Assembly: GCF_013249065.1 (NCBI RefSeq)
Contig: NZ_JABRWQ010000001.1
Location: 434,001 to 498,000, forward strand
DNA from: Winogradskyella litoriviva
GTDB lineage: Bacteria; Bacteroidota; Bacteroidia; Flavobacteriales; Flavobacteriaceae
Length of the DNA: 64,000 bases
Direction: 5' to 3'
Shown here: positions 1 through 64,000 of the stretch, piece after piece
Layout of the letters: each line of letters starts with the position of its first letter
Numbering within the stretch: position 1 is the first letter of the stretch
Program-made: the position numbers and the translations under genes
The notes under the pieces: generated by a model
The model's input: only the letters and a program-made list of their open reading frames with translations
What the model was told of the DNA's origin: nothing
Databases searched by the model: none

Positions 1-450
1 CGTTTTGTATTATTCCCGGAAGATTTAAAAGTCTCAAAAAGCATGAAACAAGTATTAAGAAAAGGAAACTTTAAAGTCACAGAGAATAAAGCATTTAAAG
101 CTGTAATAGAAAATTGTGCCTTAGCAAAACGTACAGACCAAGATGGTACTTGGATTACGGATGGCATGATTGAGGCTTATCTTAAACTACACAATCTTGG
201 ATATGCAAAATCTATAGAAGTTTGGCAAAATAAAGCATTAGTTGGTGGTTTATATGGCATTGCCATTAATGATAATGTTTTTTGTGGAGAAAGTATGTTT
301 GCTAAAGTGAGTAATGCTAGTAAAGTTGGCTTTATTACTTTTATTAAAAACTCTAATTTTAAATTGATAGATTGCCAATTGCACACTAAACATTTGGAGA
401 GTTTAGGCGCTAAAAATCTGAGCAGAATAGAATTTATAAAATATCTATAA
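1..450 (+). CDS. aat: leucyl/phenylalanyl-tRNA--protein transferase, C-terminal part
   Basis: The frame is open from base 1 (RFVLFPEDLKVSKSM...), so the gene starts before the window and about 149 C-terminal residues are present. The segment FPEDLKVSKSMKQVLRK, the later DGTWITDGMIEAYLKLH and GGLYGIAIN, and the FCGESMF segment are hallmarks of Aat, a GNAT-fold enzyme that moves Leu or Phe from aminoacyl-tRNA to proteins with N-terminal Arg or Lys, marking them for ClpS/ClpAP degradation by the N-end rule. The first in-frame ATG at 43 is internal, not the start. It converges on tag with a gap of only 5 bases and no terminator hairpin between them. Family assignment is confident. Confidence 0.9.
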   Translation, partial: RFVLFPEDLKVSKSMKQVLRKGNFKVTENKAFKAVIENCALAKRTDQDGTWITDGMIEAYLKLHNLGYAKSIEVWQNKALVGGLYGIAINDNVFCGESMFAKVSNASKVGFITFIKNSNFKLIDCQLHTKHLESLGAKNLSRIEFIKYL

Positions 451-455
451 CTCAA

Positions 456-1019
456 TTAAACCTCATTATATCTAAAGCAACTCATCTCATGATCATTAAC
501 CATTCCTATTGCTTGCATATAGGCATAAATTACTGTTGAGCCTACAAACTTAAAGCCGCGTTTTTTTAAATCTTTACTTATCACATCACTTAAAGCCGTA
601 TTTCCTGGTGCATTTTTATAATTCTTCACCTTATTTTTAATAGGTTTTCCATCCACAAAACCCCAAATGTATTTAGAAAAGGAACTAAATTCATCTTGTA
701 TTTTCATAAAAGCTTCTGCATTGGTTATGGCAGCATTCACTTTTAATTTATTTCTAACAATACCAGCATCTTGTAATAAAGTTTCAACTTTATGCAATTT
801 ATAATTTGCTATTTTCTTATAGTCAAAATTATCGAAGGCTTTTCTAAAATTTTCTCGCTTATTTAAAATGGTAATCCAGCTTAAACCTGCCTGAAACGTT
901 TCAAGAATTAAAAATTCAAACAATGTAGCATCCTCATAAACAGGTACTGCCCATTCTTCGTCATGATAAGCCTCATATAACTCATTTCCGGCACACCAAC
1001 CACATCTATTTTTATTCAT
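456..1019 (-). CDS. tag: DNA-3-methyladenine glycosylase I
   Basis: A 187-residue protein of normal family length. It removes 3-methyladenine from alkylated DNA, starting base excision repair. The N-terminus RCGWCAGNELYEAYHDEEW and the C-terminal NDHEMSCFRY are diagnostic. Cys6, His19, His177 and Cys181 reproduce the spacing of the structural zinc site of E. coli Tag (Cys4, His17, His175, Cys179). The ATG at 1019 puts Cys6 at the expected distance from the start. It is divergent from the thioredoxin-like gene at 1098 and convergent with aat. No clear TAnnTTTG box was found upstream. Confidence 0.95.
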   Translation of the reverse strand: MNKNRCGWCAGNELYEAYHDEEWAVPVYEDATLFEFLILETFQAGLSWITILNKRENFRKAFDNFDYKKIANYKLHKVETLLQDAGIVRNKLKVNAAITNAEAFMKIQDEFSSFSKYIWGFVDGKPIKNKVKNYKNAPGNTALSDVISKDLKKRGFKFVGSTVIYAYMQAIGMVNDHEMSCFRYNEV

Positions 1020-1059
1020 TTGTAAGGAATTTTAATTAGCGCTACTAATGTAACAACAG

Positions 1060-1093
1060 TTGCATAAAAAATGGCAATAGTATTATATTTTTG
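1060..1093 (+). promoter_or_regulatory. putative Bacteroidota promoter for the thioredoxin-like gene
   Basis: TTG at 1060-1062, 23 bases, then TATTTTTG at 1086-1093, matching TAnnTTTG. The ATG at 1098 begins only 5 bases after the -7 box, so transcription from here would give a leaderless or nearly leaderless mRNA. Motif match only. Confidence 0.4.
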
Positions 1094-1097
1094 TTCT

Positions 1098-1712
1098 ATG
1101 GAAACAGACACACTTACAATAAAAGATATCATTTCAGAAAGTCTTAAAAATAGTATGACTTATGCTGAATATAGAGACTTAGTTATAAAATTAGTTGAAG
1201 AAAAATCTACAACAGGAAACGACAAATCAGAAGCCTTAGTTGAATACACACAACTTAACGACCGTCGTATGAGACGTTGGGACAAAACAGGAAAAGTTGC
1301 AGAAGACCTAAAAACCAAGATTGAAAACTTTGACAGAAAAGTCACTTGGCTAGTAATTTCTGAAAGTTGGTGTGGTGATGCTGCACATATTATGCCTATT
1401 ATTAATAAAGCGGCTGAGGTTAATGATAATATTGATTATAAAATTGTAATTAGAGATGAAAACGAAGCTTTAATGAATCAGTTTTTAACCAATGGCGGAA
1501 AAGCAGTACCAAAATTAATAATGTTAGATTCTGAAACCAATGAAGTCTTAAACACTTTTGGACCAAGACCAACTGTAGCTACTAATATGGTTAAGGCTTA
1601 CAAAGAAGAACACGGTGTAATTACTCCAGAATTTAAAGAAGATTTACAACGTTGGTACAATAAAGATAAAGGACAATCTATTATAGAAGATTTGGTACTT
1701 TTATTAGGTTAA
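1098..1712 (+). CDS. thioredoxin-like family protein
   Basis: A 204-residue cytoplasmic protein with a central thioredoxin-like segment. WLVISESWCGDAAH has a WCGDA motif (Cys92) where thioredoxins have WCGPC, so only the first redox cysteine is kept; the later KAVPKLIML carries the expected cis-proline. This fits the small thioredoxin family in which CxxC is replaced by CGDA or similar (PF14595-like). The N-terminal 80 residues are helical, with a motif-like segment RRMRRWDKTGK. The frame is open back to 1071, but that extension overlaps the promoter-like box, so the ATG at 1098 is preferred. Substrate and role are unknown. A classical disulfide reductase is unlikely with a single cysteine. 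Confidence 0.75.
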   Translation: METDTLTIKDIISESLKNSMTYAEYRDLVIKLVEEKSTTGNDKSEALVEYTQLNDRRMRRWDKTGKVAEDLKTKIENFDRKVTWLVISESWCGDAAHIMPIINKAAEVNDNIDYKIVIRDENEALMNQFLTNGGKAVPKLIMLDSETNEVLNTFGPRPTVATNMVKAYKEEHGVITPEFKEDLQRWYNKDKGQSIIEDLVLLLG

Positions 1713-1753
1713 TTAGTATCTAGTAGAAATATTAGTAATTGCTGTAAATAATA

Positions 1754-2500
1754 TTATTTCCCTTTAAACATAAAGGTAATAGTGCCTATTTGGTCTTTTA
1801 TACTAGAAGCATCAAACTCTACTGACTTTGCATAAGCAATGGCATGATCCGTTAAGCATTTGTTATTAGAATTGGATGAGCCATTTACATACGCATCATA
1901 GACATCTCCAGATGCATTGACTTTTATATTAACCACAATTTTTCCTCCAATTTCACAGAGGTAACGTGGTATTTTATAATACGTTAAGGTTCTTCCTTTT
2001 AAAGAATACGTCAGTGTGCCTTTATTTTTGGCATGCTCATCTGCTTGTTTCTTATTCTTTAAGCGTTGCCGCAATTCTTCTTGGAGTTTTTTATAAGATT
2101 CTGTTTCGTTAGTATTTAAAGCATACTCTCCATTATTCGTAAAAGATTTATTGACTTGGGATTCCTCTTGAGAATCTGTAACCGTATTTGCTTTAGCCTC
2201 TTCAATTGCTTTTGTAGTCCGTTCAAAGTCATTGGCGCTAATTGATTTAAAATTGCGCATCATTTCCTTATACTCTTGATCTTCATTAAACGCCTTGTTT
2301 GTAGATTCTGAGTTTAATTCTTCAAGTTTCTGAAGTTCTTCTTCTATTTTATTAAGTTCTGGCTCTGGTTCAAGTAAATAATAACTCTCTGTAAGAAGCT
2401 TGCCTTTTAGTTTTATTTGAGCACTAAACAAAACAAGAATCACAATACCTGAGATAAGAATTGTGATTATTAATGCCTTATGTTGTTCAATAAAATTCAA
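1754..2500 (-). CDS. TonB-like protein with one membrane anchor
   Basis: A 248-residue protein with a short cytoplasmic N-terminus, one transmembrane helix (about residues 9-29), a charged Glu/Lys-rich probable coiled-coil linker (about 45-160), and a C-terminal domain of about 85 residues. In the last domain IPRYLCEIGGKIVVNIKVN followed by a Gly-rich turn and a hydrophobic strand resembles the beta-alpha-beta of TonB C-termini. The periplasm-spanning linker lacks the Pro-Lys repeats of classical TonB. Bacteroidota carry many such TonB paralogs that energise outer-membrane receptors. No ExbB or ExbD is next to it. It is separate from truB by about 80 bases. The TonB fold is inferred, not proven. 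Confidence 0.6.
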   Translation of the reverse strand: MNFIEQHKALIITILISGIVILVLFSAQIKLKGKLLTESYYLLEPEPELNKIEEELQKLEELNSESTNKAFNEDQEYKEMMRNFKSISANDFERTTKAIEEAKANTVTDSQEESQVNKSFTNNGEYALNTNETESYKKLQEELRQRLKNKKQADEHAKNKGTLTYSLKGRTLTYYKIPRYLCEIGGKIVVNIKVNASGDVYDAYVNGSSNSNNKCLTDHAIAYAKSVEFDASSIKDQIGTITFMFKGK

Positions 2501-2582
2501 TAGAAATAAATCAAAGTTTACAAGATATACGAATATAACAACGAAATAGTTGAAATACTAACCAATAAAACTAAAGTAAAAA

Positions 2583-3281
2583 TTAATCTTTTGATGGCAA
2601 ACTAGCCATAAATTCTTCTGGAGTAAGTGCATCATCAACTTTAAAATCACCAATTCTTGTACGACGTAATGAGGATAAATGAGCGCCAGAATTTAGAGCT
2701 TTACCAAAGTCATTGGCTAATGATCTAATATAAGTTCCTTTACTACAAACTACTCTAAAGTGTAATTTTAATTGATTAATATGAGTAATTTCAAACTCAG
2801 TGATTTCAACTTGTCTTGGTTTTATTTCAACAGTTTCTCCTGCTCTAGCGTATTCGTATAAACGTTTACCATCTTTTTTTATTGCAGAAAACATAGGTGG
2901 AAATTGTTCTATTTTACCTATAAACTGTTTTGTTGTGGCATGTATTAAGTCTTCTGTAATATGCTCTGTAGCAAAAGTTTCGTTAACCTCTGATTCTAAA
3001 TCGAAAGAAGGTGTAGTTTCTCCTAAGGTAAAAGTCCCAGTGTATTCTTTTTCTTGTCCTTGAAAAATGTTAATCTGTTTGGTCATTTTACCAGTACAAA
3101 TTACCAACAAACCTGTTGCTAATGGATCTAAAGTACCTGCATGACCGACTTTAATTTTTTTAATATTGAACGCTTGACGAATCTCCCAACGCAATTTATT
3201 TACTGCTTGAAACGATGTCCATGTTAAGGGTTTATCAATTAATAAAACTTGTCCCGCTAAAAAGTCTTCTTCGGTTTGCAT
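2583..3281 (-). CDS. truB: tRNA pseudouridine(55) synthase TruB
   Basis: A 232-residue enzyme that makes pseudouridine 55 in the T-loop of tRNAs. GQVLLIDKPLTWTS and KVGHAGTLDPLATGLL are the TruB signature motifs, with catalytic Asp52. GTYIRSLANDFG and LRRTRIGDF near the C-terminus are also typical. The frame extends to 3326, but the Cys/His-rich extension is not TruB-like. The ATG at 3281 shares a base with the uppP stop (TAATG), so translational coupling fixes the start. Last gene of the ftsX - DUF3098 - uppP - truB run. Confidence 0.95.
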   Translation of the reverse strand: MQTEEDFLAGQVLLIDKPLTWTSFQAVNKLRWEIRQAFNIKKIKVGHAGTLDPLATGLLVICTGKMTKQINIFQGQEKEYTGTFTLGETTPSFDLESEVNETFATEHITEDLIHATTKQFIGKIEQFPPMFSAIKKDGKRLYEYARAGETVEIKPRQVEITEFEITHINQLKLHFRVVCSKGTYIRSLANDFGKALNSGAHLSSLRRTRIGDFKVDDALTPEEFMASLPSKD

Positions 3282-4072
3282 TAAATTAAAGACCATATGA
3301 TGGCAACAACACCAACAATTAAACAATAAATAGCGAAGTAAGATAATTTACTTTTTTTTACTAAAGCAATCATCCAAGTACAAGCAAATAAACCTGCTAC
3401 AAATGCAGCAATAAACCCAACGCTTAAGGCTGTAAAATTAGAACTATCATAGGTTAATTCGCCTCCTAAAAGGTCTTTCGCTATTTTACCAAATATTAAA
3501 GGTACAACCATTAGAAAAGAGAAACGAGCTGCTTTGGTTTTATCATTGCCTAATAAAACAGATGTAGAAATTGTGGCACCAGAACGCGAAATTCCTGGTA
3601 ACATAGCAATGGCTTGCGATACACCAATAACAAACGCATTAGAAAACGATACTTTCTTCTGTGTATCTTTTGCTTTATCTGCCAAGTACAGTAACACAGC
3701 TGTTACAATTAGCATACAACCTACTAAAAGAATATTACCATTAAAAAGTTGCTCTAATTGTTTTTCGAAAAAGACACCTACAACAACAGCAGGTAACATT
3801 GATAAGGCAATTTTTGAAACAAATTGTAAGTCTTCATTCCATTCAAATTTTAAAACACCTTTAATTATTTCTAAAATATCTTTTCTAAAAATCACCATTG
3901 TACTTAAGGCCGTTGCAAAATGAAGTACTACCGTAAATAATAAACTTTCTTTTGGAACAGAATTATCTCCAAGAATTGCTTTCCCTAATTCTAAGTGACC
4001 ACTTGACGAGACAGGCAAGAATTCTGTAAGTCCCTGAATAATTCCTAAAATAATAGCATCAATAATTTCCAT
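3281..4072 (-). CDS. uppP: undecaprenyl-diphosphatase
   Basis: A 263-residue polytopic inner-membrane enzyme of the BacA/UppP type, which recycles undecaprenyl pyrophosphate to the monophosphate carrier used for peptidoglycan and other wall polymers. The two active-site motifs are clear: GLTEFLPVSSSGHLELG near residue 15 and PGISRSGATIS near residue 160. About eight membrane segments follow the family pattern, and length is normal. Its stop overlaps the truB start by one base. A TAnnTTTG box lies 4 bases before the ATG, so the gene may have its own promoter in addition to read-through from DUF3098. Confidence 0.95.
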   Translation of the reverse strand: MEIIDAIILGIIQGLTEFLPVSSSGHLELGKAILGDNSVPKESLLFTVVLHFATALSTMVIFRKDILEIIKGVLKFEWNEDLQFVSKIALSMLPAVVVGVFFEKQLEQLFNGNILLVGCMLIVTAVLLYLADKAKDTQKKVSFSNAFVIGVSQAIAMLPGISRSGATISTSVLLGNDKTKAARFSFLMVVPLIFGKIAKDLLGGELTYDSSNFTALSVGFIAAFVAGLFACTWMIALVKKSKLSYFAIYCLIVGVVAIIWSLI

Positions 4073-4076
4073 GAGA

Positions 4077-4084
4077 CAAAAGTA
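4077..4084 (-). promoter_or_regulatory. TAnnTTTG-like box just before uppP
   Basis: On the minus strand TACTTTTG ends 4 bases before the uppP ATG. No TTG is found at the usual 21-24 base distance, so this is weak. If used, the uppP-truB mRNA would be leaderless. Confidence 0.25.
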
Positions 4085-4127
4085 TCAATAATCAGAAAGT
4101 GACATAGTAAAAGTGAAAAAAAAGCGT

Positions 4128-4391
4128 TTATTTCTTAGTTTCCTTATTAGGATTTAAAAGAATGGCATAAACCTGAATACCAAAACCAATAAGCACTAAA
4201 GTTGGTGCTAAACGAATTCGTCTCCAACTGTAAATAGACTCATCAAAAACATTAGGATCATCGCTTCCTCCACCAGACATTAGGATAAACCCAACAACAA
4301 TAAATGCTAAACCGATAAATAAGAATTTATAGTTTTTCTTCCCGAATATAAATTCGGACTTAGATTCTTCTTTTCTTTTTTGCTCTCCCAT
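4128..4391 (-). CDS. DUF3098 small membrane protein
   Basis: An 87-residue protein with two transmembrane helices (about 23-40 and 62-80). The N-terminal FIFGKKNYKFLFIGLAFI, the SGGGSDDPNVF turn between helices, and RRIRLAPTLVLIGF match the flavobacterial DUF3098 family. The function is unknown. In Bacteroidota this gene usually lies between ftsX and uppP, as it does here apart from an extra gene at 4497-5039, which suggests an envelope or division-related role. That is inference from context only. Confidence 0.85.
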   Translation of the reverse strand: MGEQKRKEESKSEFIFGKKNYKFLFIGLAFIVVGFILMSGGGSDDPNVFDESIYSWRRIRLAPTLVLIGFGIQVYAILLNPNKETKK

Positions 4392-4446
4392 AATCTTTTC
4401 AGCTAGGCTTTTGTTGTTTGCAAAGTAACAGATTTATTTATAATTG

Positions 4447-4483
4447 AGACGTTAAGAGTTTGTGAATTTAAAAACTAACGTCT
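4447..4483. repeat. imperfect inverted repeat between the extra gene and DUF3098
   Basis: The arm AGACGTTA followed by AGAGTTT pairs with AAAACTAACGTCT, with a 2-base bulge. Flanking AATTGA and TCAATT could extend the stem. On the plus strand it ends in TTTTT, but both neighbouring genes are on the minus strand, where no T-run follows. It may be a scar or boundary of the inserted gene at 4497-5039, or a processing hairpin. Confidence 0.4.
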
Positions 4484-4496
4484 TTTTAGTTCAATT

Positions 4497-5039
4497 TTAC
4501 TTTACAATTTCAATCTTACCGTTATACAAAAATGGCCTATTAAATACTCCAATACCCATTTTAATTTTTATCGTATCATTATCTTCAATCAATAATAAAT
4601 CCTCATAAGAAAATTTATTATATGTCATAAACCAATAATCATCATTCATAGACCTTAATCCAACAATACTATCTTTATCAAAAATTCCTCTATTAAATAT
4701 TTCAAAATCTTCTTCGACTATACTTTTTGTATAAATTCTATTTAAATAAAATCCCGTTTGATTTTTGACTAAAGTTACATATATCACAGAAATAAATCCA
4801 AAGAATATACCATATGCAAAACTCTTCGCTATCTTTATAAACTTATCTGTCTCTTGAGAATTTTTCAAAACAAAAAGCATTACTGCACATACAGCTACAG
4901 TAAAAATAATGAGATAATTACCTGTAGAAAGATTATAATTATTTCTGTCATCATAATCCTTTAAAAAAAAATCGAGTAAGCTTAAAAGACCTATGTAGAT
5001 AAAAGGTAAAGAAATTATTTTATTTATATCGACTTTCAT
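4497..5039 (-). CDS. hypothetical membrane protein, accessory insertion
   Basis: A 180-residue protein I do not recognise. Hydrophobic segments at about residues 9-26, 43-60 and 71-93 suggest three membrane helices. The following ~85 residues are a soluble, acidic, aromatic-rich domain (DDYWFMTYNKFSYEDLLLIE) ending in a short beta-rich stretch. Composition is very AT-rich and Asn/Lys/Ile-heavy. The start is 2 bases after the ftsX stop, so it is probably co-transcribed. It separates ftsX from DUF3098, which are usually adjacent in related genomes, so it looks like a lineage-specific acquisition. No function can be assigned. Confidence 0.6.
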   Translation of the reverse strand: MKVDINKIISLPFIYIGLLSLLDFFLKDYDDRNNYNLSTGNYLIIFTVAVCAVMLFVLKNSQETDKFIKIAKSFAYGIFFGFISVIYVTLVKNQTGFYLNRIYTKSIVEEDFEIFNRGIFDKDSIVGLRSMNDDYWFMTYNKFSYEDLLLIEDNDTIKIKMGIGVFNRPFLYNGKIEIVK

Positions 5040-5041
5040 TC

Positions 5042-5920
5042 TTAATAATACAACTGATCCGTCTTTAAATTTAAGAAACGTTGTGTGGCAATGAAGGTAC
5101 TAACCCACGTAATGAGGATTCCTAAAAGGAAAATCCCAACAAATAATGCTATAATTAAAACAGTGTTTTTAAGTAATTCTAATTCAGGAAACGTTACATC
5201 TAGGTAGTATAATACAACTGCCATACCTGCTAAAGCCAATAAAGCACCAATGATTCCTAATTGAACACTTTTCCAAACAAATGGTCTACGTATAAAACGC
5301 TTTGTTGCGCCAACCATTTGCATGGTTTTAATAATAAATCGTTTAGAATATACAGCCAAACGGATAGAACTATTAATTAATAAAACAGCAATTAACGTAA
5401 ATAATCCACTAATAAGTAGAACCCAAAAAGTGATTTTTTTCACATTATCATTCATCAACTCAACCAAATCATTATCATATCTAATTTCTTCAATAAAAGC
5501 TTTATTAGACAAGCTGTCTGTAATTTCTGTTAATTGTTCTGTGGTTACAAAATCGGCTTTTAAATGTACATCTATTGAATTTTTAAGCGGATTATATCCT
5601 ACAAAATCCATAAAGTCTTCACCTGTTTCAGCTTTCATAAACTCAGCTGCTTCTTCTTTAGATACATATATTGCATCTTTAGTATAGTCTGCCATTGCTA
5701 AACTCTTTTTTAGCTGATTGACTTCTACTTCTTTTGCTGTGTCATTTAAATAAATAGTCATTACCACCTGTTCTTTAAAGTGGTCAGCTACTTTTTTAGA
5801 GTTAATTACTAAAAGCCCTAAACAGCCTAAAAGAAATAATACCAATGCAATACTTATCACCACAGATACGTAAGAAGATATTAGTTTACGTTTTTGGTAT
5901 TTGTCAAAAGATGATGCCAT
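5042..5920 (-). CDS. ftsX: cell division protein FtsX
   Basis: A 292-residue inner-membrane protein that with the ATPase FtsE couples division to activation of cell-wall hydrolases. One N-terminal helix (about 15-37) precedes a periplasmic domain of about 120 residues, and three helices lie in the C-terminal half (about 165-185, 215-240, 258-280). The cytoplasmic loop MVGATKRFIRRPF between helices 2 and 3 is the classic FtsX signature. Length is normal. No ftsE lies in the window, which is usual for Bacteroidota, where ftsE is encoded elsewhere. First gene of the ftsX - truB run. Confidence 0.93.
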   Translation of the reverse strand: MASSFDKYQKRKLISSYVSVVISIALVLFLLGCLGLLVINSKKVADHFKEQVVMTIYLNDTAKEVEVNQLKKSLAMADYTKDAIYVSKEEAAEFMKAETGEDFMDFVGYNPLKNSIDVHLKADFVTTEQLTEITDSLSNKAFIEEIRYDNDLVELMNDNVKKITFWVLLISGLFTLIAVLLINSSIRLAVYSKRFIIKTMQMVGATKRFIRRPFVWKSVQLGIIGALLALAGMAVVLYYLDVTFPELELLKNTVLIIALFVGIFLLGILITWVSTFIATQRFLNLKTDQLYY

Positions 5921-5947
5921 ATATTAATTCTGTAAAATATTATTTGT

Positions 5948-6643
5948 TTAATTCACAAACCTTACTATCATTCTAATTATAAATAATACAACAAGAATAA
6001 CGGTTACTACTAGGTATTTATTAGAAGATGACTTAGATTTACTAAGACAAGCCTGGTAACGTGCAGATTGTACATCGTTTAATTTAATACTTTTTAATCG
6101 GTCTAAAATACCATTAAACATTGTAAATTCTACTTCGCTAGAGGCTTTATATTGTTTTAGCTCTTCGCAAACCGCCAAGCTATTATCTAAAATTTCATTC
6201 TTTTTCTCTATAATCGCAGGATGATTTTTTTCAAAAATGGCCTTATTAATGTAATTTAAAACATTGTTTACCATTGCTGCACTGACATTAATAATGTCTT
6301 CAAGGTTTTTATTTCCTTTAATTTTTTTATTCAATTGTTTAGATAATTCTACCGTAGCATCTAAACGCTCAGATAAAAATTCTACAATTCGATTTGTTGT
6401 TTCTGCATTGCAAAACCAAGTAGAATTAATTAGCCTAACAACCTTTGCTTCTTTCTTTGTACCTAAATGCGTATTGTATATTTCAACAAAAACTTCGTAA
6501 TATTTTGGACTTAACCAATCAATAAATTCGGTACTAAACGTATCAAAAGATGGAAATTTAACAAACGTATTAAGGTCTTTTTCTGTGATAAGCTTGTTTA
6601 AAGTCTCATGTTCTAAAAGAATAGTTTCAAATTTTTCACTCAT
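5948..6643 (-). CDS. hypothetical tail-anchored protein
   Basis: A 231-residue protein of unknown function. Residues 1-205 are soluble and mostly helical, with many Lys, Glu and Asn. The last 25 residues (KYLVVTVILVVLFIIRMIV) form one transmembrane helix, giving a tail-anchored topology with the bulk in the cytoplasm. No signal peptide or catalytic motif is visible. It lies 27 bases upstream of ftsX on the same strand, so it may be the first gene of that transcript, and is divergent from leuS. Confidence 0.6.
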   Translation of the reverse strand: MSEKFETILLEHETLNKLITEKDLNTFVKFPSFDTFSTEFIDWLSPKYYEVFVEIYNTHLGTKKEAKVVRLINSTWFCNAETTNRIVEFLSERLDATVELSKQLNKKIKGNKNLEDIINVSAAMVNNVLNYINKAIFEKNHPAIIEKKNEILDNSLAVCEELKQYKASSEVEFTMFNGILDRLKSIKLNDVQSARYQACLSKSKSSSNKYLVVTVILVVLFIIRMIVRFVN

Positions 6644-6775
6644 TTTTACCCACTTAAATAATGTATCACGAAATTAATAAATATTATAACGATGCAAGTA
6701 ATAATCTCTATAATTTTGAAAGGTATAGAAACTATAATTTTTGCGCTTCGCCCTTTAATTATCAGTCAATAAGTT

Positions 6776-6783
6776 TAAATTTG
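6776..6783 (+). promoter_or_regulatory. putative -7 box of the leuS promoter
   Basis: TAAATTTG matches TAnnTTTG exactly and lies 27-30 bases before the tandem ATGs of leuS. No TTG sits at the expected upstream distance. It lies inside the open frame that extends leuS upstream to 6661, which argues that this extension is not translated. Confidence 0.45.
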
Positions 6784-6813
6784 CGACATCAATACAAGGC
6801 GAAAAAAATAATG

Positions 6814-9747
6814 ATGTACGATTTCAATACCATTGAAAAAAAATGGCAAGACTACTGGGCAAAAAACCAAACGTTTAAAGCTTCAAATACCAGCAACAAA
6901 CCAAAATACTACGTATTAGATATGTTTCCTTATCCTTCTGGTGCAGGTTTACATGTTGGTCATCCATTAGGCTATATTGCTAGTGATATTTATGCACGTT
7001 ATAAACGTCATAAGGGTTTTAACGTTTTACATCCTCAAGGTTACGATAGTTTTGGGTTACCAGCAGAACAATATGCTATACAAACAGGTCAGCATCCTGC
7101 AATTACAACCGAAACCAATATTGCAACCTACAGAAGACAATTAGATCAAATTGGTTTTTCTTTTGATTGGAGTCGAGAAGTAAGAACTAGTAATCCTGAA
7201 TATTACAAATGGACACAGTGGATTTTTATTCAATTATTTGAATCTTGGTATAATAATGATTCTAATAAAGCTGAAGATATAAAAACTTTAGTTTCAAAAT
7301 TTGAAGCTGAAGGAAATACAACCGTAAATGCAGCTTGTGATGAAAACATTGAACCCTTTACTGCAGCAGAATGGAACGCTTTTTCTGAAGTTGAAAAACA
7401 AGAAGTATTATTAAAATACAGATTAACCTATTTAGCGGAAACCGAAGTTAACTGGTGCCCAGCTTTAGGAACCGTTTTAGCTAACGACGAAATTGTAAAT
7501 GGCGTTTCAGAACGAGGAGGACATCCTGTGGTACGTAAAAAAATGACCCAATGGAGCATGCGAATTTCGGCTTATGCAGAACGTTTGTTACAAGGTTTAG
7601 ATACGGTTGATTGGACAGATGCTTTAAAAGACATTCAGAAAAACTGGATAGGAAAATCAGTTGGAGCCTCTGTTACTTTTAATGTCATTCCGACAGAGCA
7701 AAGCGACGAGGAATCTCATACTATTTCGGTTTTCACAACAAGACCAGATACCATTTTCGGTGTGTCATTTATGACCCTTGCACCAGAACATGAGTTAGTA
7801 TCACAAATAACTACAGCAGAACAAAAAGCAGACGTTGAAGCGTACATAGAAAAAACAGCAAAACGAAGCGAACGCGATAGAATGGCAGATGTAAAAACCA
7901 TTTCTGGTGTGTTTACTGGTGCTTATGCAGAACATCCGTTTTCTAAAGAACCGATTCCTATCTGGATTGGCGATTACGTACTAGCAAGCTACGGAACAGG
8001 AGCAGTTATGGCTGTACCTTGTGGCGACCAACGTGATTTTGATTTTGCAAAGCACTTCGGAATTCCAATTCCTAACATTTTTGATTTATCAAGTATTAAA
8101 GGTTCTAGTGAGAATTCTCCTCCTTCGGAGGAGTTAGAGGAGGCATTTACTTCTAAAGACAATGTAAAAATTGCTAATAGTGATTTCCTTAACGGCATGA
8201 ACTACAAAAAAGCAAGTAAACGTGCTATTTACGAGCTTGAACAATTGCAACAAGGCGAAGGTAAAACCAATTACAGATTACGAGATGCTGTATTTTCTCG
8301 TCAACGTTATTGGGGTGAACCGTTCCCAGTGTATTATGTAAATGGCATGCCACAAATGATAGATGCTGAACATTTACCAATTAAATTACCAGAAGTAGAA
8401 AAATATTTACCAACCGAAGAAGGCGAACCACCTTTAGGACGTGCAGACGTTTGGGCTTGGGATACCACTCAGTCTTTAGTTGTTAACAATGAGTTGATAG
8501 ACCACAAAACTGTATTTCCTTTAGAACTCAACACCATGCCAGGTTGGGCAGGAAGTTCTTGGTATTTCTTCCGCTATATGGAAGATGCAGCCAATAGAGA
8601 TGGTGTTTTTGCAACTGAAGATGCATTGAATTATTGGGAAAATGTTGATTTATACATTGGTGGAAGCGAACACGCAACTGGTCATTTATTGTACTCTCGT
8701 TTTTGGGTAAAACTTTTAAAAGATAGAGGTTTTGTTAATGTTGAAGAGCCTTTTAAAAAGTTGATTAACCAAGGCATGATTTTGGGAACTAGTGCTTTCG
8801 TTTATAGAGTTAATGAAAGACGAGACGTTTTTATTTCCAAAAATTTAGTTGATGCTTTTTTAAATTCTGAAACAAATGAAGAGGCTTCGAAAAGAATATT
8901 AGCTGTTACAGGAACAGAAACTCCTACATTTAGTAAAGTACATGTAGATGTTAATTTTGTAAATGCATCTGATGAATTAGATATTTCTAAGTTTAGAAAT
9001 TGGAGAGCAGAATTCAAACATGCAAAATTCATAGAAGATAAAATTATTGTTCTTCGAGAAGTCGAAAAAATGTCCAAATCCAAATACAATGTTGTTAATC
9101 CTGATGATATTGTAGCAGATTATGGTGCAGACAGTTTACGTTTATACGAGATGTTTCTTGGACCATTAGAGCAATACAAACCTTGGAATACAGCTGGTAT
9201 AACTGGTGTTCATGGTTTTCTTAAAAAACTTTGGAAACTGTTTGTCAATGAAAACGGTTTAAAAGTAAATGCTGCGGAACCAACTAAAGACAACCTAAAA
9301 ACATTACACAAAACCATAAAGAAAGTAGAAGAAGATATTGAGAATTTCTCTTTTAACACCTCTGTTTCTACCTTTATGATTGCTGTAAACGAGTTAACTG
9401 CTCAAAAGTGTACAAGTAAAGAAATTCTTGAACCTTTATTGGTTTTAATTTCGCCTTACGCACCACATATTGCAGAAGAATTATGGAGTCAACTAGGACA
9501 TGATGGTTCTATATCAACGGTTGATTTTCCAAAATTTGAAGCCAGTCATTTAGTAGAAAGCAGTAAAAAATATCCAATTTCGTTTAACGGTAAAATGCGT
9601 TTTACCTTAGAGTTACCAATGGATATGTCTAAAGACGAGATTGAAAAAACCGTAATGGCTCACGAGAAAACCATAGCGCAATTAGATGGTAGAACACCTA
9701 AAAAGATAATTGTAGTTCCTGGCAAAATTGTAAATATTGTTGGATAA
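6814..9747 (+). CDS. leuS: leucine--tRNA ligase with two repeat-derived insertions
   Basis: A 977-residue cytoplasmic class I synthetase charging tRNA-Leu. PYPSGAGLHVGHPLGY is the HIGH motif, VEKMSKSKYN the KMSKS loop, and FTTRPDTIFGVSF plus GTGAVMAVPCGDQRDFDFA mark the CP1 editing domain that hydrolyses mischarged tRNA. The anticodon-binding domain follows. The frame is open back to 6661, but those residues are not LeuS-like and contain the promoter box. Typical LeuS begins at MYDFNTIEKKWQDYW, so ATG 6814 (or the adjacent ATG 6811) is chosen. Two short segments unlike other LeuS, about residues 291-302 and 432-444, coincide with dispersed palindromic repeats in the DNA. The frame is kept, so the enzyme is presumably active. 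Confidence 0.95.
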   Translation: MYDFNTIEKKWQDYWAKNQTFKASNTSNKPKYYVLDMFPYPSGAGLHVGHPLGYIASDIYARYKRHKGFNVLHPQGYDSFGLPAEQYAIQTGQHPAITTETNIATYRRQLDQIGFSFDWSREVRTSNPEYYKWTQWIFIQLFESWYNNDSNKAEDIKTLVSKFEAEGNTTVNAACDENIEPFTAAEWNAFSEVEKQEVLLKYRLTYLAETEVNWCPALGTVLANDEIVNGVSERGGHPVVRKKMTQWSMRISAYAERLLQGLDTVDWTDALKDIQKNWIGKSVGASVTFNVIPTEQSDEESHTISVFTTRPDTIFGVSFMTLAPEHELVSQITTAEQKADVEAYIEKTAKRSERDRMADVKTISGVFTGAYAEHPFSKEPIPIWIGDYVLASYGTGAVMAVPCGDQRDFDFAKHFGIPIPNIFDLSSIKGSSENSPPSEELEEAFTSKDNVKIANSDFLNGMNYKKASKRAIYELEQLQQGEGKTNYRLRDAVFSRQRYWGEPFPVYYVNGMPQMIDAEHLPIKLPEVEKYLPTEEGEPPLGRADVWAWDTTQSLVVNNELIDHKTVFPLELNTMPGWAGSSWYFFRYMEDAANRDGVFATEDALNYWENVDLYIGGSEHATGHLLYSRFWVKLLKDRGFVNVEEPFKKLINQGMILGTSAFVYRVNERRDVFISKNLVDAFLNSETNEEASKRILAVTGTETPTFSKVHVDVNFVNASDELDISKFRNWRAEFKHAKFIEDKIIVLREVEKMSKSKYNVVNPDDIVADYGADSLRLYEMFLGPLEQYKPWNTAGITGVHGFLKKLWKLFVNENGLKVNAAEPTKDNLKTLHKTIKKVEEDIENFSFNTSVSTFMIAVNELTAQKCTSKEILEPLLVLISPYAPHIAEELWSQLGHDGSISTVDFPKFEASHLVESSKKYPISFNGKMRFTLELPMDMSKDEIEKTVMAHEKTIAQLDGRTPKKIIVVPGKIVNIVG
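7684..7718 (+). repeat. dispersed repeat of the ATTCC...GGAATCTC type, in frame inside leuS
   Basis: The DNA runs from GTCATTCC (7684-7691) to GGAATCTCA (7710-7718) around a GC-richer centre with GACAGAG and CGACGAG. It encodes the odd peptide VIPTEQSDEESH within the editing domain. Related copies with ATTCC and GGAATCTC ends lie at 31763-31786, 42885-42930 and 47214-47237. From memory, such elements are common in intergenic DNA of Flavobacteriaceae. Confidence 0.65.
8108..8144 (+). repeat. palindromic dispersed repeat, in frame inside leuS
   Basis: A perfect 7-bp hairpin, CTCCTCC TTC GGAGGAG (8117-8133), is followed by TTAGAGGAGGC. The 37-base unit aligns nearly base for base with the minus-strand copy at 30364-30401: both begin GTGAGA, continue RTTCT, and end with AGTTAGA then a G-rich stretch and GC. 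In leuS it is read as the peptide ENSPPSEELEE. Confidence 0.7.
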
Positions 9748-10711
9748 ACTTTTAAAACATATCATCATAACTTTGCTGCCGATTATTGGTTGGTCTCAAA
9801 GTTATGTTGGTACTGTTGGCAATTATCCTATTCATTTAGAAGTTACAGTTTATCCAAACGCAAACGACACAACTTCAGGAGAATTAGAAGGTTTCTATTT
9901 TTACGATTCTAAATTAATTAGCATTCCTATTTCTGGGAGTTATAACAACGAAAGCGTCACGTTAATTGATGATTACTATTTTACGCCAGAAAAAGTTTTT
10001 GATGCGGATGAAGTATTCGAATTAAAGAAAAAGAAAAACCAACTCATTGGAACCCTACAATTAAAAGACAAAACTTTTAAAGTCGCTTTAACCGAAACCA
10101 GCCAAGAATCATTAGAAGACTTTAGAAACCCTAAACTAACCTTTGTAAAAGATAGTGTTGTTAACTACAACGATAAGCAGTTGGTTTGGTTTACAGAATA
10201 CTATTCTAAATTGCCTTTATTTAGATTAGGCAACGGTTTTACAAAAGCACAACGAGATACGTTCAATCCTATTTTAGATGCTATTCATCTTTCAGATGCT
10301 AAGGACAAATTAGATTGCAATTCTTGGTTTGAGATTAGTTATGACGTTAACTTGGTTAATAATAATTTTATAAGCTATTTAAAACATTACAGCGTGTATT
10401 GTGGTGGCGCACATCCATCTCATGGCAATGTTGGTTATACATTTAATCTTGAAACATTAGAGGTAGTTGAAGATATTGAATTGATATACCCAAAAGTGGA
10501 TTTTTTTCAGAAATTAAAAGACAAATACCAACATTCAGAAAATGACGTACAAGATGAAGAATGCGAAACTTTTGTTGACAACAGTTATTGGCAATACAAA
10601 ACATGGAATCTAACTTCAGAAGGTGTGATTCTTATTCCTAATTATCCGCATGCTATGACGCCTTGCGTAGAAGAATATTTTCTTAGTTACTCTGAACTTC
10701 TAAAAGAGTAA
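9737..10711 (+). CDS. secreted hypothetical protein, DUF3298-like C-terminus
   Basis: A 324-residue protein starting with TTG 9737 (or TTG 9740), overlapping the end of leuS by 11 bases. No ATG exists near the N-terminus, and only this start gives a signal peptide (LLKHIIITLLPIIGWSQS, cleavage after about residue 20). The mature part is beta-rich. Near residue 230, YCGGAHPSHGNVGYTFNLET resembles the C-terminal DUF3298 module of RsiV-like extracytoplasmic proteins. It is a likely periplasmic or outer-membrane-associated protein of unknown role. The overlap suggests it is translated from the leuS mRNA. Confidence 0.65.
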   Translation: MLDKLLKHIIITLLPIIGWSQSYVGTVGNYPIHLEVTVYPNANDTTSGELEGFYFYDSKLISIPISGSYNNESVTLIDDYYFTPEKVFDADEVFELKKKKNQLIGTLQLKDKTFKVALTETSQESLEDFRNPKLTFVKDSVVNYNDKQLVWFTEYYSKLPLFRLGNGFTKAQRDTFNPILDAIHLSDAKDKLDCNSWFEISYDVNLVNNNFISYLKHYSVYCGGAHPSHGNVGYTFNLETLEVVEDIELIYPKVDFFQKLKDKYQHSENDVQDEECETFVDNSYWQYKTWNLTSEGVILIPNYPHAMTPCVEEYFLSYSELLKE

Positions 10712-10715
10712 TATT

Positions 10716-11150
10716 ATGTATTTAGATAAGCCATCAACTGAAAAACCAGCAACAAAAAAGAAGCGCAAAGGCTTAAAGGATTATTTTGACTATCGTAATA
10801 ATCAAATTAACCAAATTGGTTTAATATTTTTTTCTTCATTTGTTTTAGCAACCACTTTAATTTACTTCTTTGATAAACGTTTTACTGAAGAACGTTGGAA
10901 AAAAAGTCCCACCGAGCGCTACCAAATATTAGATGATATCATAGATAGGAATCTGTTTATTAATAACACAAAAAGAGAAGTACTGCAACAATTAGGTTAT
11001 CCAAAAGAGTCTAATTATCAGGAGGTCGATAAATTTAACTATTATGTTGGTATACGTGCAGTATTTGATAATGGTGACGTTAAACAGCTTACTATAATCT
11101 TTAAAGATGGTCGAGTCGTTAAAACCTTAATAACACCAAGCAAAGATTAA
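10716..11150 (+). CDS. hypothetical membrane-anchored protein, possibly BamE/SmpA-like
   Basis: A 144-residue protein with a basic cytoplasmic N-terminus (KKKRKGLKDYFDYRNN), one transmembrane helix (about 36-55), and an extracytoplasmic domain of about 85 residues. The segment INNTKREVLQQLGYPKES followed by a beta hairpin ending in VKQLTIIFKDGRV looks like the small alpha-alpha-beta-beta-beta fold of SmpA/BamE-type domains. It starts 4 bases after the previous stop, so the two are likely one operon behind leuS. The fold call is tentative. Confidence 0.6.
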   Translation: MYLDKPSTEKPATKKKRKGLKDYFDYRNNQINQIGLIFFSSFVLATTLIYFFDKRFTEERWKKSPTERYQILDDIIDRNLFINNTKREVLQQLGYPKESNYQEVDKFNYYVGIRAVFDNGDVKQLTIIFKDGRVVKTLITPSKD

Positions 11151-11493
11151 TAGCTTTAGCTTCTCGAAATAACGTAACTCAATAAATACAAAATCAATCT
11201 CGTCCGTAAGAGTAAAACTGTTTTTTACAATTTAGTATTAATAACCTCATTATACCAAATCCCTTTTTTAACCTTTTATTCAGGTTATAGACTATTTCAG
11301 GTTATCGAAACTATTAAACTTTCAACGAATATCATATTGCCCTGAAAATCAATACTTAATTTAGAAATATTCAAAATATTAACTCAAAAATATTAATTCC
11401 GTAAAAATCATTTCAAATTAACATTCAAATTTGGAAGAACAGATTTATTAATAGTAATTTTCGATTGCTATTAATCACAAAATCTACAAAAAA
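11151..11493 (+). promoter_or_regulatory. non-coding region upstream of alanine dehydrogenase with repeated AGGTTAT motif
   Basis: No gene is visible in these 343 bases. A 10-base direct repeat TTCAGGTTAT occurs at 11279-11288 and 11296-11305, 17 bases apart, and the inverse ATAACCT lies at 11241-11247. This spacing of nearly two helix turns is compatible with a regulator-binding site. No good TTG/TAnnTTTG pair was found near the ald start; TAATTTTC around 11455 is the nearest. Confidence 0.35.
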
Positions 11494-12594
11494 ATGAAAA
11501 TCGGAGTCCCAAAGGAAATTAAAAACAATGAAAACAGGGTTGGTATGACACCAGCTGGCGTTTTTGAATTAACTAAAAACAAACATGTCGTTTACGTACA
11601 AAAAGATGCTGGTTATGGCAGTGGTTTTTCAGACTTAGACTATATAGATGTTGGAGCTATTGTGTTAGATACAATTGAAGAAGTTTATGCTTCTAGCGAT
11701 ATGATTGTAAAAGTAAAAGAACCAATTGAAGAAGAGTACCCTTTAATACAATCGCATCATGTAGTATTTACATATTTTCATTTTGCTTCTAGTGAACCTT
11801 TAACTAAAGCGATGTTAAAAAGTAAAGCGGTTTGTATTGCTTATGAAACAGTAGAAGATAAAGATGGTTCTTTACCATTATTAACACCAATGTCTGAAGT
11901 TGCCGGAAGAATGGCCATACAGCAAGGTGCAAAATATTTAGAAAAGCCTATTAAAGGACGTGGAGTATTGTTAGGTGGTGTGCCTGGTGTGCCTCCAGGA
12001 CGAGTACTTGTATTAGGTGCAGGTGTTGTTGGTATACAAGCTGCAAAAATGGCTGCTGGTTTAGGTGCACATGTTACCGTTATGGATATTAATATGAAAC
12101 AATTACGTTATGTTAATGATGTAATGCCTAGCCATGTAGTTACCGAATTTTCTAGTGAATACAATATTAGAAAACGTATAAAAGATCACGATTTAATTGT
12201 TGGAGGTGTTTTACTTAAAGGAGCTAAAGCGCCTAAATTAATAAAAAGAGATATGCTTAAGGATATGCGTCCAGGTACTGTTTTAGTAGACGTCGCTGTA
12301 GATCAAGGTGGTTGTATGGAAACTACAAAAGCTACTACGCATGAAGACCCAACGTATATCATTGATGATGTAGTACATTACTGTGTTGCAAATATGCCAG
12401 GAGCTGTGCCATATACATCAACTTTAGCTTTAACTAATGTAACGTTACCTTACGTAATTCGTTTAGCAAACCAAGGATGGGAAAAAGCCTGTGAAAAAGA
12501 CCCAATGTTAGCTAAAGGCTTAAATGTAGTAAATGGCAAAATAGTATATGAAGAAATTGCTGAAGCATTTAATTGGTCTGTAGACGCTATGTAA
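11494..12594 (+). CDS. ald: alanine dehydrogenase
   Basis: A 366-residue NAD-dependent enzyme that interconverts L-alanine with pyruvate and ammonia. The N-terminus MKIGVPKEIKNNENRVGM is the family signature; VKVKEPIEEEY and FTYFHFASS carry the substrate-site Lys and His, and RVLVLGAGVVGIQAAKMA is the Rossmann nucleotide-binding turn (about residue 170). Length is normal. It is monocistronic by appearance, with a long upstream region and a hairpin downstream at 12626-12660. Confidence 0.95.
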   Translation: MKIGVPKEIKNNENRVGMTPAGVFELTKNKHVVYVQKDAGYGSGFSDLDYIDVGAIVLDTIEEVYASSDMIVKVKEPIEEEYPLIQSHHVVFTYFHFASSEPLTKAMLKSKAVCIAYETVEDKDGSLPLLTPMSEVAGRMAIQQGAKYLEKPIKGRGVLLGGVPGVPPGRVLVLGAGVVGIQAAKMAAGLGAHVTVMDINMKQLRYVNDVMPSHVVTEFSSEYNIRKRIKDHDLIVGGVLLKGAKAPKLIKRDMLKDMRPGTVLVDVAVDQGGCMETTKATTHEDPTYIIDDVVHYCVANMPGAVPYTSTLALTNVTLPYVIRLANQGWEKACEKDPMLAKGLNVVNGKIVYEEIAEAFNWSVDAM

Positions 12595-12625
12595 ACTGCA
12601 TACTTGACATATTAATATATGACAA

Positions 12626-12660
12626 AAGCCAAATTTTAGTTCTTAACTTTAATTTGGCTT
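12626..12660 (+). terminator. hairpin after ald
   Basis: AAGCCAAATT pairs perfectly with AATTTGGCTT across a 15-base loop. The following bases are only moderately T-rich, so it may terminate weakly or protect the 3' end. Confidence 0.5.
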
Positions 12661-12709
12661 ATTATTTGCTATTCATTTATTAAATTTACATAAATTAAAA
12701 TTACATATT

Positions 12710-13414
12710 ATGAACGGAATGATGGGATATTACATACTAATTGGCGCTATTGCTTTAGTAAGCTGGCTAGTGAGTAATCAACTTAAACGTAAATTCACTA
12801 AGTATTCTAAAGTGCAGTTGCGCAATGGTTTATCTGGTAGAGAAATTGCAGAAAAAATGTTAGCTGATAATGGTATTTATGATGTAGAAGTGATTTCTAC
12901 ACCAGGACAATTAACAGATCATTATAACCCTAGAAATAAAACGGTAAACTTAAGTGAATCCGTTTACAACCAGCGCAATGCCGCTTCAGCTGCAGTAGCA
13001 GCTCACGAGTGTGGACACGCAGTACAACATGCACAAGCGTATAGTGCATTAGGTATGCGATCTGCTCTAGTACCAATTGTAAGTGTTACGTCTGGTATGT
13101 CGCAATGGCTAGTCATTGGTGGCTTAGTATTAGGTGCTGCTGCAGGAGTAGGCTTAGGCTATTGGGTTGCGGTAGCAGGATTATTATTTATGGGATTTGC
13201 TACACTATTTAGCTTTATAACATTACCTGTAGAATATGATGCCAGTAACAGAGCTTTAGCATGGTTAAAAGCTAAAAATATGGTAACGCCTGAAGAATAT
13301 AAAGGATCTGAAGACGCACTAAAATGGGCTGCAAGAACTTATTTAGTTGCTGCCATTGGTGCATTAGCGTCTTTATTGTATTGGGCTCTTCAAGTATTTG
13401 GAGGTAGAGATTAA
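12710..13414 (+). CDS. zinc metallopeptidase, YugP-like
   Basis: A 234-residue integral-membrane protein of the neutral zinc metallopeptidase family (PF04298, YugP type). An N-terminal helix (about 5-22) precedes VAAHECGHAVQHA, an HExxH motif with ligands His99 and His103 and catalytic Glu100. Three further hydrophobic segments follow (about 127-150, 154-178, 210-230), and LPVEYDASNRALAWL after the third is the conserved segment that carries the third metal ligand. The substrate is unknown. Weak promoter resemblance upstream (TAAATTTA around 12680). Confidence 0.88.
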   Translation: MNGMMGYYILIGAIALVSWLVSNQLKRKFTKYSKVQLRNGLSGREIAEKMLADNGIYDVEVISTPGQLTDHYNPRNKTVNLSESVYNQRNAASAAVAAHECGHAVQHAQAYSALGMRSALVPIVSVTSGMSQWLVIGGLVLGAAAGVGLGYWVAVAGLLFMGFATLFSFITLPVEYDASNRALAWLKAKNMVTPEEYKGSEDALKWAARTYLVAAIGALASLLYWALQVFGGRD

Positions 13415-13776
13415 TTTTTTATAAAAATTAACCTTATTTACTAAAAATGGTATAAGCTAAGTTGATTTTAGAGCTCAATAATATTGACTGTATAATATAT
13501 TAAACAAAAGAAGTTCTGTGAAATCAGAACTTTTTTTGTTTTCACCTAGAGTAAATAACCTTAATAATTATGAATAAGAACAAGTAATACTAAACCTAAT
13601 GGTATAAGTTCTCTATCCTATATTATTTGTTCTAAATGTTTATATTTCCTTTTCATAAAATAAAACGTTTAACTGATTCTTTTAGTTAAGCTTTTAGATA
13701 AGTATTTTATTTTTACTTTATTTGTGTTAAAAAAAACCAAACAAGGTTAAAATAGTGTATAAGTATATTAAATACG
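13415..13776. other. intergenic region without a recognised gene
   Basis: Apart from the terminator at 13511-13537, I see only AT-rich sequence with no convincing ORF, RNA gene or repeat before the promoter at 13777. Confidence 0.5.
13511..13537 (+). terminator. intrinsic terminator downstream of the zinc peptidase
   Basis: AAGTTCTG, a 6-base loop, then CAGAACTT followed by a run of T. A textbook rho-independent structure on the plus strand, about 100 bases after the peptidase stop. Confidence 0.8.
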
Positions 13777-13810
13777 TTGTTTTCTATACCTCATAAGCTG
13801 TGTAAATTTG
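13777..13810 (+). promoter_or_regulatory. strong Bacteroidota-type promoter before a small ORF
   Basis: TTG at 13777-13779, 23 bases, then TAAATTTG at 13803-13810. Both elements and spacing fit the consensus, making it one of the best promoter matches in the window. Expected transcription start is about 13817, leaving a leader of about 30 bases before the ATG at 13846. Confidence 0.6.
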
Positions 13811-13845
13811 CATCCGTTTTAAAAACCCCATTAAAATTAAAAATT

Positions 13846-13953
13846 ATGAAAACGAATAACAGAATAGCAGCAGAAAGTAAAGTCGGAACAAGAACAATAA
13901 AATTTGGTAAGACAAATTCAATGGTTTGGAATACAAAAAGACGCTATAAATAA
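13846..13953 (+). CDS. candidate 35-residue basic small protein
   Basis: ATG at 13846 opens a 35-codon frame (MKTNNRIAAESKVG... ending in NTKRRYK). The product is strongly basic and hydrophilic with no membrane helix or cysteine. The ORF sits between a good promoter (13777-13810) and a bidirectional terminator (13976-14007), so a short transcript of about 190 bases is likely. The start is preceded by an A-rich stretch, as is usual for genes in this group. I do not recognise the peptide. It may be a nucleic-acid-binding small protein, or the transcript could act as an RNA. Confidence 0.5.
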   Translation: MKTNNRIAAESKVGTRTIKFGKTNSMVWNTKRRYK

Positions 13954-13975
13954 TAAAAGAATTATTTTAAAAACA

Positions 13976-14007
13976 AAAAGCCCAATTGATTTCTCAATTG
14001 GGCTTTT
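13976..14007. terminator. bidirectional terminator between the small ORF and RNase G
   Basis: AAAAGCCCAATTG pairs perfectly with CAATTGGGCTTTT across a 6-base loop. T-runs exist on both strands, so it can end both the plus-strand small transcript and the minus-strand rng transcript. Confidence 0.85.
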
Positions 14008-14017
14008 CTAATAGATA

Positions 14018-15562
14018 TTATTTAATTTTGTCACCATTTTTGTCAAAAAAATGATATTCAAGATAAGTGTAAGCATCTCTAGGTAAAACTTTTACCCATT
14101 TTTTGTGTTCAATAAACCACTTTGAACGTACTGATGGAAACCCTTTGGTTAAAAAGGCTGCTATAAAAGGGTGTGTATTAAGAGTTACCTTTTTATAGTC
14201 TTTTTTGAAAACACGCTCTAGGTCTTGATTAATGCGTTCAATCACTTTAATTGGTGCTTCAATTTCATCACCTCCTATGAGATTAGGGTTTTCTTCTTTC
14301 GTTTTAATATTGCGTTCTGGCCTAACGCGTTGTCTGGTTATTTGCACTAAACCAAACTTACTCGGCGGCAATATTTTGTGCTTTGCTTTATCATCTTTCA
14401 TCTCATCTCTAAGATAATTATAAAGCTTTTTTCTGTTCTCTGCTTTGCCCATATCTATAAAATCGATAACTATAATTCCTCCCATATCACGTAAACGTAA
14501 TTGGCGAGCAATTTCTTGGGCAGAAATCATATTAACTTCTAAGGCAGTATCTTCTTGGTTCTTCTCTTTATTAGAGCGATTACCACTGTTTACATCTACA
14601 ACATGAAGGGCTTCGGTATGTTCTATTACCAAATAGGCGCCTTTTGCCATAGATACGGTTCGTCCGAATGATGTTTTTATTTGGCGTTCAATGCCAAATT
14701 TTTCAAAAATAGGAACACCATTCTTATAGTATTTTACTATAGACTCTTTGTTCGGTGCAATTTGCTGCACGTAATCTTTTACTTGTATGTACAATTCTTC
14801 ATCATCTACAACAATACCAGAGAATGAATCATTAAAAATATCCCTTAAAATTGAGGATGCTTTATTCATTTCTCCCAATACTTTAGTTGGGTGATGTACT
14901 TTGTACAACTTTTTACACATTGCTGTCCATCGATTCAGCAAATTTTGTAAATCATTATCGAGCTCGGCAACTTTCTTGCCTTCTGCTACAGTACGTATAA
15001 TAACTCCAAATCCCTTAGGTGTAATACTTTTTACGAGTCTTTTTAAGCGGTCTTTTTCTTCTTGTGATTCAATTTTTTGAGAGATTGAAATACGATTAGA
15101 AAAAGGCACTAAGACAATGTATCTTCCTGCAATAGACAATTCTGAACTAATGCGAGGTCCCTTTGTAGAGATTGGTTCTTTTACTACTTGTACTAATAAA
15201 GATTGATTAGATTTTATAGCATTTGCAATGCTACCATTTTTATCTAAATCTTTCTCCATCGGAAAGTCTTTAAGGGTATAATCCTTAAGTTTCCCTGTGC
15301 TTACACGTTTAATGAATTTTAAAAGAGAAGGCAATTGCGGTCCAAGATCATGATAGTGTAAAAAACCATCTTTTTCATAGCCAACGTTTACAAACGCAGC
15401 GTTTAAACCAGGAATAACTTTACGTATTTTGGCAATAAAAATATCACCAACTGCAAAGTTGTTATCCTCTTCGTCTTTATGTAATTCAATAAGTTTTCCA
15501 TCTTTTAATAAGGCAAAATCAACAATATCTGAACTCGATCTTACGATTAATTCTTTGTTCAT
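14018..15562 (-). CDS. rng: ribonuclease E/G family endoribonuclease
   Basis: A 514-residue protein, close to RNase G size and without the long RNase E C-terminal scaffold. An S1-type RNA-binding region (about residues 37-130, IRKVIPGLNAAFVNVGYEKDG) is followed by the catalytic core: Asp323 in VVDVNSGNRS and Asp367 in IVIDFIDM, with the spacing of the metal-binding aspartates of E. coli RNase E. It cleaves single-stranded AU-rich RNA in rRNA maturation and mRNA turnover. The C-terminal zinc-link CPxC motif of RNase E/G is not visible (HKILPPSKFGLVQITRQRVRP has no cysteines). Upstream lies the rng - small basic protein - HU arrangement common in Flavobacteriia. Confidence 0.9.
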   Translation of the reverse strand: MNKELIVRSSSDIVDFALLKDGKLIELHKDEEDNNFAVGDIFIAKIRKVIPGLNAAFVNVGYEKDGFLHYHDLGPQLPSLLKFIKRVSTGKLKDYTLKDFPMEKDLDKNGSIANAIKSNQSLLVQVVKEPISTKGPRISSELSIAGRYIVLVPFSNRISISQKIESQEEKDRLKRLVKSITPKGFGVIIRTVAEGKKVAELDNDLQNLLNRWTAMCKKLYKVHHPTKVLGEMNKASSILRDIFNDSFSGIVVDDEELYIQVKDYVQQIAPNKESIVKYYKNGVPIFEKFGIERQIKTSFGRTVSMAKGAYLVIEHTEALHVVDVNSGNRSNKEKNQEDTALEVNMISAQEIARQLRLRDMGGIIVIDFIDMGKAENRKKLYNYLRDEMKDDKAKHKILPPSKFGLVQITRQRVRPERNIKTKEENPNLIGGDEIEAPIKVIERINQDLERVFKKDYKKVTLNTHPFIAAFLTKGFPSVRSKWFIEHKKWVKVLPRDAYTYLEYHFFDKNGDKIK

Positions 15563-15626
15563 AATGTTAATTTATATCTAACTCTTTATTGAGATAGATG
15601 GATTTTACTAAATTATTTGACACAGG

Positions 15627-15644
15627 TCCCGATTAATATCGGGA
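15627..15644. repeat. short perfect palindrome upstream of rng
   Basis: TCCCGAT TAAT ATCGGGA is a perfect 7-bp stem with GGAATCC directly after it. The form resembles the dispersed flavobacterial elements seen elsewhere in this window. It lies 65 bases before the rng start. Confidence 0.45.
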
Positions 15645-15747
15645 ATCCAACAAATCTAACAACACTCTATTAAATGCTGTCAATTCTATATCAAAGAACG
15701 TTTCTTTAAAACTGAAAAAAGTAGCTTATAAAACTACTTTTAACAAT

Positions 15748-15837
15748 TTATTTTTTCTTGTGACGATTAGCACGTCTACGTTTTTTACGCTTGTGCGTCG
15801 CTACCTTGTGTCTTTTTCTTTTTTTACCACTTGGCAT
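15748..15837 (-). CDS. 29-residue very basic protein, AURKAIP1/COX24-domain type
   Basis: On the minus strand ATG 15837 opens a 29-codon frame, MPSGKKRKRHKVATHKRKK followed by an Arg-rich segment and a Lys tail, with no acidic residue. From memory, near-identical tiny proteins occur across Bacteroidota and are annotated as AURKAIP1/COX24-domain proteins, related to mitochondrial ribosomal protein mS38 and mycobacterial bS22. A small-subunit ribosomal role is therefore likely but inferred. It lies between HU and rng on the same strand. The frame is easily missed because of its size. Confidence 0.8.
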   Translation of the reverse strand: MPSGKKRKRHKVATHKRKKRRRANRHKKK

Positions 15838-15880
15838 AATAAATAATGCTTTTAATTAATATTTTGTTTTAAATGCTTTC

Positions 15881-16171
15881 TTAGTTAACCTCTACATTAG
15901 ATTTAACACCTTCTAAAAATACTTTAGCAGGTTTAAATGCTGGTATGTTATGAGCTGGAATTTTTATTGTAGTATTCTTTGAAATATTACGACCTGTTTT
16001 TTCAGCTCTTGTTTTAATGATGAAACTTCCGAAACCTCTTAAATAAACGTTGTCTCCGCTTTCTAAAGATGTTTTTACTTCTTCCATAAAGGTCTCAACC
16101 GTTGCTTGAACGTCACCTTTTTCAATACCTAACTTGTCAGATATTTTTGCTACCAAATCGGCTTTTGTCAT
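15881..16171 (-). CDS. HU family DNA-binding protein
   Basis: A 96-residue nucleoid protein of the HU/IHF fold. The N-terminal helical part MTKADLVAKISDKLGIEKGD and the core GDNVYLRGFGSFIIKTRAEK followed by NISKNTTIKIPAHNIPAFKP match the family; the arm has the expected IPA-x-x-IPAFKP segment. It binds and bends DNA as a dimer. The start ATG at 16171 gives the standard N-terminus. It is divergent from mutY and has its own promoter at 16215-16246. Confidence 0.95.
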   Translation of the reverse strand: MTKADLVAKISDKLGIEKGDVQATVETFMEEVKTSLESGDNVYLRGFGSFIIKTRAEKTGRNISKNTTIKIPAHNIPAFKPAKVFLEGVKSNVEVN

Positions 16172-16214
16172 TATTATTAGTTTTAGGGTTACTATATAAA
16201 ATTCTAAGGGATTG

Positions 16215-16246
16215 CAAATATAGGTAATTTAATTTCAATATTTCAA
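16215..16246 (-). promoter_or_regulatory. promoter of the HU gene
   Basis: Minus strand: TTG (16246-16244), 21 bases, TATATTTG (16222-16215). Predicted start near 16208, giving a leader of about 37 bases. Confidence 0.55.
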
Positions 16247-16280
16247 ACGTAATTAATTAAAATTTAAGGTTATAAACAAT

Positions 16281-16288
16281 TAATTTTG
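16281..16288 (+). promoter_or_regulatory. -7 box of a mutY promoter
   Basis: TAATTTTG matches TAnnTTTG and lies 16 bases before the ATG at 16304. It overlaps an in-frame TTG (16286) that is therefore unlikely to be the start. No clear TTG upstream element is seen. Confidence 0.4.
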
Positions 16289-16303
16289 CTTTCACACTTA
16301 AAA

Positions 16304-17353
16304 ATGAAAATGGATTTCAAATCTAAACTAATTAACTGGTACTCAATTAACAAGAGAGAATTGCCTTGGCGGAAAACAAAAAATCCGTATAATATCTGGC
16401 TTTCAGAAATCATTTTACAGCAAACTCAAGTAAAGCAAGGTCTACCATATTACGTTGCTTTTACCGCAAAATACCCAACAATTTTTGATCTTGCTGCAGC
16501 ATCAGAAACTGAGGTCTTAAAATTATGGCAAGGTCTAGGTTATTATTCTAGAGCTAGAAATCTTCATGCTACAGCTAAATATATTGCAAATGAGTTAAAT
16601 GGAGAATTTCCTAATAATTATAAGGACTTACTTAAATTAAAAGGTGTTGGTGATTATACAGCTAGTGCCATTTCTTCTATTGCTTTTAATGAAATCGCTG
16701 CTGTTGTAGATGGTAATGTTTACCGTGTTCTTGCTCGGTACTTCGGAATTGATACTCCTATAAACTCAACTACAGGAATTAAAGAATTTAAAAAATTAGC
16801 GACTCAATTAATAGATACTAAAAAACCAGATGTTTACAACCAAGCTATAATGGAGTTTGGTGCGTTACATTGTAAACCTAAAAATCCCAATTGTACTAAT
16901 TGTCCTTTTGAGACAAGCTGTGTGGCTCTTCAAAAAAATTCAGTTGAAACACTGCCAGTAAAATTGAACAAAACTAAAGTAACTACTAAATATTTTAATT
17001 TTTTAGTTTGTATAGATTCTGAGAATAGAATTCTATTTGAAAAAAGAACCCATAAAGGCATATGGCAAAACTTATATCAATTTCCATTAATAGAGTCTGA
17101 AAAAAGCCTCTCTTCCGAAGAATTTCAGCTTTTGAATATTGACAACTCCCTTTTAAAGACTTTAAAATTTGATTATTCCTTATATAATGAAAGCGATATT
17201 GTGCATAAATTATCGCATCAACATCTTTATACCAAATTTTGGATTATAGAAGTTAATAAACTACCTCAAACTGCTATTCCTTTAGATTCTATAACTAATT
17301 ATCCTACTCCAGTACTTATCAGTGATTTTATTAATCATTTTAGTTTTAAATGA
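16304..17353 (+). CDS. mutY: A/G-specific adenine glycosylase
   Basis: A 349-residue base-excision repair enzyme that removes A mispaired with 8-oxoguanine. PWRKTKNPYNIWLSEIILQQ carries catalytic Glu35, the helix-hairpin-helix LKGVGDYTASAI (about 112-124) precedes VVDGNVYRVLARY with catalytic Asp136, and Cys190, Cys197, Cys200 and Cys206 (C-x6-C-x2-C-x5-C) bind the 4Fe-4S cluster. The C-terminal part (about 225-349) is the NUDIX-like domain that recognises 8-oxoG. ATG 16304 is preferred; an upstream TTG lies within the promoter box. It heads the mutY - ssb - gldE - gldD series typical of Flavobacteriia. Confidence 0.95.
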   Translation: MKMDFKSKLINWYSINKRELPWRKTKNPYNIWLSEIILQQTQVKQGLPYYVAFTAKYPTIFDLAAASETEVLKLWQGLGYYSRARNLHATAKYIANELNGEFPNNYKDLLKLKGVGDYTASAISSIAFNEIAAVVDGNVYRVLARYFGIDTPINSTTGIKEFKKLATQLIDTKKPDVYNQAIMEFGALHCKPKNPNCTNCPFETSCVALQKNSVETLPVKLNKTKVTTKYFNFLVCIDSENRILFEKRTHKGIWQNLYQFPLIESEKSLSSEEFQLLNIDNSLLKTLKFDYSLYNESDIVHKLSHQHLYTKFWIIEVNKLPQTAIPLDSITNYPTPVLISDFINHFSFK

Positions 17354-17427
17354 TATCTTATTACTTTTTTGAATCTTAAAGAAATCACATTTTTTTATTA
17401 CTTTTAAACTAGTGATAGCAAAAACAG

Positions 17428-17435
17428 TAACTTTG
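17428..17435 (+). promoter_or_regulatory. -7 box of an ssb promoter
   Basis: TAACTTTG fits TAnnTTTG and lies 20 bases before the ssb ATG. The upstream element at the usual spacing reads TTT rather than TTG. Confidence 0.4.
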
Positions 17436-17455
17436 CAACTTAAAATGAATTAATT

Positions 17456-17902
17456 ATGGCTGGAACGTTAAATAAAGTAATGCTAATAGGTAACTTAGGT
17501 GATGACGTAAAAATGCATTATTTTGATGATAAGAATTGTATTGGTCGTTTCCCTATTGCAACCAGTGAATCTTATGTTAATAAGCAAACCAATGAGCGCG
17601 TTACAAACACGGAATGGCACAATATTGTAGTTAGAAATAAAGCTGCTGAAATTTGCGAAAAATACTTATCTAAAGGCGATAAGATATATATAGAAGGACG
17701 AATAAAAACTAGAAAGTGGACAGACGACAAAGGTATGGAACGCTACTCTACTGAAATTCAATGTGATGAATTTACATTTTTAACTCCTAAAAACGACCAA
17801 CAACAATCACATAAGCCAAGTGCAGCAAACGCTAAGCCTCAATCACAACCAACTGCACCTACTGATACAATGCCAGAAGGCGATGATGATTTACCATTTT
17901 AA
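17456..17902 (+). CDS. ssb: single-stranded DNA-binding protein
   Basis: A 148-residue protein. The OB-fold (about residues 4-108) begins MAGTLNKVMLIGNLGDDVKM and contains TEWHNIVVRNKAAEICEKYL and KGDKIYIEGRIKTRKW, classic SSB segments. A Gln/Pro/Ala-rich linker leads to the acidic tip DDDLPF, which recruits repair and replication partners. SSB coats single-stranded DNA as a tetramer. It is followed 19 bases later by gldE, the usual neighbour in this family. Confidence 0.97.
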   Translation: MAGTLNKVMLIGNLGDDVKMHYFDDKNCIGRFPIATSESYVNKQTNERVTNTEWHNIVVRNKAAEICEKYLSKGDKIYIEGRIKTRKWTDDKGMERYSTEIQCDEFTFLTPKNDQQQSHKPSAANAKPQSQPTAPTDTMPEGDDDLPF

Positions 17903-17921
17903 TTTCTAATCTAAAAGTATC

Positions 17922-19241
17922 TTGGACCCAGAACCCACGGTTTTAATTATAAATTCTTTAATTATTAGCACCTCGTTTTTTACGAGTATCGTTTTGCTTG
18001 TTGTTTTACTAATTTGCTCGGCTCTAATCTCTGGAGCAGAAGTTGCTTTGTTTTCGCTTACAAAGTCTGACTTAAATGAAGGTTTAGAAAATGAAGTCCC
18101 AGCAATGAAAATTATTGCTTCACTTTTAGAACGACCTAAAAAGTTATTAGCAACTATATTAGTGGCCAATAATTTTATAAACATTGCGGTTGTACTCCTA
18201 TTTGCTTTTATAGGAGAAACGATTTTTGATAGCATTACAAATTCTTTAATTAGGTTTTTACTTGAAGTTGTTTCTGCAACTTTTTTAATTCTATTATTTG
18301 GAGAAATTATTCCAAAAATTTACGCTAGTAGAAATAGTGCAACATTCTCATCCTTTATGGCCAGACCATTAAAAGTCTTAGATGTTGTCTTCTCACCATT
18401 AAGTCTTCCCATGCGATATGTAACTATTCTAATTCAAAATAGATTTGGAAAACAACGCTCTAATCTTAGTGTTGATCAATTATCACAAGCATTAGAATTA
18501 ACCAATGACGAAGACACCACACAAGAAGAACAAAAAATCTTACAAAGTATTGTTTCATTTGGAAATACAGATACTAAGCAAGTAATGCGTCCTAGAATGG
18601 ATTTATTTGCCTTAAGTATAGAAACACCTTTTGAAACTATTATTAAACAAATAATTGAAAATGGATATTCAAGAATTCCTGTTTATGAAGAAAGTATTGA
18701 TACCATAAAAGGCGTACTCTATGTAAAGGACCTTCTGCCACACCTCAACAAAAAAACCTTTGATTGGACAACCATCTTGCGCGAACCCTTCTTTGTACCA
18801 GAAAACAAGAAGTTAGATGATTTAATGGTAGAGTTTCAAACCAAAAAAGTTCACCTCGCTGTGGTCGTTGATGAATATGGCGGAACTTCTGGTTTAGTTT
18901 CTCTCGAAGACATTATTGAAGAAATAGTAGGTGATATTAGTGATGAATACGATGATGAAGACCTCATTTACACTAAACTAGACAATTATAATTATAGTTT
19001 TGAAGGCAAAACACCACTCAAAGATGTTTACAAAATAGTAGGTATTAATGACGATGTAGAATTTTTTGAAGCCAAAAAGGGAGATGCTGAAACCCTAGCA
19101 GGATTTGTATTAGAGATTTCAGGAGGTTTTCCTAGAATAGGAAGTAAAATAAATTTTGAAAATTACGTTTTTACTATAGAATCTTTAGAACGAAAACGCA
19201 TTAAACAAATTAAACTCTCTTTATCAAATCAACCAGAATAA
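17922..19241 (+). CDS. gldE: gliding motility-associated protein GldE
   Basis: A 439-residue inner-membrane protein of the HlyC/CorC (DUF21-CBS) family. Start codon is TTG at 17922, giving MDPEPTVLIINSL, the N-terminus typical of GldE; no ATG is close. Hydrophobic segments at about 18-40, 75-97 and 105-128 form the DUF21 part, followed by two CBS domains (about 190-310, with VMRPRMDLFAL and YGGTSGLVSLEDIIEEIVG) and a C-terminal CorC_HlyC domain. In Flavobacterium, GldE is associated with the gliding/type IX secretion gene set and lies next to gldD. A transport activity is not shown by sequence. Confidence 0.93.
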   Translation: MDPEPTVLIINSLIISTSFFTSIVLLVVLLICSALISGAEVALFSLTKSDLNEGLENEVPAMKIIASLLERPKKLLATILVANNFINIAVVLLFAFIGETIFDSITNSLIRFLLEVVSATFLILLFGEIIPKIYASRNSATFSSFMARPLKVLDVVFSPLSLPMRYVTILIQNRFGKQRSNLSVDQLSQALELTNDEDTTQEEQKILQSIVSFGNTDTKQVMRPRMDLFALSIETPFETIIKQIIENGYSRIPVYEESIDTIKGVLYVKDLLPHLNKKTFDWTTILREPFFVPENKKLDDLMVEFQTKKVHLAVVVDEYGGTSGLVSLEDIIEEIVGDISDEYDDEDLIYTKLDNYNYSFEGKTPLKDVYKIVGINDDVEFFEAKKGDAETLAGFVLEISGGFPRIGSKINFENYVFTIESLERKRIKQIKLSLSNQPE

Positions 19242-19246
19242 GGCAT

Positions 19247-19281
19247 TTGTATTAAAACTGTGCTAAAAACAAATACATTTG
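19247..19281 (+). promoter_or_regulatory. putative internal promoter for gldD
   Basis: TTG (19247-19249), 24 bases, TACATTTG (19274-19281), with the gldD ATG 27 bases later. It overlaps an in-frame TTG at 19279, which argues against that codon as the start. Confidence 0.45.
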
Positions 19282-19308
19282 ACTGATAAAATAATTAAAC
19301 CTAAACAA

Positions 19309-19881
19309 ATGAAACGATTAGTTATTCCTATTTTAAGTCTCTTTATGCTCAGTAGTTGTGGTAATGATACATTACCAAAACCTAAAGGATATTTAAGACT
19401 CGAATACCCTAATGCAGACTATGTAAAGGCAATAGTTCCGTTGCCATTCTCATTTGAAAAGAATACACTTGCTAATTCTATTAGTGAAGTAAAATCAACA
19501 GCAACTTCTAACGGTGTAGATATTAAGTATCCTGCTTTAAAAGCTACTATTTACCTAACTTATAAAGAAGTAAAGAATGGAAATTTAGATAGTTTATTAA
19601 GGGATGCACAGAACCTTACCCAAAAACATACTATAAAAGCAGATGAAATTTCTAGTAATCTTTTTGAAAATAAAGAAAATAAGGTTTTTGGTATGCTATA
19701 TGAAATTGGAGGCGATGCTGCATCACAATCTCAATTCTACGTAACAGATAGTATTAAGCACTTTTTAAGTGGCTCATTATACTTCTATGCTAAACCTAAT
19801 TACGATTCTATATATCCAGCAGCAGAGTATTTAAAAAAGGATATTAAGCATATTATGGAAAGTGTAAAATGGAAAGAATAA
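19309..19881 (+). CDS. gldD: gliding motility lipoprotein GldD
   Basis: A 190-residue lipoprotein needed for gliding and type IX secretion in Flavobacterium johnsoniae. Starting at ATG 19309, MKRLVIPILSLFMLSSCGN is a lipoprotein signal with the lipid-carrying Cys17, and PKPKGYLRLEYPNADY right after is the GldD signature. An in-frame TTG at 19279 would add ten residues before the signal and is rejected. It is downstream of gldE, as in other members of the family, and ends at a strong terminator. The stop codon lies in a 14-base tandem duplication (19866-19893). Confidence 0.95.
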   Translation: MKRLVIPILSLFMLSSCGNDTLPKPKGYLRLEYPNADYVKAIVPLPFSFEKNTLANSISEVKSTATSNGVDIKYPALKATIYLTYKEVKNGNLDSLLRDAQNLTQKHTIKADEISSNLFENKENKVFGMLYEIGGDAASQSQFYVTDSIKHFLSGSLYFYAKPNYDSIYPAAEYLKKDIKHIMESVKWKE

Positions 19882-19893
19882 AATGGAAAGAAT
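19866..19893 (+). repeat. 14-base tandem duplication at the gldD stop
   Basis: AAAATGGAAAGAAT occurs twice in direct succession, the first copy containing the end of gldD. It probably arose by replication slippage. The second copy lies after the stop, so the protein is unaffected. Confidence 0.7.
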
Positions 19894-19912
19894 AAAATAC
19901 GTTTAAAACAAT

Positions 19913-19947
19913 AAAAAAATGCCACTGAAATTCAGTGGCATTTTTTT
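19913..19947. terminator. bidirectional terminator between gldD and the 19975 lipoprotein gene
   Basis: AAAAAAATGCCACTGAA is mirrored by TTCAGTGGCATTTTTTT, giving a long stem with T-runs on both strands. It serves the two convergent genes. Confidence 0.88.
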
Positions 19948-19974
19948 ATTTATAGAAACAATTCTGTATTTACC

Positions 19975-21618
19975 TTAGTCTTGGTAAACCCATGCTCCAT
20001 CCATTTTGATAACAGCAAAGTCTTCTGTGGTATTACTACCGTTGTATATTTCTATAGTAACAATATACTTTTGCTCTTCAGCTGCGGATGGGTCAACTTC
20101 ATCTAGTACAATAGCTACAGCTTCTAAAACCATTGGGTTTGTCCACTCTGCTGCATTACCAGCTCTTCTATCCATATTCCCGTAGTTACTCATACTTGCG
20201 GTAGCATTAGGATAAGTGTCAGCTAATTCAGTAGCAATTAATGCATAATCATCTGCAGTTAATGTGTATCTAATAGTATTATCTGGAACCCAAACACCGT
20301 CTTCATAACCAAACTGTAATGTTGTAGAAATAGTAGATTCGTGTCCAACAAATTCTCCATCAGTTACAGTATATAAGTTACCTCTTATTTGTGCTCCTGA
20401 AGAACTAGAGTAATAATCGTAAATTACAAATAACTCTTCATCCTCTTGCGCATAAGGAAAGTTTAAACTTAAGAAAGTTGGTAAATAATTATCTGGTGGT
20501 ACAGAACTACCAAAGTTATCATATTGACCTGGTTGATTATAACCTTCTCCCATAGAATCAAAATCTTTAGAACTTAAGTAATAAACACCGTCAACAGCTT
20601 CCCAAGAACCACCTGTATACATAAAGTATTCTCCTTTAGAATTAGTATCACCAGTTGCTCCTAAAGTTTTAATAGCCATACTTTCTATTCTCCATCGTCC
20701 TGCGTCTGAATCTGTAGACTCATATTTAAAAGCTACATTAATAGTTTCACCATCGTAAGCAGAAAAATCGTAATCTTCTGAAGAAGCCATATCTCCTGTA
20801 GCAGGATTTGCTAATATAATTTCATCCCAAGTTGTTGTTAAAACATCACCTGTATAATCAGTAGAAACCATTATTTTAAGTAAAGATGCATCACCAGCAT
20901 AATCAAGCTCATGAGTAATCTGAAATTTAAGATCACTTTCTGCAGATAAATCAATTGAAGGAGATACTAACCATTCTGTGTTTGCCACTTGGCCACCAAA
21001 ATAACTATTTCCTTGTACGTATCCGGTTTGTGAAGTCCAAACTTCATCATCTCCAAATTCTTCACCAACAGTAAATCCTTCCATACTTCCTGCAAAGTTG
21101 TAAGAAACAAGATTTGCTAATCCTACTACTGGATCTTCTGTATACTGATCGTATTTAGCTAATATCATTTGTCCTTCTGTTGGGTCAGCAACTTGAGCAT
21201 CTAATATTGCAGGAATTGCATCTGTTGCATCTACATCTGGATAAAACCCAAAAGCATCACTACCTGCTGTTGCATAATCCGAGTTTGTGAATTCATAAAT
21301 GTCTGAATATGTAAAATCACTTACACCTTCTGCATTACCAATATACAATTCATAACCAACTACAACTGAAGATCCTTCTCCCCAAAATGGGTATTTATCA
21401 GCTAAAAAACCTGGAAGCATAGTTTTTGCATCTTCAATAGAACTAAAGCTACCATAACTTAATTCTAGTTCGTCATAATCATCGCTTACAAGAGTGTAAG
21501 TATCAGACCCTACGATAGGCTCAGCTGATGAATCTAATCCATCATAAATATCTTCCATAGGATTACAACCTACTAAGGTTATTCCTAAAACTGCTAAACA
21601 ATAAATTATTCTTTTCAT
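19975..21618 (-). CDS. lipoprotein with choice-of-anchor-J-like domain
   Basis: A protein of about 547 residues. ATG 21618 starts MKRIIYCLAVLGITLVGCNP, a lipoprotein signal with Cys at residue 18; an upstream TTG (21624) is less likely. Residues about 175-320 contain NTEWLVSPSIDLSAESDLKF and other beta-rich segments with conserved aromatic residues, resembling the choice-of-anchor-J domain of Bacteroidota surface proteins. The protein is acidic, Tyr/Asp/Ser-rich, and probably on the outer membrane facing outward. It follows the TonB receptor by 12 bases, so it is likely the receptor's surface partner, like SusD is for SusC, though it is not a SusD homolog by sequence. Confidence 0.75.
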   Translation of the reverse strand: MKRIIYCLAVLGITLVGCNPMEDIYDGLDSSAEPIVGSDTYTLVSDDYDELELSYGSFSSIEDAKTMLPGFLADKYPFWGEGSSVVVGYELYIGNAEGVSDFTYSDIYEFTNSDYATAGSDAFGFYPDVDATDAIPAILDAQVADPTEGQMILAKYDQYTEDPVVGLANLVSYNFAGSMEGFTVGEEFGDDEVWTSQTGYVQGNSYFGGQVANTEWLVSPSIDLSAESDLKFQITHELDYAGDASLLKIMVSTDYTGDVLTTTWDEIILANPATGDMASSEDYDFSAYDGETINVAFKYESTDSDAGRWRIESMAIKTLGATGDTNSKGEYFMYTGGSWEAVDGVYYLSSKDFDSMGEGYNQPGQYDNFGSSVPPDNYLPTFLSLNFPYAQEDEELFVIYDYYSSSSGAQIRGNLYTVTDGEFVGHESTISTTLQFGYEDGVWVPDNTIRYTLTADDYALIATELADTYPNATASMSNYGNMDRRAGNAAEWTNPMVLEAVAIVLDEVDPSAAEEQKYIVTIEIYNGSNTTEDFAVIKMDGAWVYQD

Positions 21619-21630
21619 TTTCAATTTTTT

Positions 21631-24165
21631 TTAAAATTTAACTTTTAATCCAACACTATATGTTCTTCCAGGACCAAAATAAACTTGAGCTGTTGAAGCT
21701 GTTCCGTCTAAATCATTAGCATCAGAAACATATTCTGTATTGAAAGCATTATTTACTTTACCTATTAATGTAGCATTAAATGTACCCAATTCAAAACTGT
21801 GTCTTAAACCTACATCAAATAATCCAAAATCAGGAAGTTTCCAAACATCTGGTAAATCTAAACTACCTCTGTTAGTAACGTCGTAAGAAGAATAGTTATC
21901 ACCAGCAAAGTTGTAATCTACGTAGATATTAGATTTGGCAGCTAATTTATAATCTACACCTAAAGCAAATGTTGTTTGTGCAACGTCACCTACTTTTAAA
22001 TCCTCAGCATAAACTTCAACTACATCAACAACATCACCTGCTTGATCTCTAATATCTGCAGAGACATTGCTCTTCCATTGCCAATCTCCTAAAGAAGCCA
22101 TACCTGTAACTGTTAATTTATCCGTTGCTCTATATCTAAAATCTATTTCAATACCTTGGTGCAATGCATCAATTCCTTGTAAGTTATAGAAAAACAAATC
22201 TTCACCTGTTCCAATTGAACCTCCTAATGATTTATCTAACCAATTAGTATAATAAATATTCACGTTAGCACTTAATTTTTCACCACGGAAACCGTATCCT
22301 AATTCTGCACTAAATACTTTTTCGTTTACAGCATCTTCATTAGGTATAATGCCATCTTCATCTAAAAATACATCATCTAAAAATGGTGCTTTAGAAAAAT
22401 AACCAACATTAACAAAAACATTATTATTTCCATCAAGGTTATAGTTACCACCACCTTTAATACCGTAACCTGTAAAGTTTACAGCTTCAGATAATCTATC
22501 ACCTGTGATAGTGTTATTCATAAATTCCTCTTGCTTGTAGTTACTGTTAGAAACGTCTGCAGCTACAAATAAGTTAACCGCTTCGTTTACTTGGTATTCT
22601 GCTTGACCAAAAAGACCATATCTTAAAACAATACCATCATAATCCTTATTATATCTATCACCAACTTTAAGAGGCTGACCAAAAGCAAAAGTATCAGTTT
22701 CATTATCTAAGAAAAATTGTCCTCCTAATAAATCATCTACTTGGTACCAGTGAGACCCAACATAATAACGACCATCTAAACCACCAGAAATGGTTAAGGC
22801 ATCATTTACTTTATTCTTATAAGTAGATAATACACCATACCACTCATGAGAGTTTCTAGAAGAAGAAATAATATCTGTAGAACCATTTACTCCATTTGCT
22901 CTATTTTCTTCAATTACTTTGTCAAAATCTATTGGAGTTAACCCAGAAGACCCTATTCTATAATCATCTGATCCAATTTTAGAACCTTCATCTCTACGTC
23001 CACCACCAGAACCAAAAGAAGCGTATACTGCTGTTGATAATGCTGATTTTTCATTAATATTCCACAAATGATTTATAGACATTTGAGGCTTGTGATAAAA
23101 GTTATATGATTGATGATATACTTCACCATTTTTATAACCCCAATCTCTATTTGCTTTTAAAGGACCAGAATCTGTATCTTTTAATTCTGCAATAGTAGAA
23201 CGGTTATAACGTTGACCGTGTTCTTGTTGTGCACCAAAAGCTGTAAATGACAATCTGTGCGCATCGTTTATTTGTTGAGATAAACTTAAAAAGTAATTGT
23301 ATCCTGAAAATTCAGTACCATCAACATAACCATCACCATCAATTTTAGAGGCGCTTACTGTTGCTGCAAAACCTTTATCAGTTAAACCAGTAGAGTAAGT
23401 CATTCCGTATTTTAAATAACCATCATTAGCAATACTTGTAAGAATGTTTCCTCCTTGTTCTGCATCTGTAGTTTTTGTTATAATATTAATTGTACCACCA
23501 ACAGATGCTACAGCTATTTTAGATGCTCCAAGACCTCTTTGTACTTGCATCGTAGAGGTTACATCTCCTAAACCAGCCCAGTTACTCCAATAAACAGCAC
23601 CATTTTCCATGTCGTTAACAGGAACACCGTTAATCATTACAGCTACATTTTCTGAACTAAATCCTCTAAGATTAATTCTACTGTCACCATATCCACCACC
23701 TTGTCTTGTTGCATAAACACCAGGAGTTGATTTTAAAATTTCAGGAAATTCTTGTGTACCTAACTTAATAGCAATTTCTTCTGCTTTTATAGTTGAAACG
23801 GCAACAGGCGTTTTTCTATCTACAGCAACAGAAGCCACAATCATAATTTCGTCTAAACCTACATTGCTAGACATTAATTTAATTGTTCCTAAGTCTGTAT
23901 CTCCATTAAAAGCAATAGTTTGAGATACAAAACCTACGTAAGAGATTATAACTTCTCCTGATTTTAAATCAGTTTTTAAAGTAAAATCACCATCAAAATT
24001 TGTAGTTGCACCATTGGTAGTTCCTTTTACTATAATATTAGCACCAGGAAGAGGCGAACTCATGTCACTATCAATAATTTTACCCGTAATAGTGGATTGG
24101 GCATACGCAAATGTTGTTAAACAGGTTAAAACAACAAAACATAAAACATGACTAAATTTTTTCAT
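21631..24165 (-). CDS. TonB-dependent receptor
   Basis: An 844-residue outer-membrane beta-barrel with a signal peptide (cleavage near FAYAQ, residue 23), a carboxypeptidase-regulatory-like domain (about 25-110, SPLPGANIIVKGTTNGATT), a plug domain (about 120-235, with LRGFSSENVAVMINGVPVND) and a 22-strand-type barrel ending in YSVGLKVKF. It imports a ligand using energy from TonB. The substrate is not evident; with its lipoprotein partner it could take up a peptide, glycan or metal complex. It is transcribed downstream of pgi, with a 160-base gap containing a promoter-like TAATTTTG. Confidence 0.92.
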   Translation of the reverse strand: MKKFSHVLCFVVLTCLTTFAYAQSTITGKIIDSDMSSPLPGANIIVKGTTNGATTNFDGDFTLKTDLKSGEVIISYVGFVSQTIAFNGDTDLGTIKLMSSNVGLDEIMIVASVAVDRKTPVAVSTIKAEEIAIKLGTQEFPEILKSTPGVYATRQGGGYGDSRINLRGFSSENVAVMINGVPVNDMENGAVYWSNWAGLGDVTSTMQVQRGLGASKIAVASVGGTINIITKTTDAEQGGNILTSIANDGYLKYGMTYSTGLTDKGFAATVSASKIDGDGYVDGTEFSGYNYFLSLSQQINDAHRLSFTAFGAQQEHGQRYNRSTIAELKDTDSGPLKANRDWGYKNGEVYHQSYNFYHKPQMSINHLWNINEKSALSTAVYASFGSGGGRRDEGSKIGSDDYRIGSSGLTPIDFDKVIEENRANGVNGSTDIISSSRNSHEWYGVLSTYKNKVNDALTISGGLDGRYYVGSHWYQVDDLLGGQFFLDNETDTFAFGQPLKVGDRYNKDYDGIVLRYGLFGQAEYQVNEAVNLFVAADVSNSNYKQEEFMNNTITGDRLSEAVNFTGYGIKGGGNYNLDGNNNVFVNVGYFSKAPFLDDVFLDEDGIIPNEDAVNEKVFSAELGYGFRGEKLSANVNIYYTNWLDKSLGGSIGTGEDLFFYNLQGIDALHQGIEIDFRYRATDKLTVTGMASLGDWQWKSNVSADIRDQAGDVVDVVEVYAEDLKVGDVAQTTFALGVDYKLAAKSNIYVDYNFAGDNYSSYDVTNRGSLDLPDVWKLPDFGLFDVGLRHSFELGTFNATLIGKVNNAFNTEYVSDANDLDGTASTAQVYFGPGRTYSVGLKVKF

Positions 24166-24198
24166 ATAAAACTTCAGTTAATTGGTTTTTATTAGGTG

Positions 24199-24206
24199 CA
24201 AAATTA
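24199..24206 (-). promoter_or_regulatory. -7 box upstream of the TonB receptor
   Basis: TAATTTTG on the minus strand, 33 bases before the ATG. No TTG at the ideal distance. Confidence 0.35.
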
Positions 24207-24325
24207 AACAATCTCATAGTTGTAATATTATGAAAATGTTAACAATTAAGCGAAGCGAAGTTAATTATAGAATTCCTAATTTTTATGCTTGCATAGTACT
24301 ATTTATTAAAACTTTTTAACAATTT

Positions 24326-25972
24326 TTAACAATTGTCCTTGTAAAATGTTAATAAACTTTGAGTTGATGAATCATGATTAGATGAAGACACGTCTTCATT
24401 TAGCTCTTTTAATATAGATTTGGCTAATTGCTTTCCTAACTCTACACCAAATTGGTCATAACTGTAAATATTCCAAATAATACCTTGTACAAAAATCTTA
24501 TGTTCATACATAGCTATTAGTTTTCCTAAACTTTCTGGAGACAACTTTTGAATTAATAAAGACGTAGTAGGTTTATTACCATCAAATACTTTGAAGGCTA
24601 AAAGTTGCTTTATTTCTTCTTCTGATGCTGACTGCCCTTGTAATTCTGATAAAACTTCAGATTCAGTTTTACCATTCATTAAAGCTTCAGTTTGTGCAAA
24701 ATAATTAGACATCAATTTATTATGATGGTCTTTATTACCATATAAAGACTCCACATAACCAATAAAGTCAGTTGGAATTAGTTTTGTGCCTTGGTGAATT
24801 AATTGAAAAAAAGCATGTTGTGAGTTAGTACCAGGTTCTCCCCAAATTATAGTTCCTGTTTGGTAGTTTACCTTGTTTCCATCTCTATCAACGCTCTTAC
24901 CATTACTTTCCATTATACCTTGTTGTAAATAAGTAGCAAACTGATTTAAGTATTGCGTATATGGAATAATGGCTTCACTTTCGGATTTAAAGAAGTTATT
25001 ATACCAAACCGTTAATAATGCTGAAATAACCGGAATGTTTTCCTCAAAACCAGCAGTTTTAAAATGCATATCCATTTTATGCGCACCTTCCAAAAGACTA
25101 TCAAAATGCTTATACCCAACAGCTAAACTAATAGAAAGGCCTACAGCACTCCAAAGTGAAAAACGACCACCAACCCAATCCTTCATTGGAAAAATATTAG
25201 CTTCATCTATTCCGAAGTTTTTAACGCTTTCAATATTTGTAGAAACTGCAACAAAATGATTAGCAACCGCTTCTTTTGGTTGTGATTTTAAAAACCAAGA
25301 TCTAATAGAATTGGCATTAGACAGGGTTTCTTGTGTTGTAAATGTTTTTGAAACAATTACAAACAATGTAGTCTCTGGGTTTAATTTTTTTACAACTTCT
25401 TGATAATGATCACCATCTACATTGCTTACAAAATGTGTATTTAAATGATTCTTATAATATTGGAGAGAATCTACAACCATAGCTGGCCCTAAATCTGATC
25501 CACCAATACCTATATTAACCACATCTGTAATGGCCTTACCAGAATATCCTTTATGAGTACCACTAACAACAGAATCTGTAAAATCTTCTATCTTCTTCTT
25601 TACCTCATGCACCTCAGGAATAACATTTTCACCATCTACAAAAACTTCCGCAGTTTTTGGCGCTCTTAAAGCTGTATGTAAAACAGCTCTTCCCTCAGTA
25701 GCATTAATTACATCACCTTCAAAATATTTTGAAATTGCATTTTTCAAATCTAATTCATTTGCTAATTCAATTAACAAATCAATAGTTTCTTTAGTAATTC
25801 TGTTCTTAGAAAAATCAACATAAAAATCTTCCCACCTTAAGGTTAATTCATTTGCTCTATTAGCATCAGAATTAAACATATCTTTTAAATGTTGAGGTTT
25901 AATAGTTTCAAAATGCGCTTGTAATTTTTTCCAAGCTTCTGTTGTCGTTGGGTTAGCTGATTTTAATGCCAT
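24326..25972 (-). CDS. pgi: glucose-6-phosphate isomerase
   Basis: A 548-residue glycolytic enzyme interconverting glucose 6-phosphate and fructose 6-phosphate. [48 protein letters not shown] and the C-terminal segment [20 protein letters not shown] are PGI signatures, the last with the catalytic His. Length is normal. The ATG shares a base with the stop of the M23 peptidase gene (TAATG), so the two are coupled. Confidence 0.97.
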
Positions 25973-27276
25973 TATTGTATATCTGTAGTTATTGTATTTT
26001 CTTTTATTATCGGTTCTGCTTCTAAGAAAAAGATGTCATCTAATCTTTGTTTTACAGGTTTAATATATTCTAAGTATTTTACTTTTAAACTATCTGAAAT
26101 TGGTTTGGCCTCTGGGAGTTTTTGCTTAAAAGGGTCAACTTGTCTTCCGTTTTTCCAAAACCTATAACAAACGTGAGGACCTCCTGTATTTCCTGTCATA
26201 CCAATATAACCAATAACATCACCTTGTTTAACAAACTGTCCTTTTTTTACAGCCTGTCTACTCATATGAAGATACTGTGTAGAATAGGTGTCATTGTGTC
26301 TGATTTTTACGTATTTTCCATTTCCACCACGTCTTGTAGATTCCACAACCGTTCCGCTTGCTGTTGCCATTATTGGTGTGCCAATTGGTGCGGCAAAATC
26401 TGTTCCCTTATGTGGTCTTACTCTATTTCCGTAATATGCAATCCGTCTTTTTAAATTATATCTTGAAGAAATTCTACTAAACTGAACAGGTGCTTTTAAA
26501 AATGCACGTCTTAAATTTTTTGCGTCCTCATTAAAATAATCTATAATTCCTTTTTCTGGATCTGTTTCAAACTCAAAAGCATATAAAGAATCTCCGTTAT
26601 GTTCAAAATATGCGGCTTTTACATTTTTAATACCTGCATAAATTGTATCATCTATGTATTTATCTGTATAAATAACTTTAAATCTGTCACCTTTTTGAAG
26701 TCGTCTAAAATCAATGGTCCAAGCATAGATCTCATCTGCCATTTTATACGCTAACTTTTGACTCAATCCCTTTTCTTCTAGAGTTGAAGATATACTACTC
26801 TCTATGATACCTGTCGCTGTTTTTTCAACATAAGTAACGGGTTTTTTACTCTTATACGCCTGAATGGAATCTCTAAAGTCAATAACAACATAATCCTCTA
26901 AGTTATTTTGATAAATAAATGTTGTTGGTTTCTGAATGCTATCCTTTAGATTTTTTTTAGCATAAAGTAAAGTATATGGTTTACCTACTTGAAGTTTTCT
27001 GATATCAAACGTATCTTTTGCTTTTTCAGCAATTTGAAAAATATCAGGATATCCAATATTATTACGTTCTAAAATAACGCCAAACGTATCACCACTCTTA
27101 ATGGTGTCTCGTTTAAATTCATAGTTTTTACGATCAAACCCAAATTCTAAGATTTTTTCTTCTTCAACTATTTCAGCAAGTTCTTTATTGTATTCTATTT
27201 CTGCTGAATTATCTTCCTTACAAGCAAAAAGACTTATAGCAATTACTACTATTACGGTTAATGGTTTTAACTGCAT
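25972..27276 (-). CDS. M23-type peptidase lipoprotein with altered HxH motif
   Basis: A 434-residue protein with a lipoprotein signal ([16 protein letters not shown], Cys19), a LysM/opacity-associated-like region with [16 protein letters not shown] (about 60-75), and a C-terminal LytM domain. His289 and Asp293 (HKGTDF) and YLHMS match M23 endopeptidases, but the usual HLH zinc motif reads His368-Val-Cys370 (GGPHVCYRF). Cys may replace His as the metal ligand. From memory this HVC form is widespread in Bacteroidota, so it may define a subfamily rather than a dead enzyme. It probably cuts or regulates cutting of peptidoglycan cross-links at the envelope. It is 12 bases after the tryptophan dioxygenase gene and coupled to pgi. 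Confidence 0.88.
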
Positions 27277-27288
27277 TAATTAAGCTAA

Positions 27289-28221
27289 TTATAAATTATT
27301 TCCCCAATTTTCAATTTCGTCTGCACTCCACAATTCCGGAAAGAAAATACGTTTCTGGTATTTTGGATGCATGTATTTTTTCCAATCACTTCCACCAGTA
27401 GCTTCTCCATCACCAATACCACTATCAATATAATGTTTAGCAGCATTGTAATGAGCCATTACCCAAGAAACATTTACTGTATAATCGTAATGCTTCATAG
27501 CATTTATAAGCTCTTCGTTTTTTTGGTCTTTTGCCGGAAGTTCTTTAAAACGCGTCCAAAGATTCTTAGTATTATAGGTTTTCATAAACCTTAAAAACTC
27601 ATCTTTATAACGTTTTTCAAAGTTAACTAAAAGCGTTGATTTTTTTCCTGTTTTATGATCTTTTCCTGCGGCTTGCCAATATAAATGTTCAAACGCATGT
27701 GTAAAAGGTGTATCTCGATCTATATCTTTTCTAAATCTATAGTCTATAAGATTAATCAATTCAGTAGACGCAAATTCTATTAGCCTGTATTGTGCACTTT
27801 GAAAACCACTTGCAGGTGTTAGTGTATATCTAAATTTCATATACTGCTCAACTTCCATGCCTTCCCTCATAATATTAAATGATGTGGATAACATATCGAA
27901 ATAGCGACTAATACGCATAAGTTTACTTTCAAAAAAACCAACATCTAGATTTTCTTTTTCTGCTACTTGAGAAATTTCCCATAATATCATTTTAAAAATC
28001 AACTCGTTAATTTGATGATAGGCAATAAACACCATCTCGTCTGGCAAAGTAGTACGTTGAATCTGTAGATTTAATAACGCATCTGTTTGTATATAATCCC
28101 AATAAGTAATCGGCTTGCTATAAAGCAAGCCGTATAAATGATCGTCTGTATCTTGATCTATTTTTGTGTACTTCTTTTGAAGTTCTTTTATTATATCATC
28201 GTAATTAGCCTGTTCTGCCAT
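27289..28221 (-). CDS. kynA: tryptophan 2,3-dioxygenase
   Basis: A 310-residue haem enzyme that opens the indole ring of L-tryptophan to N-formylkynurenine, the first step of the kynurenine route. HLYGLLYSKPITYWDYIQ, MVFIAYHQINELIFKMILWE (with active-site His), RYTLTPASGFQSAQYRLIEF and the C-terminal part carrying VSWVMAHYNAAKHYI and GGSDWKKYM match TDO. No formamidase or kynureninase lies in the window. It is directly downstream of the DUF3108 gene and upstream of the M23 gene, in a run that continues into pgi. Confidence 0.92.
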   Translation of the reverse strand: MAEQANYDDIIKELQKKYTKIDQDTDDHLYGLLYSKPITYWDYIQTDALLNLQIQRTTLPDEMVFIAYHQINELIFKMILWEISQVAEKENLDVGFFESKLMRISRYFDMLSTSFNIMREGMEVEQYMKFRYTLTPASGFQSAQYRLIEFASTELINLIDYRFRKDIDRDTPFTHAFEHLYWQAAGKDHKTGKKSTLLVNFEKRYKDEFLRFMKTYNTKNLWTRFKELPAKDQKNEELINAMKHYDYTVNVSWVMAHYNAAKHYIDSGIGDGEATGGSDWKKYMHPKYQKRIFFPELWSADEIENWGNNL

Positions 28222-28233
28222 ATACTAAAAATC

Positions 28234-29010
28234 TTAATATTTTATTTGAAAGGAGTGTTTTAAGCCTTTAAATGCAACAAGTTCTGCGCGTAAAGAACCA
28301 ACGGCTAAATCTGCTTGAATTTTTAAAGGAATTTTATTTTTATCAGCACTTACCCATAATGTTAAACTTTCTTCTTCTTTAAAAACACGTCCAGCCATTA
28401 CATAAGGTCTAAATTTCATGGTCTTTACCTTACCAAAATCGGTTTTTATAGTTTCTTCACCCAAATATTTAAGTTTAAAACCGTAGTTTTCTTCATCAAA
28501 AAACATGTTTGTTTTAATCTCATCACCTTTTTTTAAGGATGCAACATCTATTCTGTTTCTTAGATGATAATACATAGAAACCATATCCTGTACATCTCGT
28601 TCGGTGGTTACAGTAGTGACTTTTTTCTTCTTTTTATTAAAGACCTCAGCCTTTCTTCTCTCATGATCAAATTTAATTTCGATGTCTTTGGTATGACCAC
28701 CTTCATCTATTTTTCTAATAAATCTGTATGGCTTACCCGTTTTTTTATCAAAATAACTTTCGTAGCGATCTTTTACTTTAAAAAACCATTTAATGGCGCC
28801 TGTTGTCCAACCCTTACCTACAACATGGAATACTTCTTTTCCATCTAATTTAGACTCTTTAAGCGTTAATGTTGCATTTCCGGCTTTTAAAAACCCACTA
28901 TAACTCATTTCAAATTTAAACCACTCGCCATCCTGAAAAGCATGCTCTTTTTCAACACTAGTGGTTTGAATTCCTGTAAAAAATAATATGAAAGTAAATA
29001 AATGTTTCAT
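28234..29010 (-). CDS. DUF3108 domain-containing secreted protein
   Basis: A 258-residue protein with a signal peptide (MKHLFTFILFFTGIQTTS, mature part from about 20). The beta-rich remainder, with EWFKFEMSYSGFLKAGNATL at the start and FRPYVMAGRVFKEEESLTLW near the end, fits DUF3108, a periplasmic or outer-membrane-associated family of unknown role. It lies 12 bases before kynA and is probably co-transcribed with it. The association with kynA, M23 and pgi seems conserved in relatives from memory, without a known functional reason. Confidence 0.85.
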   Translation of the reverse strand: MKHLFTFILFFTGIQTTSVEKEHAFQDGEWFKFEMSYSGFLKAGNATLTLKESKLDGKEVFHVVGKGWTTGAIKWFFKVKDRYESYFDKKTGKPYRFIRKIDEGGHTKDIEIKFDHERRKAEVFNKKKKKVTTVTTERDVQDMVSMYYHLRNRIDVASLKKGDEIKTNMFFDEENYGFKLKYLGEETIKTDFGKVKTMKFRPYVMAGRVFKEEESLTLWVSADKNKIPLKIQADLAVGSLRAELVAFKGLKHSFQIKY

Positions 29011-29197
29011 GTGTTTATGTCTAAGGATTTTTGATACTTACATGTTATTTGTTTTATAAAGTTCTAAGTTATAAAACTTTTAACACACTTATTTCAAATT
29101 TCCAGTTTGTAAATATAATTAATGTAACGCATTTTTATTGTTACATTTATCTTAAATACAATTACTATTCCAAACCCCAAAAAACATCAAAATTCAC

Positions 29198-30355
29198 TTA
29201 AAGTGTCCCTCTTTTGGCTTGCTCACGCTCAATGGATTCAAATAAGGCTTTAAAATTACCTGCACCAAATCCGCGTGCTCCCATTCTTTGTATTATTTCA
29301 AAAAACAAGGTTGGTCTGTCTTCTACTGGTTTTGTAAATATTTGAAGTAAGTAGCCTTCTTCATCTGCATCAATCATAATTCCCAATCCTTTTAAAGTTT
29401 CTATATCTTCCCTTAAAGCATGACTATGCTCTTCTAAACGACCTGGTACAGCTCTGTAATATTCTTCTGGTGGTGTAGATAAAAACTCAACACCTCTAGA
29501 TTTTAACTGTGAAACCGTTGAGATAATATCATCTGTTGCAACGGCAATATGTTGCACACCAGAACCTTCATAGAAATCTAGATACTCTTCAATTTGAGAA
29601 CGCTTTTTACCTTCTGCTGGCTCGTTAATTGGAAATTTAATTCGGCCATTTCCATTACTCATCACCTTACTCATTAATGCTGAATACTCTGTATGAATCT
29701 GCTTGTCATCAAAAGACAAGAAATTCACAAAGCCCATAACATCTTCATACCATTTTACCCAAGTGTTCATTTCTCCCCAACCTACATTACCTACCATATG
29801 GTCTATATATTTTAGACCTGCTGGTTCTGGATTGTAATCACTCTTCCACTCTACAAAACCTGGCATAAAGGTTCCTGTATAGTTTTTGCGCTCTACAAAC
29901 ATATGTACAGTTTCTCCATAAGTGTAAATTCCTGCTCTTACCACTTCACCAAACTCATCTTTTTCAACCGTTGGCTCCATGTATGATTTTGCTCCTCTTT
30001 TTGTAGTTTCTTCGTAAGATTTACGTGCATCTTCTACCCAAAGGGCAACAACTTTAACGCCATCTCCATGTTTTACGATATGATTGTTGATTTCAGATTT
30101 ACTATTTAATGGTGTTGTTAGCACTAAACGTATTTTATCTTGCTTTAAAACATAGCTTACTGAATCCGTAGAACCTGTCTCTAAGCCTTTATAGGCATAC
30201 GACTGAAAACCAAATGCCGTTTTATAAAAGTGAGCAGATTGCTTGGCATTACCAACATAAAATTCTACATAATCCGTACCTAAAAGCGGTAAAAAATCTT
30301 GTGCACCTTCAAATATTTTTTCTAAACCGTAGTTTACTGATTTTATTTCTTTCAT
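29198..30355 (-). CDS. hppD: 4-hydroxyphenylpyruvate dioxygenase
   Basis: A 385-residue non-haem iron enzyme converting 4-hydroxyphenylpyruvate to homogentisate in tyrosine breakdown. Two vicinal-oxygen-chelate domains are present; the C-terminal one has iron ligands in YIDHMVGNVG (His), SGVQHIAVATDD (His) and TLFFEIIQRMG (Glu). The C-terminal segment RGFGAGNFKALFESIEREQ is characteristic. Directly downstream of hmgA on the same strand; the 150-base spacer holds two palindromic repeats. Confidence 0.96.
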   Translation of the reverse strand: MKEIKSVNYGLEKIFEGAQDFLPLLGTDYVEFYVGNAKQSAHFYKTAFGFQSYAYKGLETGSTDSVSYVLKQDKIRLVLTTPLNSKSEINNHIVKHGDGVKVVALWVEDARKSYEETTKRGAKSYMEPTVEKDEFGEVVRAGIYTYGETVHMFVERKNYTGTFMPGFVEWKSDYNPEPAGLKYIDHMVGNVGWGEMNTWVKWYEDVMGFVNFLSFDDKQIHTEYSALMSKVMSNGNGRIKFPINEPAEGKKRSQIEEYLDFYEGSGVQHIAVATDDIISTVSQLKSRGVEFLSTPPEEYYRAVPGRLEEHSHALREDIETLKGLGIMIDADEEGYLLQIFTKPVEDRPTLFFEIIQRMGARGFGAGNFKALFESIEREQAKRGTL

Positions 30356-30363
30356 AATTAAAA

Positions 30364-30401
30364 GCCCCTTCTAACTTCCCAAAAAGGGGAAGAACTCTCA
30401 C
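30364..30401 (-). repeat. palindromic dispersed repeat between hmgA and hppD
   Basis: Read on the minus strand, the 38-base unit starts GTGAGAGTTCTTCCCC and ends GGGAAGTTAGAAGGGGC. It aligns over its full length with the copy inside leuS at 8108-8144. The internal CCCC/GGGG arms can form a hairpin but no T-run follows, so it is not a normal terminator. Confidence 0.7.
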
Positions 30402-30485
30402 TGTTGGGCAACTGAGTCTGTATTAATAATTAAATAAATTTTCTTTATGTACTTCCTGTCTCTAAAATACATTATCGCATCACTC

Positions 30486-30518
30486 ATTCCTTCCTTCTGG
30501 GAAAGCTAGGATAGGCTT
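30486..30518 (+). repeat. diverged palindromic repeat overlapping the hmgA 3' end
   Basis: ATTCCTTCCTTCTGGGAAAG followed by CTAGGATAGGCTT has the same layout as the repeats at 8108 and 30364 (pyrimidine arm, TTC/TTT turn, GG arm, TTAG or CTAG, purine-rich end). It is in opposite orientation to the 30364 copy. The hmgA stop codon and its last residues lie in it. Confidence 0.5.
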
Positions 30519-31669
30519 AACCAAGATTTATAATAATCCTCATCTGCAATTTTCATAGCTTCTTCTGTGACTTGTAATGGCTTAAACGTATCTACCATTA
30601 CAGCCAATTCATCTGTTTTTACCTTACCAATACTGCGCTCCATTGCTCCAGGATGTGGACCATGAGGAATACCTGCTGGATGCAACGAAATATGACCTGC
30701 AGCTATATCGTTTCTGCTCATAAAATCGCCATCTACGTAATACAATACCTCATCACTATCTATATTACTATGGTTGTATGGTGCTGGCACAGCTAATGGA
30801 TGATAATCATATAACCTTGGCACAAAACTACACACTACAAAAGCATCAGTCTCAAAGGTTTGATGCACAGGTGGTGGTTGATGTACTCGACCTGTTATAG
30901 GTTCAAAATCGTGAATTGAAAAGGCATATGGATAATTATAACCGTCGTAACCTACAACATCAAAAGGATGTGAGGCATAGACCATATCAAAAATATCACC
31001 TTGTTTTTTTATTTTAATTAAAAATTCGCCAGATTCATTATACGTTTCTAGCTCTTGTGGCTGACGTAAATCGCGCTCACAAAATGGCGAATGTTCTAAC
31101 AACTGACCAAACCAGTTTCGGTAGCGTTTTGGTGTATAAATAGGTCTGCGAGATTCTACAATAAAAAGTCGGTTGTCTTCTGTGTCAAAATCGAGTTTAT
31201 AAATGACACCTCTTGGTATTAAAAGATAATCGCCATATTTAAAATCTAAGTTTCCTAAGTGTGTTCTTAATTTCCCAGTGCCTTTATGAATAAAAATTAG
31301 CTCGTCTGCATCTGTGTTTTTATAAAAATAATCTTTTGTGGATTCTTTTGGTGCAGCCAATATAATATGACAATCACTGTTAGTGAGTACAATTTTTCTA
31401 CTCTCTAAATAATCGTTCTCTGGCTTTGTTTTAAAACCATGTAAACGATACGATTGCATATTGTTTACCTTCGCAATTTTAGGTGCAACACTATATTGTT
31501 TAATTATGTCTTTTACTTGTGTTGGTCGTTGCTCGTGGTAACTGTTGGTAGACATACCGTCAAAACCAATGGTGCCAAATAATTGCTCGTAATAAAAATC
31601 GCCATTTGGTTTTTTAAACTGCGTGTGGCGTTTTGGTGGAATTTTCCCTAATTTATGATAGAATGGCAT
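30506..31669 (-). CDS. hmgA: homogentisate 1,2-dioxygenase
   Basis: A 387-residue iron enzyme that opens the ring of homogentisate to maleylacetoacetate. MPFYHKLGKIPPKRHTQF and YYEQLFGTIGFDGMSTNSYH at the N-terminus and the cupin segments VHQPPPVHQTFETDAFVVC, FVPRLYDYHPLAVPAPYNHS and GHISLHPAGIPHGPHPGAME are typical. It acts directly after HppD. Maleylacetoacetate isomerase and fumarylacetoacetase are not in this window. The C-terminus (YKSWLSLS) runs into a palindromic repeat. Confidence 0.94.
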   Translation of the reverse strand: MPFYHKLGKIPPKRHTQFKKPNGDFYYEQLFGTIGFDGMSTNSYHEQRPTQVKDIIKQYSVAPKIAKVNNMQSYRLHGFKTKPENDYLESRKIVLTNSDCHIILAAPKESTKDYFYKNTDADELIFIHKGTGKLRTHLGNLDFKYGDYLLIPRGVIYKLDFDTEDNRLFIVESRRPIYTPKRYRNWFGQLLEHSPFCERDLRQPQELETYNESGEFLIKIKKQGDIFDMVYASHPFDVVGYDGYNYPYAFSIHDFEPITGRVHQPPPVHQTFETDAFVVCSFVPRLYDYHPLAVPAPYNHSNIDSDEVLYYVDGDFMSRNDIAAGHISLHPAGIPHGPHPGAMERSIGKVKTDELAVMVDTFKPLQVTEEAMKIADEDYYKSWLSLS

Positions 31670-31755
31670 TTGCTTTTTGTTTAAAGTTCAAAATTCAAAA
31701 TATTGTTAACTAAAGTAATTTGCAGTTCACTATAGTCTACATCTAAAGATACAAA

Positions 31756-31870
31756 ATTTGTAGAGATTCCTGTCTTAACAGGAATTAAGTGCGCTATTCT
31801 GGATTCCTCTTAATAAGGAAGTGTAAGTGAAGTTTTATGTTTTGCCAGAATGGTTTCATGTTCTACAAAT
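31756..31870. other. nested inverted-repeat region between patatin-like gene and hmgA
   Basis: Outer arms ATTTGTAGA (31756-31764) and TCTACAAAT (31862-31870) are perfect complements. Inside, ATTCTGG (31796-31802) pairs with CCAGAAT (31845-31851). A small hairpin ATTCCTGT-CTTA-ACAGGAAT (31767-31786) and TTCCT/AGGAA (31804-31820) lie between. The 31763-31786 part is also a copy of the GAGATTCC...GGAATT repeat type. The rest of the 31670-31927 intergenic DNA holds no gene I can see. Confidence 0.45.
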
Positions 31871-31927
31871 ATCGAAAAATTATTTGAGATACTGAAACAC
31901 CTTTAGAATTGCAGAAACTTGCTTTTT

Positions 31928-34165
31928 CTAAAACCAAAATCCAAGATTAAAATACCAATAACTATTTCCTGTATCTGGCGAATAAGAAAATTTACCTTCT
32001 AAAGGTCCAATAAATGTCTCTAAAGAATAGCCAAGCGCATAACCTGTATAATCTGGTGATGAGAAAAATTGACCAGATTCAAAAAGACCATCATCAATAT
32101 TAGCAAAATTAGCAGCACCAAGGAAATGATGTCCTTTATGAAACTCATAATCTAAAGTAAATGTAGACTTTACAAAACTATTACCAATAATTGAGATAAA
32201 ATCATAGCCATAAAATGAATAAAAATTATTTATAAAATTTGCACCATAACCACCAAATGCAAAATCTAAGGTAGTTGTAGATTTACTTCCTATTTTAAAT
32301 CCTCCGTTAACTTCTGTTTTTAATGCTAATTTATCATTAAAACTAAATGCATACCCTAAGTCTGCTTTAGCAATAGAAAAGCTTTTAAAATTAGTGTTAA
32401 AACCTGAAGCATTTAAATATAAATGAAAATCGCCATTGACATAAAATCCACTTTTAGGGAAATGAGCATTATCATAATCATCGTAAATTAAATTTCCATA
32501 GACGCTAAAGTAATCTGTATTCTCAAAAGTTATTTCATCGGCTTGTTCGTCTTCTATAATAGTTTCAGACGTAATTTTAAAGCGTCTATATTCGCCACCT
32601 AATCGTAATGCAAAATCCTTCTGAAAAATGGTTTGCAGATACACCTGGTTAGTAAAATCTGCTACTTCTGCATCTAATTTATTTAATCCTACTAATAAAG
32701 GAGATGTTTCTTCTAGCGCTAAAAACGGACTTATACTTTTATTAAAATGATTATAGCGAGATTTTAGACCTAAACTTATATAATATCCTTTATCAATAAA
32801 ATAATCGAAATTATATCTAGAATTATCGCCTAAAATGATATCTAACGAAGCAATATCGTTATTTAACAGCAGCTTCTTTTTTGTTAAGTTAGCGAGGATA
32901 GCACTTTTATATAGTTCATCAAAATGAATTCCTAATCTTAAAAATGTAGATGTCTCAGATTCGGTTACTTTGCCAGAAAGATTATACTCCGTATTATTCT
33001 CTGTTGGTGTTAATTGGTATCTAAAGGTATCAAAATTATTTGTTGCTATTAAACTATTTATACCTTGTTTAAAATCTGAATAACTTATTTTTTCCGCTCC
33101 TTTTAATTTTAATTTACCTAACAAATAAGATCTGGTATAACGATCGTTTCCTTTAATGCTTATTTTATTAATCTTAAGACTATCTAATACCGCAATCTTA
33201 TTATGTTTTGTGGTATTTAATTGTTTATTTTTTACCGCTAACAATTCCGAAAGTTTTACTCTTGCTGCGGCTTCTCCATTAGATATAATATTGTTTCCTT
33301 CATCAAATGAAATTACTGAATAATTAGTAATATCTGGCTTAACATAGATATCTGTTAATTCCGTCTTACTTTTCATAGCATTAATAGTCCTGAAATTACT
33401 AATCTGAAAAAGAATATCTGGAGCAGACTTAAGTGTCTCTCTATCTTTTAAAGCATCTTGTACGTCTACACCTATTATAATATCCATACCTTTTGCTCGC
33501 AATTCTTCAACAGGAAAATTATTAGTAACACCACCATCAACAAGAATTCTATTTCCTATTACCACAGGCTGAAACAAAGAAGGCAAAGCAGCACTTGCAG
33601 TGACTGCCTCTGCTAATTTACCTTTTTCTAGAATTAAGGATTCTCCACTTTCTATATCTGTAGCAATACAAAAAAATGGGATTGGTAATTTACCAAAATC
33701 ACTTATATGATTAATAGGAAGCATCAAATGATAAAGTAAGTTATATACATTTTGCCCTCTAGAAAGTGCCGACGGCAAACTGACTCTAAAATTATCAAAC
33801 GGTAACGTTACAGCATACTTGTCTGCATTTTCTCTCTCATAAAAAGATTTTGAACCTCTAGGGAATGCATCATTTATTAACTCATCGAAATTTTGAGCTT
33901 CAAACATTGTTTCTAACTGCTTGCCTGAGTATCCAGAAGCATATAAAGATCCAATAATTGCTCCCATACTTGTACCAGCAATATAATCTACCTTTAAACC
34001 CAAACTATCTATAACCTTTAACACACCAATATGCGCAAAACCTTTAGCTCCGCCTCCACTAAGTACTAAGCCTACTTTTGGTTGCTTTTTTGCAATAGAA
34101 TCTTGAGCCTGTATTGGAAAAACAGCTAGTAGTAACAGTAAAATTATGAAGTATTTTATTTTCAT
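31928..34165 (-). CDS. patatin-like phospholipase fused to outer-membrane barrel
   Basis: A 745-residue protein with a signal peptide (MKIKYFIILLLLLAVFPIQA), a patatin domain (about 30-235: GLVLSGGGAKGFAHIG oxyanion hole, GTSMG with Ser66, VDGG with Asp210, the Ser-Asp dyad), a POTRA-like region (about 325-400, ISIKGNDRYTRSYLLGKLKL) and a C-terminal beta-barrel ending in the aromatic YWYFNLGFWF. This is the architecture of type Vd autotransporters such as PlpD. It would sit in the outer membrane with a lipid acyl hydrolase on one side. Whether the patatin domain is surface-exposed, released or periplasmic is not visible. Confidence 0.9.
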   Translation of the reverse strand: MKIKYFIILLLLLAVFPIQAQDSIAKKQPKVGLVLSGGGAKGFAHIGVLKVIDSLGLKVDYIAGTSMGAIIGSLYASGYSGKQLETMFEAQNFDELINDAFPRGSKSFYERENADKYAVTLPFDNFRVSLPSALSRGQNVYNLLYHLMLPINHISDFGKLPIPFFCIATDIESGESLILEKGKLAEAVTASAALPSLFQPVVIGNRILVDGGVTNNFPVEELRAKGMDIIIGVDVQDALKDRETLKSAPDILFQISNFRTINAMKSKTELTDIYVKPDITNYSVISFDEGNNIISNGEAAARVKLSELLAVKNKQLNTTKHNKIAVLDSLKINKISIKGNDRYTRSYLLGKLKLKGAEKISYSDFKQGINSLIATNNFDTFRYQLTPTENNTEYNLSGKVTESETSTFLRLGIHFDELYKSAILANLTKKKLLLNNDIASLDIILGDNSRYNFDYFIDKGYYISLGLKSRYNHFNKSISPFLALEETSPLLVGLNKLDAEVADFTNQVYLQTIFQKDFALRLGGEYRRFKITSETIIEDEQADEITFENTDYFSVYGNLIYDDYDNAHFPKSGFYVNGDFHLYLNASGFNTNFKSFSIAKADLGYAFSFNDKLALKTEVNGGFKIGSKSTTTLDFAFGGYGANFINNFYSFYGYDFISIIGNSFVKSTFTLDYEFHKGHHFLGAANFANIDDGLFESGQFFSSPDYTGYALGYSLETFIGPLEGKFSYSPDTGNSYWYFNLGFWF

Positions 34166-34223
34166 GTGGTTTAGCTATACTTACTAAGTTCTTTATACTT
34201 AGTAAAAAATCCATCTTTTTAGA

Positions 34224-36017
34224 TTATTCTTTGTGATAATAATTATAGACTTTATTGGCTCTTGAAACACCAACAACAGCTTCAAGTTCATCTAACTTCG
34301 CATTAGCAATTCGTTTTACGGTTTTAAATTGCTTCATTAAATCTACAATGGTCTGCTCTCCAACACCAGATATATTTTCTAACTCTGTAGTTAGTGCACT
34401 TTTGCTCCTTCTATTTCTATGATGCTCAATTCCAAATCGATGTGCCTCATTTCTTAATTGTTGTATTATTTTAAGTGTTTCACTCTTCTTATCTAAATAT
34501 AATGGAATTGGATCATCTGGATAGAATAATTCTTCTAATCGTTTTGCTATACCAATAATAGCGATTTTTTGGCGTAATCCTAAGATATCTAAGCTTTTTA
34601 ACGCTGATGATAATTGCCCTTTTCCTCCATCAATAATTATAAGTTGCGGCAATGCCTCATCTTCCTCTAATAATCGTTTGTAACGTCTGTAAACCACTTC
34701 TTCCATTGAAGCAAAATCATCAGGCCCTTCAACTGTTTTAATATTAAAATGGCGATAGTCTTTTTTACTCGGTTTTCCGTTTTTAAAAACCACACATGCT
34801 GCCACAGGATTTGTGCCCTGAATATTAGAATTATCAAAACACTCTATATGCCTTGGCTCTTTAGACAAACGTAAATCGGCTTTCATCTGTGCCATAATTC
34901 TATTAGCATGTCTGTCTGGATCTACAATTTTTATCTGTTTCAGCTTATCCATTCTAAAATACTTAGCATTTCTAATAGATAAGTCTAAGATACTTTTTTT
35001 ATCGCCAAGTTTAGGAACTGTTACCTTTAGGTCACTTCCCAAATTTACCTGAAAAGGCACATAAATTTCTTTTGAACGCGAATTAAATCGTTGCCTAATT
35101 TCTGTAATGGCCAACTCTAATAGATCTGAATCTGATTCTTGTAATTTTTTCTTTAATTCTAACGTATGTGACCTTATTATTGAACCATAACTAAGTTGTA
35201 AAAAATTAACATATGCATAAGTTTCATCGCTTACAATAGAAAACACATCGACATTGCTAATCTTAGGATTTACTATGGTAGATTTAGCTTGGTAGTTTTC
35301 TAAAACCTCTAATTTTTCTTTTATTTTTTGAGCATCTTCAAACTGCATAGCTTCTGCATAATGCTTCATTTGAATTTTAAATTGTTGTAAAGAATCTTTA
35401 AAGTTTCCTTTCAAAATTTCTCTTATAGTAATAATATTTGCATCATATTCTTCTTCCGTTTCATAACCTTCACAAGCACCTTTGCAGTTTCCTAAATGAT
35501 ATTCTAAGCAAACTTTATACTTGCCTGCTTCAATTTTAGACTCAGACAAATCGTAATTACACGTCCTTAATTGATATAAACCTTTTATTAAACCCAAAAG
35601 TGTTTTTACGGTTTTCATGCTTGTATATGGCCCAAAATATTCTGATCCATCTTTTATAACTCGTCTTGTTGGAAATACTCTCGGAAACCGTTCTCTTTTA
35701 ATACAAATCCAAGGGTAAGATTTATCATCTTTTAATAAAACATTGTACTTTGGTCTATACTTTTTTATTAGATTATTTTCAAGTAACAGCGCGTCACTTT
35801 CTGTTTCAACTACAATATGCTTTACCGAAGCTATATTTTTTACTAAAACGCGAGTTTTTCCATAATCGTGATGTTTGTTAAAATAACTGCTTACACGCTT
35901 TTTTAGGTCTTTGGCTTTACCTACATATATTATTCGCTCATCTGCATCAAAATATTGATATACACCTGGTTGATGAGGCAATGTTTTTATCTGTATTTCT
36001 AAGGGAGATTCTGGCAT
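34224..36017 (-). CDS. uvrC: excinuclease ABC subunit C
   Basis: A 597-residue nucleotide-excision-repair nuclease that cuts both sides of a lesion marked by UvrAB. The GIY-YIG domain (about 10-90, QPGVYQYFDADERIIYVGKA), four Cys in CNYDLSE..KVCLEYHLGNCKGAC, the UVR motif (about 200-235), the C-terminal endonuclease domain with HIECFDNSNIQGTNPVAACV and IIDGGKGQLSSA, and a final helix-hairpin-helix (LENISGVGEQTI) are all present. Length is normal. A TAnnTTTG box lies 6 bases before its ATG. Confidence 0.97.
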   Translation of the reverse strand: MPESPLEIQIKTLPHQPGVYQYFDADERIIYVGKAKDLKKRVSSYFNKHHDYGKTRVLVKNIASVKHIVVETESDALLLENNLIKKYRPKYNVLLKDDKSYPWICIKRERFPRVFPTRRVIKDGSEYFGPYTSMKTVKTLLGLIKGLYQLRTCNYDLSESKIEAGKYKVCLEYHLGNCKGACEGYETEEEYDANIITIREILKGNFKDSLQQFKIQMKHYAEAMQFEDAQKIKEKLEVLENYQAKSTIVNPKISNVDVFSIVSDETYAYVNFLQLSYGSIIRSHTLELKKKLQESDSDLLELAITEIRQRFNSRSKEIYVPFQVNLGSDLKVTVPKLGDKKSILDLSIRNAKYFRMDKLKQIKIVDPDRHANRIMAQMKADLRLSKEPRHIECFDNSNIQGTNPVAACVVFKNGKPSKKDYRHFNIKTVEGPDDFASMEEVVYRRYKRLLEEDEALPQLIIIDGGKGQLSSALKSLDILGLRQKIAIIGIAKRLEELFYPDDPIPLYLDKKSETLKIIQQLRNEAHRFGIEHHRNRRSKSALTTELENISGVGEQTIVDLMKQFKTVKRIANAKLDELEAVVGVSRANKVYNYYHKE

Positions 36018-36022
36018 ATAAC

Positions 36023-36058
36023 CAAAGGTAAATAAAAGTTATAAATTTAAAGTTACAA
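36023..36058 (-). promoter_or_regulatory. putative uvrC promoter
   Basis: Minus strand: TTG (36058-36056), 25 bases, TACCTTTG (36030-36023). The ATG at 36017 starts 5-6 bases later, implying a leaderless transcript if used. Confidence 0.35.
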
Positions 36059-36105
36059 GTATTTAAAGTTATCATATCTTGCGCCTCTTTTTAAATATTT
36101 AACTT

Positions 36106-36528
36106 ATGACAAAAAAAGTATTGGGACGTGTAGACAAGGTCGATTTTCCGGAATTACAGCTTAGTAATATTGACGTTAAAATAGATACTGGTGCATTCAC
36201 TTCTGCTATACATTGCTCTAAAATTAGAGAAACAGATGGCAAACTGTATTGTATTTTTGAAAGTAAAGGTCATCCTAACTTTAAAAGCGACGAGGTCGTT
36301 TTTAACACCTATACTTATACTGATGTAAAAAGTAGTAATGGCCATAGAGAAAACCGTTACAAAATTAAAACAACTGCGGTATTCTTTGGAAAAACATATA
36401 AGATTAACTTAACTTTAAGCACTAGAGAAGACATGAGGTTCCCTGTATTAATAGGTCGCCAATTTTTAAAAAACAAATTTATTGTTGATGTTGATCTAGA
36501 AAACCAATCCTTTAAACAAACTAAATGA
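36106..36528 (+). CDS. RimK-associated retropepsin-like protein (DUF785)
   Basis: A 140-residue single-domain protein often annotated as ATP-dependent zinc protease or RimK/LysX family protein. [13 protein letters not shown] (Asp27-Thr28-Gly29) and [10 protein letters not shown] look like the active-site and flap-side strands of a retropepsin-type aspartic protease that works as a homodimer. The same type of gene (rimB) accompanies rimK in Pseudomonas rimABK. It overlaps rimK by 4 bases (ATGA), so they are translationally coupled. Predicted role: proteolytic partner in RimK-dependent protein modification; the substrate here is unknown. Confidence 0.82.
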
Positions 36529-37400
36529 ACATAGTAATTCTCTCTAGAAATCCTGAACTATATTCAACAAGGCGACTTGTAGAAGAGGCAGAAAAAAGAG
36601 GTCATTCGGTAGAAATAATTGACCCTTTAAAATGTGACATCATTATAGAAAAGGAAAAACCAACTATATATTACAGAGATCGTTATTTAGATTATGTTGA
36701 TGCTGTAATCCCCAGAATTGGCGCTTCTGTTACATTTTACGGCTGTGCTGTTGTACGGCAATTTGAAGAAATGGGTGTGTTTACCATCGCCTCATCGGAT
36801 GCAATTTTAAGGTCTAGAGATAAACTAAAAAGTCTTCAACGCCTTAGTAAGGCAGGAATTGGAATGCCAAAAACAGTTTTCACTAATTACTCTAGAGATG
36901 TAGAAGAAGTTATTGAGCATGTTGGAGGAACACCTGTTATTATAAAACTATTAGAAGGCACACAAGGATTAGGTGTAGTATTGGCAGAAAGTAAAAATGC
37001 TGCGGAATCTGTTTTAGAAGCCTTTAATGGATTACAAGCTAGAGTAATTGTACAAGAATTTATTAAAGAAGCCAAAGGAGCCGATTTAAGAGCTTTAGTG
37101 GTAGATGGCCAAGTGGTTGGAGCCATGAAACGTCAGGGAAAAGAAGGAGAATTTCGTTCTAATCTACATCGAGGTGGTTCGGCTAATATTATTAAATTAG
37201 ATGTAGACGAACTAAAATTAGCCATGAATGCCGCTAAGGTTTTAAAGCTACCCGTTTGTGGTGTCGATATGTTACAGTCTGAACGAGGTCCTTTACTTTT
37301 AGAAGTTAATTCTACACCAGGTCTAGAGGGCATTGAAGGAGCAACACAAAAAAATATAGCTAGAGCGATAATAACTTTTATTGAGCGTAGTAAAAAATAA
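36525..37400 (+). CDS. rimK: RimK-type ATP-grasp alpha-L-glutamate ligase
   Basis: A 291-residue ATP-grasp enzyme. [51 protein letters not shown] and [18 protein letters not shown] lead to [20 protein letters not shown], with the Mg-ATP ligands Glu and Asn. In proteobacteria RimK adds glutamates to the C-terminus of ribosomal protein S6; related ligases modify other targets. Here the gene stands between the retropepsin-like gene and an aspartoacylase-like gene in one operon. Ribosomal modification is likely by analogy, but S6 is not in the window to test for a Glu-acceptor tail. Confidence 0.93.
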
Positions 37401-37426
37401 TAGCCATTTTACAGCAGTACTTTTCT

Positions 37427-38395
37427 ATGAGTGAAAAAGATATTCTACATATATTAGGTAAAGAAGTAGCATTGGGAGAGAGTGCTCAGGTTAGTTTTAA
37501 CGTAGCAAAACTACATACACAGAATACTATTGATGTTCCTGTGATTATTGAACGCTCTAAAAAACCTGGCCCAACCGTTTTAATGACAGCTGGTATACAT
37601 GGCGATGAGGTTAATGGCGTAGAAATTGTACGACAAATTATTGCAAAAGGCATTAACAAACCTAAACGAGGTACTATTATTTGTGTTCCTGTTATTAATG
37701 TATTTGGATTTTTAAATATGAATCGCGAATTTCCAGATGGACGTGATCTAAATAGAGTCTTTCCAGGTATTAAAGGTGGATCATTAGCGAGCAGAGTTGC
37801 ATTTAAATTAGTTACCGAAATTTTACCACATGCAGATTTGGTTTTAGATTTTCATACAGGTGGTGCGGATCGATTTAACGCCTCTCAAATTAGAATCATT
37901 AAAAAAGAAAAAACATTAGACGAATTAGCTCGAGTTTTTGGAGCTCCTTTTGTTTACTACTCTAAAAACCTTAATAAATCCTTTAGAAATACGTGCCATA
38001 AATTAGGGATTCCTATTCTTTTATTTGAAGGCGGAAAATCATTTCACATAGACAATACAGTAACAAATACAGCTGTAAATGGAACCAAACGTGTGCTACA
38101 TCACCTCCAAATGTTAAACAGAAAATTCAAAGTTTCAGAACCTAAAAAATCTTGTGTTTATATCGAAGATAGTAAATGGATTAGAGCTAAATACTCAGGT
38201 ATGTTTAAAGCTACTGTTCATATAAATGCCGAAGTAAAAAAAGGCGATGATTTAGGTAATATTACAGATCCTTATGGTAGTTTTAATCATTTTGTAAAAG
38301 CACCAAATGATGGTTATGTTTTTAACATAAATGAATCACCAATTATTTACCAAGGCGATGCTATTTTTCATATTTCTACAAAAGTAAAATCGTGA
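37427..38395 (+). CDS. succinylglutamate desuccinylase/aspartoacylase family protein
   Basis: A 322-residue M14-like zinc hydrolase. TAGIHGDEVNGVEIVRQII has the H-x2-E zinc ligands, VLDFHTGG the third ligand His, and NREFPDGRDLNRVFPG the substrate-binding Arg-Asn segment. The C-terminal 90 residues form a beta-domain with a lipoyl-like turn (GDDLGNITDPYG). In Pseudomonas rim operons an enzyme of similar type is found with RimK, so this may trim or recycle the RimK product rather than act in arginine catabolism. It ends in a 4-base overlap (GTGA) with the next gene. Confidence 0.85.
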   Translation: MSEKDILHILGKEVALGESAQVSFNVAKLHTQNTIDVPVIIERSKKPGPTVLMTAGIHGDEVNGVEIVRQIIAKGINKPKRGTIICVPVINVFGFLNMNREFPDGRDLNRVFPGIKGGSLASRVAFKLVTEILPHADLVLDFHTGGADRFNASQIRIIKKEKTLDELARVFGAPFVYYSKNLNKSFRNTCHKLGIPILLFEGGKSFHIDNTVTNTAVNGTKRVLHHLQMLNRKFKVSEPKKSCVYIEDSKWIRAKYSGMFKATVHINAEVKKGDDLGNITDPYGSFNHFVKAPNDGYVFNINESPIIYQGDAIFHISTKVKS

Positions 38396-38955
38396 CTAAG
38401 AAAGAATTAAGAAAGACATACAAAACATTGAGGCAATCCCTTAGTAAAACTCAAATCGATGACTATAGTATTGCAATAGCCAATCAATTACTATCACTTA
38501 ATATTTGGGATAAAAATTTCTACCACGTTTTCTTAACTATTGAAGAACAAAACGAAATCAATACAGATTATATCTTAAATATTTTAGCAGGAAAAGATAA
38601 AAATATCGTCATTTCTAAAAGTAATTTTAAAGACTACTCTATGACGCATTTTTTACTAACTGACAATACACCAATTAAAAAAAACTGCTATAACATTCCT
38701 GAACCAATTGATGGAATAGAAATTAAATCCTCTCAATTAGAAGTTATATTTATTCCGCTTTTAGCTTTTGATACATCCGGAAATAGAATAGGTTATGGCA
38801 AAGGCTTTTACGACCGTTTTTTAGCAGAATGCAAACCTGAATCATTAAAAATTGGATTATCTTTTTTTGAACCCGAGGATACCGTTATTGAGGCTTCAGA
38901 AGATGATATTAAACTAGATTATTGTGTGACTCCCAATTGTATATTTCAGTTTTAA
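38392..38955 (+). CDS. 5-formyltetrahydrofolate cyclo-ligase
   Basis: A 187-residue enzyme that turns 5-formyl-THF into 5,10-methenyl-THF with ATP. The N-terminal basic helix KKELRKTYKTLRQSLSKTQ and the C-terminal GNRIGYGKGFYDRFLAE (P-loop-like substrate site) are diagnostic. Start is GTG 38392, overlapping the previous stop. Length is normal. It seems to be a housekeeping gene at the end of the rimK-type operon. Confidence 0.92.
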   Translation: MTKKELRKTYKTLRQSLSKTQIDDYSIAIANQLLSLNIWDKNFYHVFLTIEEQNEINTDYILNILAGKDKNIVISKSNFKDYSMTHFLLTDNTPIKKNCYNIPEPIDGIEIKSSQLEVIFIPLLAFDTSGNRIGYGKGFYDRFLAECKPESLKIGLSFFEPEDTVIEASEDDIKLDYCVTPNCIFQF

Positions 38956-39144
38956 TAACTTAGAATTACTTCAAAAAGCATCATGATTTTTTAAGAAGTT
39001 GGGTATTAAACCATAAAATGAAGAATAAACTTTAGTATTTCATCGATTAAGGGCATAAAAAACAGATAAAACGTATTATTTTTATATATTGCATGCGCAA
39101 GTATTCTAATATCACCCAAAATCTAAGTTGTAACTAACAATAGT

Positions 39145-40272
39145 ATGACGGAAACCAACCTTAAAAGGCAATTTAAACCTAATAAAGAATTAGACAAACA
39201 TATTTTTCATTATCAAGAGTCAGCCTCAATGACCTCTACAGGTAGTTGGTTTATAGATCTAGAAAATAAAAAAAGTTATTGGGATGATATTGCTAAAAAA
39301 ATACTAGAATACCCTTCAGATTTTGTTCCTTCATTAAAAATGGCAATGACATTATATGCAGAAGAACATCATGAGTATATTGCTAATATTTTTTCTGAAT
39401 GCGCTGTATCTGGAATTGCTTTTGATACAGAAGTATTAATGTTAACCTCTAAAAACAGAAAATTTTGGGCCAGAGCGATAGGCAAACCTGTTTATAACAC
39501 CAATAAAGAAATTATTGGCGTACGTGGTATTTTTCAAGATATAGATGATATTATACAGAAGGAAATTAATTTAGAAAAAGCATCAGAAATTGTAGCCTCG
39601 CAAAATTCTAGATTATTCAATTTTGCACATATTGTCTCTCACAACTTAAGATCTCATTCTAGCAATTTAACTTTAATTGTTCAACTTATAAACGATTTAG
39701 AAAGTGTAGAAGAAAAATTAGAATTATTAGATAATATTAAAGACGTATCAGAAAGCCTAAATACTACTATAGAGCATTTAAATGAAGTGGTTAGTATACA
39801 AACCAATTCTAATCAGCTTAAAGTAAAAGTAGATTTTACTGATACGCTAGATCAAGTTACTACGTCTATAAACCAAATTCTTCAAAATAAAAATGTTACC
39901 ATAAATTCAGATTTTAGTAAAGCAAAATTTATTAAATATATTCCTGCGTATTTAGATAGTATTTTTTTAAATTTAATCACTAATGCTATTAAATACAAAC
40001 ACAAAGACCGAGACCCAATAATTAATATCAGTACCTCTAAAGACTATAAAAACCATAATCGCGTAGTTTTAAAAATCTCTGATAACGGCTCTGGTATAGA
40101 CATGGAAAAATTTGGAGATAAAGTTTTTGGTATGTATAAAACATTTCATTATAATGCAGATGCAAGAGGTATTGGTTTGTTTATAACAAAAAACCAAATA
40201 GAATCTTTAAATGGAGAAATACACGTAGAAAGCGAACCTGATATTGGCACTACGTTCATAATAAAATTCTAA
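39145..40272 (+). CDS. PAS-domain sensor histidine kinase (soluble)
   Basis: A 375-residue protein without transmembrane helices, so cytoplasmic. A PAS domain (about 28-138, with GSWFIDLENKKSYWDD and a PAC-like IIGVRGIFQDID) precedes a dimerisation helix with the phospho-acceptor His166 (HIVSHNLRSHSSNL) and an HATPase domain (about 260-375: NLITNAIKYKHKD, ISDNGSGIDM, ARGIGLFITK). It is followed 10 bases later by a single-domain response regulator. The signal is unknown. The SHNLRS H-box form is common in Bacteroidota kinases. Confidence 0.92.
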   Translation: MTETNLKRQFKPNKELDKHIFHYQESASMTSTGSWFIDLENKKSYWDDIAKKILEYPSDFVPSLKMAMTLYAEEHHEYIANIFSECAVSGIAFDTEVLMLTSKNRKFWARAIGKPVYNTNKEIIGVRGIFQDIDDIIQKEINLEKASEIVASQNSRLFNFAHIVSHNLRSHSSNLTLIVQLINDLESVEEKLELLDNIKDVSESLNTTIEHLNEVVSIQTNSNQLKVKVDFTDTLDQVTTSINQILQNKNVTINSDFSKAKFIKYIPAYLDSIFLNLITNAIKYKHKDRDPIINISTSKDYKNHNRVVLKISDNGSGIDMEKFGDKVFGMYKTFHYNADARGIGLFITKNQIESLNGEIHVESEPDIGTTFIIKF

Positions 40273-40282
40273 TTAATATAAT

Positions 40283-40693
40283 ATGAAGAAAAAAATAAAA
40301 CTAGCCTGTATTATAGATGATGATAAAATCTATGTTAATTTGGTGAGAAAAATAATAGAGACTAAAAAACTCTGTGACCACCTTCTCATTTTTAAAGACG
40401 GTAAAGAAGGTATAGATTATTTTGAAACATTATTACAAAATTTTGAAAGAGAACATCTTCCTGAGGTTATTTTACTAGACCTTAATATGCCAGTAATGGA
40501 TGGTTGGGAATTTTTAGAACGATTTACAAAAATTAAGAATAAATTTAATAGCCCAATAACACTCTACGTGGTTAGTTCTTCTATAAATTCTATTGATATT
40601 GAAAAGGCAAAATCTTTATCTTCTGTACAAAACTACCTTATAAAACCTGTAAAGATTGATGAATTAGAAGCTGTGTTTAATCAAACAGCTTAA
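40283..40693 (+). CDS. single-domain response regulator
   Basis: A 136-residue receiver domain with no output domain. ACIIDDDKIYVNLV gives the acidic pocket, VILLDLNMPVMDGWEF the phospho-acceptor Asp66, YVVSSS the switch Thr/Ser and NYLIKPVKI the Lys. It is the likely partner of the kinase just upstream and would act through protein contacts or a relay. It converges with lspA with a 3-base gap and no visible terminator. Confidence 0.93.
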   Translation: MKKKIKLACIIDDDKIYVNLVRKIIETKKLCDHLLIFKDGKEGIDYFETLLQNFEREHLPEVILLDLNMPVMDGWEFLERFTKIKNKFNSPITLYVVSSSINSIDIEKAKSLSSVQNYLIKPVKIDELEAVFNQTA

Positions 40694-40696
40694 CAG

Positions 40697-41311
40697 TTAA
40701 TTAAATGCCTTCTTATTAAAGACTATTAAAATTCCAATACCAGTACTAATAGCAACATCTGCTACGTTAAAAACAGGGTCAAAAAACGAAAACATTTTAC
40801 CACCTATTAATGGTAACCATTCAGGCAATGCACCTCTCCACAGCGGAAAATGCAACATGTCTACTACATTACCATGAAAAACCTTTTCATAACCACCACC
40901 TTCTGGTAAAAATGTAGCTACTTGCATTACACTATCACTAAACAACACTCCATAAACTACAGAATCTATAATATTACCTAAAGCACCTGCAAATATTATA
41001 GAAATAGCAAATATTAAAGTTTTAGATTTTTGCTTTTTTATAACATCTAGCAACCAAAAGGCAATGCCAGTTACAGCTACAATTCTAAATAAGGTTAAAA
41101 TCAATTTTGCAGAACGATCAGAAATTAAGGTTGTAAAATCACTCAGTTTTGTTCCCCAAGCCATGCCGTCATTTTCTATAAATGCAATATGAAACCAAGA
41201 AAAAACAGTAACATCTTCACCTAACTGAAAATGGGTTTTAATGTAAATTTTACTGATTTGATCAATCAATAGAATTAAAACGATGAGAATTGAGGCTTTT
41301 TTTAAGGACAT
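40697..41311 (-). CDS. lspA: lipoprotein signal peptidase (signal peptidase II)
   Basis: A 204-residue inner-membrane aspartic peptidase that cuts prolipoproteins before the lipid-modified Cys. Four membrane helices, LIDQISKIYIK near the start, ENDGMAWG, and the catalytic aspartates in GNIIDSVVYG and VFNVADVAIS are present. It is longer than the 160-residue enteric form because of the periplasmic insertion typical of Bacteroidota. It usually follows the DksA-like gene directly; here two extra genes lie between. Confidence 0.93.
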   Translation of the reverse strand: MSLKKASILIVLILLIDQISKIYIKTHFQLGEDVTVFSWFHIAFIENDGMAWGTKLSDFTTLISDRSAKLILTLFRIVAVTGIAFWLLDVIKKQKSKTLIFAISIIFAGALGNIIDSVVYGVLFSDSVMQVATFLPEGGGYEKVFHGNVVDMLHFPLWRGALPEWLPLIGGKMFSFFDPVFNVADVAISTGIGILIVFNKKAFN

Positions 41312-41351
41312 CTAAAAAATTTGAAAAACAAAAATAGGATTATATTTAGAA

Positions 41352-42206
41352 CTAGTGTAACGTGCCACCAAAATAACCAGCTTCTTGCTCAAGGAAATTA
41401 TTATAATACGTTTCTATAGGTTCTGATTCTATAATATAAAGTGGTCTTAATAATAAGTAATGATATTCTGTATAGAGGTGTTCATTTATCCAATTAACTG
41501 TCTTATTTTTTATAGACCATTGTGCCAAAGGTTTATTAATGTAAGTATTAAAAACAGAAAAATCATTAGATTGATATAAGTGAATTACTTCGTGAGTTAT
41601 TAATTTAAAATCATTTATATAAGGAGAGTAAACAACAATATTTCCAGGAAAAGCTACACCTCTAGAATTGGTTTCTGTGAATCTATCTGTATTACTTGAA
41701 AATATAAATTCACCCGTTTTTAATGTTTTTTCCAATTCAAATTTTGTTTGTAACGCTATGCCAATTGTATAAGTAAATGCTACAGGCATCAATTTATATT
41801 TTACAGAGAACTCATCCTTTGTATTAAATTCTAATCTACTAAATCCAATATTTAAATGCCATCTGTCGTAAAAATCTTTATTTAATGCAGCATTTTCTTT
41901 AATAGAAGTACCTGCAGCATTAACCAATTTTGCCATCCAAAAATATTCCCACTGTTCTTGTCTTCTTGCTTCTCTCAACAATCGTTTACTCTCAAAAGTA
42001 ATATAACCTCCTAAAGCACCTTGCCATAGCGATTTTTTAATCACTTTACCTAAAGGCTCATCTGGAGATTTATTAATTATTGCTCGTACAGTACCAAATA
42101 CAGCGCCAAAACCTACATTGTACAAAGCGGCTTCGGTATCGTTGGCTTGAGCATTTGTTGAGAAACTTATTAGTATTAATAAAAGAGTTAATATTAAGTT
42201 TCTCAT
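41352..42206 (-). CDS. secreted hypothetical protein with HExxH motif
   Basis: A 284-residue protein with a signal peptide (LILTLLLILISFSTNAQ, cleavage near residue 20). Near the C-terminus ITHEVIHLYQSNDF gives His205-Glu206-x-x-His209, a zincin-type motif. The middle part is beta-rich. A metallopeptidase is possible, but no third ligand can be identified with certainty, and the motif may be fortuitous. It is 6 bases after the gene at 42213 and these two split the usual DksA-like - lspA pair. Confidence 0.6.
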   Translation of the reverse strand: MRNLILTLLLILISFSTNAQANDTEAALYNVGFGAVFGTVRAIINKSPDEPLGKVIKKSLWQGALGGYITFESKRLLREARRQEQWEYFWMAKLVNAAGTSIKENAALNKDFYDRWHLNIGFSRLEFNTKDEFSVKYKLMPVAFTYTIGIALQTKFELEKTLKTGEFIFSSNTDRFTETNSRGVAFPGNIVVYSPYINDFKLITHEVIHLYQSNDFSVFNTYINKPLAQWSIKNKTVNWINEHLYTEYHYLLLRPLYIIESEPIETYYNNFLEQEAGYFGGTLH

Positions 42207-42212
42207 ATATAA

Positions 42213-42866
42213 TTAGCTATTTATTACTCTAATATCACCATGAATTGATGTCAATGTCCAAACAGAAGTTGTATTAGAAAATTCATCTAGTTCTATTTCT
42301 CCATGATTAGAATTTGCTTCAATTGTAGCGCTATTAGTAATAACGTAAATGTTTCCATCTAACGTATTTACGGTTGCTGTTTTAACTTTTCCTTTTATAT
42401 TGAATTGACCTCTCAATAACTCAATGTCTAGCGCATTAAAAGTTCCTATTAAATTAACTGAACCAATATCGCTAGAAACATTTAAATTTAGTTGCTCTGG
42501 GATTTCAATATGCAAGGTTGCAGCTATGACTTTATGAACATTTCGTTTATCATCTGGTATGTCTTCTAAAGATACCTGCTCTAAACTTAAATTTAATGTA
42601 GAATCTTCTTCTTGTACCACGATTTGAAAATCATTTTGATACGCTCCATCTAAAGTTGAAGTCAACTTAATTTTATCTGTTTTTGAAGTAGACACAGAAA
42701 TATTGAAAATCTCATTTCCATTAATTGAAATGGACTTAATACCATCTGCTTGTATATTCTTTTCTAAAATATTCTGAGCATCAATAGTTAGCGGACTCAA
42801 AATAACAAGCACAAAAAAAGCCATGAAATTAAAATTCCATGGCTTTATAGTTTCTTTATTATTCAA
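42213..42866 (-). CDS. DUF4097-like secreted protein
   Basis: Up to 217 residues. The start is uncertain: TTG 42866 gives a signal peptide with a basic n-region and the core FMAFFVLVILSPLTIDAQ, while ATG 42824 lies inside the core and lacks positive charge. The mature part is a regular beta-structure with repeated short strands (NVSSDIGSVNLIGTFNALDI, NTLDGNIYVITNSATIEANS, HGEIELDEFSNT), as in DUF4097/putative-adhesin beta-solenoids. Function unknown; envelope location is inferred. A strong terminator hairpin overlaps its first codons. Confidence 0.6.
   Translation of the reverse strand: MNNKETIKPWNFNFMAFFVLVILSPLTIDAQNILEKNIQADGIKSISINGNEIFNISVSTSKTDKIKLTSTLDGAYQNDFQIVVQEEDSTLNLSLEQVSLEDIPDDKRNVHKVIAATLHIEIPEQLNLNVSSDIGSVNLIGTFNALDIELLRGQFNIKGKVKTATVNTLDGNIYVITNSATIEANSNHGEIELDEFSNTTSVWTLTSIHGDIRVINS
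42813..42846 (-). terminator. terminator hairpin overlapping the start of the 42213 gene
   Basis: On the minus strand AAAGCCATGGAATT pairs with AATTTCATGGCTTT over 14 bp (one G-U pair) with a 2-base loop, followed by a run of T. It lies 88 bases after the DksA-like stop, where the ileS operon could end, but also inside the first codons of the next gene. Confidence 0.7.
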
Positions 42867-42884
42867 AATAAGTCCTCAATTATA

Positions 42885-42930
42885 GAGATTCCTGCTTTAC
42901 TGAAACAAGTTCAGCACAAGTCGCAGGAAT
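42885..42930 (-). repeat. dispersed repeat of the ATTCC...GGAATCTC type
   Basis: On the minus strand the unit begins ATTCCTGCGACTTGTGCTGA and ends with CAGTAAAGCAGGAATCTC. Ends match those of the leuS (7684), 31763 and 47214 copies; the centre is different. It lies directly after the DksA-like stop. Confidence 0.6.
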
Positions 42931-42933
42931 TGG

Positions 42934-43314
42934 TTATTGCATATTCTTAGCTTCAATGCTTAAGGTAGCATGAGGTACTAATTTTAAACGTTCTTTTTTA
43001 ATTAATTTACCCGTTACACGGCAAACACCATACGTTTTGTTTTCAATACGGATTAGTGCATTCTTTAAGTCTCTAATAAACTTCTCTTGGCGAATAGCCA
43101 AAGCCGAGTTTGCTTCTTTACTCATTGTTGCACTTCCTTCTTCAAAAGCTTTAAAAGTTGGCGAAGTATCGTCGGTTCCATTATCAAAATCATTCATGTA
43201 AGCACTTTTAATTAATTCTAAATCGTGCTCAGCCTTTTTAATTTTTTCTTGAACTATTGCCCTAAATTCTTCTAAATCTTTATCCGAATATCTGTTTGTT
43301 GTATCTGTTGCCAT
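42934..43314 (-). CDS. TraR/DksA-like protein with degenerate zinc finger
   Basis: A 126-residue protein with an N-terminal coiled coil (about 10-90) and a DksA-type C-terminus, YGVCRVTGKLIKKERLKLVP then HATLSIEA. DksA binds the RNA polymerase secondary channel and changes initiation with ppGpp. Three of the four zinc-finger cysteines are missing; only Cys98 remains. From memory this is the usual state in flavobacterial homologs. It sits 5 bases after ileS and is probably co-transcribed. Confidence 0.85.
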   Translation of the reverse strand: MATDTTNRYSDKDLEEFRAIVQEKIKKAEHDLELIKSAYMNDFDNGTDDTSPTFKAFEEGSATMSKEANSALAIRQEKFIRDLKNALIRIENKTYGVCRVTGKLIKKERLKLVPHATLSIEAKNMQ

Positions 43315-43319
43315 ATTTT

Positions 43320-46300
43320 TTAATGTTTTTTAATAAACAATTTGGTATTTACCTCATCAAAAGCAATTTCTATACCATTGTTTAAATTATCCATAATTTT
43401 TAAATCTTCCGTCAATGTTTCTGACTTAATATACACTTCATTTGAAACAATTGCTGCTGCTACTTGCGGATCATTCTGAAGTTGTACGTCAATTCTGTCT
43501 GTAACTTCAAATCCTGAATCTTTACGTAAATTTTGAATACGGTTTACGAGCTCACGAGCAATCCCTTCTTTACGTAATTCTTCATTGATTGTAACATCTA
43601 AAGCCACAGTTAATGCACCTTCGTTAGCAACAAGCCATCCTTCAATATCTTGAGATGTAATCTCCACATCATCAAGGCCTAAAGTAATATTTTTTCCGTT
43701 AATTTCAACGTCAATATTACCATTTTGCTCGATATTTTTAATATCATCTGCAGAAAAAGCACTTATTGCACTAGCAATCAACTTCATATCCTTTCCAAAC
43801 TTAGGGCCTAAGGCTTTAAAATTTGGTTTTATTTGTTTCACTAATATATCTGAAGCATCTTCTAAAAGTTCAACTTCTTTAATATTTACTTCGTGTTTAA
43901 TTAAATCAGAAACCGCTTCAATTTCTTCCTTTTGTTGTTGATTATCAACAGGAATCATAATTTTTTGTAACGGCTGACGTACTTTAATCTTCTCCTTAGC
44001 TCTCAACGATAATACTAGTGAACAGATGGTTTGCGCACTTTCCATTTTTCGTTCTAATACCTTGTCTATAATAGTGGTATCTGCAACAGGGAAATCTGCT
44101 AAATGCACACTTTCAAAAGTTTCCTTTTTAGTGACTGCATTTAAGTCTAAATACAAACGATCCATAAAGAAAGGTGCAATTGGTGCGCCTAACTTTGCAA
44201 TGGTTTCCATACATGTATAAAGCGTTTGATATGCCGAAATCTTATCGGTTTGGTAATCACCTTTCCAGAAACGTCTTCTGCTTAATCGTACGTACCAGTT
44301 ACTTAAATAATCTTGTGTAAAGTCTGAAATAGCTCTTGCAGCTTTTGTTGGTTCGTATTCAGCGTAATAGTCGTCTACTTTTTGTATTAGAGTGTTCAAC
44401 TCAGACAAAATCCAACGGTCTATTTCCGGTCTTTCGTTTAAAGCAATATCGGCTTCACTATAATTAAAACCATCAATATTGGTATACAGCGTGAAGAATG
44501 AGTAAGTGTTATATAACGTTCCAAAAAACTTACGACTCACCTCAGCAATGCCTTCGCTATCAAATTTTAAGTTATCCCAAGGGTTAGCATTACTAATCAT
44601 GTACCAACGTGTGGCATCTGCGCCATATTTAGATAAAGTTTCAAAAGGATCAACTGCATTGCCTAAACGCTTAGACATTTTTTGACCGTTTTTATCTAAA
44701 ACCAATCCGTTTGAAACCACATTTTTGTAAGCCACTGAATCGAAAACCATAGTTCCGATGGCATGAAGCGTATAAAACCAACCACGTGTTTGGTCAACTC
44801 CTTCTGCTATAAAATCTGCAGGATAAGCTTCTTTATTATCAATTAGATTCTTATTCTCAAAAGGATAATGCCATTGTGCATAAGGCATAGAACCAGAATC
44901 GAACCAAACATCTATTAAATCACTTTCGCGATTCATCGGTTGACCTGATTTTGAAACCAAAACGATTTTATCGACTACATTTTTATGTAAATCGATAGTA
45001 TCATAGTTTGCTTCAGACATATTATCCACTTCAAAAGCTGCAAAGATATCTTCTGTCATAAAGCCAGCTTTAACCGACTTTGCCATTTCTTCTTTTAATT
45101 CCTTTACAGAACCAATACAGATGACTTCTTTACCATCTTCGGTTCTCCAAATTGGTAATGGAATTCCCCAAAAACGAGAACGTGATAAATTCCAGTCGTT
45201 TGCATTTGCTAACCAATTTCCAAAACGTCCTTCACCAGTTGATTTTGGTTTCCAATTGATGGTAGTGTTTAGCTCGTGCATTCTCCCTTTTACATCAGTG
45301 ATTTTAATAAACCACGAATCTAAGGGATAGTATAAAATTGGCTTATCAGTTCTCCAGCAATTTGGGTAACTGTGTTTATATTTTTCAACCTTAAAGGCTT
45401 TATTTTCTGTTTTTAACTGAATAGCAAGTTCCACATCTACAGAACGCTCAGGTGCTTCACCATCTTCATAATATTCGTTCTTAACATATTTACCTGCGTA
45501 TTCTCCCATTTCTGGTCTAAACTTCCCTTGTAAATCTACCAATGGTACTAAATTACCATTGTCGTCTTTTACTAAAAGAGGTGGAATTTCTGGTGAGGCT
45601 TGCTTCGCAACCAAAGCATCATCAGCTCCAAATGTAGGTGCTGTATGCACAATACCTGTTCCATCTTCAATCGTTACAAAATCTCCAGAGATGATTCTAA
45701 AGGCATTTTCAGGATTATCGTTTGGTAAAGCGTATGGCAATAATTGCTCATAAGTAATACCAACTAAATCTTTTCCTACAAATTCTTTAACCACATAAAA
45801 AGGAATCTTCTTATCACCTTCTTTGTACTCAATTAATTCTGGTTTTGTTTCAACACGTTTATATTTTCCATCGAATTGTTTGTTGACTAAATTTTTAGCC
45901 AAAACCACATTCATAGGTTTAAAAGTGTATTGATTGTAAGTTTCAACTAAAACATATTCAATCTTTGGTCCAACCGTCAATGCTGTATTACTAGGAAGCG
46001 TCCAAGGTGTTGTTGTCCAAGCTAAAAAGAAAATATCACCTTCATTTTGTAAAAAATCTGGTAACGAATCCGCATTAGCTTTAAACTGAGCTACAACCGT
46101 TGTATCTGTAACATCTTGATACGTTCCTGGTTGATTTAACTCATGAGAACTTAAACCTGTACCTGCTTTTGGTGAATAGGGCTGAATGGTATAGCCTTTG
46201 TATATTAAATCTTTTTCGTAAATCTGCTTTAGCAACCACCAAACAGATTCCATATATTTAGATTTGTAGGTAATGTATGGGTCGTCCATATCTACCCAAT

Positions 46301-46724
46301 AACCCATTTTTTGTGTAAGGTCATTCCAGATATCCGTGTAACGCATCACAGCTTTTTTACAAGCTTCGTTATATTCTTCTACAGTAATTTTTTTACCAAT
46401 ATCTTCTTTGGTAATACCTAATTCTTTTTCTACTCCAAGTTCAACTGGTAAACCATGTGTATCCCAACCTGCTTTACGTTTTACTTGAAAACCTTTCATG
46501 GTTTTGTAACGCGGAAAAATATCTTTAATAGCACGCGCTAAAACGTGGTGTACACCAGGCAAACCATTTGCAGAAGGTGGTCCTTCAAAAAACACAAAAG
46601 GTGGTTTTCCTTCTCTTGTAGTTACACTTTTATCGAAGATGTTGTTAGCTTCCCAATAGTTACCGATTTCATCTGCAACGTTTGGCAAGTTAAGTCCTTT
46701 GTATTCAGGGAACTTTGTACTCAT
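43320..46724 (-). CDS. ileS: isoleucine--tRNA ligase
   Basis: A 1134-residue class I synthetase. PSANGLPGVHHVLARAIKD is the HIGH region, LDKNGQKMSKRLGN the KMSKS loop, and WTTTPWTLPSNTAL marks the editing domain. The long length and the C-terminal region without a zinc-binding Cys cluster fit the eukaryote-like IleS class found in many Bacteroidota. A TAATTTCG sequence (46755-46748, minus) is a near match to the -7 box. First gene of the ileS - DksA-like - lspA group. Confidence 0.97.
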   Translation of the reverse strand: MSTKFPEYKGLNLPNVADEIGNYWEANNIFDKSVTTREGKPPFVFFEGPPSANGLPGVHHVLARAIKDIFPRYKTMKGFQVKRKAGWDTHGLPVELGVEKELGITKEDIGKKITVEEYNEACKKAVMRYTDIWNDLTQKMGYWVDMDDPYITYKSKYMESVWWLLKQIYEKDLIYKGYTIQPYSPKAGTGLSSHELNQPGTYQDVTDTTVVAQFKANADSLPDFLQNEGDIFFLAWTTTPWTLPSNTALTVGPKIEYVLVETYNQYTFKPMNVVLAKNLVNKQFDGKYKRVETKPELIEYKEGDKKIPFYVVKEFVGKDLVGITYEQLLPYALPNDNPENAFRIISGDFVTIEDGTGIVHTAPTFGADDALVAKQASPEIPPLLVKDDNGNLVPLVDLQGKFRPEMGEYAGKYVKNEYYEDGEAPERSVDVELAIQLKTENKAFKVEKYKHSYPNCWRTDKPILYYPLDSWFIKITDVKGRMHELNTTINWKPKSTGEGRFGNWLANANDWNLSRSRFWGIPLPIWRTEDGKEVICIGSVKELKEEMAKSVKAGFMTEDIFAAFEVDNMSEANYDTIDLHKNVVDKIVLVSKSGQPMNRESDLIDVWFDSGSMPYAQWHYPFENKNLIDNKEAYPADFIAEGVDQTRGWFYTLHAIGTMVFDSVAYKNVVSNGLVLDKNGQKMSKRLGNAVDPFETLSKYGADATRWYMISNANPWDNLKFDSEGIAEVSRKFFGTLYNTYSFFTLYTNIDGFNYSEADIALNERPEIDRWILSELNTLIQKVDDYYAEYEPTKAARAISDFTQDYLSNWYVRLSRRRFWKGDYQTDKISAYQTLYTCMETIAKLGAPIAPFFMDRLYLDLNAVTKKETFESVHLADFPVADTTIIDKVLERKMESAQTICSLVLSLRAKEKIKVRQPLQKIMIPVDNQQQKEEIEAVSDLIKHEVNIKEVELLEDASDILVKQIKPNFKALGPKFGKDMKLIASAISAFSADDIKNIEQNGNIDVEINGKNITLGLDDVEITSQDIEGWLVANEGALTVALDVTINEELRKEGIARELVNRIQNLRKDSGFEVTDRIDVQLQNDPQVAAAIVSNEVYIKSETLTEDLKIMDNLNNGIEIAFDEVNTKLFIKKH

Positions 46725-46812
46725 TATTCTGTTTTCTTTTCGAGGTGCGAAATTACAGAATTTTGTGGAAATAGTTAAAGGTTTTATATGCTATATATAG
46801 ATTACTAAATTT

Positions 46813-47193
46813 TTAGTTTTTTAGTTTGAAATATTTGTAGAATAATTGATGATTTTTTGAAGGATAATAAGGATTTACATATATAATCTTCTCTTTATCA
46901 TTATGGAAATATGTAATTTTTCCATCTTCTATATTTTGAATTCGGGATAATTCAACTTTAGAATGGTCTTTAAAGTAGAAATAGTTTTCATCAAAGGTTA
47001 TGGATTGTGTTCTGAATAATTTTCTTCCAAAGATGATATAATTGAATGTTCCAAATAAAATTCCGGCAATTATTCCTGGCCAATCTACAACAACTATTGA
47101 ATATATTATAATGCCAATAGAAGCTAACAATAAAGCATAACAAATAAATGCGAAGAGTTGTCCTAATGTAGATGATAGCGGCTTTTTCATCAA
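46813..47193 (-). CDS. hypothetical small membrane protein
   Basis: A 126-residue protein with two transmembrane helices (about 10-31 and 35-55) followed by a soluble, basic, aromatic-rich domain of about 65 residues (FDENYFYFKDHSKVELSRIQ), shaped like a small PH-like or bPH2 module. I do not recognise the family. It is about 45 bases downstream of radA on the same strand. Confidence 0.55.
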   Translation of the reverse strand: MMKKPLSSTLGQLFAFICYALLLASIGIIIYSIVVVDWPGIIAGILFGTFNYIIFGRKLFRTQSITFDENYFYFKDHSKVELSRIQNIEDGKITYFHNDKEKIIYVNPYYPSKNHQLFYKYFKLKN

Positions 47194-47213
47194 TGTTTGT
47201 TATAAATAATTCT

Positions 47214-47237
47214 GAGATTCCTTTTGTTATAGGAATT
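47214..47237 (-). repeat. short copy of the GAGATTCC...GGAATT repeat at the radA 3' end
   Basis: GAGATTCC, 9 bases, then AGGAATT lies against the radA stop codon. Minus-strand ends read ATTCC and GGAATCTC, as in the other copies. It could also act as a small hairpin at the transcript end. Confidence 0.45.
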
Positions 47238-47238
47238 T

Positions 47239-48597
47239 TTAAACCAGAAATCCAACCAAATCTTCAATCTTAGAAATCAATTGAATTTTAATTACGGTAT
47301 TCTTTAAGGCTATTTTATTGTACTTAGAAACAAAAATGGTTGAAAACCCTAATTTTTCAGCTTCTAAAATACGTTGCTCTACACGTTGCACTGGTCTTAT
47401 CTCACCAGAAAGTCCTACTTCTGCGGCAAAACAATAGGTACTTGGTAAAGCTACATCTTCGTTAGAAGAAAGTATTGCTGCAACTACAGCTAAATCTATT
47501 GCAGGATCATCTACAGTAATACCACCTGTAATGTTTAAAAAGACGTCTTTAGCACCCAAACGGAAACCAGCACGCTTTTCTAAAACAGCTAATAACATAT
47601 TAAGTCGCTTGGCATTAAAACCTGTTGCAGAACGTTGTGGTGTTCCGTAAACTGCTGTACTTACCAAAGCCTGTACTTCAATCATTAATGGCCTTAATCC
47701 TTCTATAGTAGCAGCAATTGCGTTACCTGATAATTCACCATCTTTTTCAGAAATTAAGATTTCTGACGGATTAGAAACTTCTCGTAATCCTGAACCTTGC
47801 ATTTCGTAAATACCCAACTCATTAGTAGAACCGAATCGGTTTTTATTAGCTCGTAGAATTCTAAATACGTGATTGCGGTCGCCTTCAAATTGAAGAACCG
47901 TATCTACCATATGCTCTAAAATTTTTGGACCTGCAATATTTCCATCTTTAGTAATATGCCCTATTAATAAAACTGGTGTAGAGGTTTCTTTAGCAAATTT
48001 TATCAGTTCAGTTGTACATTCTTTTATTTGAGAAATGCTACCAGCAGAAGACTCTATATAATCGCTATGCAAGGTTTGTATAGAATCGATAACCACAATA
48101 TCTGGTTCTAAAGCTTCAATTTGCTTAAAAATATTTTGGGTTTTGGTTTCGGTAAGAATATAGCAATTACTGCTGTTAGGATTAATACGCTCTGCACGCA
48201 TTTTTATTTGTTTCTGGCTTTCTTCACCTGAAACATAAAGGGTTTTGTATTGTAATTTTAAGGCTATTTGAAGTAAAAGTGTACTTTTTCCTATGCCTGG
48301 TTCTCCGCCTAATAACGTTAAAGAGCCATGAACCATTCCGCCTCCAAGAACACGATTAAATTCGCCATCTTGCATGTTTAAACGTGCCTCTTGCGAAGAA
48401 TCAATTTCATTTATAAGTAATGGTTTTGATACTCGTTTAGTGGCTGATGTTGGTGTTTTCCAATCGCTCTTTTCTGGTTTTTGAATAACTTCTTCTGCAA
48501 TGGTATTCCATTCTTTACAAGATGTACATTGCCCTTGCCATTTGGCATATTGACTCCCACAATTCTGACAAAAAAAGGTTGTTTTTACTTTAGCCAT
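47239..48597 (-). CDS. radA: DNA repair protein RadA
   Basis: A 452-residue RecA-like protein that promotes branch migration in recombination. The zinc finger (Cys10, Cys13, Cys24, Cys27: CQNCGSQYAKWQGQCTSC), Walker A GGEPGIGKST, Walker B IVVIDSIQTL, the RadA-specific KNRFGSTNELG and a C-terminal Lon-like domain (about 340-452) are present. ATG 48597 (MAKVKTTFF) is preferred; the frame runs to 48621 but without family resemblance. Confidence 0.95.
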   Translation of the reverse strand: MAKVKTTFFCQNCGSQYAKWQGQCTSCKEWNTIAEEVIQKPEKSDWKTPTSATKRVSKPLLINEIDSSQEARLNMQDGEFNRVLGGGMVHGSLTLLGGEPGIGKSTLLLQIALKLQYKTLYVSGEESQKQIKMRAERINPNSSNCYILTETKTQNIFKQIEALEPDIVVIDSIQTLHSDYIESSAGSISQIKECTTELIKFAKETSTPVLLIGHITKDGNIAGPKILEHMVDTVLQFEGDRNHVFRILRANKNRFGSTNELGIYEMQGSGLREVSNPSEILISEKDGELSGNAIAATIEGLRPLMIEVQALVSTAVYGTPQRSATGFNAKRLNMLLAVLEKRAGFRLGAKDVFLNITGGITVDDPAIDLAVVAAILSSNEDVALPSTYCFAAEVGLSGEIRPVQRVEQRILEAEKLGFSTIFVSKYNKIALKNTVIKIQLISKIEDLVGFLV

Positions 48598-48798
48598 GTT
48601 CTTTTGCTGAGCTAGCAGCAATCTGTTTTTAAGTTAAGAACAGCTAAATTAATATAATTTTAGTTGATGTCTTTAAACCAAGTTACAATAGCTAAAAGTT
48701 TTATTGCAAATATTTTTGAAGGCAAATTAGAAAATATAAACTGTTTTGATTTTCTAAATATGGATTCGAAAAAATAATCTGTAGATATTTTATGCTTT

Positions 48799-49995
48799 TT
48801 ACTTTTCTTCATCATCAGCCTCCTCGTCTTCTAATTCTTCATCATCATTATCTACTAATGATAAATTAAGTTCATCTATTTTAGAAAAGATAAAATCTCT
48901 ATCTATATGACTAACATCGTTTAATGTTAATGCTTCTTCATAAAGTTTTTTAGCTTTCTTTGTTTTTCCTAATTTTTCTGCAGATTGTGCTAAATAGAAA
49001 GTTCCTAATAATGTTTCAGGATGTAATTTATTGGCTAAAAGTCCTAATTTAAATAAGGATTTAAAATCTTCTCTCTGTTCTGCTACCTTAGCGACTTTTT
49101 CTAATTCTTCTTCACTAATGTCTTTTGTTATACCAAATAACTTTTCAATCCTTTTGTATCTATCCACAAGGTATACATCTAAAGTGCCTTCATAGGTTAA
49201 GACTTTTTCCTCTAGTTCTTTTTCTCTTAATGGATTGTAAATAGAAAAGATTTTATCAAATGATCTTGAGATTGCACCAGTTACAAGTGTGTAATGCGTT
49301 TCGCCATTAAAATCATCGAAATAATACGTTAAATTTTTATTATCAACAGTTTTTATTAATTCATTTGTTGCTAATATATTTTCTCGAATTTGCGGAATGT
49401 CTTTTTCTGCTGTTGCCATGTAGTAAAACACATCTGTTTTATAAAGTGCTAAACGTTTTGAGACAAAATTTCTTAACGAACCAACAAAATCTGGACTTAT
49501 ACATACATAGGCCTGAAATTCGAGATCTGCTTTAAATAAGTAAGAGTTTATAAAATTACCCATAATGTCATGACCAACAGCAACTCTAAATTTACTTGTT
49601 TTGTATTTGTCGTCTAAATAGGGTAATAACTCTTCTGACACAAATTCGTGAAATCTTATACCAGACTCAGTAGGTAATCCCGTTTGAGGTTCGTAATAAC
49701 TATCGTAAACACGCTCTTCCCCTTGCATAACACCAACTACAATTGAACTAGGCATATCATCAAAATAGGTCTGAAAGTCTACTTGACCAGTAACTGGCTC
49801 AAATAAATAATCGCCATCAAAAACAATAATTAACGGGTATTTTTTATCTGCATCAGAATCATAATCTGTTGGTAGCTTAATTTTTAGTTTACGCTTAGAA
49901 TTTAATCTTGAAGACGAAATTTCTTCATACGTTATTTGCGCATAAGAAGACACACAAATAAAACAAGTAAGAACTATTAAAATAGTTTTTCTCAT
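48799..49995 (-). CDS. alpha/beta-hydrolase-fold protein with TPR, lacking the catalytic serine (copy 1)
   Basis: A 398-residue secreted protein (signal peptide to SSYAQ, residue 20). Residues about 25-270 match the esterase D / enterochelin-esterase-type fold, with YPLIIVFDGDYLFEPVTGQ. The nucleophile elbow, normally GHSxGG, reads GHDIMGNF: Asp143 replaces the Ser. The C-terminal part has TPR-like helices, and the last residues are highly acidic. It is a paralog of the gene at 50074, with the same layout and the same Asp143, so the pair arose by tandem duplication. A binding rather than hydrolytic role is inferred. Confidence 0.75.
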   Translation of the reverse strand: MRKTILIVLTCFICVSSYAQITYEEISSSRLNSKRKLKIKLPTDYDSDADKKYPLIIVFDGDYLFEPVTGQVDFQTYFDDMPSSIVVGVMQGEERVYDSYYEPQTGLPTESGIRFHEFVSEELLPYLDDKYKTSKFRVAVGHDIMGNFINSYLFKADLEFQAYVCISPDFVGSLRNFVSKRLALYKTDVFYYMATAEKDIPQIRENILATNELIKTVDNKNLTYYFDDFNGETHYTLVTGAISRSFDKIFSIYNPLREKELEEKVLTYEGTLDVYLVDRYKRIEKLFGITKDISEEELEKVAKVAEQREDFKSLFKLGLLANKLHPETLLGTFYLAQSAEKLGKTKKAKKLYEEALTLNDVSHIDRDFIFSKIDELNLSLVDNDDEELEDEEADDEEK

Positions 49996-50073
49996 AATTG
50001 AGTAGGTTTAGTTTTGGGACCCCAAACATAATCAATTATCGTTAAATAGTCAATTTTTTTCGATGAAATGCAA

Positions 50074-51222
50074 TTAATCGTTTAAAGCTTCTTGCGTATC
50101 ATACATTTTTTCGAGCATAATTTCTTTGTCAATAAACTGAGAGGGCTGTAATAATAAACCCGACTTATACTGTATTAATGCCTTTCTTAAATTTCCTTCT
50201 TTTTCATATAGCATACCTGAATAATAGGCACTTAACATTGAATCTGGGAAATTTTTCTTTACCAATTTTGTTAATTTTTCTAAAGATTCTAAATCATCTT
50301 TTTTATTACTTGCAGCTGCTATAGCTCTAATATCATTTTCTATAAGTTTTTTTTCAAAACCATAAAAATATTCTATGTCTTCGTATTTTTTTACTAAATA
50401 ATCATAAGGAGAACCTTCATATGTTAAAACTTTCTCTTTGTATTCTTTAGCGTTAATAGGTTTAAAAAGTCCAAATATTTGATTTAAAGCTTTAGGAACT
50501 CCTCTACCAACTAAACCATAATGATTGGCATCTTCAAAATCATCAAATTTATAAAGTAGTTTATCATTTTTAATAGATGATATAAGAGAATCGCTTTCTA
50601 TTATAGAAGACCTTAACGACTTTATATCTGCATCACCAGTTGCTAGATAATAAAACGTTTCTTGTTGTAATATTTTTATCCGTTCACCTAACCTGTAGTT
50701 CATCTCTGGAGCAAGGTCTGGACTTAATGCCACAAAAGCTCTAAAAATCGGTTGATCTTTAAATAAATAGTAATTAATAAAATTTGCACTTAAATCGTGC
50801 CCAACAATAATTCTAAAATTTGATGCTTTATAGTTGTCTTCAATATAGGGTAGCAATTCAGCTCCGATGAATTCATAGAATGCTGCACCTTCGTGCGCAG
50901 GAAAAAAAGATTCATCATCATAAAAGAAGTCATCACTTCTTGTATTTGCTTGTTTTATGCCTACAACTATACAATCTGGTATATCTTCCCAATAAGATTG
51001 ATAATCTATATTGCCAGCAATTGGTTCAAATAAATAATCACCATCTAAAACAATAATTAGTGGGTAAGTTCGCTTTTCTTCAGGATTATAATTTCTTGGT
51101 AACTGAATTTTTAATTCGCGATCACCTTCTAATTTATAAGAATTTATAGTTTTATAAATAGCCTGTGATTGAATGTTTAATACAAAAAACAGACTTATAA
51201 GTAGTGAGTAAAAATTCTTCAT
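50074..51222 (-). CDS. alpha/beta-hydrolase-fold protein with TPR, lacking the catalytic serine (copy 2)
   Basis: A 382-residue paralog of the 48799 protein (signal peptide to about residue 20, YPLIIVLDGDYLFEPIAGN, then GHDLSANF with Asp143 at the nucleophile position, and TPR-like helices near the C-terminus). Unlike copy 1 it has no acidic tail. It lies 40 bases after the flippase-like gene. From memory, flavobacterial relatives have GHG or GHD here too, so the loss of Ser is old and shared. Confidence 0.75.
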   Translation of the reverse strand: MKNFYSLLISLFFVLNIQSQAIYKTINSYKLEGDRELKIQLPRNYNPEEKRTYPLIIVLDGDYLFEPIAGNIDYQSYWEDIPDCIVVGIKQANTRSDDFFYDDESFFPAHEGAAFYEFIGAELLPYIEDNYKASNFRIIVGHDLSANFINYYLFKDQPIFRAFVALSPDLAPEMNYRLGERIKILQQETFYYLATGDADIKSLRSSIIESDSLISSIKNDKLLYKFDDFEDANHYGLVGRGVPKALNQIFGLFKPINAKEYKEKVLTYEGSPYDYLVKKYEDIEYFYGFEKKLIENDIRAIAAASNKKDDLESLEKLTKLVKKNFPDSMLSAYYSGMLYEKEGNLRKALIQYKSGLLLQPSQFIDKEIMLEKMYDTQEALND

Positions 51223-51262
51223 AATTAATAAAAGTAAATTTAAAGCAAGTTAAAAAATATTT

Positions 51263-52222
51263 CTATACTGCAGTTTTCTTTCTATTGTAAACAGGCAAAT
51301 ATAATAACGATAAACCACCTGCAACTATGATAACTATAGTTTGAGTAGACCACATTATCCACCCAAAAGCTCTACTTGGATCTTCTGCCATGTTAAATAA
51401 TGAAAAAGCGATTACTATCGCTTCGGGAAACGACCCTATTCCTCCATTTGTGGCTGCTATACTAAAACTTGCCAATATAAAACCAATAAGAATTGCTGCT
51501 AAAGATATATTTTGTAATTCTGGCAATGCCAATGTTGTTACATAAAACATAAGCACATACATAAGCCATATAAAAATAGTATGCCCTATAAATGCCCATT
51601 TCTTTTTCATTTTAAAAATACTAAGTGCACCTTCAATTAAACCAGATAAAAATGTTTTTACTTTTAACGCTAATTTTGAATTACTTTTTTGTACAACAAA
51701 AAACAACGCTAATACAACTATAACTAACGTTATACCACCTACGATTAAAGTTAAAGGATTAAACTTTGATGAGAAAAAATTATAAATAAATTCAAACTCT
51801 AAAAAGAAAGCTATTGCTATTATAAATAGTAGCATTATTGTATCTGCCACACGTTCTGCTACAATAGTTCCAAATCCTTTTTCAAAAGGAATTTCTTCGT
51901 AATTTGACAATATGGAGGCTCTTGCTAATTCACCAGCTCTAGGAATAGTGAAATTGATGAGATATGCAGAATAAACAGCCATAAAACTGTTCATAAATTT
52001 TGGCTTATAACCTAATGGTTCTGCCATAAAAAGCCATCTATACGCTCTTGAGGCATGGCTCAATAGACCTAAAACAATGCCAAGAACTATCCAGCTATAT
52101 TTTGCATCAACAAAATACTGAATTAATAAAGAGATTGAAATTTTAGACAATGAATACCATACCAAACCAATACCTAAGAGAAGAGGTAAAACAACTTTTA
52201 GGATAGACTTAGGCTTACTCAA
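51263..52222 (-). CDS. lysylphosphatidylglycerol synthase TM-region / flippase-like protein
   Basis: A 319-residue polytopic membrane protein (about eight helices) of the AglD/YbhN/LPG_synthase_TM family (PF03706). NFTIPRAGELARASIL and FEKGFGTIVAERVADTIML, and a C-terminal NGGIGSFPEAIVIAFSLF, are typical. It lacks the soluble synthase domain, so it may move lipids or help another enzyme; the function is unknown. It is 4 bases after panD, in a conserved panC - panD - flippase - radA neighbourhood. Confidence 0.85.
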   Translation of the reverse strand: MSKPKSILKVVLPLLLGIGLVWYSLSKISISLLIQYFVDAKYSWIVLGIVLGLLSHASRAYRWLFMAEPLGYKPKFMNSFMAVYSAYLINFTIPRAGELARASILSNYEEIPFEKGFGTIVAERVADTIMLLFIIAIAFFLEFEFIYNFFSSKFNPLTLIVGGITLVIVVLALFFVVQKSNSKLALKVKTFLSGLIEGALSIFKMKKKWAFIGHTIFIWLMYVLMFYVTTLALPELQNISLAAILIGFILASFSIAATNGGIGSFPEAIVIAFSLFNMAEDPSRAFGWIMWSTQTIVIIVAGGLSLLYLPVYNRKKTAV

Positions 52223-52226
52223 CTTC

Positions 52227-52577
52227 TTAATTTAGAAGATTTGTAGCTTCATCTGGAAATACCAATGAAGGCTTAAATACTTTAGCGTCTTCAATATCCA
52301 TAAACGCATAAGTAATAAGGATTAATGTGTCACCAATAGAAACTTTTCTTGCCGCAGCTCCGTTTAGTGTAATTTCTCCACTTTTTCTAGGACCTGGAAT
52401 ACAATAGGTTTCTAAACGTTCACCATTGTCATTATTTACAATCTGAACTTTTTCACCTTGAATAATGTTTGCTGCATCCATTAAATCTTCATCAATAGTA
52501 ATACTACCAATATAGTTTAATGCTGCTCCTGTAACCTTTACACGATGAATTTTTGATTTTACAACTTGTATTTGCAT
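52227..52577 (-). CDS. panD: aspartate 1-decarboxylase
   Basis: A 116-residue pyruvoyl enzyme making beta-alanine for pantothenate. [20 protein letters not shown] contains the self-cleavage site Gly24-Ser25, and the C-terminal [20 protein letters not shown] holds the substrate segment. Length is normal. Between panC and the flippase-like gene. Confidence 0.96.
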
Positions 52578-52590
52578 AACACAAAGATAA

Positions 52591-53442
52591 TTAATTTAAA
52601 GCGATATTGTCAATAAGTCTTATATCGCCTGCATATACTGCTATAAATGCTCTATATGACTTTTTTGTTGATTTTCTTTTTACTGGCTTTAAGGTTTCTA
52701 TATCTGCAATAATAAAATACTCTACTTTTAAAAGTGGTTGTTTTTTAAATTGCTTTTCTACCCATGCCGTAACTTTTTGTGCACTTTTTGTGCCAAACAT
52801 TACTTTGGCAGTATTTAATGTTTTATAAATGAAAGGAGCAACTTCCCTATGTGCTTCAGTTAGTCTTGTATTTCTAGAACTTAATGCTAAACCATCCTCA
52901 GCTCTATGAATAGGACAACCAATTACCTTTACTGGTAGGTGATATAACTCCACGAGCTTTTTAATTATTTGCAATTGCTGAAAATCCTTTTCGCCAAAAT
53001 AGGCAGTATCTGGTTTTACAATTTCAAACAAGCGTTTTACTATTGTACCTACTCCATCAAAATGACCATCTCTAAATGCTCCTTCCATTTGATGCTCTAA
53101 TCCGTTAAAAGAAAAAGATTTAGAAACCACTTTATTTTCATAAATATCCTCAACTGTTGGCGCATAGACTGCAATTCTGTTTTCGCTAAGGGTTTTTAAT
53201 AACCTAATGTCCTTTTCTAATGTTCTTGGGTATTTAACTAAATCGTCTTTATTATCAAATTGGGTTGGATTTACAAAAACACTAACCACTACAAAATCAT
53301 TTTCACTAAGTGCTTTACTTACGAGAGACAAATGCCCAATATGTAGGGCTCCCATGGTAGGAACAAACCCAATGGAACTTACTTTGGTTCTTTGTTCACT
53401 TAAATATTGTGATAATTTGGATCTATTCTGAAATTTTCTCAA
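52591..53442 (-). CDS. panC: pantothenate synthetase
   Basis: A 283-residue ATP-dependent ligase joining pantoate to beta-alanine. [17 protein letters not shown] (HIGH-like), [48 protein letters not shown] and LSSRNTRLT match the family. It lies 13 bases upstream of panD and is divergent from the glycogen-synthase-like gene. Confidence 0.97.
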
Positions 53443-53467
53443 AGCTCTAACAAAAAATTAATGCGTG

Positions 53468-53499
53468 CAAACATAATATAATACTGGCAATCTGCCCAA
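53468..53499 (-). promoter_or_regulatory. panC promoter
   Basis: Minus strand: TTG (53499-53497), 21 bases, TATGTTTG (53475-53468). Predicted start near 53461, leader about 20 bases. Confidence 0.5.
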
Positions 53500-53506
53500 A
53501 ATTTTG

Positions 53507-53514
53507 TAATTTTG
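53507..53514 (+). promoter_or_regulatory. -7 box upstream of the glycogen-synthase-like gene
   Basis: TAATTTTG fits TAnnTTTG, 38 bases before the ATG at 53553. With the panC promoter it forms a divergent promoter region. Confidence 0.4.
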
Positions 53515-53552
53515 CATGATTTTTACTCTTAATTTTCAAAAGCAGCAGATTT

Positions 53553-54365
53553 ATGAAAGATAAACGAATATTATATGTGTCCTCGGAAGTAGTTCCATAT
53601 TTACCAGAAACAGAGATTTCTTCAATGTCTTTTGAAGCGCCTAGAATGGTAAACAAACAAGGAGGTCAGATAAGAATATTTATGCCACGCTTTGGTAATA
53701 TTAACGAAAGAAGACATCAACTTCATGAAGTTATCAGACTTTCTGGTATAAACTTAGTAATCAATGATTTAGACATGCCTCTGATTATTAAAGTTGCTTC
53801 TATACCTAAAGAACGTATTCAAGTATACTTCATTGATAATGAAGATTATTTTAAAAGAAAAGCAACGCTAACGGATGAAGACGGTAAACTCTTCTCTGAT
53901 AATGACGAACGCGCAATTTTCTTTGCCAAAGGTGTTATAGAAACGGTAAAAAAACTAAATTGGGCTCCAGACATTATTCATGTTAACGGTTGGTTAGCTT
54001 CTTTACTCCCTTTATATTTAAAAGAATTTTATAAAACAGAGCCTTTATTTACGGAAAGTAAAATTGTTACCTCTGTATACAATCAAAGCTTTGATGGCGC
54101 GTTAGATAATGGTATGCTTGCAAAAGTTAATTTTGATGAGATTGATGTTGAAGCTACAAAGCTTTTAGAACAACCTAACTATAACAATTTAATGAAAATT
54201 GCAATTGATAATTCCGACGCTATAATTAGAGGGTCTAAAGAATTACCAGAAGAATTAGATACTTACTTAAACGATTTAACAAAACCTGTATTAGATTACT
54301 TTTCAATTGAAGAATTTGCCGATCCATATACTGAGTTTTACACCAATACTGTACTTAACAGTTAA
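53553..54365 (+). CDS. glycogen/starch synthase N-terminal-domain protein
   Basis: A 270-residue protein matching only the N-terminal Rossmann domain of GT5 glycogen synthases: RILYVSSEVVPYL, GGQIRIFMPRFGNI, FSDNDERAIFFAKGVIETV and WAPDIIHVNGWLASLLPLYL. The C-terminal GT-B domain of a full enzyme (about 480 residues), with the donor-binding Glu, is absent and not found in any frame downstream, so this is not a frameshift. From memory, such short forms are usual next to panC in Flavobacteriia. Catalysis is doubtful; binding or regulation is possible. Confidence 0.8.
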   Translation: MKDKRILYVSSEVVPYLPETEISSMSFEAPRMVNKQGGQIRIFMPRFGNINERRHQLHEVIRLSGINLVINDLDMPLIIKVASIPKERIQVYFIDNEDYFKRKATLTDEDGKLFSDNDERAIFFAKGVIETVKKLNWAPDIIHVNGWLASLLPLYLKEFYKTEPLFTESKIVTSVYNQSFDGALDNGMLAKVNFDEIDVEATKLLEQPNYNNLMKIAIDNSDAIIRGSKELPEELDTYLNDLTKPVLDYFSIEEFADPYTEFYTNTVLNS

Positions 54366-54373
54366 TAAATTCT

Positions 54374-56056
54374 ATGAAAAAAAATAAATTTACCCTTCAA
54401 ATCTTAGTATTTGGATTGCTTGTTACGAGTTTTATGGCCTGTGACAATGACTTTTCTGCTCTAGAATCTGATGTTATTAATTCAAATAATGCAAATAGCT
54501 TTATCATTGATAGTGAAACAAGTAACATTATTACTTACACTAAACCATTAGGACCCGTACAATCAAATGAGTTTGGTGCTAACCTAAGCACATTAGGTGT
54601 TTATGATGATATATACGGAAGAACAACCGCTAGTTTTGTAACACAATTATCTCCCACTACATTTGATCCAGTTTTTGAAGACATTACTGTAATAGACTCC
54701 GTTGTTGTTACTATTCCATTTTTTAGTACCATATCTGATTATGATGAAGATGGCAATATCATTTATGATGTTGATTCTATTTTACCAAACATAGAAGATT
54801 ATAAAGACATCAAATTAAGAATTTTCCAAAACAATTATTTTATAAGGGATTTTGATCCTAATGGTGATTTTAATGAAAGTCAGGCTTACTTCTCTAATAA
54901 AACAGCCTCTACTTCTGAACCAATTACAAATTTAGAAGGTGAGGAACTCTCTTTTGTTGATTATGATGATGAGACAGGATTAATTATGTCTCCAGCAAGC
55001 AATATTATTAGTATAAATAGCAATGGTTATCAATTAAAAGATGTCAATAACCTGGATGATGATGGAAACAAAACACTAATAGAAACAAAAACTCCAGGTA
55101 TAAGAGTTATGTTAGACCCAACTTTTTGGCAAAATAAAATTATTGACAAAGAAGGAGATCCCGTTTTAAGTAGTCAAAATAATTTTGCCGAATACTTTAG
55201 AGGTCTATATTTTAAAGCAGAACCTAATGATAATGATGAAGGTAGTTTTTTAATATTAAACACAGGTAGCACTAATGCAAATATTACTATCTATTACAAA
55301 GAAACTGATGAGGCTGGTGTTGAAGACACATCTACTTATGTACTTAATTTTGGGTCTAATAAAATTAACTTTTTAGATAACGACTTTACATTTCCAATCC
55401 CTCAAAGCAATTCAGAAACAGGAGATGAAAAAATATACCTAAAAGGAGGAGAAGGATTTGTAGCTGGTATAAAATTGTTTGATGGCATAGACGAAGAATC
55501 TGGGATGACCAAATTTGAAAAATTTAGAAATGATTATGTTAATCTATTAAATGGTGAATTTGAAAGCTCCAAACGTTTAGTAAATGAAGCTAATCTTGTA
55601 TTTCATGTTGACCAAGTTACCAACCCGATTAACGAACCTAATCGTCTCTATTTGTATGATATAGACAATAATCAACCGTTGGTAGATTATTATTTGGATG
55701 GTGTCAATAATGTTTTACCTTCGTTTTCAATATTAAATCATCTTGGACCATTAGAACGTGTAGATGAAGATGACCCGACAAGTGCTGGTGTCAAATACAA
55801 ATTTAGAATTACGGAACATATTAATAATTTATTATTAAGAGATTCTACTAACGTAGAACTTGGTTTGGCTGTTTCTTTAAATGTTAACTTAGAAGAAACA
55901 GTTGCACAACGTAAAGTACAAACCAATCCAGATATTAATTTTAAAACACCTACAAGTTCAACTATTTCTCCAAGAGGTATTATTTTATATGGTAATAATA
56001 CCAATGATAATAGTAAAAAAGTATATTTAGAAATATATTATACAGAACCAAATTAA
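54374..56056 (+). CDS. DUF4270 domain-containing lipoprotein
   Basis: A 560-residue outer-membrane-type lipoprotein: LVFGLLVTSFMACDND gives a lipobox with Cys at about residue 23. FGANLSTLGVYDDIYGRTTA near residue 65 and the beta-rich body fit DUF4270, a Bacteroidota family of unknown role. It lies 8 bases after the glycogen-synthase-like gene and 15 before glmS, so they form one unit. The glmS link suggests an envelope or polysaccharide role, but this is only context. Confidence 0.85.
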   Translation: MKKNKFTLQILVFGLLVTSFMACDNDFSALESDVINSNNANSFIIDSETSNIITYTKPLGPVQSNEFGANLSTLGVYDDIYGRTTASFVTQLSPTTFDPVFEDITVIDSVVVTIPFFSTISDYDEDGNIIYDVDSILPNIEDYKDIKLRIFQNNYFIRDFDPNGDFNESQAYFSNKTASTSEPITNLEGEELSFVDYDDETGLIMSPASNIISINSNGYQLKDVNNLDDDGNKTLIETKTPGIRVMLDPTFWQNKIIDKEGDPVLSSQNNFAEYFRGLYFKAEPNDNDEGSFLILNTGSTNANITIYYKETDEAGVEDTSTYVLNFGSNKINFLDNDFTFPIPQSNSETGDEKIYLKGGEGFVAGIKLFDGIDEESGMTKFEKFRNDYVNLLNGEFESSKRLVNEANLVFHVDQVTNPINEPNRLYLYDIDNNQPLVDYYLDGVNNVLPSFSILNHLGPLERVDEDDPTSAGVKYKFRITEHINNLLLRDSTNVELGLAVSLNVNLEETVAQRKVQTNPDINFKTPTSSTISPRGIILYGNNTNDNSKKVYLEIYYTEPN

Positions 56057-56071
56057 TTAAAAAATTAACCT

Positions 56072-57919
56072 ATGTGTGGAATTGTTGGATATATTGGCCA
56101 TCGAGAGGCTTATCCTATTGTTATTAAAGGACTTCAAAGATTAGAATACCGTGGCTACGACAGCGCAGGTATAGCTTTATACGATGGTAAGTCTATAAAA
56201 CTTTCAAAAACTAAAGGAAAAGTTGCTGATTTAAAAGAAAGATTAGAAAGTGAAATCTCTATAGATGGCACTTTAGGCATTGGTCATACACGATGGGCAA
56301 CACATGGTATCCCTAATGACGTAAACTCGCACCCACATTACTCTAATTCTGGTGATTTAGTAATTATCCATAACGGAATTATTGAAAATTACGATTCATT
56401 AAAAAAAGAATTAATTAATCGTGGCTACACCTTCCAATCAGATACAGATACAGAAGTATTAATAAATCTAATTGAAGATGTTAAAAAGAATGAAAACATA
56501 AAACTAGGTAAAGCAGTACAGATTGCTTTAAATCAAGTTGTAGGTGCATATGCAATTGCTGTTTTTGATAAAAATAAACCTAATGAAATTGTTGTCGCTA
56601 AACTTGGTAGCCCTTTAGCTATTGGTATTGGTGATGATGAATTTTTTATTGCAAGTGATGCTTCACCTTTTATTGAATATACCAAAAACGCTATTTACCT
56701 CGAAGATGAACAAATGGCAATCCTTAGAAGAGGAAAAGATATAAAAATAAGAAAAATTAAGAATGATGCATTAGTTGACCCTTATGTACAAGAGCTTCAA
56801 CTTAATTTAGAGCAGATTGAGAAAGGTGGCTACCCACACTTCATGCTAAAAGAAATCTATGAACAACCAAGTGCTATCTTAGATACATTTAGAGGTCGTT
56901 TACTAAGCAACGAAGCTATTATTAAAATGGCTGGTGTTGAAGATAATATGAAAAAATTCTTAGCAGCAGATAGAATCATCATTGTCGCTTGCGGTACATC
57001 ATGGCATGCTGGTTTAGTAGCGGAATATATTTTTGAAGATCTTGCCAGAATTCCAGTAGAAGTAGAATATGCTTCAGAATTTAGATATAGAAATCCGGTT
57101 ATTACAGAAAAAGATATAGTAATTGCAATTTCGCAATCTGGTGAAACGGCAGATACTTTAGCCGCTATAAAATTAGCAAAATCTAAAGGCGCATTTGTTT
57201 TTGGTGTTTGTAATGTGGTAGGTTCTTCTATCGCAAGAGAGTCTAATGCAGGTGCATATACCCATGCTGGACCAGAAATTGGAGTAGCTTCAACAAAAGC
57301 ATTTACAACACAAATTACACTTCTAACATTAATGGCATTGCGTTTAGCAAGAGCTAAAGGAACAATGTCTAGTTCAGAATTTAGACATCACCTTATAGAA
57401 TTAGAAACAATACCTGGTAAAGTTGAGGAAGCTTTAAGCTCTGATGCATATGTAAAAACTGTTGCTGAAATATATAAAGATTCTAAAAACTGTTTATATC
57501 TAGGTCGTGGATTTAATTTCCCTGTTGCTTTAGAAGGTGCTTTAAAATTAAAAGAGATTTCTTACATACATGCAGAAGGATATCCTGCTGCAGAAATGAA
57601 ACATGGTCCTATTGCTTTAATTGATGAGCAAATGCCTATTATAGTTATTGCTACTAAAAAAGGGCATTACGAAAAAGTAGTAAGTAATATTCAAGAAATT
57701 AAATCTAGAAAAGGTAAAATCATTGGTATTGTTACTAAAGGTGACGTTAGTGTTAAAGAATTAGCAGACCACGTTATTGAAGTGCCAGAAACCATAGAAT
57801 GTCTTACACCTTTATTAACCACTATTCCTCTGCAGTTATTATCATATCACATTGCAGTAATGTTAGATAAAAATGTAGATCAACCTAGAAACTTAGCTAA
57901 ATCTGTAACTGTAGAATAG
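56072..57919 (+). CDS. glmS: glutamine--fructose-6-phosphate aminotransferase (isomerizing)
   Basis: A 615-residue enzyme making glucosamine 6-phosphate for peptidoglycan and LPS. MCGIVGYIGHREAYPIVIKG with the nucleophile Cys2, YRGYDSAGIAL and GHTRWATHGIPNDVNSHPH define the glutaminase domain. Two SIS domains (about 290-610) with ISQSGETADTLAAIKLAKSK, ASTKAFTTQ and the C-terminal PRNLAKSVTVE complete it. Length is normal. No glmS ribozyme is expected in this phylum and none is visible. Confidence 0.97.
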   Translation: MCGIVGYIGHREAYPIVIKGLQRLEYRGYDSAGIALYDGKSIKLSKTKGKVADLKERLESEISIDGTLGIGHTRWATHGIPNDVNSHPHYSNSGDLVIIHNGIIENYDSLKKELINRGYTFQSDTDTEVLINLIEDVKKNENIKLGKAVQIALNQVVGAYAIAVFDKNKPNEIVVAKLGSPLAIGIGDDEFFIASDASPFIEYTKNAIYLEDEQMAILRRGKDIKIRKIKNDALVDPYVQELQLNLEQIEKGGYPHFMLKEIYEQPSAILDTFRGRLLSNEAIIKMAGVEDNMKKFLAADRIIIVACGTSWHAGLVAEYIFEDLARIPVEVEYASEFRYRNPVITEKDIVIAISQSGETADTLAAIKLAKSKGAFVFGVCNVVGSSIARESNAGAYTHAGPEIGVASTKAFTTQITLLTLMALRLARAKGTMSSSEFRHHLIELETIPGKVEEALSSDAYVKTVAEIYKDSKNCLYLGRGFNFPVALEGALKLKEISYIHAEGYPAAEMKHGPIALIDEQMPIIVIATKKGHYEKVVSNIQEIKSRKGKIIGIVTKGDVSVKELADHVIEVPETIECLTPLLTTIPLQLLSYHIAVMLDKNVDQPRNLAKSVTVE

Positions 57920-57946
57920 TTAAAAACTAGAAATTAAATTTTATTG

Positions 57947-57993
57947 AAACGCCTTAAAATTGAGAATATCTCAATTTTAAGGCGTTTATTTTT
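57947..57993 (+). terminator. long intrinsic terminator after glmS
   Basis: AAACGCCTTAAAATTGAGA pairs perfectly with its complement over 19 bp with a 3-base loop, followed by a T-rich stretch. Confidence 0.88.
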
Positions 57994-58003
57994 ACATATT
58001 TTG

Positions 58004-58017
58004 TTATGCGCGCATAA
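58004..58017. promoter_or_regulatory. 14-base perfect palindrome upstream of a TonB receptor gene
   Basis: TTATGCGCGCATAA is a perfect palindrome with a GC core in AT-rich DNA, 76 bases before the ATG at 58094. It could be a dimeric regulator's site. No good TAnnTTTG box is seen in this interval; TTAAATTG around 58055 is the nearest. Confidence 0.35.
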
Positions 58018-58093
58018 TTTTTTGCATATTTCTTACCAATTTATCATATATTTAATTAAATTGCCCGTCTAATAAATTAACTAATACTCTAAA

Positions 58094-60826
58094 ATGAAGA
58101 CAATCTTAAAGCTTTGCGCAATGCTTTTTTGCGTGGTATCTTTTGCACAAACCACTGTAAAAGGTAAAATTATTGAAAATTCTGGGTTACCCTTACCTGG
58201 AGCTAATGTTGTAGCCGTAGGTACCAGTTCTGGTACAATTACCGATTTTGACGGAAACTTTACATTAATAGTAAAACAAGAACCTCCGTTTTCAATTCAA
58301 ATAAGTTATGCCGGATTTGAAACTCAAACAATTGAAATAACTTCAAAAAATCAAGTTGTAGAAATAACTTTATCTGAAGGAAATGAACTTGATGAAGTTA
58401 TTATTTCTGCATCCCGTACACCAGAAAGAATTTTCGAATCTCCTGTAACAGTAGAACGTTTTGGGCTAAAAGAAATTAAAAATACAGCATCTGCTGATTT
58501 TTATGGCGGTTTAGAAAATCTTAAAGGCGTTGATGTAAACACTAGTAGTTTAACCTTCAAATCCGTAAATACTAGAGGATTTGCAACAACTGCCAATACA
58601 CGTTTTATGCAATTAGTTGATGGAATGGATAATTCTACTCCCGCATTAAACTTCCCTATTGGTAACCTTGTAGGTATGATCGAGACAGATGTACAGAGTG
58701 TAGAACTGCTGCCAGGTGCATCTTCTGCATTATACGGTGCCAATGCATTTAATGGTATTTTATTTATGCAAAGTAAAAACCCTTTTGATCACCATGGTAT
58801 TAGTGCTTTTGTAAAAAGAGGTATTACGTCTCAAAAAGCTGCAGGAGATAATAACTATACAGATGTAGGAATAAGAATGGCTCATAAATTTAGTGATAAA
58901 TTTGCAGCAAAAGTAAACTTTGGCTATTTGCACGGAAAAGATTGGGCTGCAACTAGCGAAGTAGACAGCGACATGGTTGGTGGAACAAGAGCTACTAACT
59001 TAAACTACAATGGTATTAACGTATATGGAGACGAAGTATCGGCTAACTTAAATGATTTAGCCGGAGGAACAGGTATCGTACCAGATGTGTTTGTTAGTAG
59101 AACAGGATATAATGAACGTGACCTAACTGAACATAAAGCAGAAAGCGTTAAAGCGGATTGGGGATTATATTATCGTCCAATAACTGATAGTAATTTTGAA
59201 ATTCAATATGTTGGTAAAGTAGGTACAGGTACAACCATCTATCAAGGTACAAACCGTTATAATATTGATGGCTTTTTTCAGCAACAACATAAATTAGAAT
59301 TAAAAAACGATAATTACTTTTTAAGAGGTTATGTCGTAGCAGATAGAGCTGGTGATTCTTACGATATGGTATTTACCGGAATCAATATCAACAGATCTTG
59401 GAAAAGTGATGAAGAATGGTTTGGTGATTATATAAATACCTATGTTGCAGCAACTCTAGGTGCAGGTGCTACAGATGAACAAGCACATGCCGCAGCACGA
59501 GCAGCAGCAGAAAATGGTAGATTTGAACCAGGTTCTGAAGAATTTAATAATGCATTTGACAGAATTATTAAAGATCCAGATTTAGCGACTGGTTCTAAAT
59601 TTCAAGATCAATCAAAATATTATCATGCAGACGGTAATTACAATTTTAGTCACTTAATAGATTTTGCAGATATTCAAATTGGTGGTTCTTTCAGACAATA
59701 TGACCTAAATTCTTTAGGATCAATTTACACGGACTATGATGGACCAATTAAATACAGTGAATACGGTATTTATACTCAAATTCAGAAAAATTTAGAATTA
59801 AGCGACATGATGGCTTTAAAAGTTACAGCCTCTGCGCGTTATGATAAATCAGAATTCTTTGACGGTTTTGTATCGCCAAGACTTTCATTAGGTCTAACCT
59901 TAAACGAAAATCATAATATTAGAGCTTCTGCTCAAACAGGTTTTAGAAATCCTACAACACAAGATTTGTTTATAGGACTAGATGCTGGTAGAGCGATACT
60001 AGTAGGTTCTGCTCCAGATAACTTAGACAGATACTCTAGAGACTACACCGCAAACAATGGAAACGTGTATACTCAAACTGGTGCTGCAGCTTATAACAAT
60101 TCATATACAGCATCTTCAGTTCAACAATTAGCAGCAACAGGCGATTCTTCGGTATTAAACATTGCCAATCCAGATTTAGTTTCTCCAGAAAAAGTAACGT
60201 CCTTTGAGATTGGTTATAGAGGAAAATTTAATAAATTCACTGTAGACTTCAGTACATATTATAACAGATATCAAGATTTTATTTCTTCCGAAGTTGTAAT
60301 AGCGCCATTATATGGGTCTGTTACTGATGGATCAGCTATTGCTGCCATTGCAAATAGTGACTTTACGACTTACAGTACATATACCAATTCTGATGTAGAT
60401 GTTAATTCTTATGGAGCTTCAATTGGTTTATCTACAAAAATATTTGATGATTTTGACTTAGGAGGTAGTTATACGTTTACTAAACAAGATTTTGACCAAG
60501 CTGCAAACCCTGATTTTGAAACATATTTCAATACACCAGAACATAAATTTAAAGCACATTTTGGTAACACAGAGTTATTTAAAAACTTTGGATTTAATGT
60601 AGCCTATAAATTTAGCGATGATTATTTCTGGGAAGCAACTTTTGGAGATGGTATAGTACCAGAGTTCCATACGTTTGATGCACAGATTAATTATAAAATA
60701 CCAAGTTTAAAATCTGTAATTAAAATAGGTGGTACAAACATTGGTGGAAAAGAATACTTTACAATCTTTGGTTCAGGTTATATAGGCTCAATGTATTACG
60801 CTTCTTGGACAATTAATAACTTATAA
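58094..60826 (+). CDS. TonB-dependent receptor
   Basis: A 910-residue outer-membrane receptor: signal peptide (to FAQ, residue 19), carboxypeptidase-regulatory-like domain (about 21-105, GLPLPGANVVAVGTSSGTIT), plug (about 120-230, with NTRGFATTANTRFMQLVDGM and ELLPGASSALYGANAFNGIL) and barrel. The plug motif PGASSALYGANAFNG is common to siderophore-type as well as lipid-type receptors. Paired 11 bases later with an SGNH-like lipoprotein, which suggests uptake of a lipid or esterified ligand. That is inference. Confidence 0.92.
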   Translation: MKTILKLCAMLFCVVSFAQTTVKGKIIENSGLPLPGANVVAVGTSSGTITDFDGNFTLIVKQEPPFSIQISYAGFETQTIEITSKNQVVEITLSEGNELDEVIISASRTPERIFESPVTVERFGLKEIKNTASADFYGGLENLKGVDVNTSSLTFKSVNTRGFATTANTRFMQLVDGMDNSTPALNFPIGNLVGMIETDVQSVELLPGASSALYGANAFNGILFMQSKNPFDHHGISAFVKRGITSQKAAGDNNYTDVGIRMAHKFSDKFAAKVNFGYLHGKDWAATSEVDSDMVGGTRATNLNYNGINVYGDEVSANLNDLAGGTGIVPDVFVSRTGYNERDLTEHKAESVKADWGLYYRPITDSNFEIQYVGKVGTGTTIYQGTNRYNIDGFFQQQHKLELKNDNYFLRGYVVADRAGDSYDMVFTGININRSWKSDEEWFGDYINTYVAATLGAGATDEQAHAAARAAAENGRFEPGSEEFNNAFDRIIKDPDLATGSKFQDQSKYYHADGNYNFSHLIDFADIQIGGSFRQYDLNSLGSIYTDYDGPIKYSEYGIYTQIQKNLELSDMMALKVTASARYDKSEFFDGFVSPRLSLGLTLNENHNIRASAQTGFRNPTTQDLFIGLDAGRAILVGSAPDNLDRYSRDYTANNGNVYTQTGAAAYNNSYTASSVQQLAATGDSSVLNIANPDLVSPEKVTSFEIGYRGKFNKFTVDFSTYYNRYQDFISSEVVIAPLYGSVTDGSAIAAIANSDFTTYSTYTNSDVDVNSYGASIGLSTKIFDDFDLGGSYTFTKQDFDQAANPDFETYFNTPEHKFKAHFGNTELFKNFGFNVAYKFSDDYFWEATFGDGIVPEFHTFDAQINYKIPSLKSVIKIGGTNIGGKEYFTIFGSGYIGSMYYASWTINNL

Positions 60827-60837
60827 AAAATAGCAAA

Positions 60838-62331
60838 ATGAAAAATATAAAATATGTATTACTATCAGCTATCCTAATTGGATTTACGGCATGTAATGAT
60901 GAAGCAGATTTTGAAGACCAATTAGATAACCCAACCGTTGAGGTTGTATTACCAGATTTAACTGCAGGTGAAGCTGATTTTTCAAACTATATAGCAGTAG
61001 GAGCTTCTTTTTCAGGGGGTTTTACCGATAATGCATTGTTTATTGCTGGGCAACAAAATTCATTTCCAAATTTGTTATCTCAAAAATTTGCTCTAGTTGG
61101 TGGTGGTGACTTTACACAACCATTAATGAATGATAATATTGGTGGTTTTGTATTAGGAACACAAGTAGTTTCAAATCCTAGATTATTCTTCAATGGCAGT
61201 GGACCAGCAGTTTTACCTGCAACGCCTACAACACAAATAACAGATGTTTTAACAGGCAACTTTAATAATTATGGTATTCCAGGAGCTAAAAGTTATCATC
61301 TTGGTGTAGCAGGTTACGGTACATTAAATCCGTATTTCGGAAGAATGGCTTCTTCTGCAGGTGCAACCGTTTTAGGAGATGCTGTAGCCCAAAACCCAAC
61401 ATTTTTCACCTTATCTGAAATTGGAGGAAATGATGTTTTAGGTTATGCAACATCAGGCGGTGTTGGTGTGGATCAAACCGGAAATATAGATCCTTCAACG
61501 TATGGGTCAAATGATATCACAGATCCAAATGTATTTGCGGCATCATTTAGTGCAAGTGTAGATGCCTTAACAGCAAATGGTGCAAAAGGTGTTGTTGCTA
61601 ATCTTCCTTACATAACATCATTAGCACATTTTACAACCGTACCTTACAACCCAGTGCCTTTAGATGCTGCAACAGCAGCTGCATTAAACCAAGGTTATGC
61701 AGCTTATAATGGAGGATTGCAACAGGCTTTCGCCGCTCTAGATGGTACCGGTTTATTTACAGCAGAAGAACTAGCACAAAGAACTATCAGTTTTTCTGAA
61801 AGTGCAAACAACGCTTTAGTAATTATAGATGAAACTTTAACTGATTTAGGAGCTATAAATCCAGCTTTTGCTGGGATTCCTCAATACAGACAAGCAACTG
61901 CCGATGATTTATTTGTGCTTCCCTTAAGCTCATTAATACCTCAAGGATATGGAACTCAAATCCCTTTAGAAGATAAATGGGCATTAATTCCTAGTGAACA
62001 ATTAGCATTACAAACGGCTACTGATGCTTACAACGCAACTATTGAAGCAATAGCTGCAAGTAAAGGATTAGCTTTAGTAGATTTTAAAGGTATTTTACAA
62101 GAAGCGTCAACAACTGGTATTCAATCAGGAAACTTTATTCTTACTACAGATTTAGTGACTGGAGGATTAATTAGTTTAGATGGTGTTCATTTAACATCAA
62201 GAGGGTATGCTTTAATGGCAAACGAAATGATGAAGGCTATTGATACTACATATGGTACTAATTTTGAAGCTTCAGGTAATTTAATTGATGCAGGAGAATA
62301 TCCAACAAATTACCCAGCAACTTTACAATAA
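60838..62331 (+). CDS. SGNH/GDSL-hydrolase-like lipoprotein
   Basis: A 497-residue lipoprotein (LSAILIGFTACNDE, Cys19). NYIAVGASFSGGFTDNALF is block I with Ser in the place of the GDSL serine, EIGGNDVLGYA is block III (GxND), and LDGVHLTSRGYALMANEMMK is block V (DxxH), so the Ser-His-Asp set seems complete. The Asp of GDSL is Ala. An outer-membrane esterase or lipase is likely. It lies directly behind the TonB receptor and ends at a terminator, so the pair is an operon. Confidence 0.82.
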   Translation: MKNIKYVLLSAILIGFTACNDEADFEDQLDNPTVEVVLPDLTAGEADFSNYIAVGASFSGGFTDNALFIAGQQNSFPNLLSQKFALVGGGDFTQPLMNDNIGGFVLGTQVVSNPRLFFNGSGPAVLPATPTTQITDVLTGNFNNYGIPGAKSYHLGVAGYGTLNPYFGRMASSAGATVLGDAVAQNPTFFTLSEIGGNDVLGYATSGGVGVDQTGNIDPSTYGSNDITDPNVFAASFSASVDALTANGAKGVVANLPYITSLAHFTTVPYNPVPLDAATAAALNQGYAAYNGGLQQAFAALDGTGLFTAEELAQRTISFSESANNALVIIDETLTDLGAINPAFAGIPQYRQATADDLFVLPLSSLIPQGYGTQIPLEDKWALIPSEQLALQTATDAYNATIEAIAASKGLALVDFKGILQEASTTGIQSGNFILTTDLVTGGLISLDGVHLTSRGYALMANEMMKAIDTTYGTNFEASGNLIDAGEYPTNYPATLQ

Positions 62332-62353
62332 TTTCAAATTAATTATAATTATA

Positions 62354-62380
62354 AAAACGCTCTCAAAATGGGAGCGTTTT
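62354..62380 (+). terminator. intrinsic terminator after the SGNH lipoprotein
   Basis: AAAACGCTCTC, a 5-base loop and GGGAGCGTTTT (one T-G pair), ending in TTTT then CTATGC. Confidence 0.8.
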
Positions 62381-62403
62381 CTATGCTTAAAAAAGCCAAA
62401 AAT

Positions 62404-62438
62404 TTGATATGGTATTTAAATTAAAACTCCTATCTTTG
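62404..62438 (+). promoter_or_regulatory. atpD promoter
   Basis: TTG (62404-62406), 24 bases, TATCTTTG (62431-62438): a full match to the Bacteroidota promoter. Predicted start near 62445, with a leader of about 56 bases. Confidence 0.6.
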
Positions 62439-62497
62439 CAGCGCGAAAAACGAACTGTTTTTTCTCATTTAAACTATTGCAAAACAAAAACATATAA

Positions 62498-64000
<1,503 letters not shown>

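Follow-up and report, generated by a model that had tools for sequence, protein, structure and literature searches.

A conserved gene for a 35-residue basic protein beside rng in Winogradskyella litoriviva belongs to a group of tiny proteins in Flavobacteriaceae

A gap without any label lies next to the rng gene in a 64,000-nucleotide stretch of the Winogradskyella litoriviva genome (hereafter the window), and the question it raises is whether this gap encodes an overlooked small protein or a small regulatory RNA in which a short open reading frame is incidental. The original prediction for this DNA had offered both readings. The features on which our answer is based are as follows:

13745..13784, + strand: conserved upstream block, GGTTAAWATAGYRTATAAnnnnWTTAAAtctGTTGTTTTC, from the comparison of 22 loci
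13777..13779, + strand: TTG, possible -33 element with a spacer of 23 to the -7 box, invariant in a 13-sequence alignment
13803..13810, + strand: TAAATTTG, -7 box of the flavobacterial sigmaA type (TAnnTTTG), from conservation and the published consensus
13846..13953, + strand, stop codon included: coding sequence of a 35-residue basic protein (L-type), from homologues, pN/pS, and start context
13927..13950, + strand: codons of the C-terminal signature W-N-T-K-R-R-Y-K, common to 28-residue (S-type) peptides
13975..14008, not assigned to one strand: intrinsic terminator with a 15-pair stem, common with the convergent rng, from the terminator scan, conservation, and covariation
14018..15562, - strand: rng, ribonuclease E/G family, the convergent neighbour outside the unit (Pfam PF10150, E 1.3e-100)

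The open reading frame at 13846-13953 (+) runs from ATG to TAA and its translation is MKTNNRIAAESKVGTRTIKFGKTNSMVWNTKRRYK (35 aa). The peptide contains 6 Lys and 4 Arg (10 K/R of 35), a single acidic residue, and no Cys, with a computed pI of 11.61 and GRAVY of -1.13, and no membrane helix was seen by eye, all of which agrees with the Lys/Arg-rich, cysteine-free, and non-membrane peptide that had been predicted. Although the same frame is already open from the TTG at 13777 (58 aa), the conserved start is the ATG at 13846, downstream of a probable transcription start near 13815.

Several lines of evidence indicate that this frame is protein-coding. Among 19 distinct coding sequences of 35 codons (171 pairs; the set was confined to relatives of this length with the K-V-G triplet), pN/pS was 0.31 in frame, whereas shifting the frame by +1 or +2 gave 1.47 or 0.75, respectively. 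The low in-frame ratio is partly biased because the sequences were collected by protein similarity, which favours low values; therefore, the contrast with the shifted frames is the better evidence of coding. Diversity at third positions exceeded that at the other positions, a pattern equalled in 1 of 10000 column shuffles, and the leader and third positions drift while the protein stays conserved across genera. Additionally, A is present at -3, -6, -12, and -13 relative to the ATG, and in the 19 distinct relatives it occurs at these positions in 17, 7, 18, and 14 sequences, respectively. A at these four positions accompanies efficient initiation in F. johnsoniae (PMC6847099, excerpted text).

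The homologue search proposed with the original prediction found relatives in Winogradskyella, Algibacter, Polaribacter, and Gaetbulibacter. With the single sequence as query, the peptide was identified in 6 of 199 Flavobacteriaceae genomes and in 13 of 60 genus genomes including its own. A profile of 18 relatives matched 18 of the 59 genus genomes that were at least 90 percent complete, comprising 16 full L-type matches (one with a tandem pair) and two weak ones, one of these with a stop codon. Scanning named genomes brought up 21 loci, labelled Winogradskyella (13), Polaribacter (three), and Algibacter and Gaetbulibacter (one each); the remaining three are unclassified. The tandem L-type duplication of one Winogradskyella genome (L022:4001-4265, the same as L010/L021) contains copies with 80 and 51 percent identity to the window peptide. 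Taken together, the frame kept across genera, the selection test that had likewise been proposed, the third-position excess, and the start context support the reading as an overlooked small protein, and 13846-13953 is almost certainly a conserved protein-coding gene.

The gene lies in a compact transcriptional setting. The promoter layout is TTG-N23-TAAATTTG, with the TTG at 13777, and TAnnTTTG has been described as the -7 box of flavobacterial sigmaA (PMC9723704, excerpted text). Sites of the form TTG-N17-23-TAnnTTTG occur 21 times on both strands of the window (first-order model mean, 8.0 per strand), and the promoter is absent from an E. coli-type promoter scan of the window. The promoter is thus supported because it is conserved among relatives and not because of in-window counts: TAnnTTTG was found within 190 bases upstream in all 22 L-type loci compared. 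The earlier ranking as one of the best promoter matches was not borne out by the 21 sites or the scan, although the promoter itself has support in its conservation.

The upstream block was recognisable by eye in 15 of the 22 loci (Winogradskyella, Polaribacter, and Algibacter-type) and was not seen in the other seven (Gaetbulibacter and several other genomes). Since this block is common to several genera, the gene and its control region move or persist together in a part of the family. Its first 28 bases matched without mismatch only here, with one other site at three mismatches in the same genome, using a pattern that was written to fit the site at 13745 and whose reversed-pattern controls gave 1 and 1; the block is essentially unique to the L-type gene in its own genome and may have a regulatory role. 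A regulon held in common through the upstream blocks of the L- and S-type genes was considered and rejected, because a 27-base S-type element occurs once in the genome and the L block has the single three-mismatch partner (controls, 1 and 1).

At the other end, the hairpin at 13975-14008 can serve both the L-type unit and rng. It had been predicted as a strong bidirectional terminator, and its 15-pair stem appears usable by both units, but the terminator scan lists it on the - strand only (4 terminators found; shuffled sequences gave 1.3 on average). This terminator is not peculiar to carriers of the peptide: by eye, all 43 non-carrier genomes of the genus also retain a hairpin next to rng (a pattern search missed a few with long loops). 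The L-type gene is shown by these comparisons as a short unit of its own, consisting of the upstream block, a predicted sigmaA-type promoter, a leader of ~30 nt with a start context of the kind preferred in Bacteroidetes, the reading frame, and the terminator common with rng. The self-contained unit of the original prediction is therefore upheld by the TAnnTTTG found in 22 of 22 loci and by flanking genes that differ between genera.

A short standalone unit with a strong terminator would also be expected of a small regulatory RNA with an incidental reading frame, and the independent short transcripts of F. psychrophilum (Rfp RNAs) are typically without coding potential, as described in the excerpted text of PMC9723704. 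By that description, the Rfp RNAs resemble the L-type unit as short standalone flavobacterial transcription units and differ from it in being typically non-coding; nothing connects Rfp18, which was considered as a possible link. By the very test put forward with the original prediction, the regulatory RNA can be given almost no weight, since the protein is conserved and the RNA shows no sign of a special fold: once the terminator is left off, the predicted fold of the transcript is no more stable than those of shuffled sequences (z -0.18), and five of the six predicted pairs changed on both sides in 13 aligned sequences lie in the terminator, whereas the sixth uses a base upstream of the probable transcription start. 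No conserved RNA structure beyond the terminator was found by folding against shuffles or by covariation in the 13 sequences, and no Rfam match reached the gathering threshold in the window. A translated RNA that also base-pairs through its leader or 3' part has a very slim chance. The start of the leader and the upstream block are well conserved within the genus (13-sequence alignment), which speaks for it, but leader length varies in the 22 loci (14-43 nt in most, 68 in one, and over 100 in two), and the lack of conserved structure beyond the terminator also argues against it.

The distribution of the gene provides insight into its history. In all 59 genus genomes rng is present, and inspection of the stretch beside it revealed the peptide in 16 and its absence in 43. 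The 16 peptides equal the number of full profile matches; therefore, within the genus the gene was seen only at this place. One of the 43 genomes (G157; locus L191, G157:C1:107552-109000) carries by eye an apparent decayed copy beside rng, with the frame MKYGNISSIVFNTKSGYI and a weak profile match (E 0.023), which is an apparent sign of loss in progress. A motif search found no remnant in the other 42, although a more decayed remnant would escape the motif. In a weakly resolved tree built from rng at the first 30 loci (13 carriers and 17 non-carriers), the 13 carriers fall in one half of 19 rows (support 86/85) together with six non-carriers, and the sister of the W. litoriviva genome is a non-carrier. 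Parsimony needs six changes on this tree, and well-supported branches force two. We read this pattern as one origin in that part of the genus followed by repeated loss, which the decayed copy would fit.

In other genera the L-type gene has other neighbours, named here by reading their sequences: feoB- and SCO1-like genes in Algibacter, maf- and transketolase-like genes in Polaribacter, and single-strand-binding-protein- and arginase-like genes in Gaetbulibacter. In all 12 other carriers inspected, the peptide is preceded by a gene whose end lies 194-220 bp away, and in a sister genome this gene encodes a Bax1-I (PF01027) membrane protein. This gene is missing from the window at 13415-13845, where tblastn shows no remnant.

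The peptide also belongs to a wider group. Shorter peptides that end in the same way are also picked up by the L-type profile (E cut-off 0.05; 47 of 397 family genomes, with many weak matches among them); MRTLNNNQLTGTLNGTKSNAWNSKRRYR, with ~28 residues, is typical of these peptides. A profile of 20 such S-type peptides had matches in 80 of 199 Flavobacteriaceae genomes, and more than one match in 46 of the 80; among these, the second match of the W. litoriviva genome is the window peptide itself, and a few matches are weak. Over the phylum, the S-type profile matched nine of 392 genomes, six in the family, where one match (inside a 481-residue frame) looks like chance, and three outside it, all partial with E 0.002 or worse. 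The S-type profile matches the window peptide (E 1.3e-4), and the L- and S-type profiles align over their last 19 columns with an HHalign probability of 97 and a pairwise E of 8e-11. By these profile comparisons, the L-type gene is shown to be one branch (L) of a Flavobacteriaceae group of predicted tiny proteins with the ending W-N-x-[KR]-R-R-[YF].

The S branch has a genomic organization of its own. Its genes occur as one to four neighbouring copies, often in tandem, and unusually many matches were found in two genomes (10 in G005 and six in G826), at several separate places. For distinct first copies, 43 groups were compared, including one truncated L-type row (L007); upstream, 37 of these groups have TGTAAC followed by CGTC, at a distance of exactly 16 bases in 34 of them, and TGTAAC-N16-CGTC does not occur in the window. 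Spacing of this kind is typical of promoters for ECF sigma factors. The S-type promoter appears mostly ECF-like, and a CGT box has been described for a presumed ECF motif (PMC9723704, excerpted text). A palindrome, TACTWTG-N5-CAWAGTA, overlaps the S-type promoter in many loci by eye; alone, it is near chance in the genome (7 against 6). In 20 long loci, the genes that recur nearby encode a conserved protein that Pfam does not match (in 18 loci), a dehydrogenase E1 (in 16), an ExbD-like protein (in 15), and Hsp20 (in 7).

The single S-type copy of the W. litoriviva genome, MRTLNSNQITSKTTETKSYSWNSKRRYR, is located at G000:C44:383716-383799 (L112:9717-9803), preceded by a perfect TACTATG-N5-CATAGTA plus a TGTAAC..CGTC promoter and followed by a 23-residue open reading frame, MKALSKIVNTSNSLDDDLKTSKV. 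A second small reading frame is often found behind S copies, with either 43-44 residues ending in W-x-G-x-KRYAH or 22-25 residues with an acidic run. The longer form has the consensus MKxIxKISRRxNxITQExL..F..SN..LWxGxKRYAH and occurs downstream of S copies in L097, L100, L106, L130, and others. Its comparison with the group profiles (HHalign probability 29-30, E 6e-4) is only suggestive of a distant paralogue.

The database searches gave little by way of precedent. Pfam showed no accepted match for the window peptide, a sub-threshold likeness to GerE (E 0.13) being judged chance, and none for the 20 S-type members; NCBIfam showed none for the window peptide, the 21 L-type members, or the 20 S-type members. 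For the 21 L-type members there was no match in PADLOC and only two weak matches in PHROGs (best E 0.022). None of the profiles had a convincing match among PDB chains, ribosomes included; the best, to the complex I subunit NDUFA13 (E 0.21), is a short likeness judged to be chance. In Pfam, NCBIfam, and PDB, the L-type peptide matched no ribosomal protein of a known family and no chain of a ribosome, and searches of one open-access paper collection, full-text motif searches among them, listed nothing on the peptide family. The earlier statement that no family is recognised is true of these libraries, but a family does exist and was built here.

Two further known systems invite comparison. One of the small basic ribosomal proteins known from Bacteroidetes, bS22/bL38 (AURKAIP1/COX24 type, 29 residues), is encoded at 15748-15837 (-) and matches PDB chain 7jil_5 (E 5.6e-10), while Pfam is silent; 7jil is presumably the F. 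johnsoniae ribosome. Like the L-type peptide, bS22/bL38 has ~30 residues, is highly basic, and has its own small gene near rng; unlike it, bS22/bL38 is found in solved ribosomes (7jil), whereas the L-type peptide has no convincing PDB match and no sequence relation was seen between the two. Arginine-rich RNA-binding peptides of the lambda N type consist of a short basic helix with Trp. The likeness in this respect is an analogy only, and the L-type gene differs in being chromosomal and in that no relative was found in phage collections.

A structure model built from 21 relatives is of low confidence (mean pLDDT 73.8, with 59.7-62.3 in the four other models; pTM 0.31). It points to two strands followed by a helix at residues 25-34, with most of the W-N-T-K-R-R-Y-K signature inside the helix. 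Within this signature, W, N, R, and R are invariant in 21 aligned L-type sequences. A nucleic-acid binder is the simplest reading, because the protein is strongly basic, has no membrane segment, and carries an invariant Trp and an Arg pair near its end. The points for RNA binding are the pI of 11.6, the 10 K/R of 35, the invariant W-N and R-R, and the helix of the low-confidence model. The transcript would be made and translated as its signals suggest, and the protein would remain cytosolic and use its basic C-terminal segment, which contains the invariant Trp, to bind RNA (most likely rRNA or the ribosome, or a structured mRNA); the L form may be made constitutively and the S form in response to stress. 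Of all the readings, the most likely is that of a small cytosolic protein binding RNA or the ribosome through this segment, and we regard it as possible rather than probable. A core ribosomal role is argued against because the gene is patchy, with its presence in 16 of 59 genus genomes, the decayed copy, and several changes on the rng tree. Basic charge also fits many other functions.

One such function, binding to a protein (RNA polymerase, a sigma factor, a protease, or RNase G), appears unlikely. Small proteins often act by binding proteins, and all 16 genus carriers have the peptide gene beside rng, but in other genera the neighbours are others, and rng itself occurs in all 59 genus genomes, whether or not they carry the peptide; on these grounds a co-factor of RNase G was rejected as a general explanation. 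A mini DNA-binding protein that regulates its own gene through the specific upstream block is distinctly unlikely. Each branch has its own block, essentially unique in the W. litoriviva genome, and the protein is basic with a modelled strand-strand-helix, which would suit such a role; nevertheless, the L and S blocks differ despite similar C-termini, the L block was not seen in 7 of 22 loci, a specific DNA binder of 28 residues would be very small, the weak model does not settle the matter, and a dedicated regulator elsewhere would give the same picture. Highly improbable, finally, is a toxic or antimicrobial peptide (type I toxin or bacteriocin-like). The cationic sequence with Trp and the tandem S-type copies are compatible with a toxin, but there is no membrane helix, no PADLOC match, and, by eye, no exporter or immunity gene among the neighbours in 13 loci. 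Relatives were also absent from viral contigs (L- and S-type profiles), plasmids (S-type query), and phages (L-type query), and an origin from a mobile element was rejected for the same reason.

The RNA- or ribosome-binding reading thus stands as the preferred one, and the whole explanation (a conserved gene, a group, cytosolic RNA or ribosome binding, and constitutive L versus stress-driven S forms) comes close to being probable. An unlabelled gap has become a member of a tiny-protein group with matches in 80 of the 199 genomes sampled from Flavobacteriaceae, which are a major marine family. The L-type gene appears as the visible end of this family-wide group, whose function we infer from sequence. 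The group has no accepted Pfam or NCBIfam model, and none of the searched libraries describes it as such; its motif, two promoter types, and tandem copies provide handles for genetics and biochemistry. The case also carries a warning that some short flavobacterial transcripts filed as small RNAs may in fact be mRNAs, for proteins too short to pass the usual length cut-off. It is conceivable, if doubtful, that Flavobacteriaceae have a hitherto undescribed small-protein system with a constitutive 35-residue form and a stress-switched, tandem 28-residue form under an ECF-type promoter, both acting through the W-N-x-K-R-R-Y segment on RNA or the ribosome. If this is true, copy number and the choice of sigma factor would let the cell adjust how much of a single tiny effector it makes.
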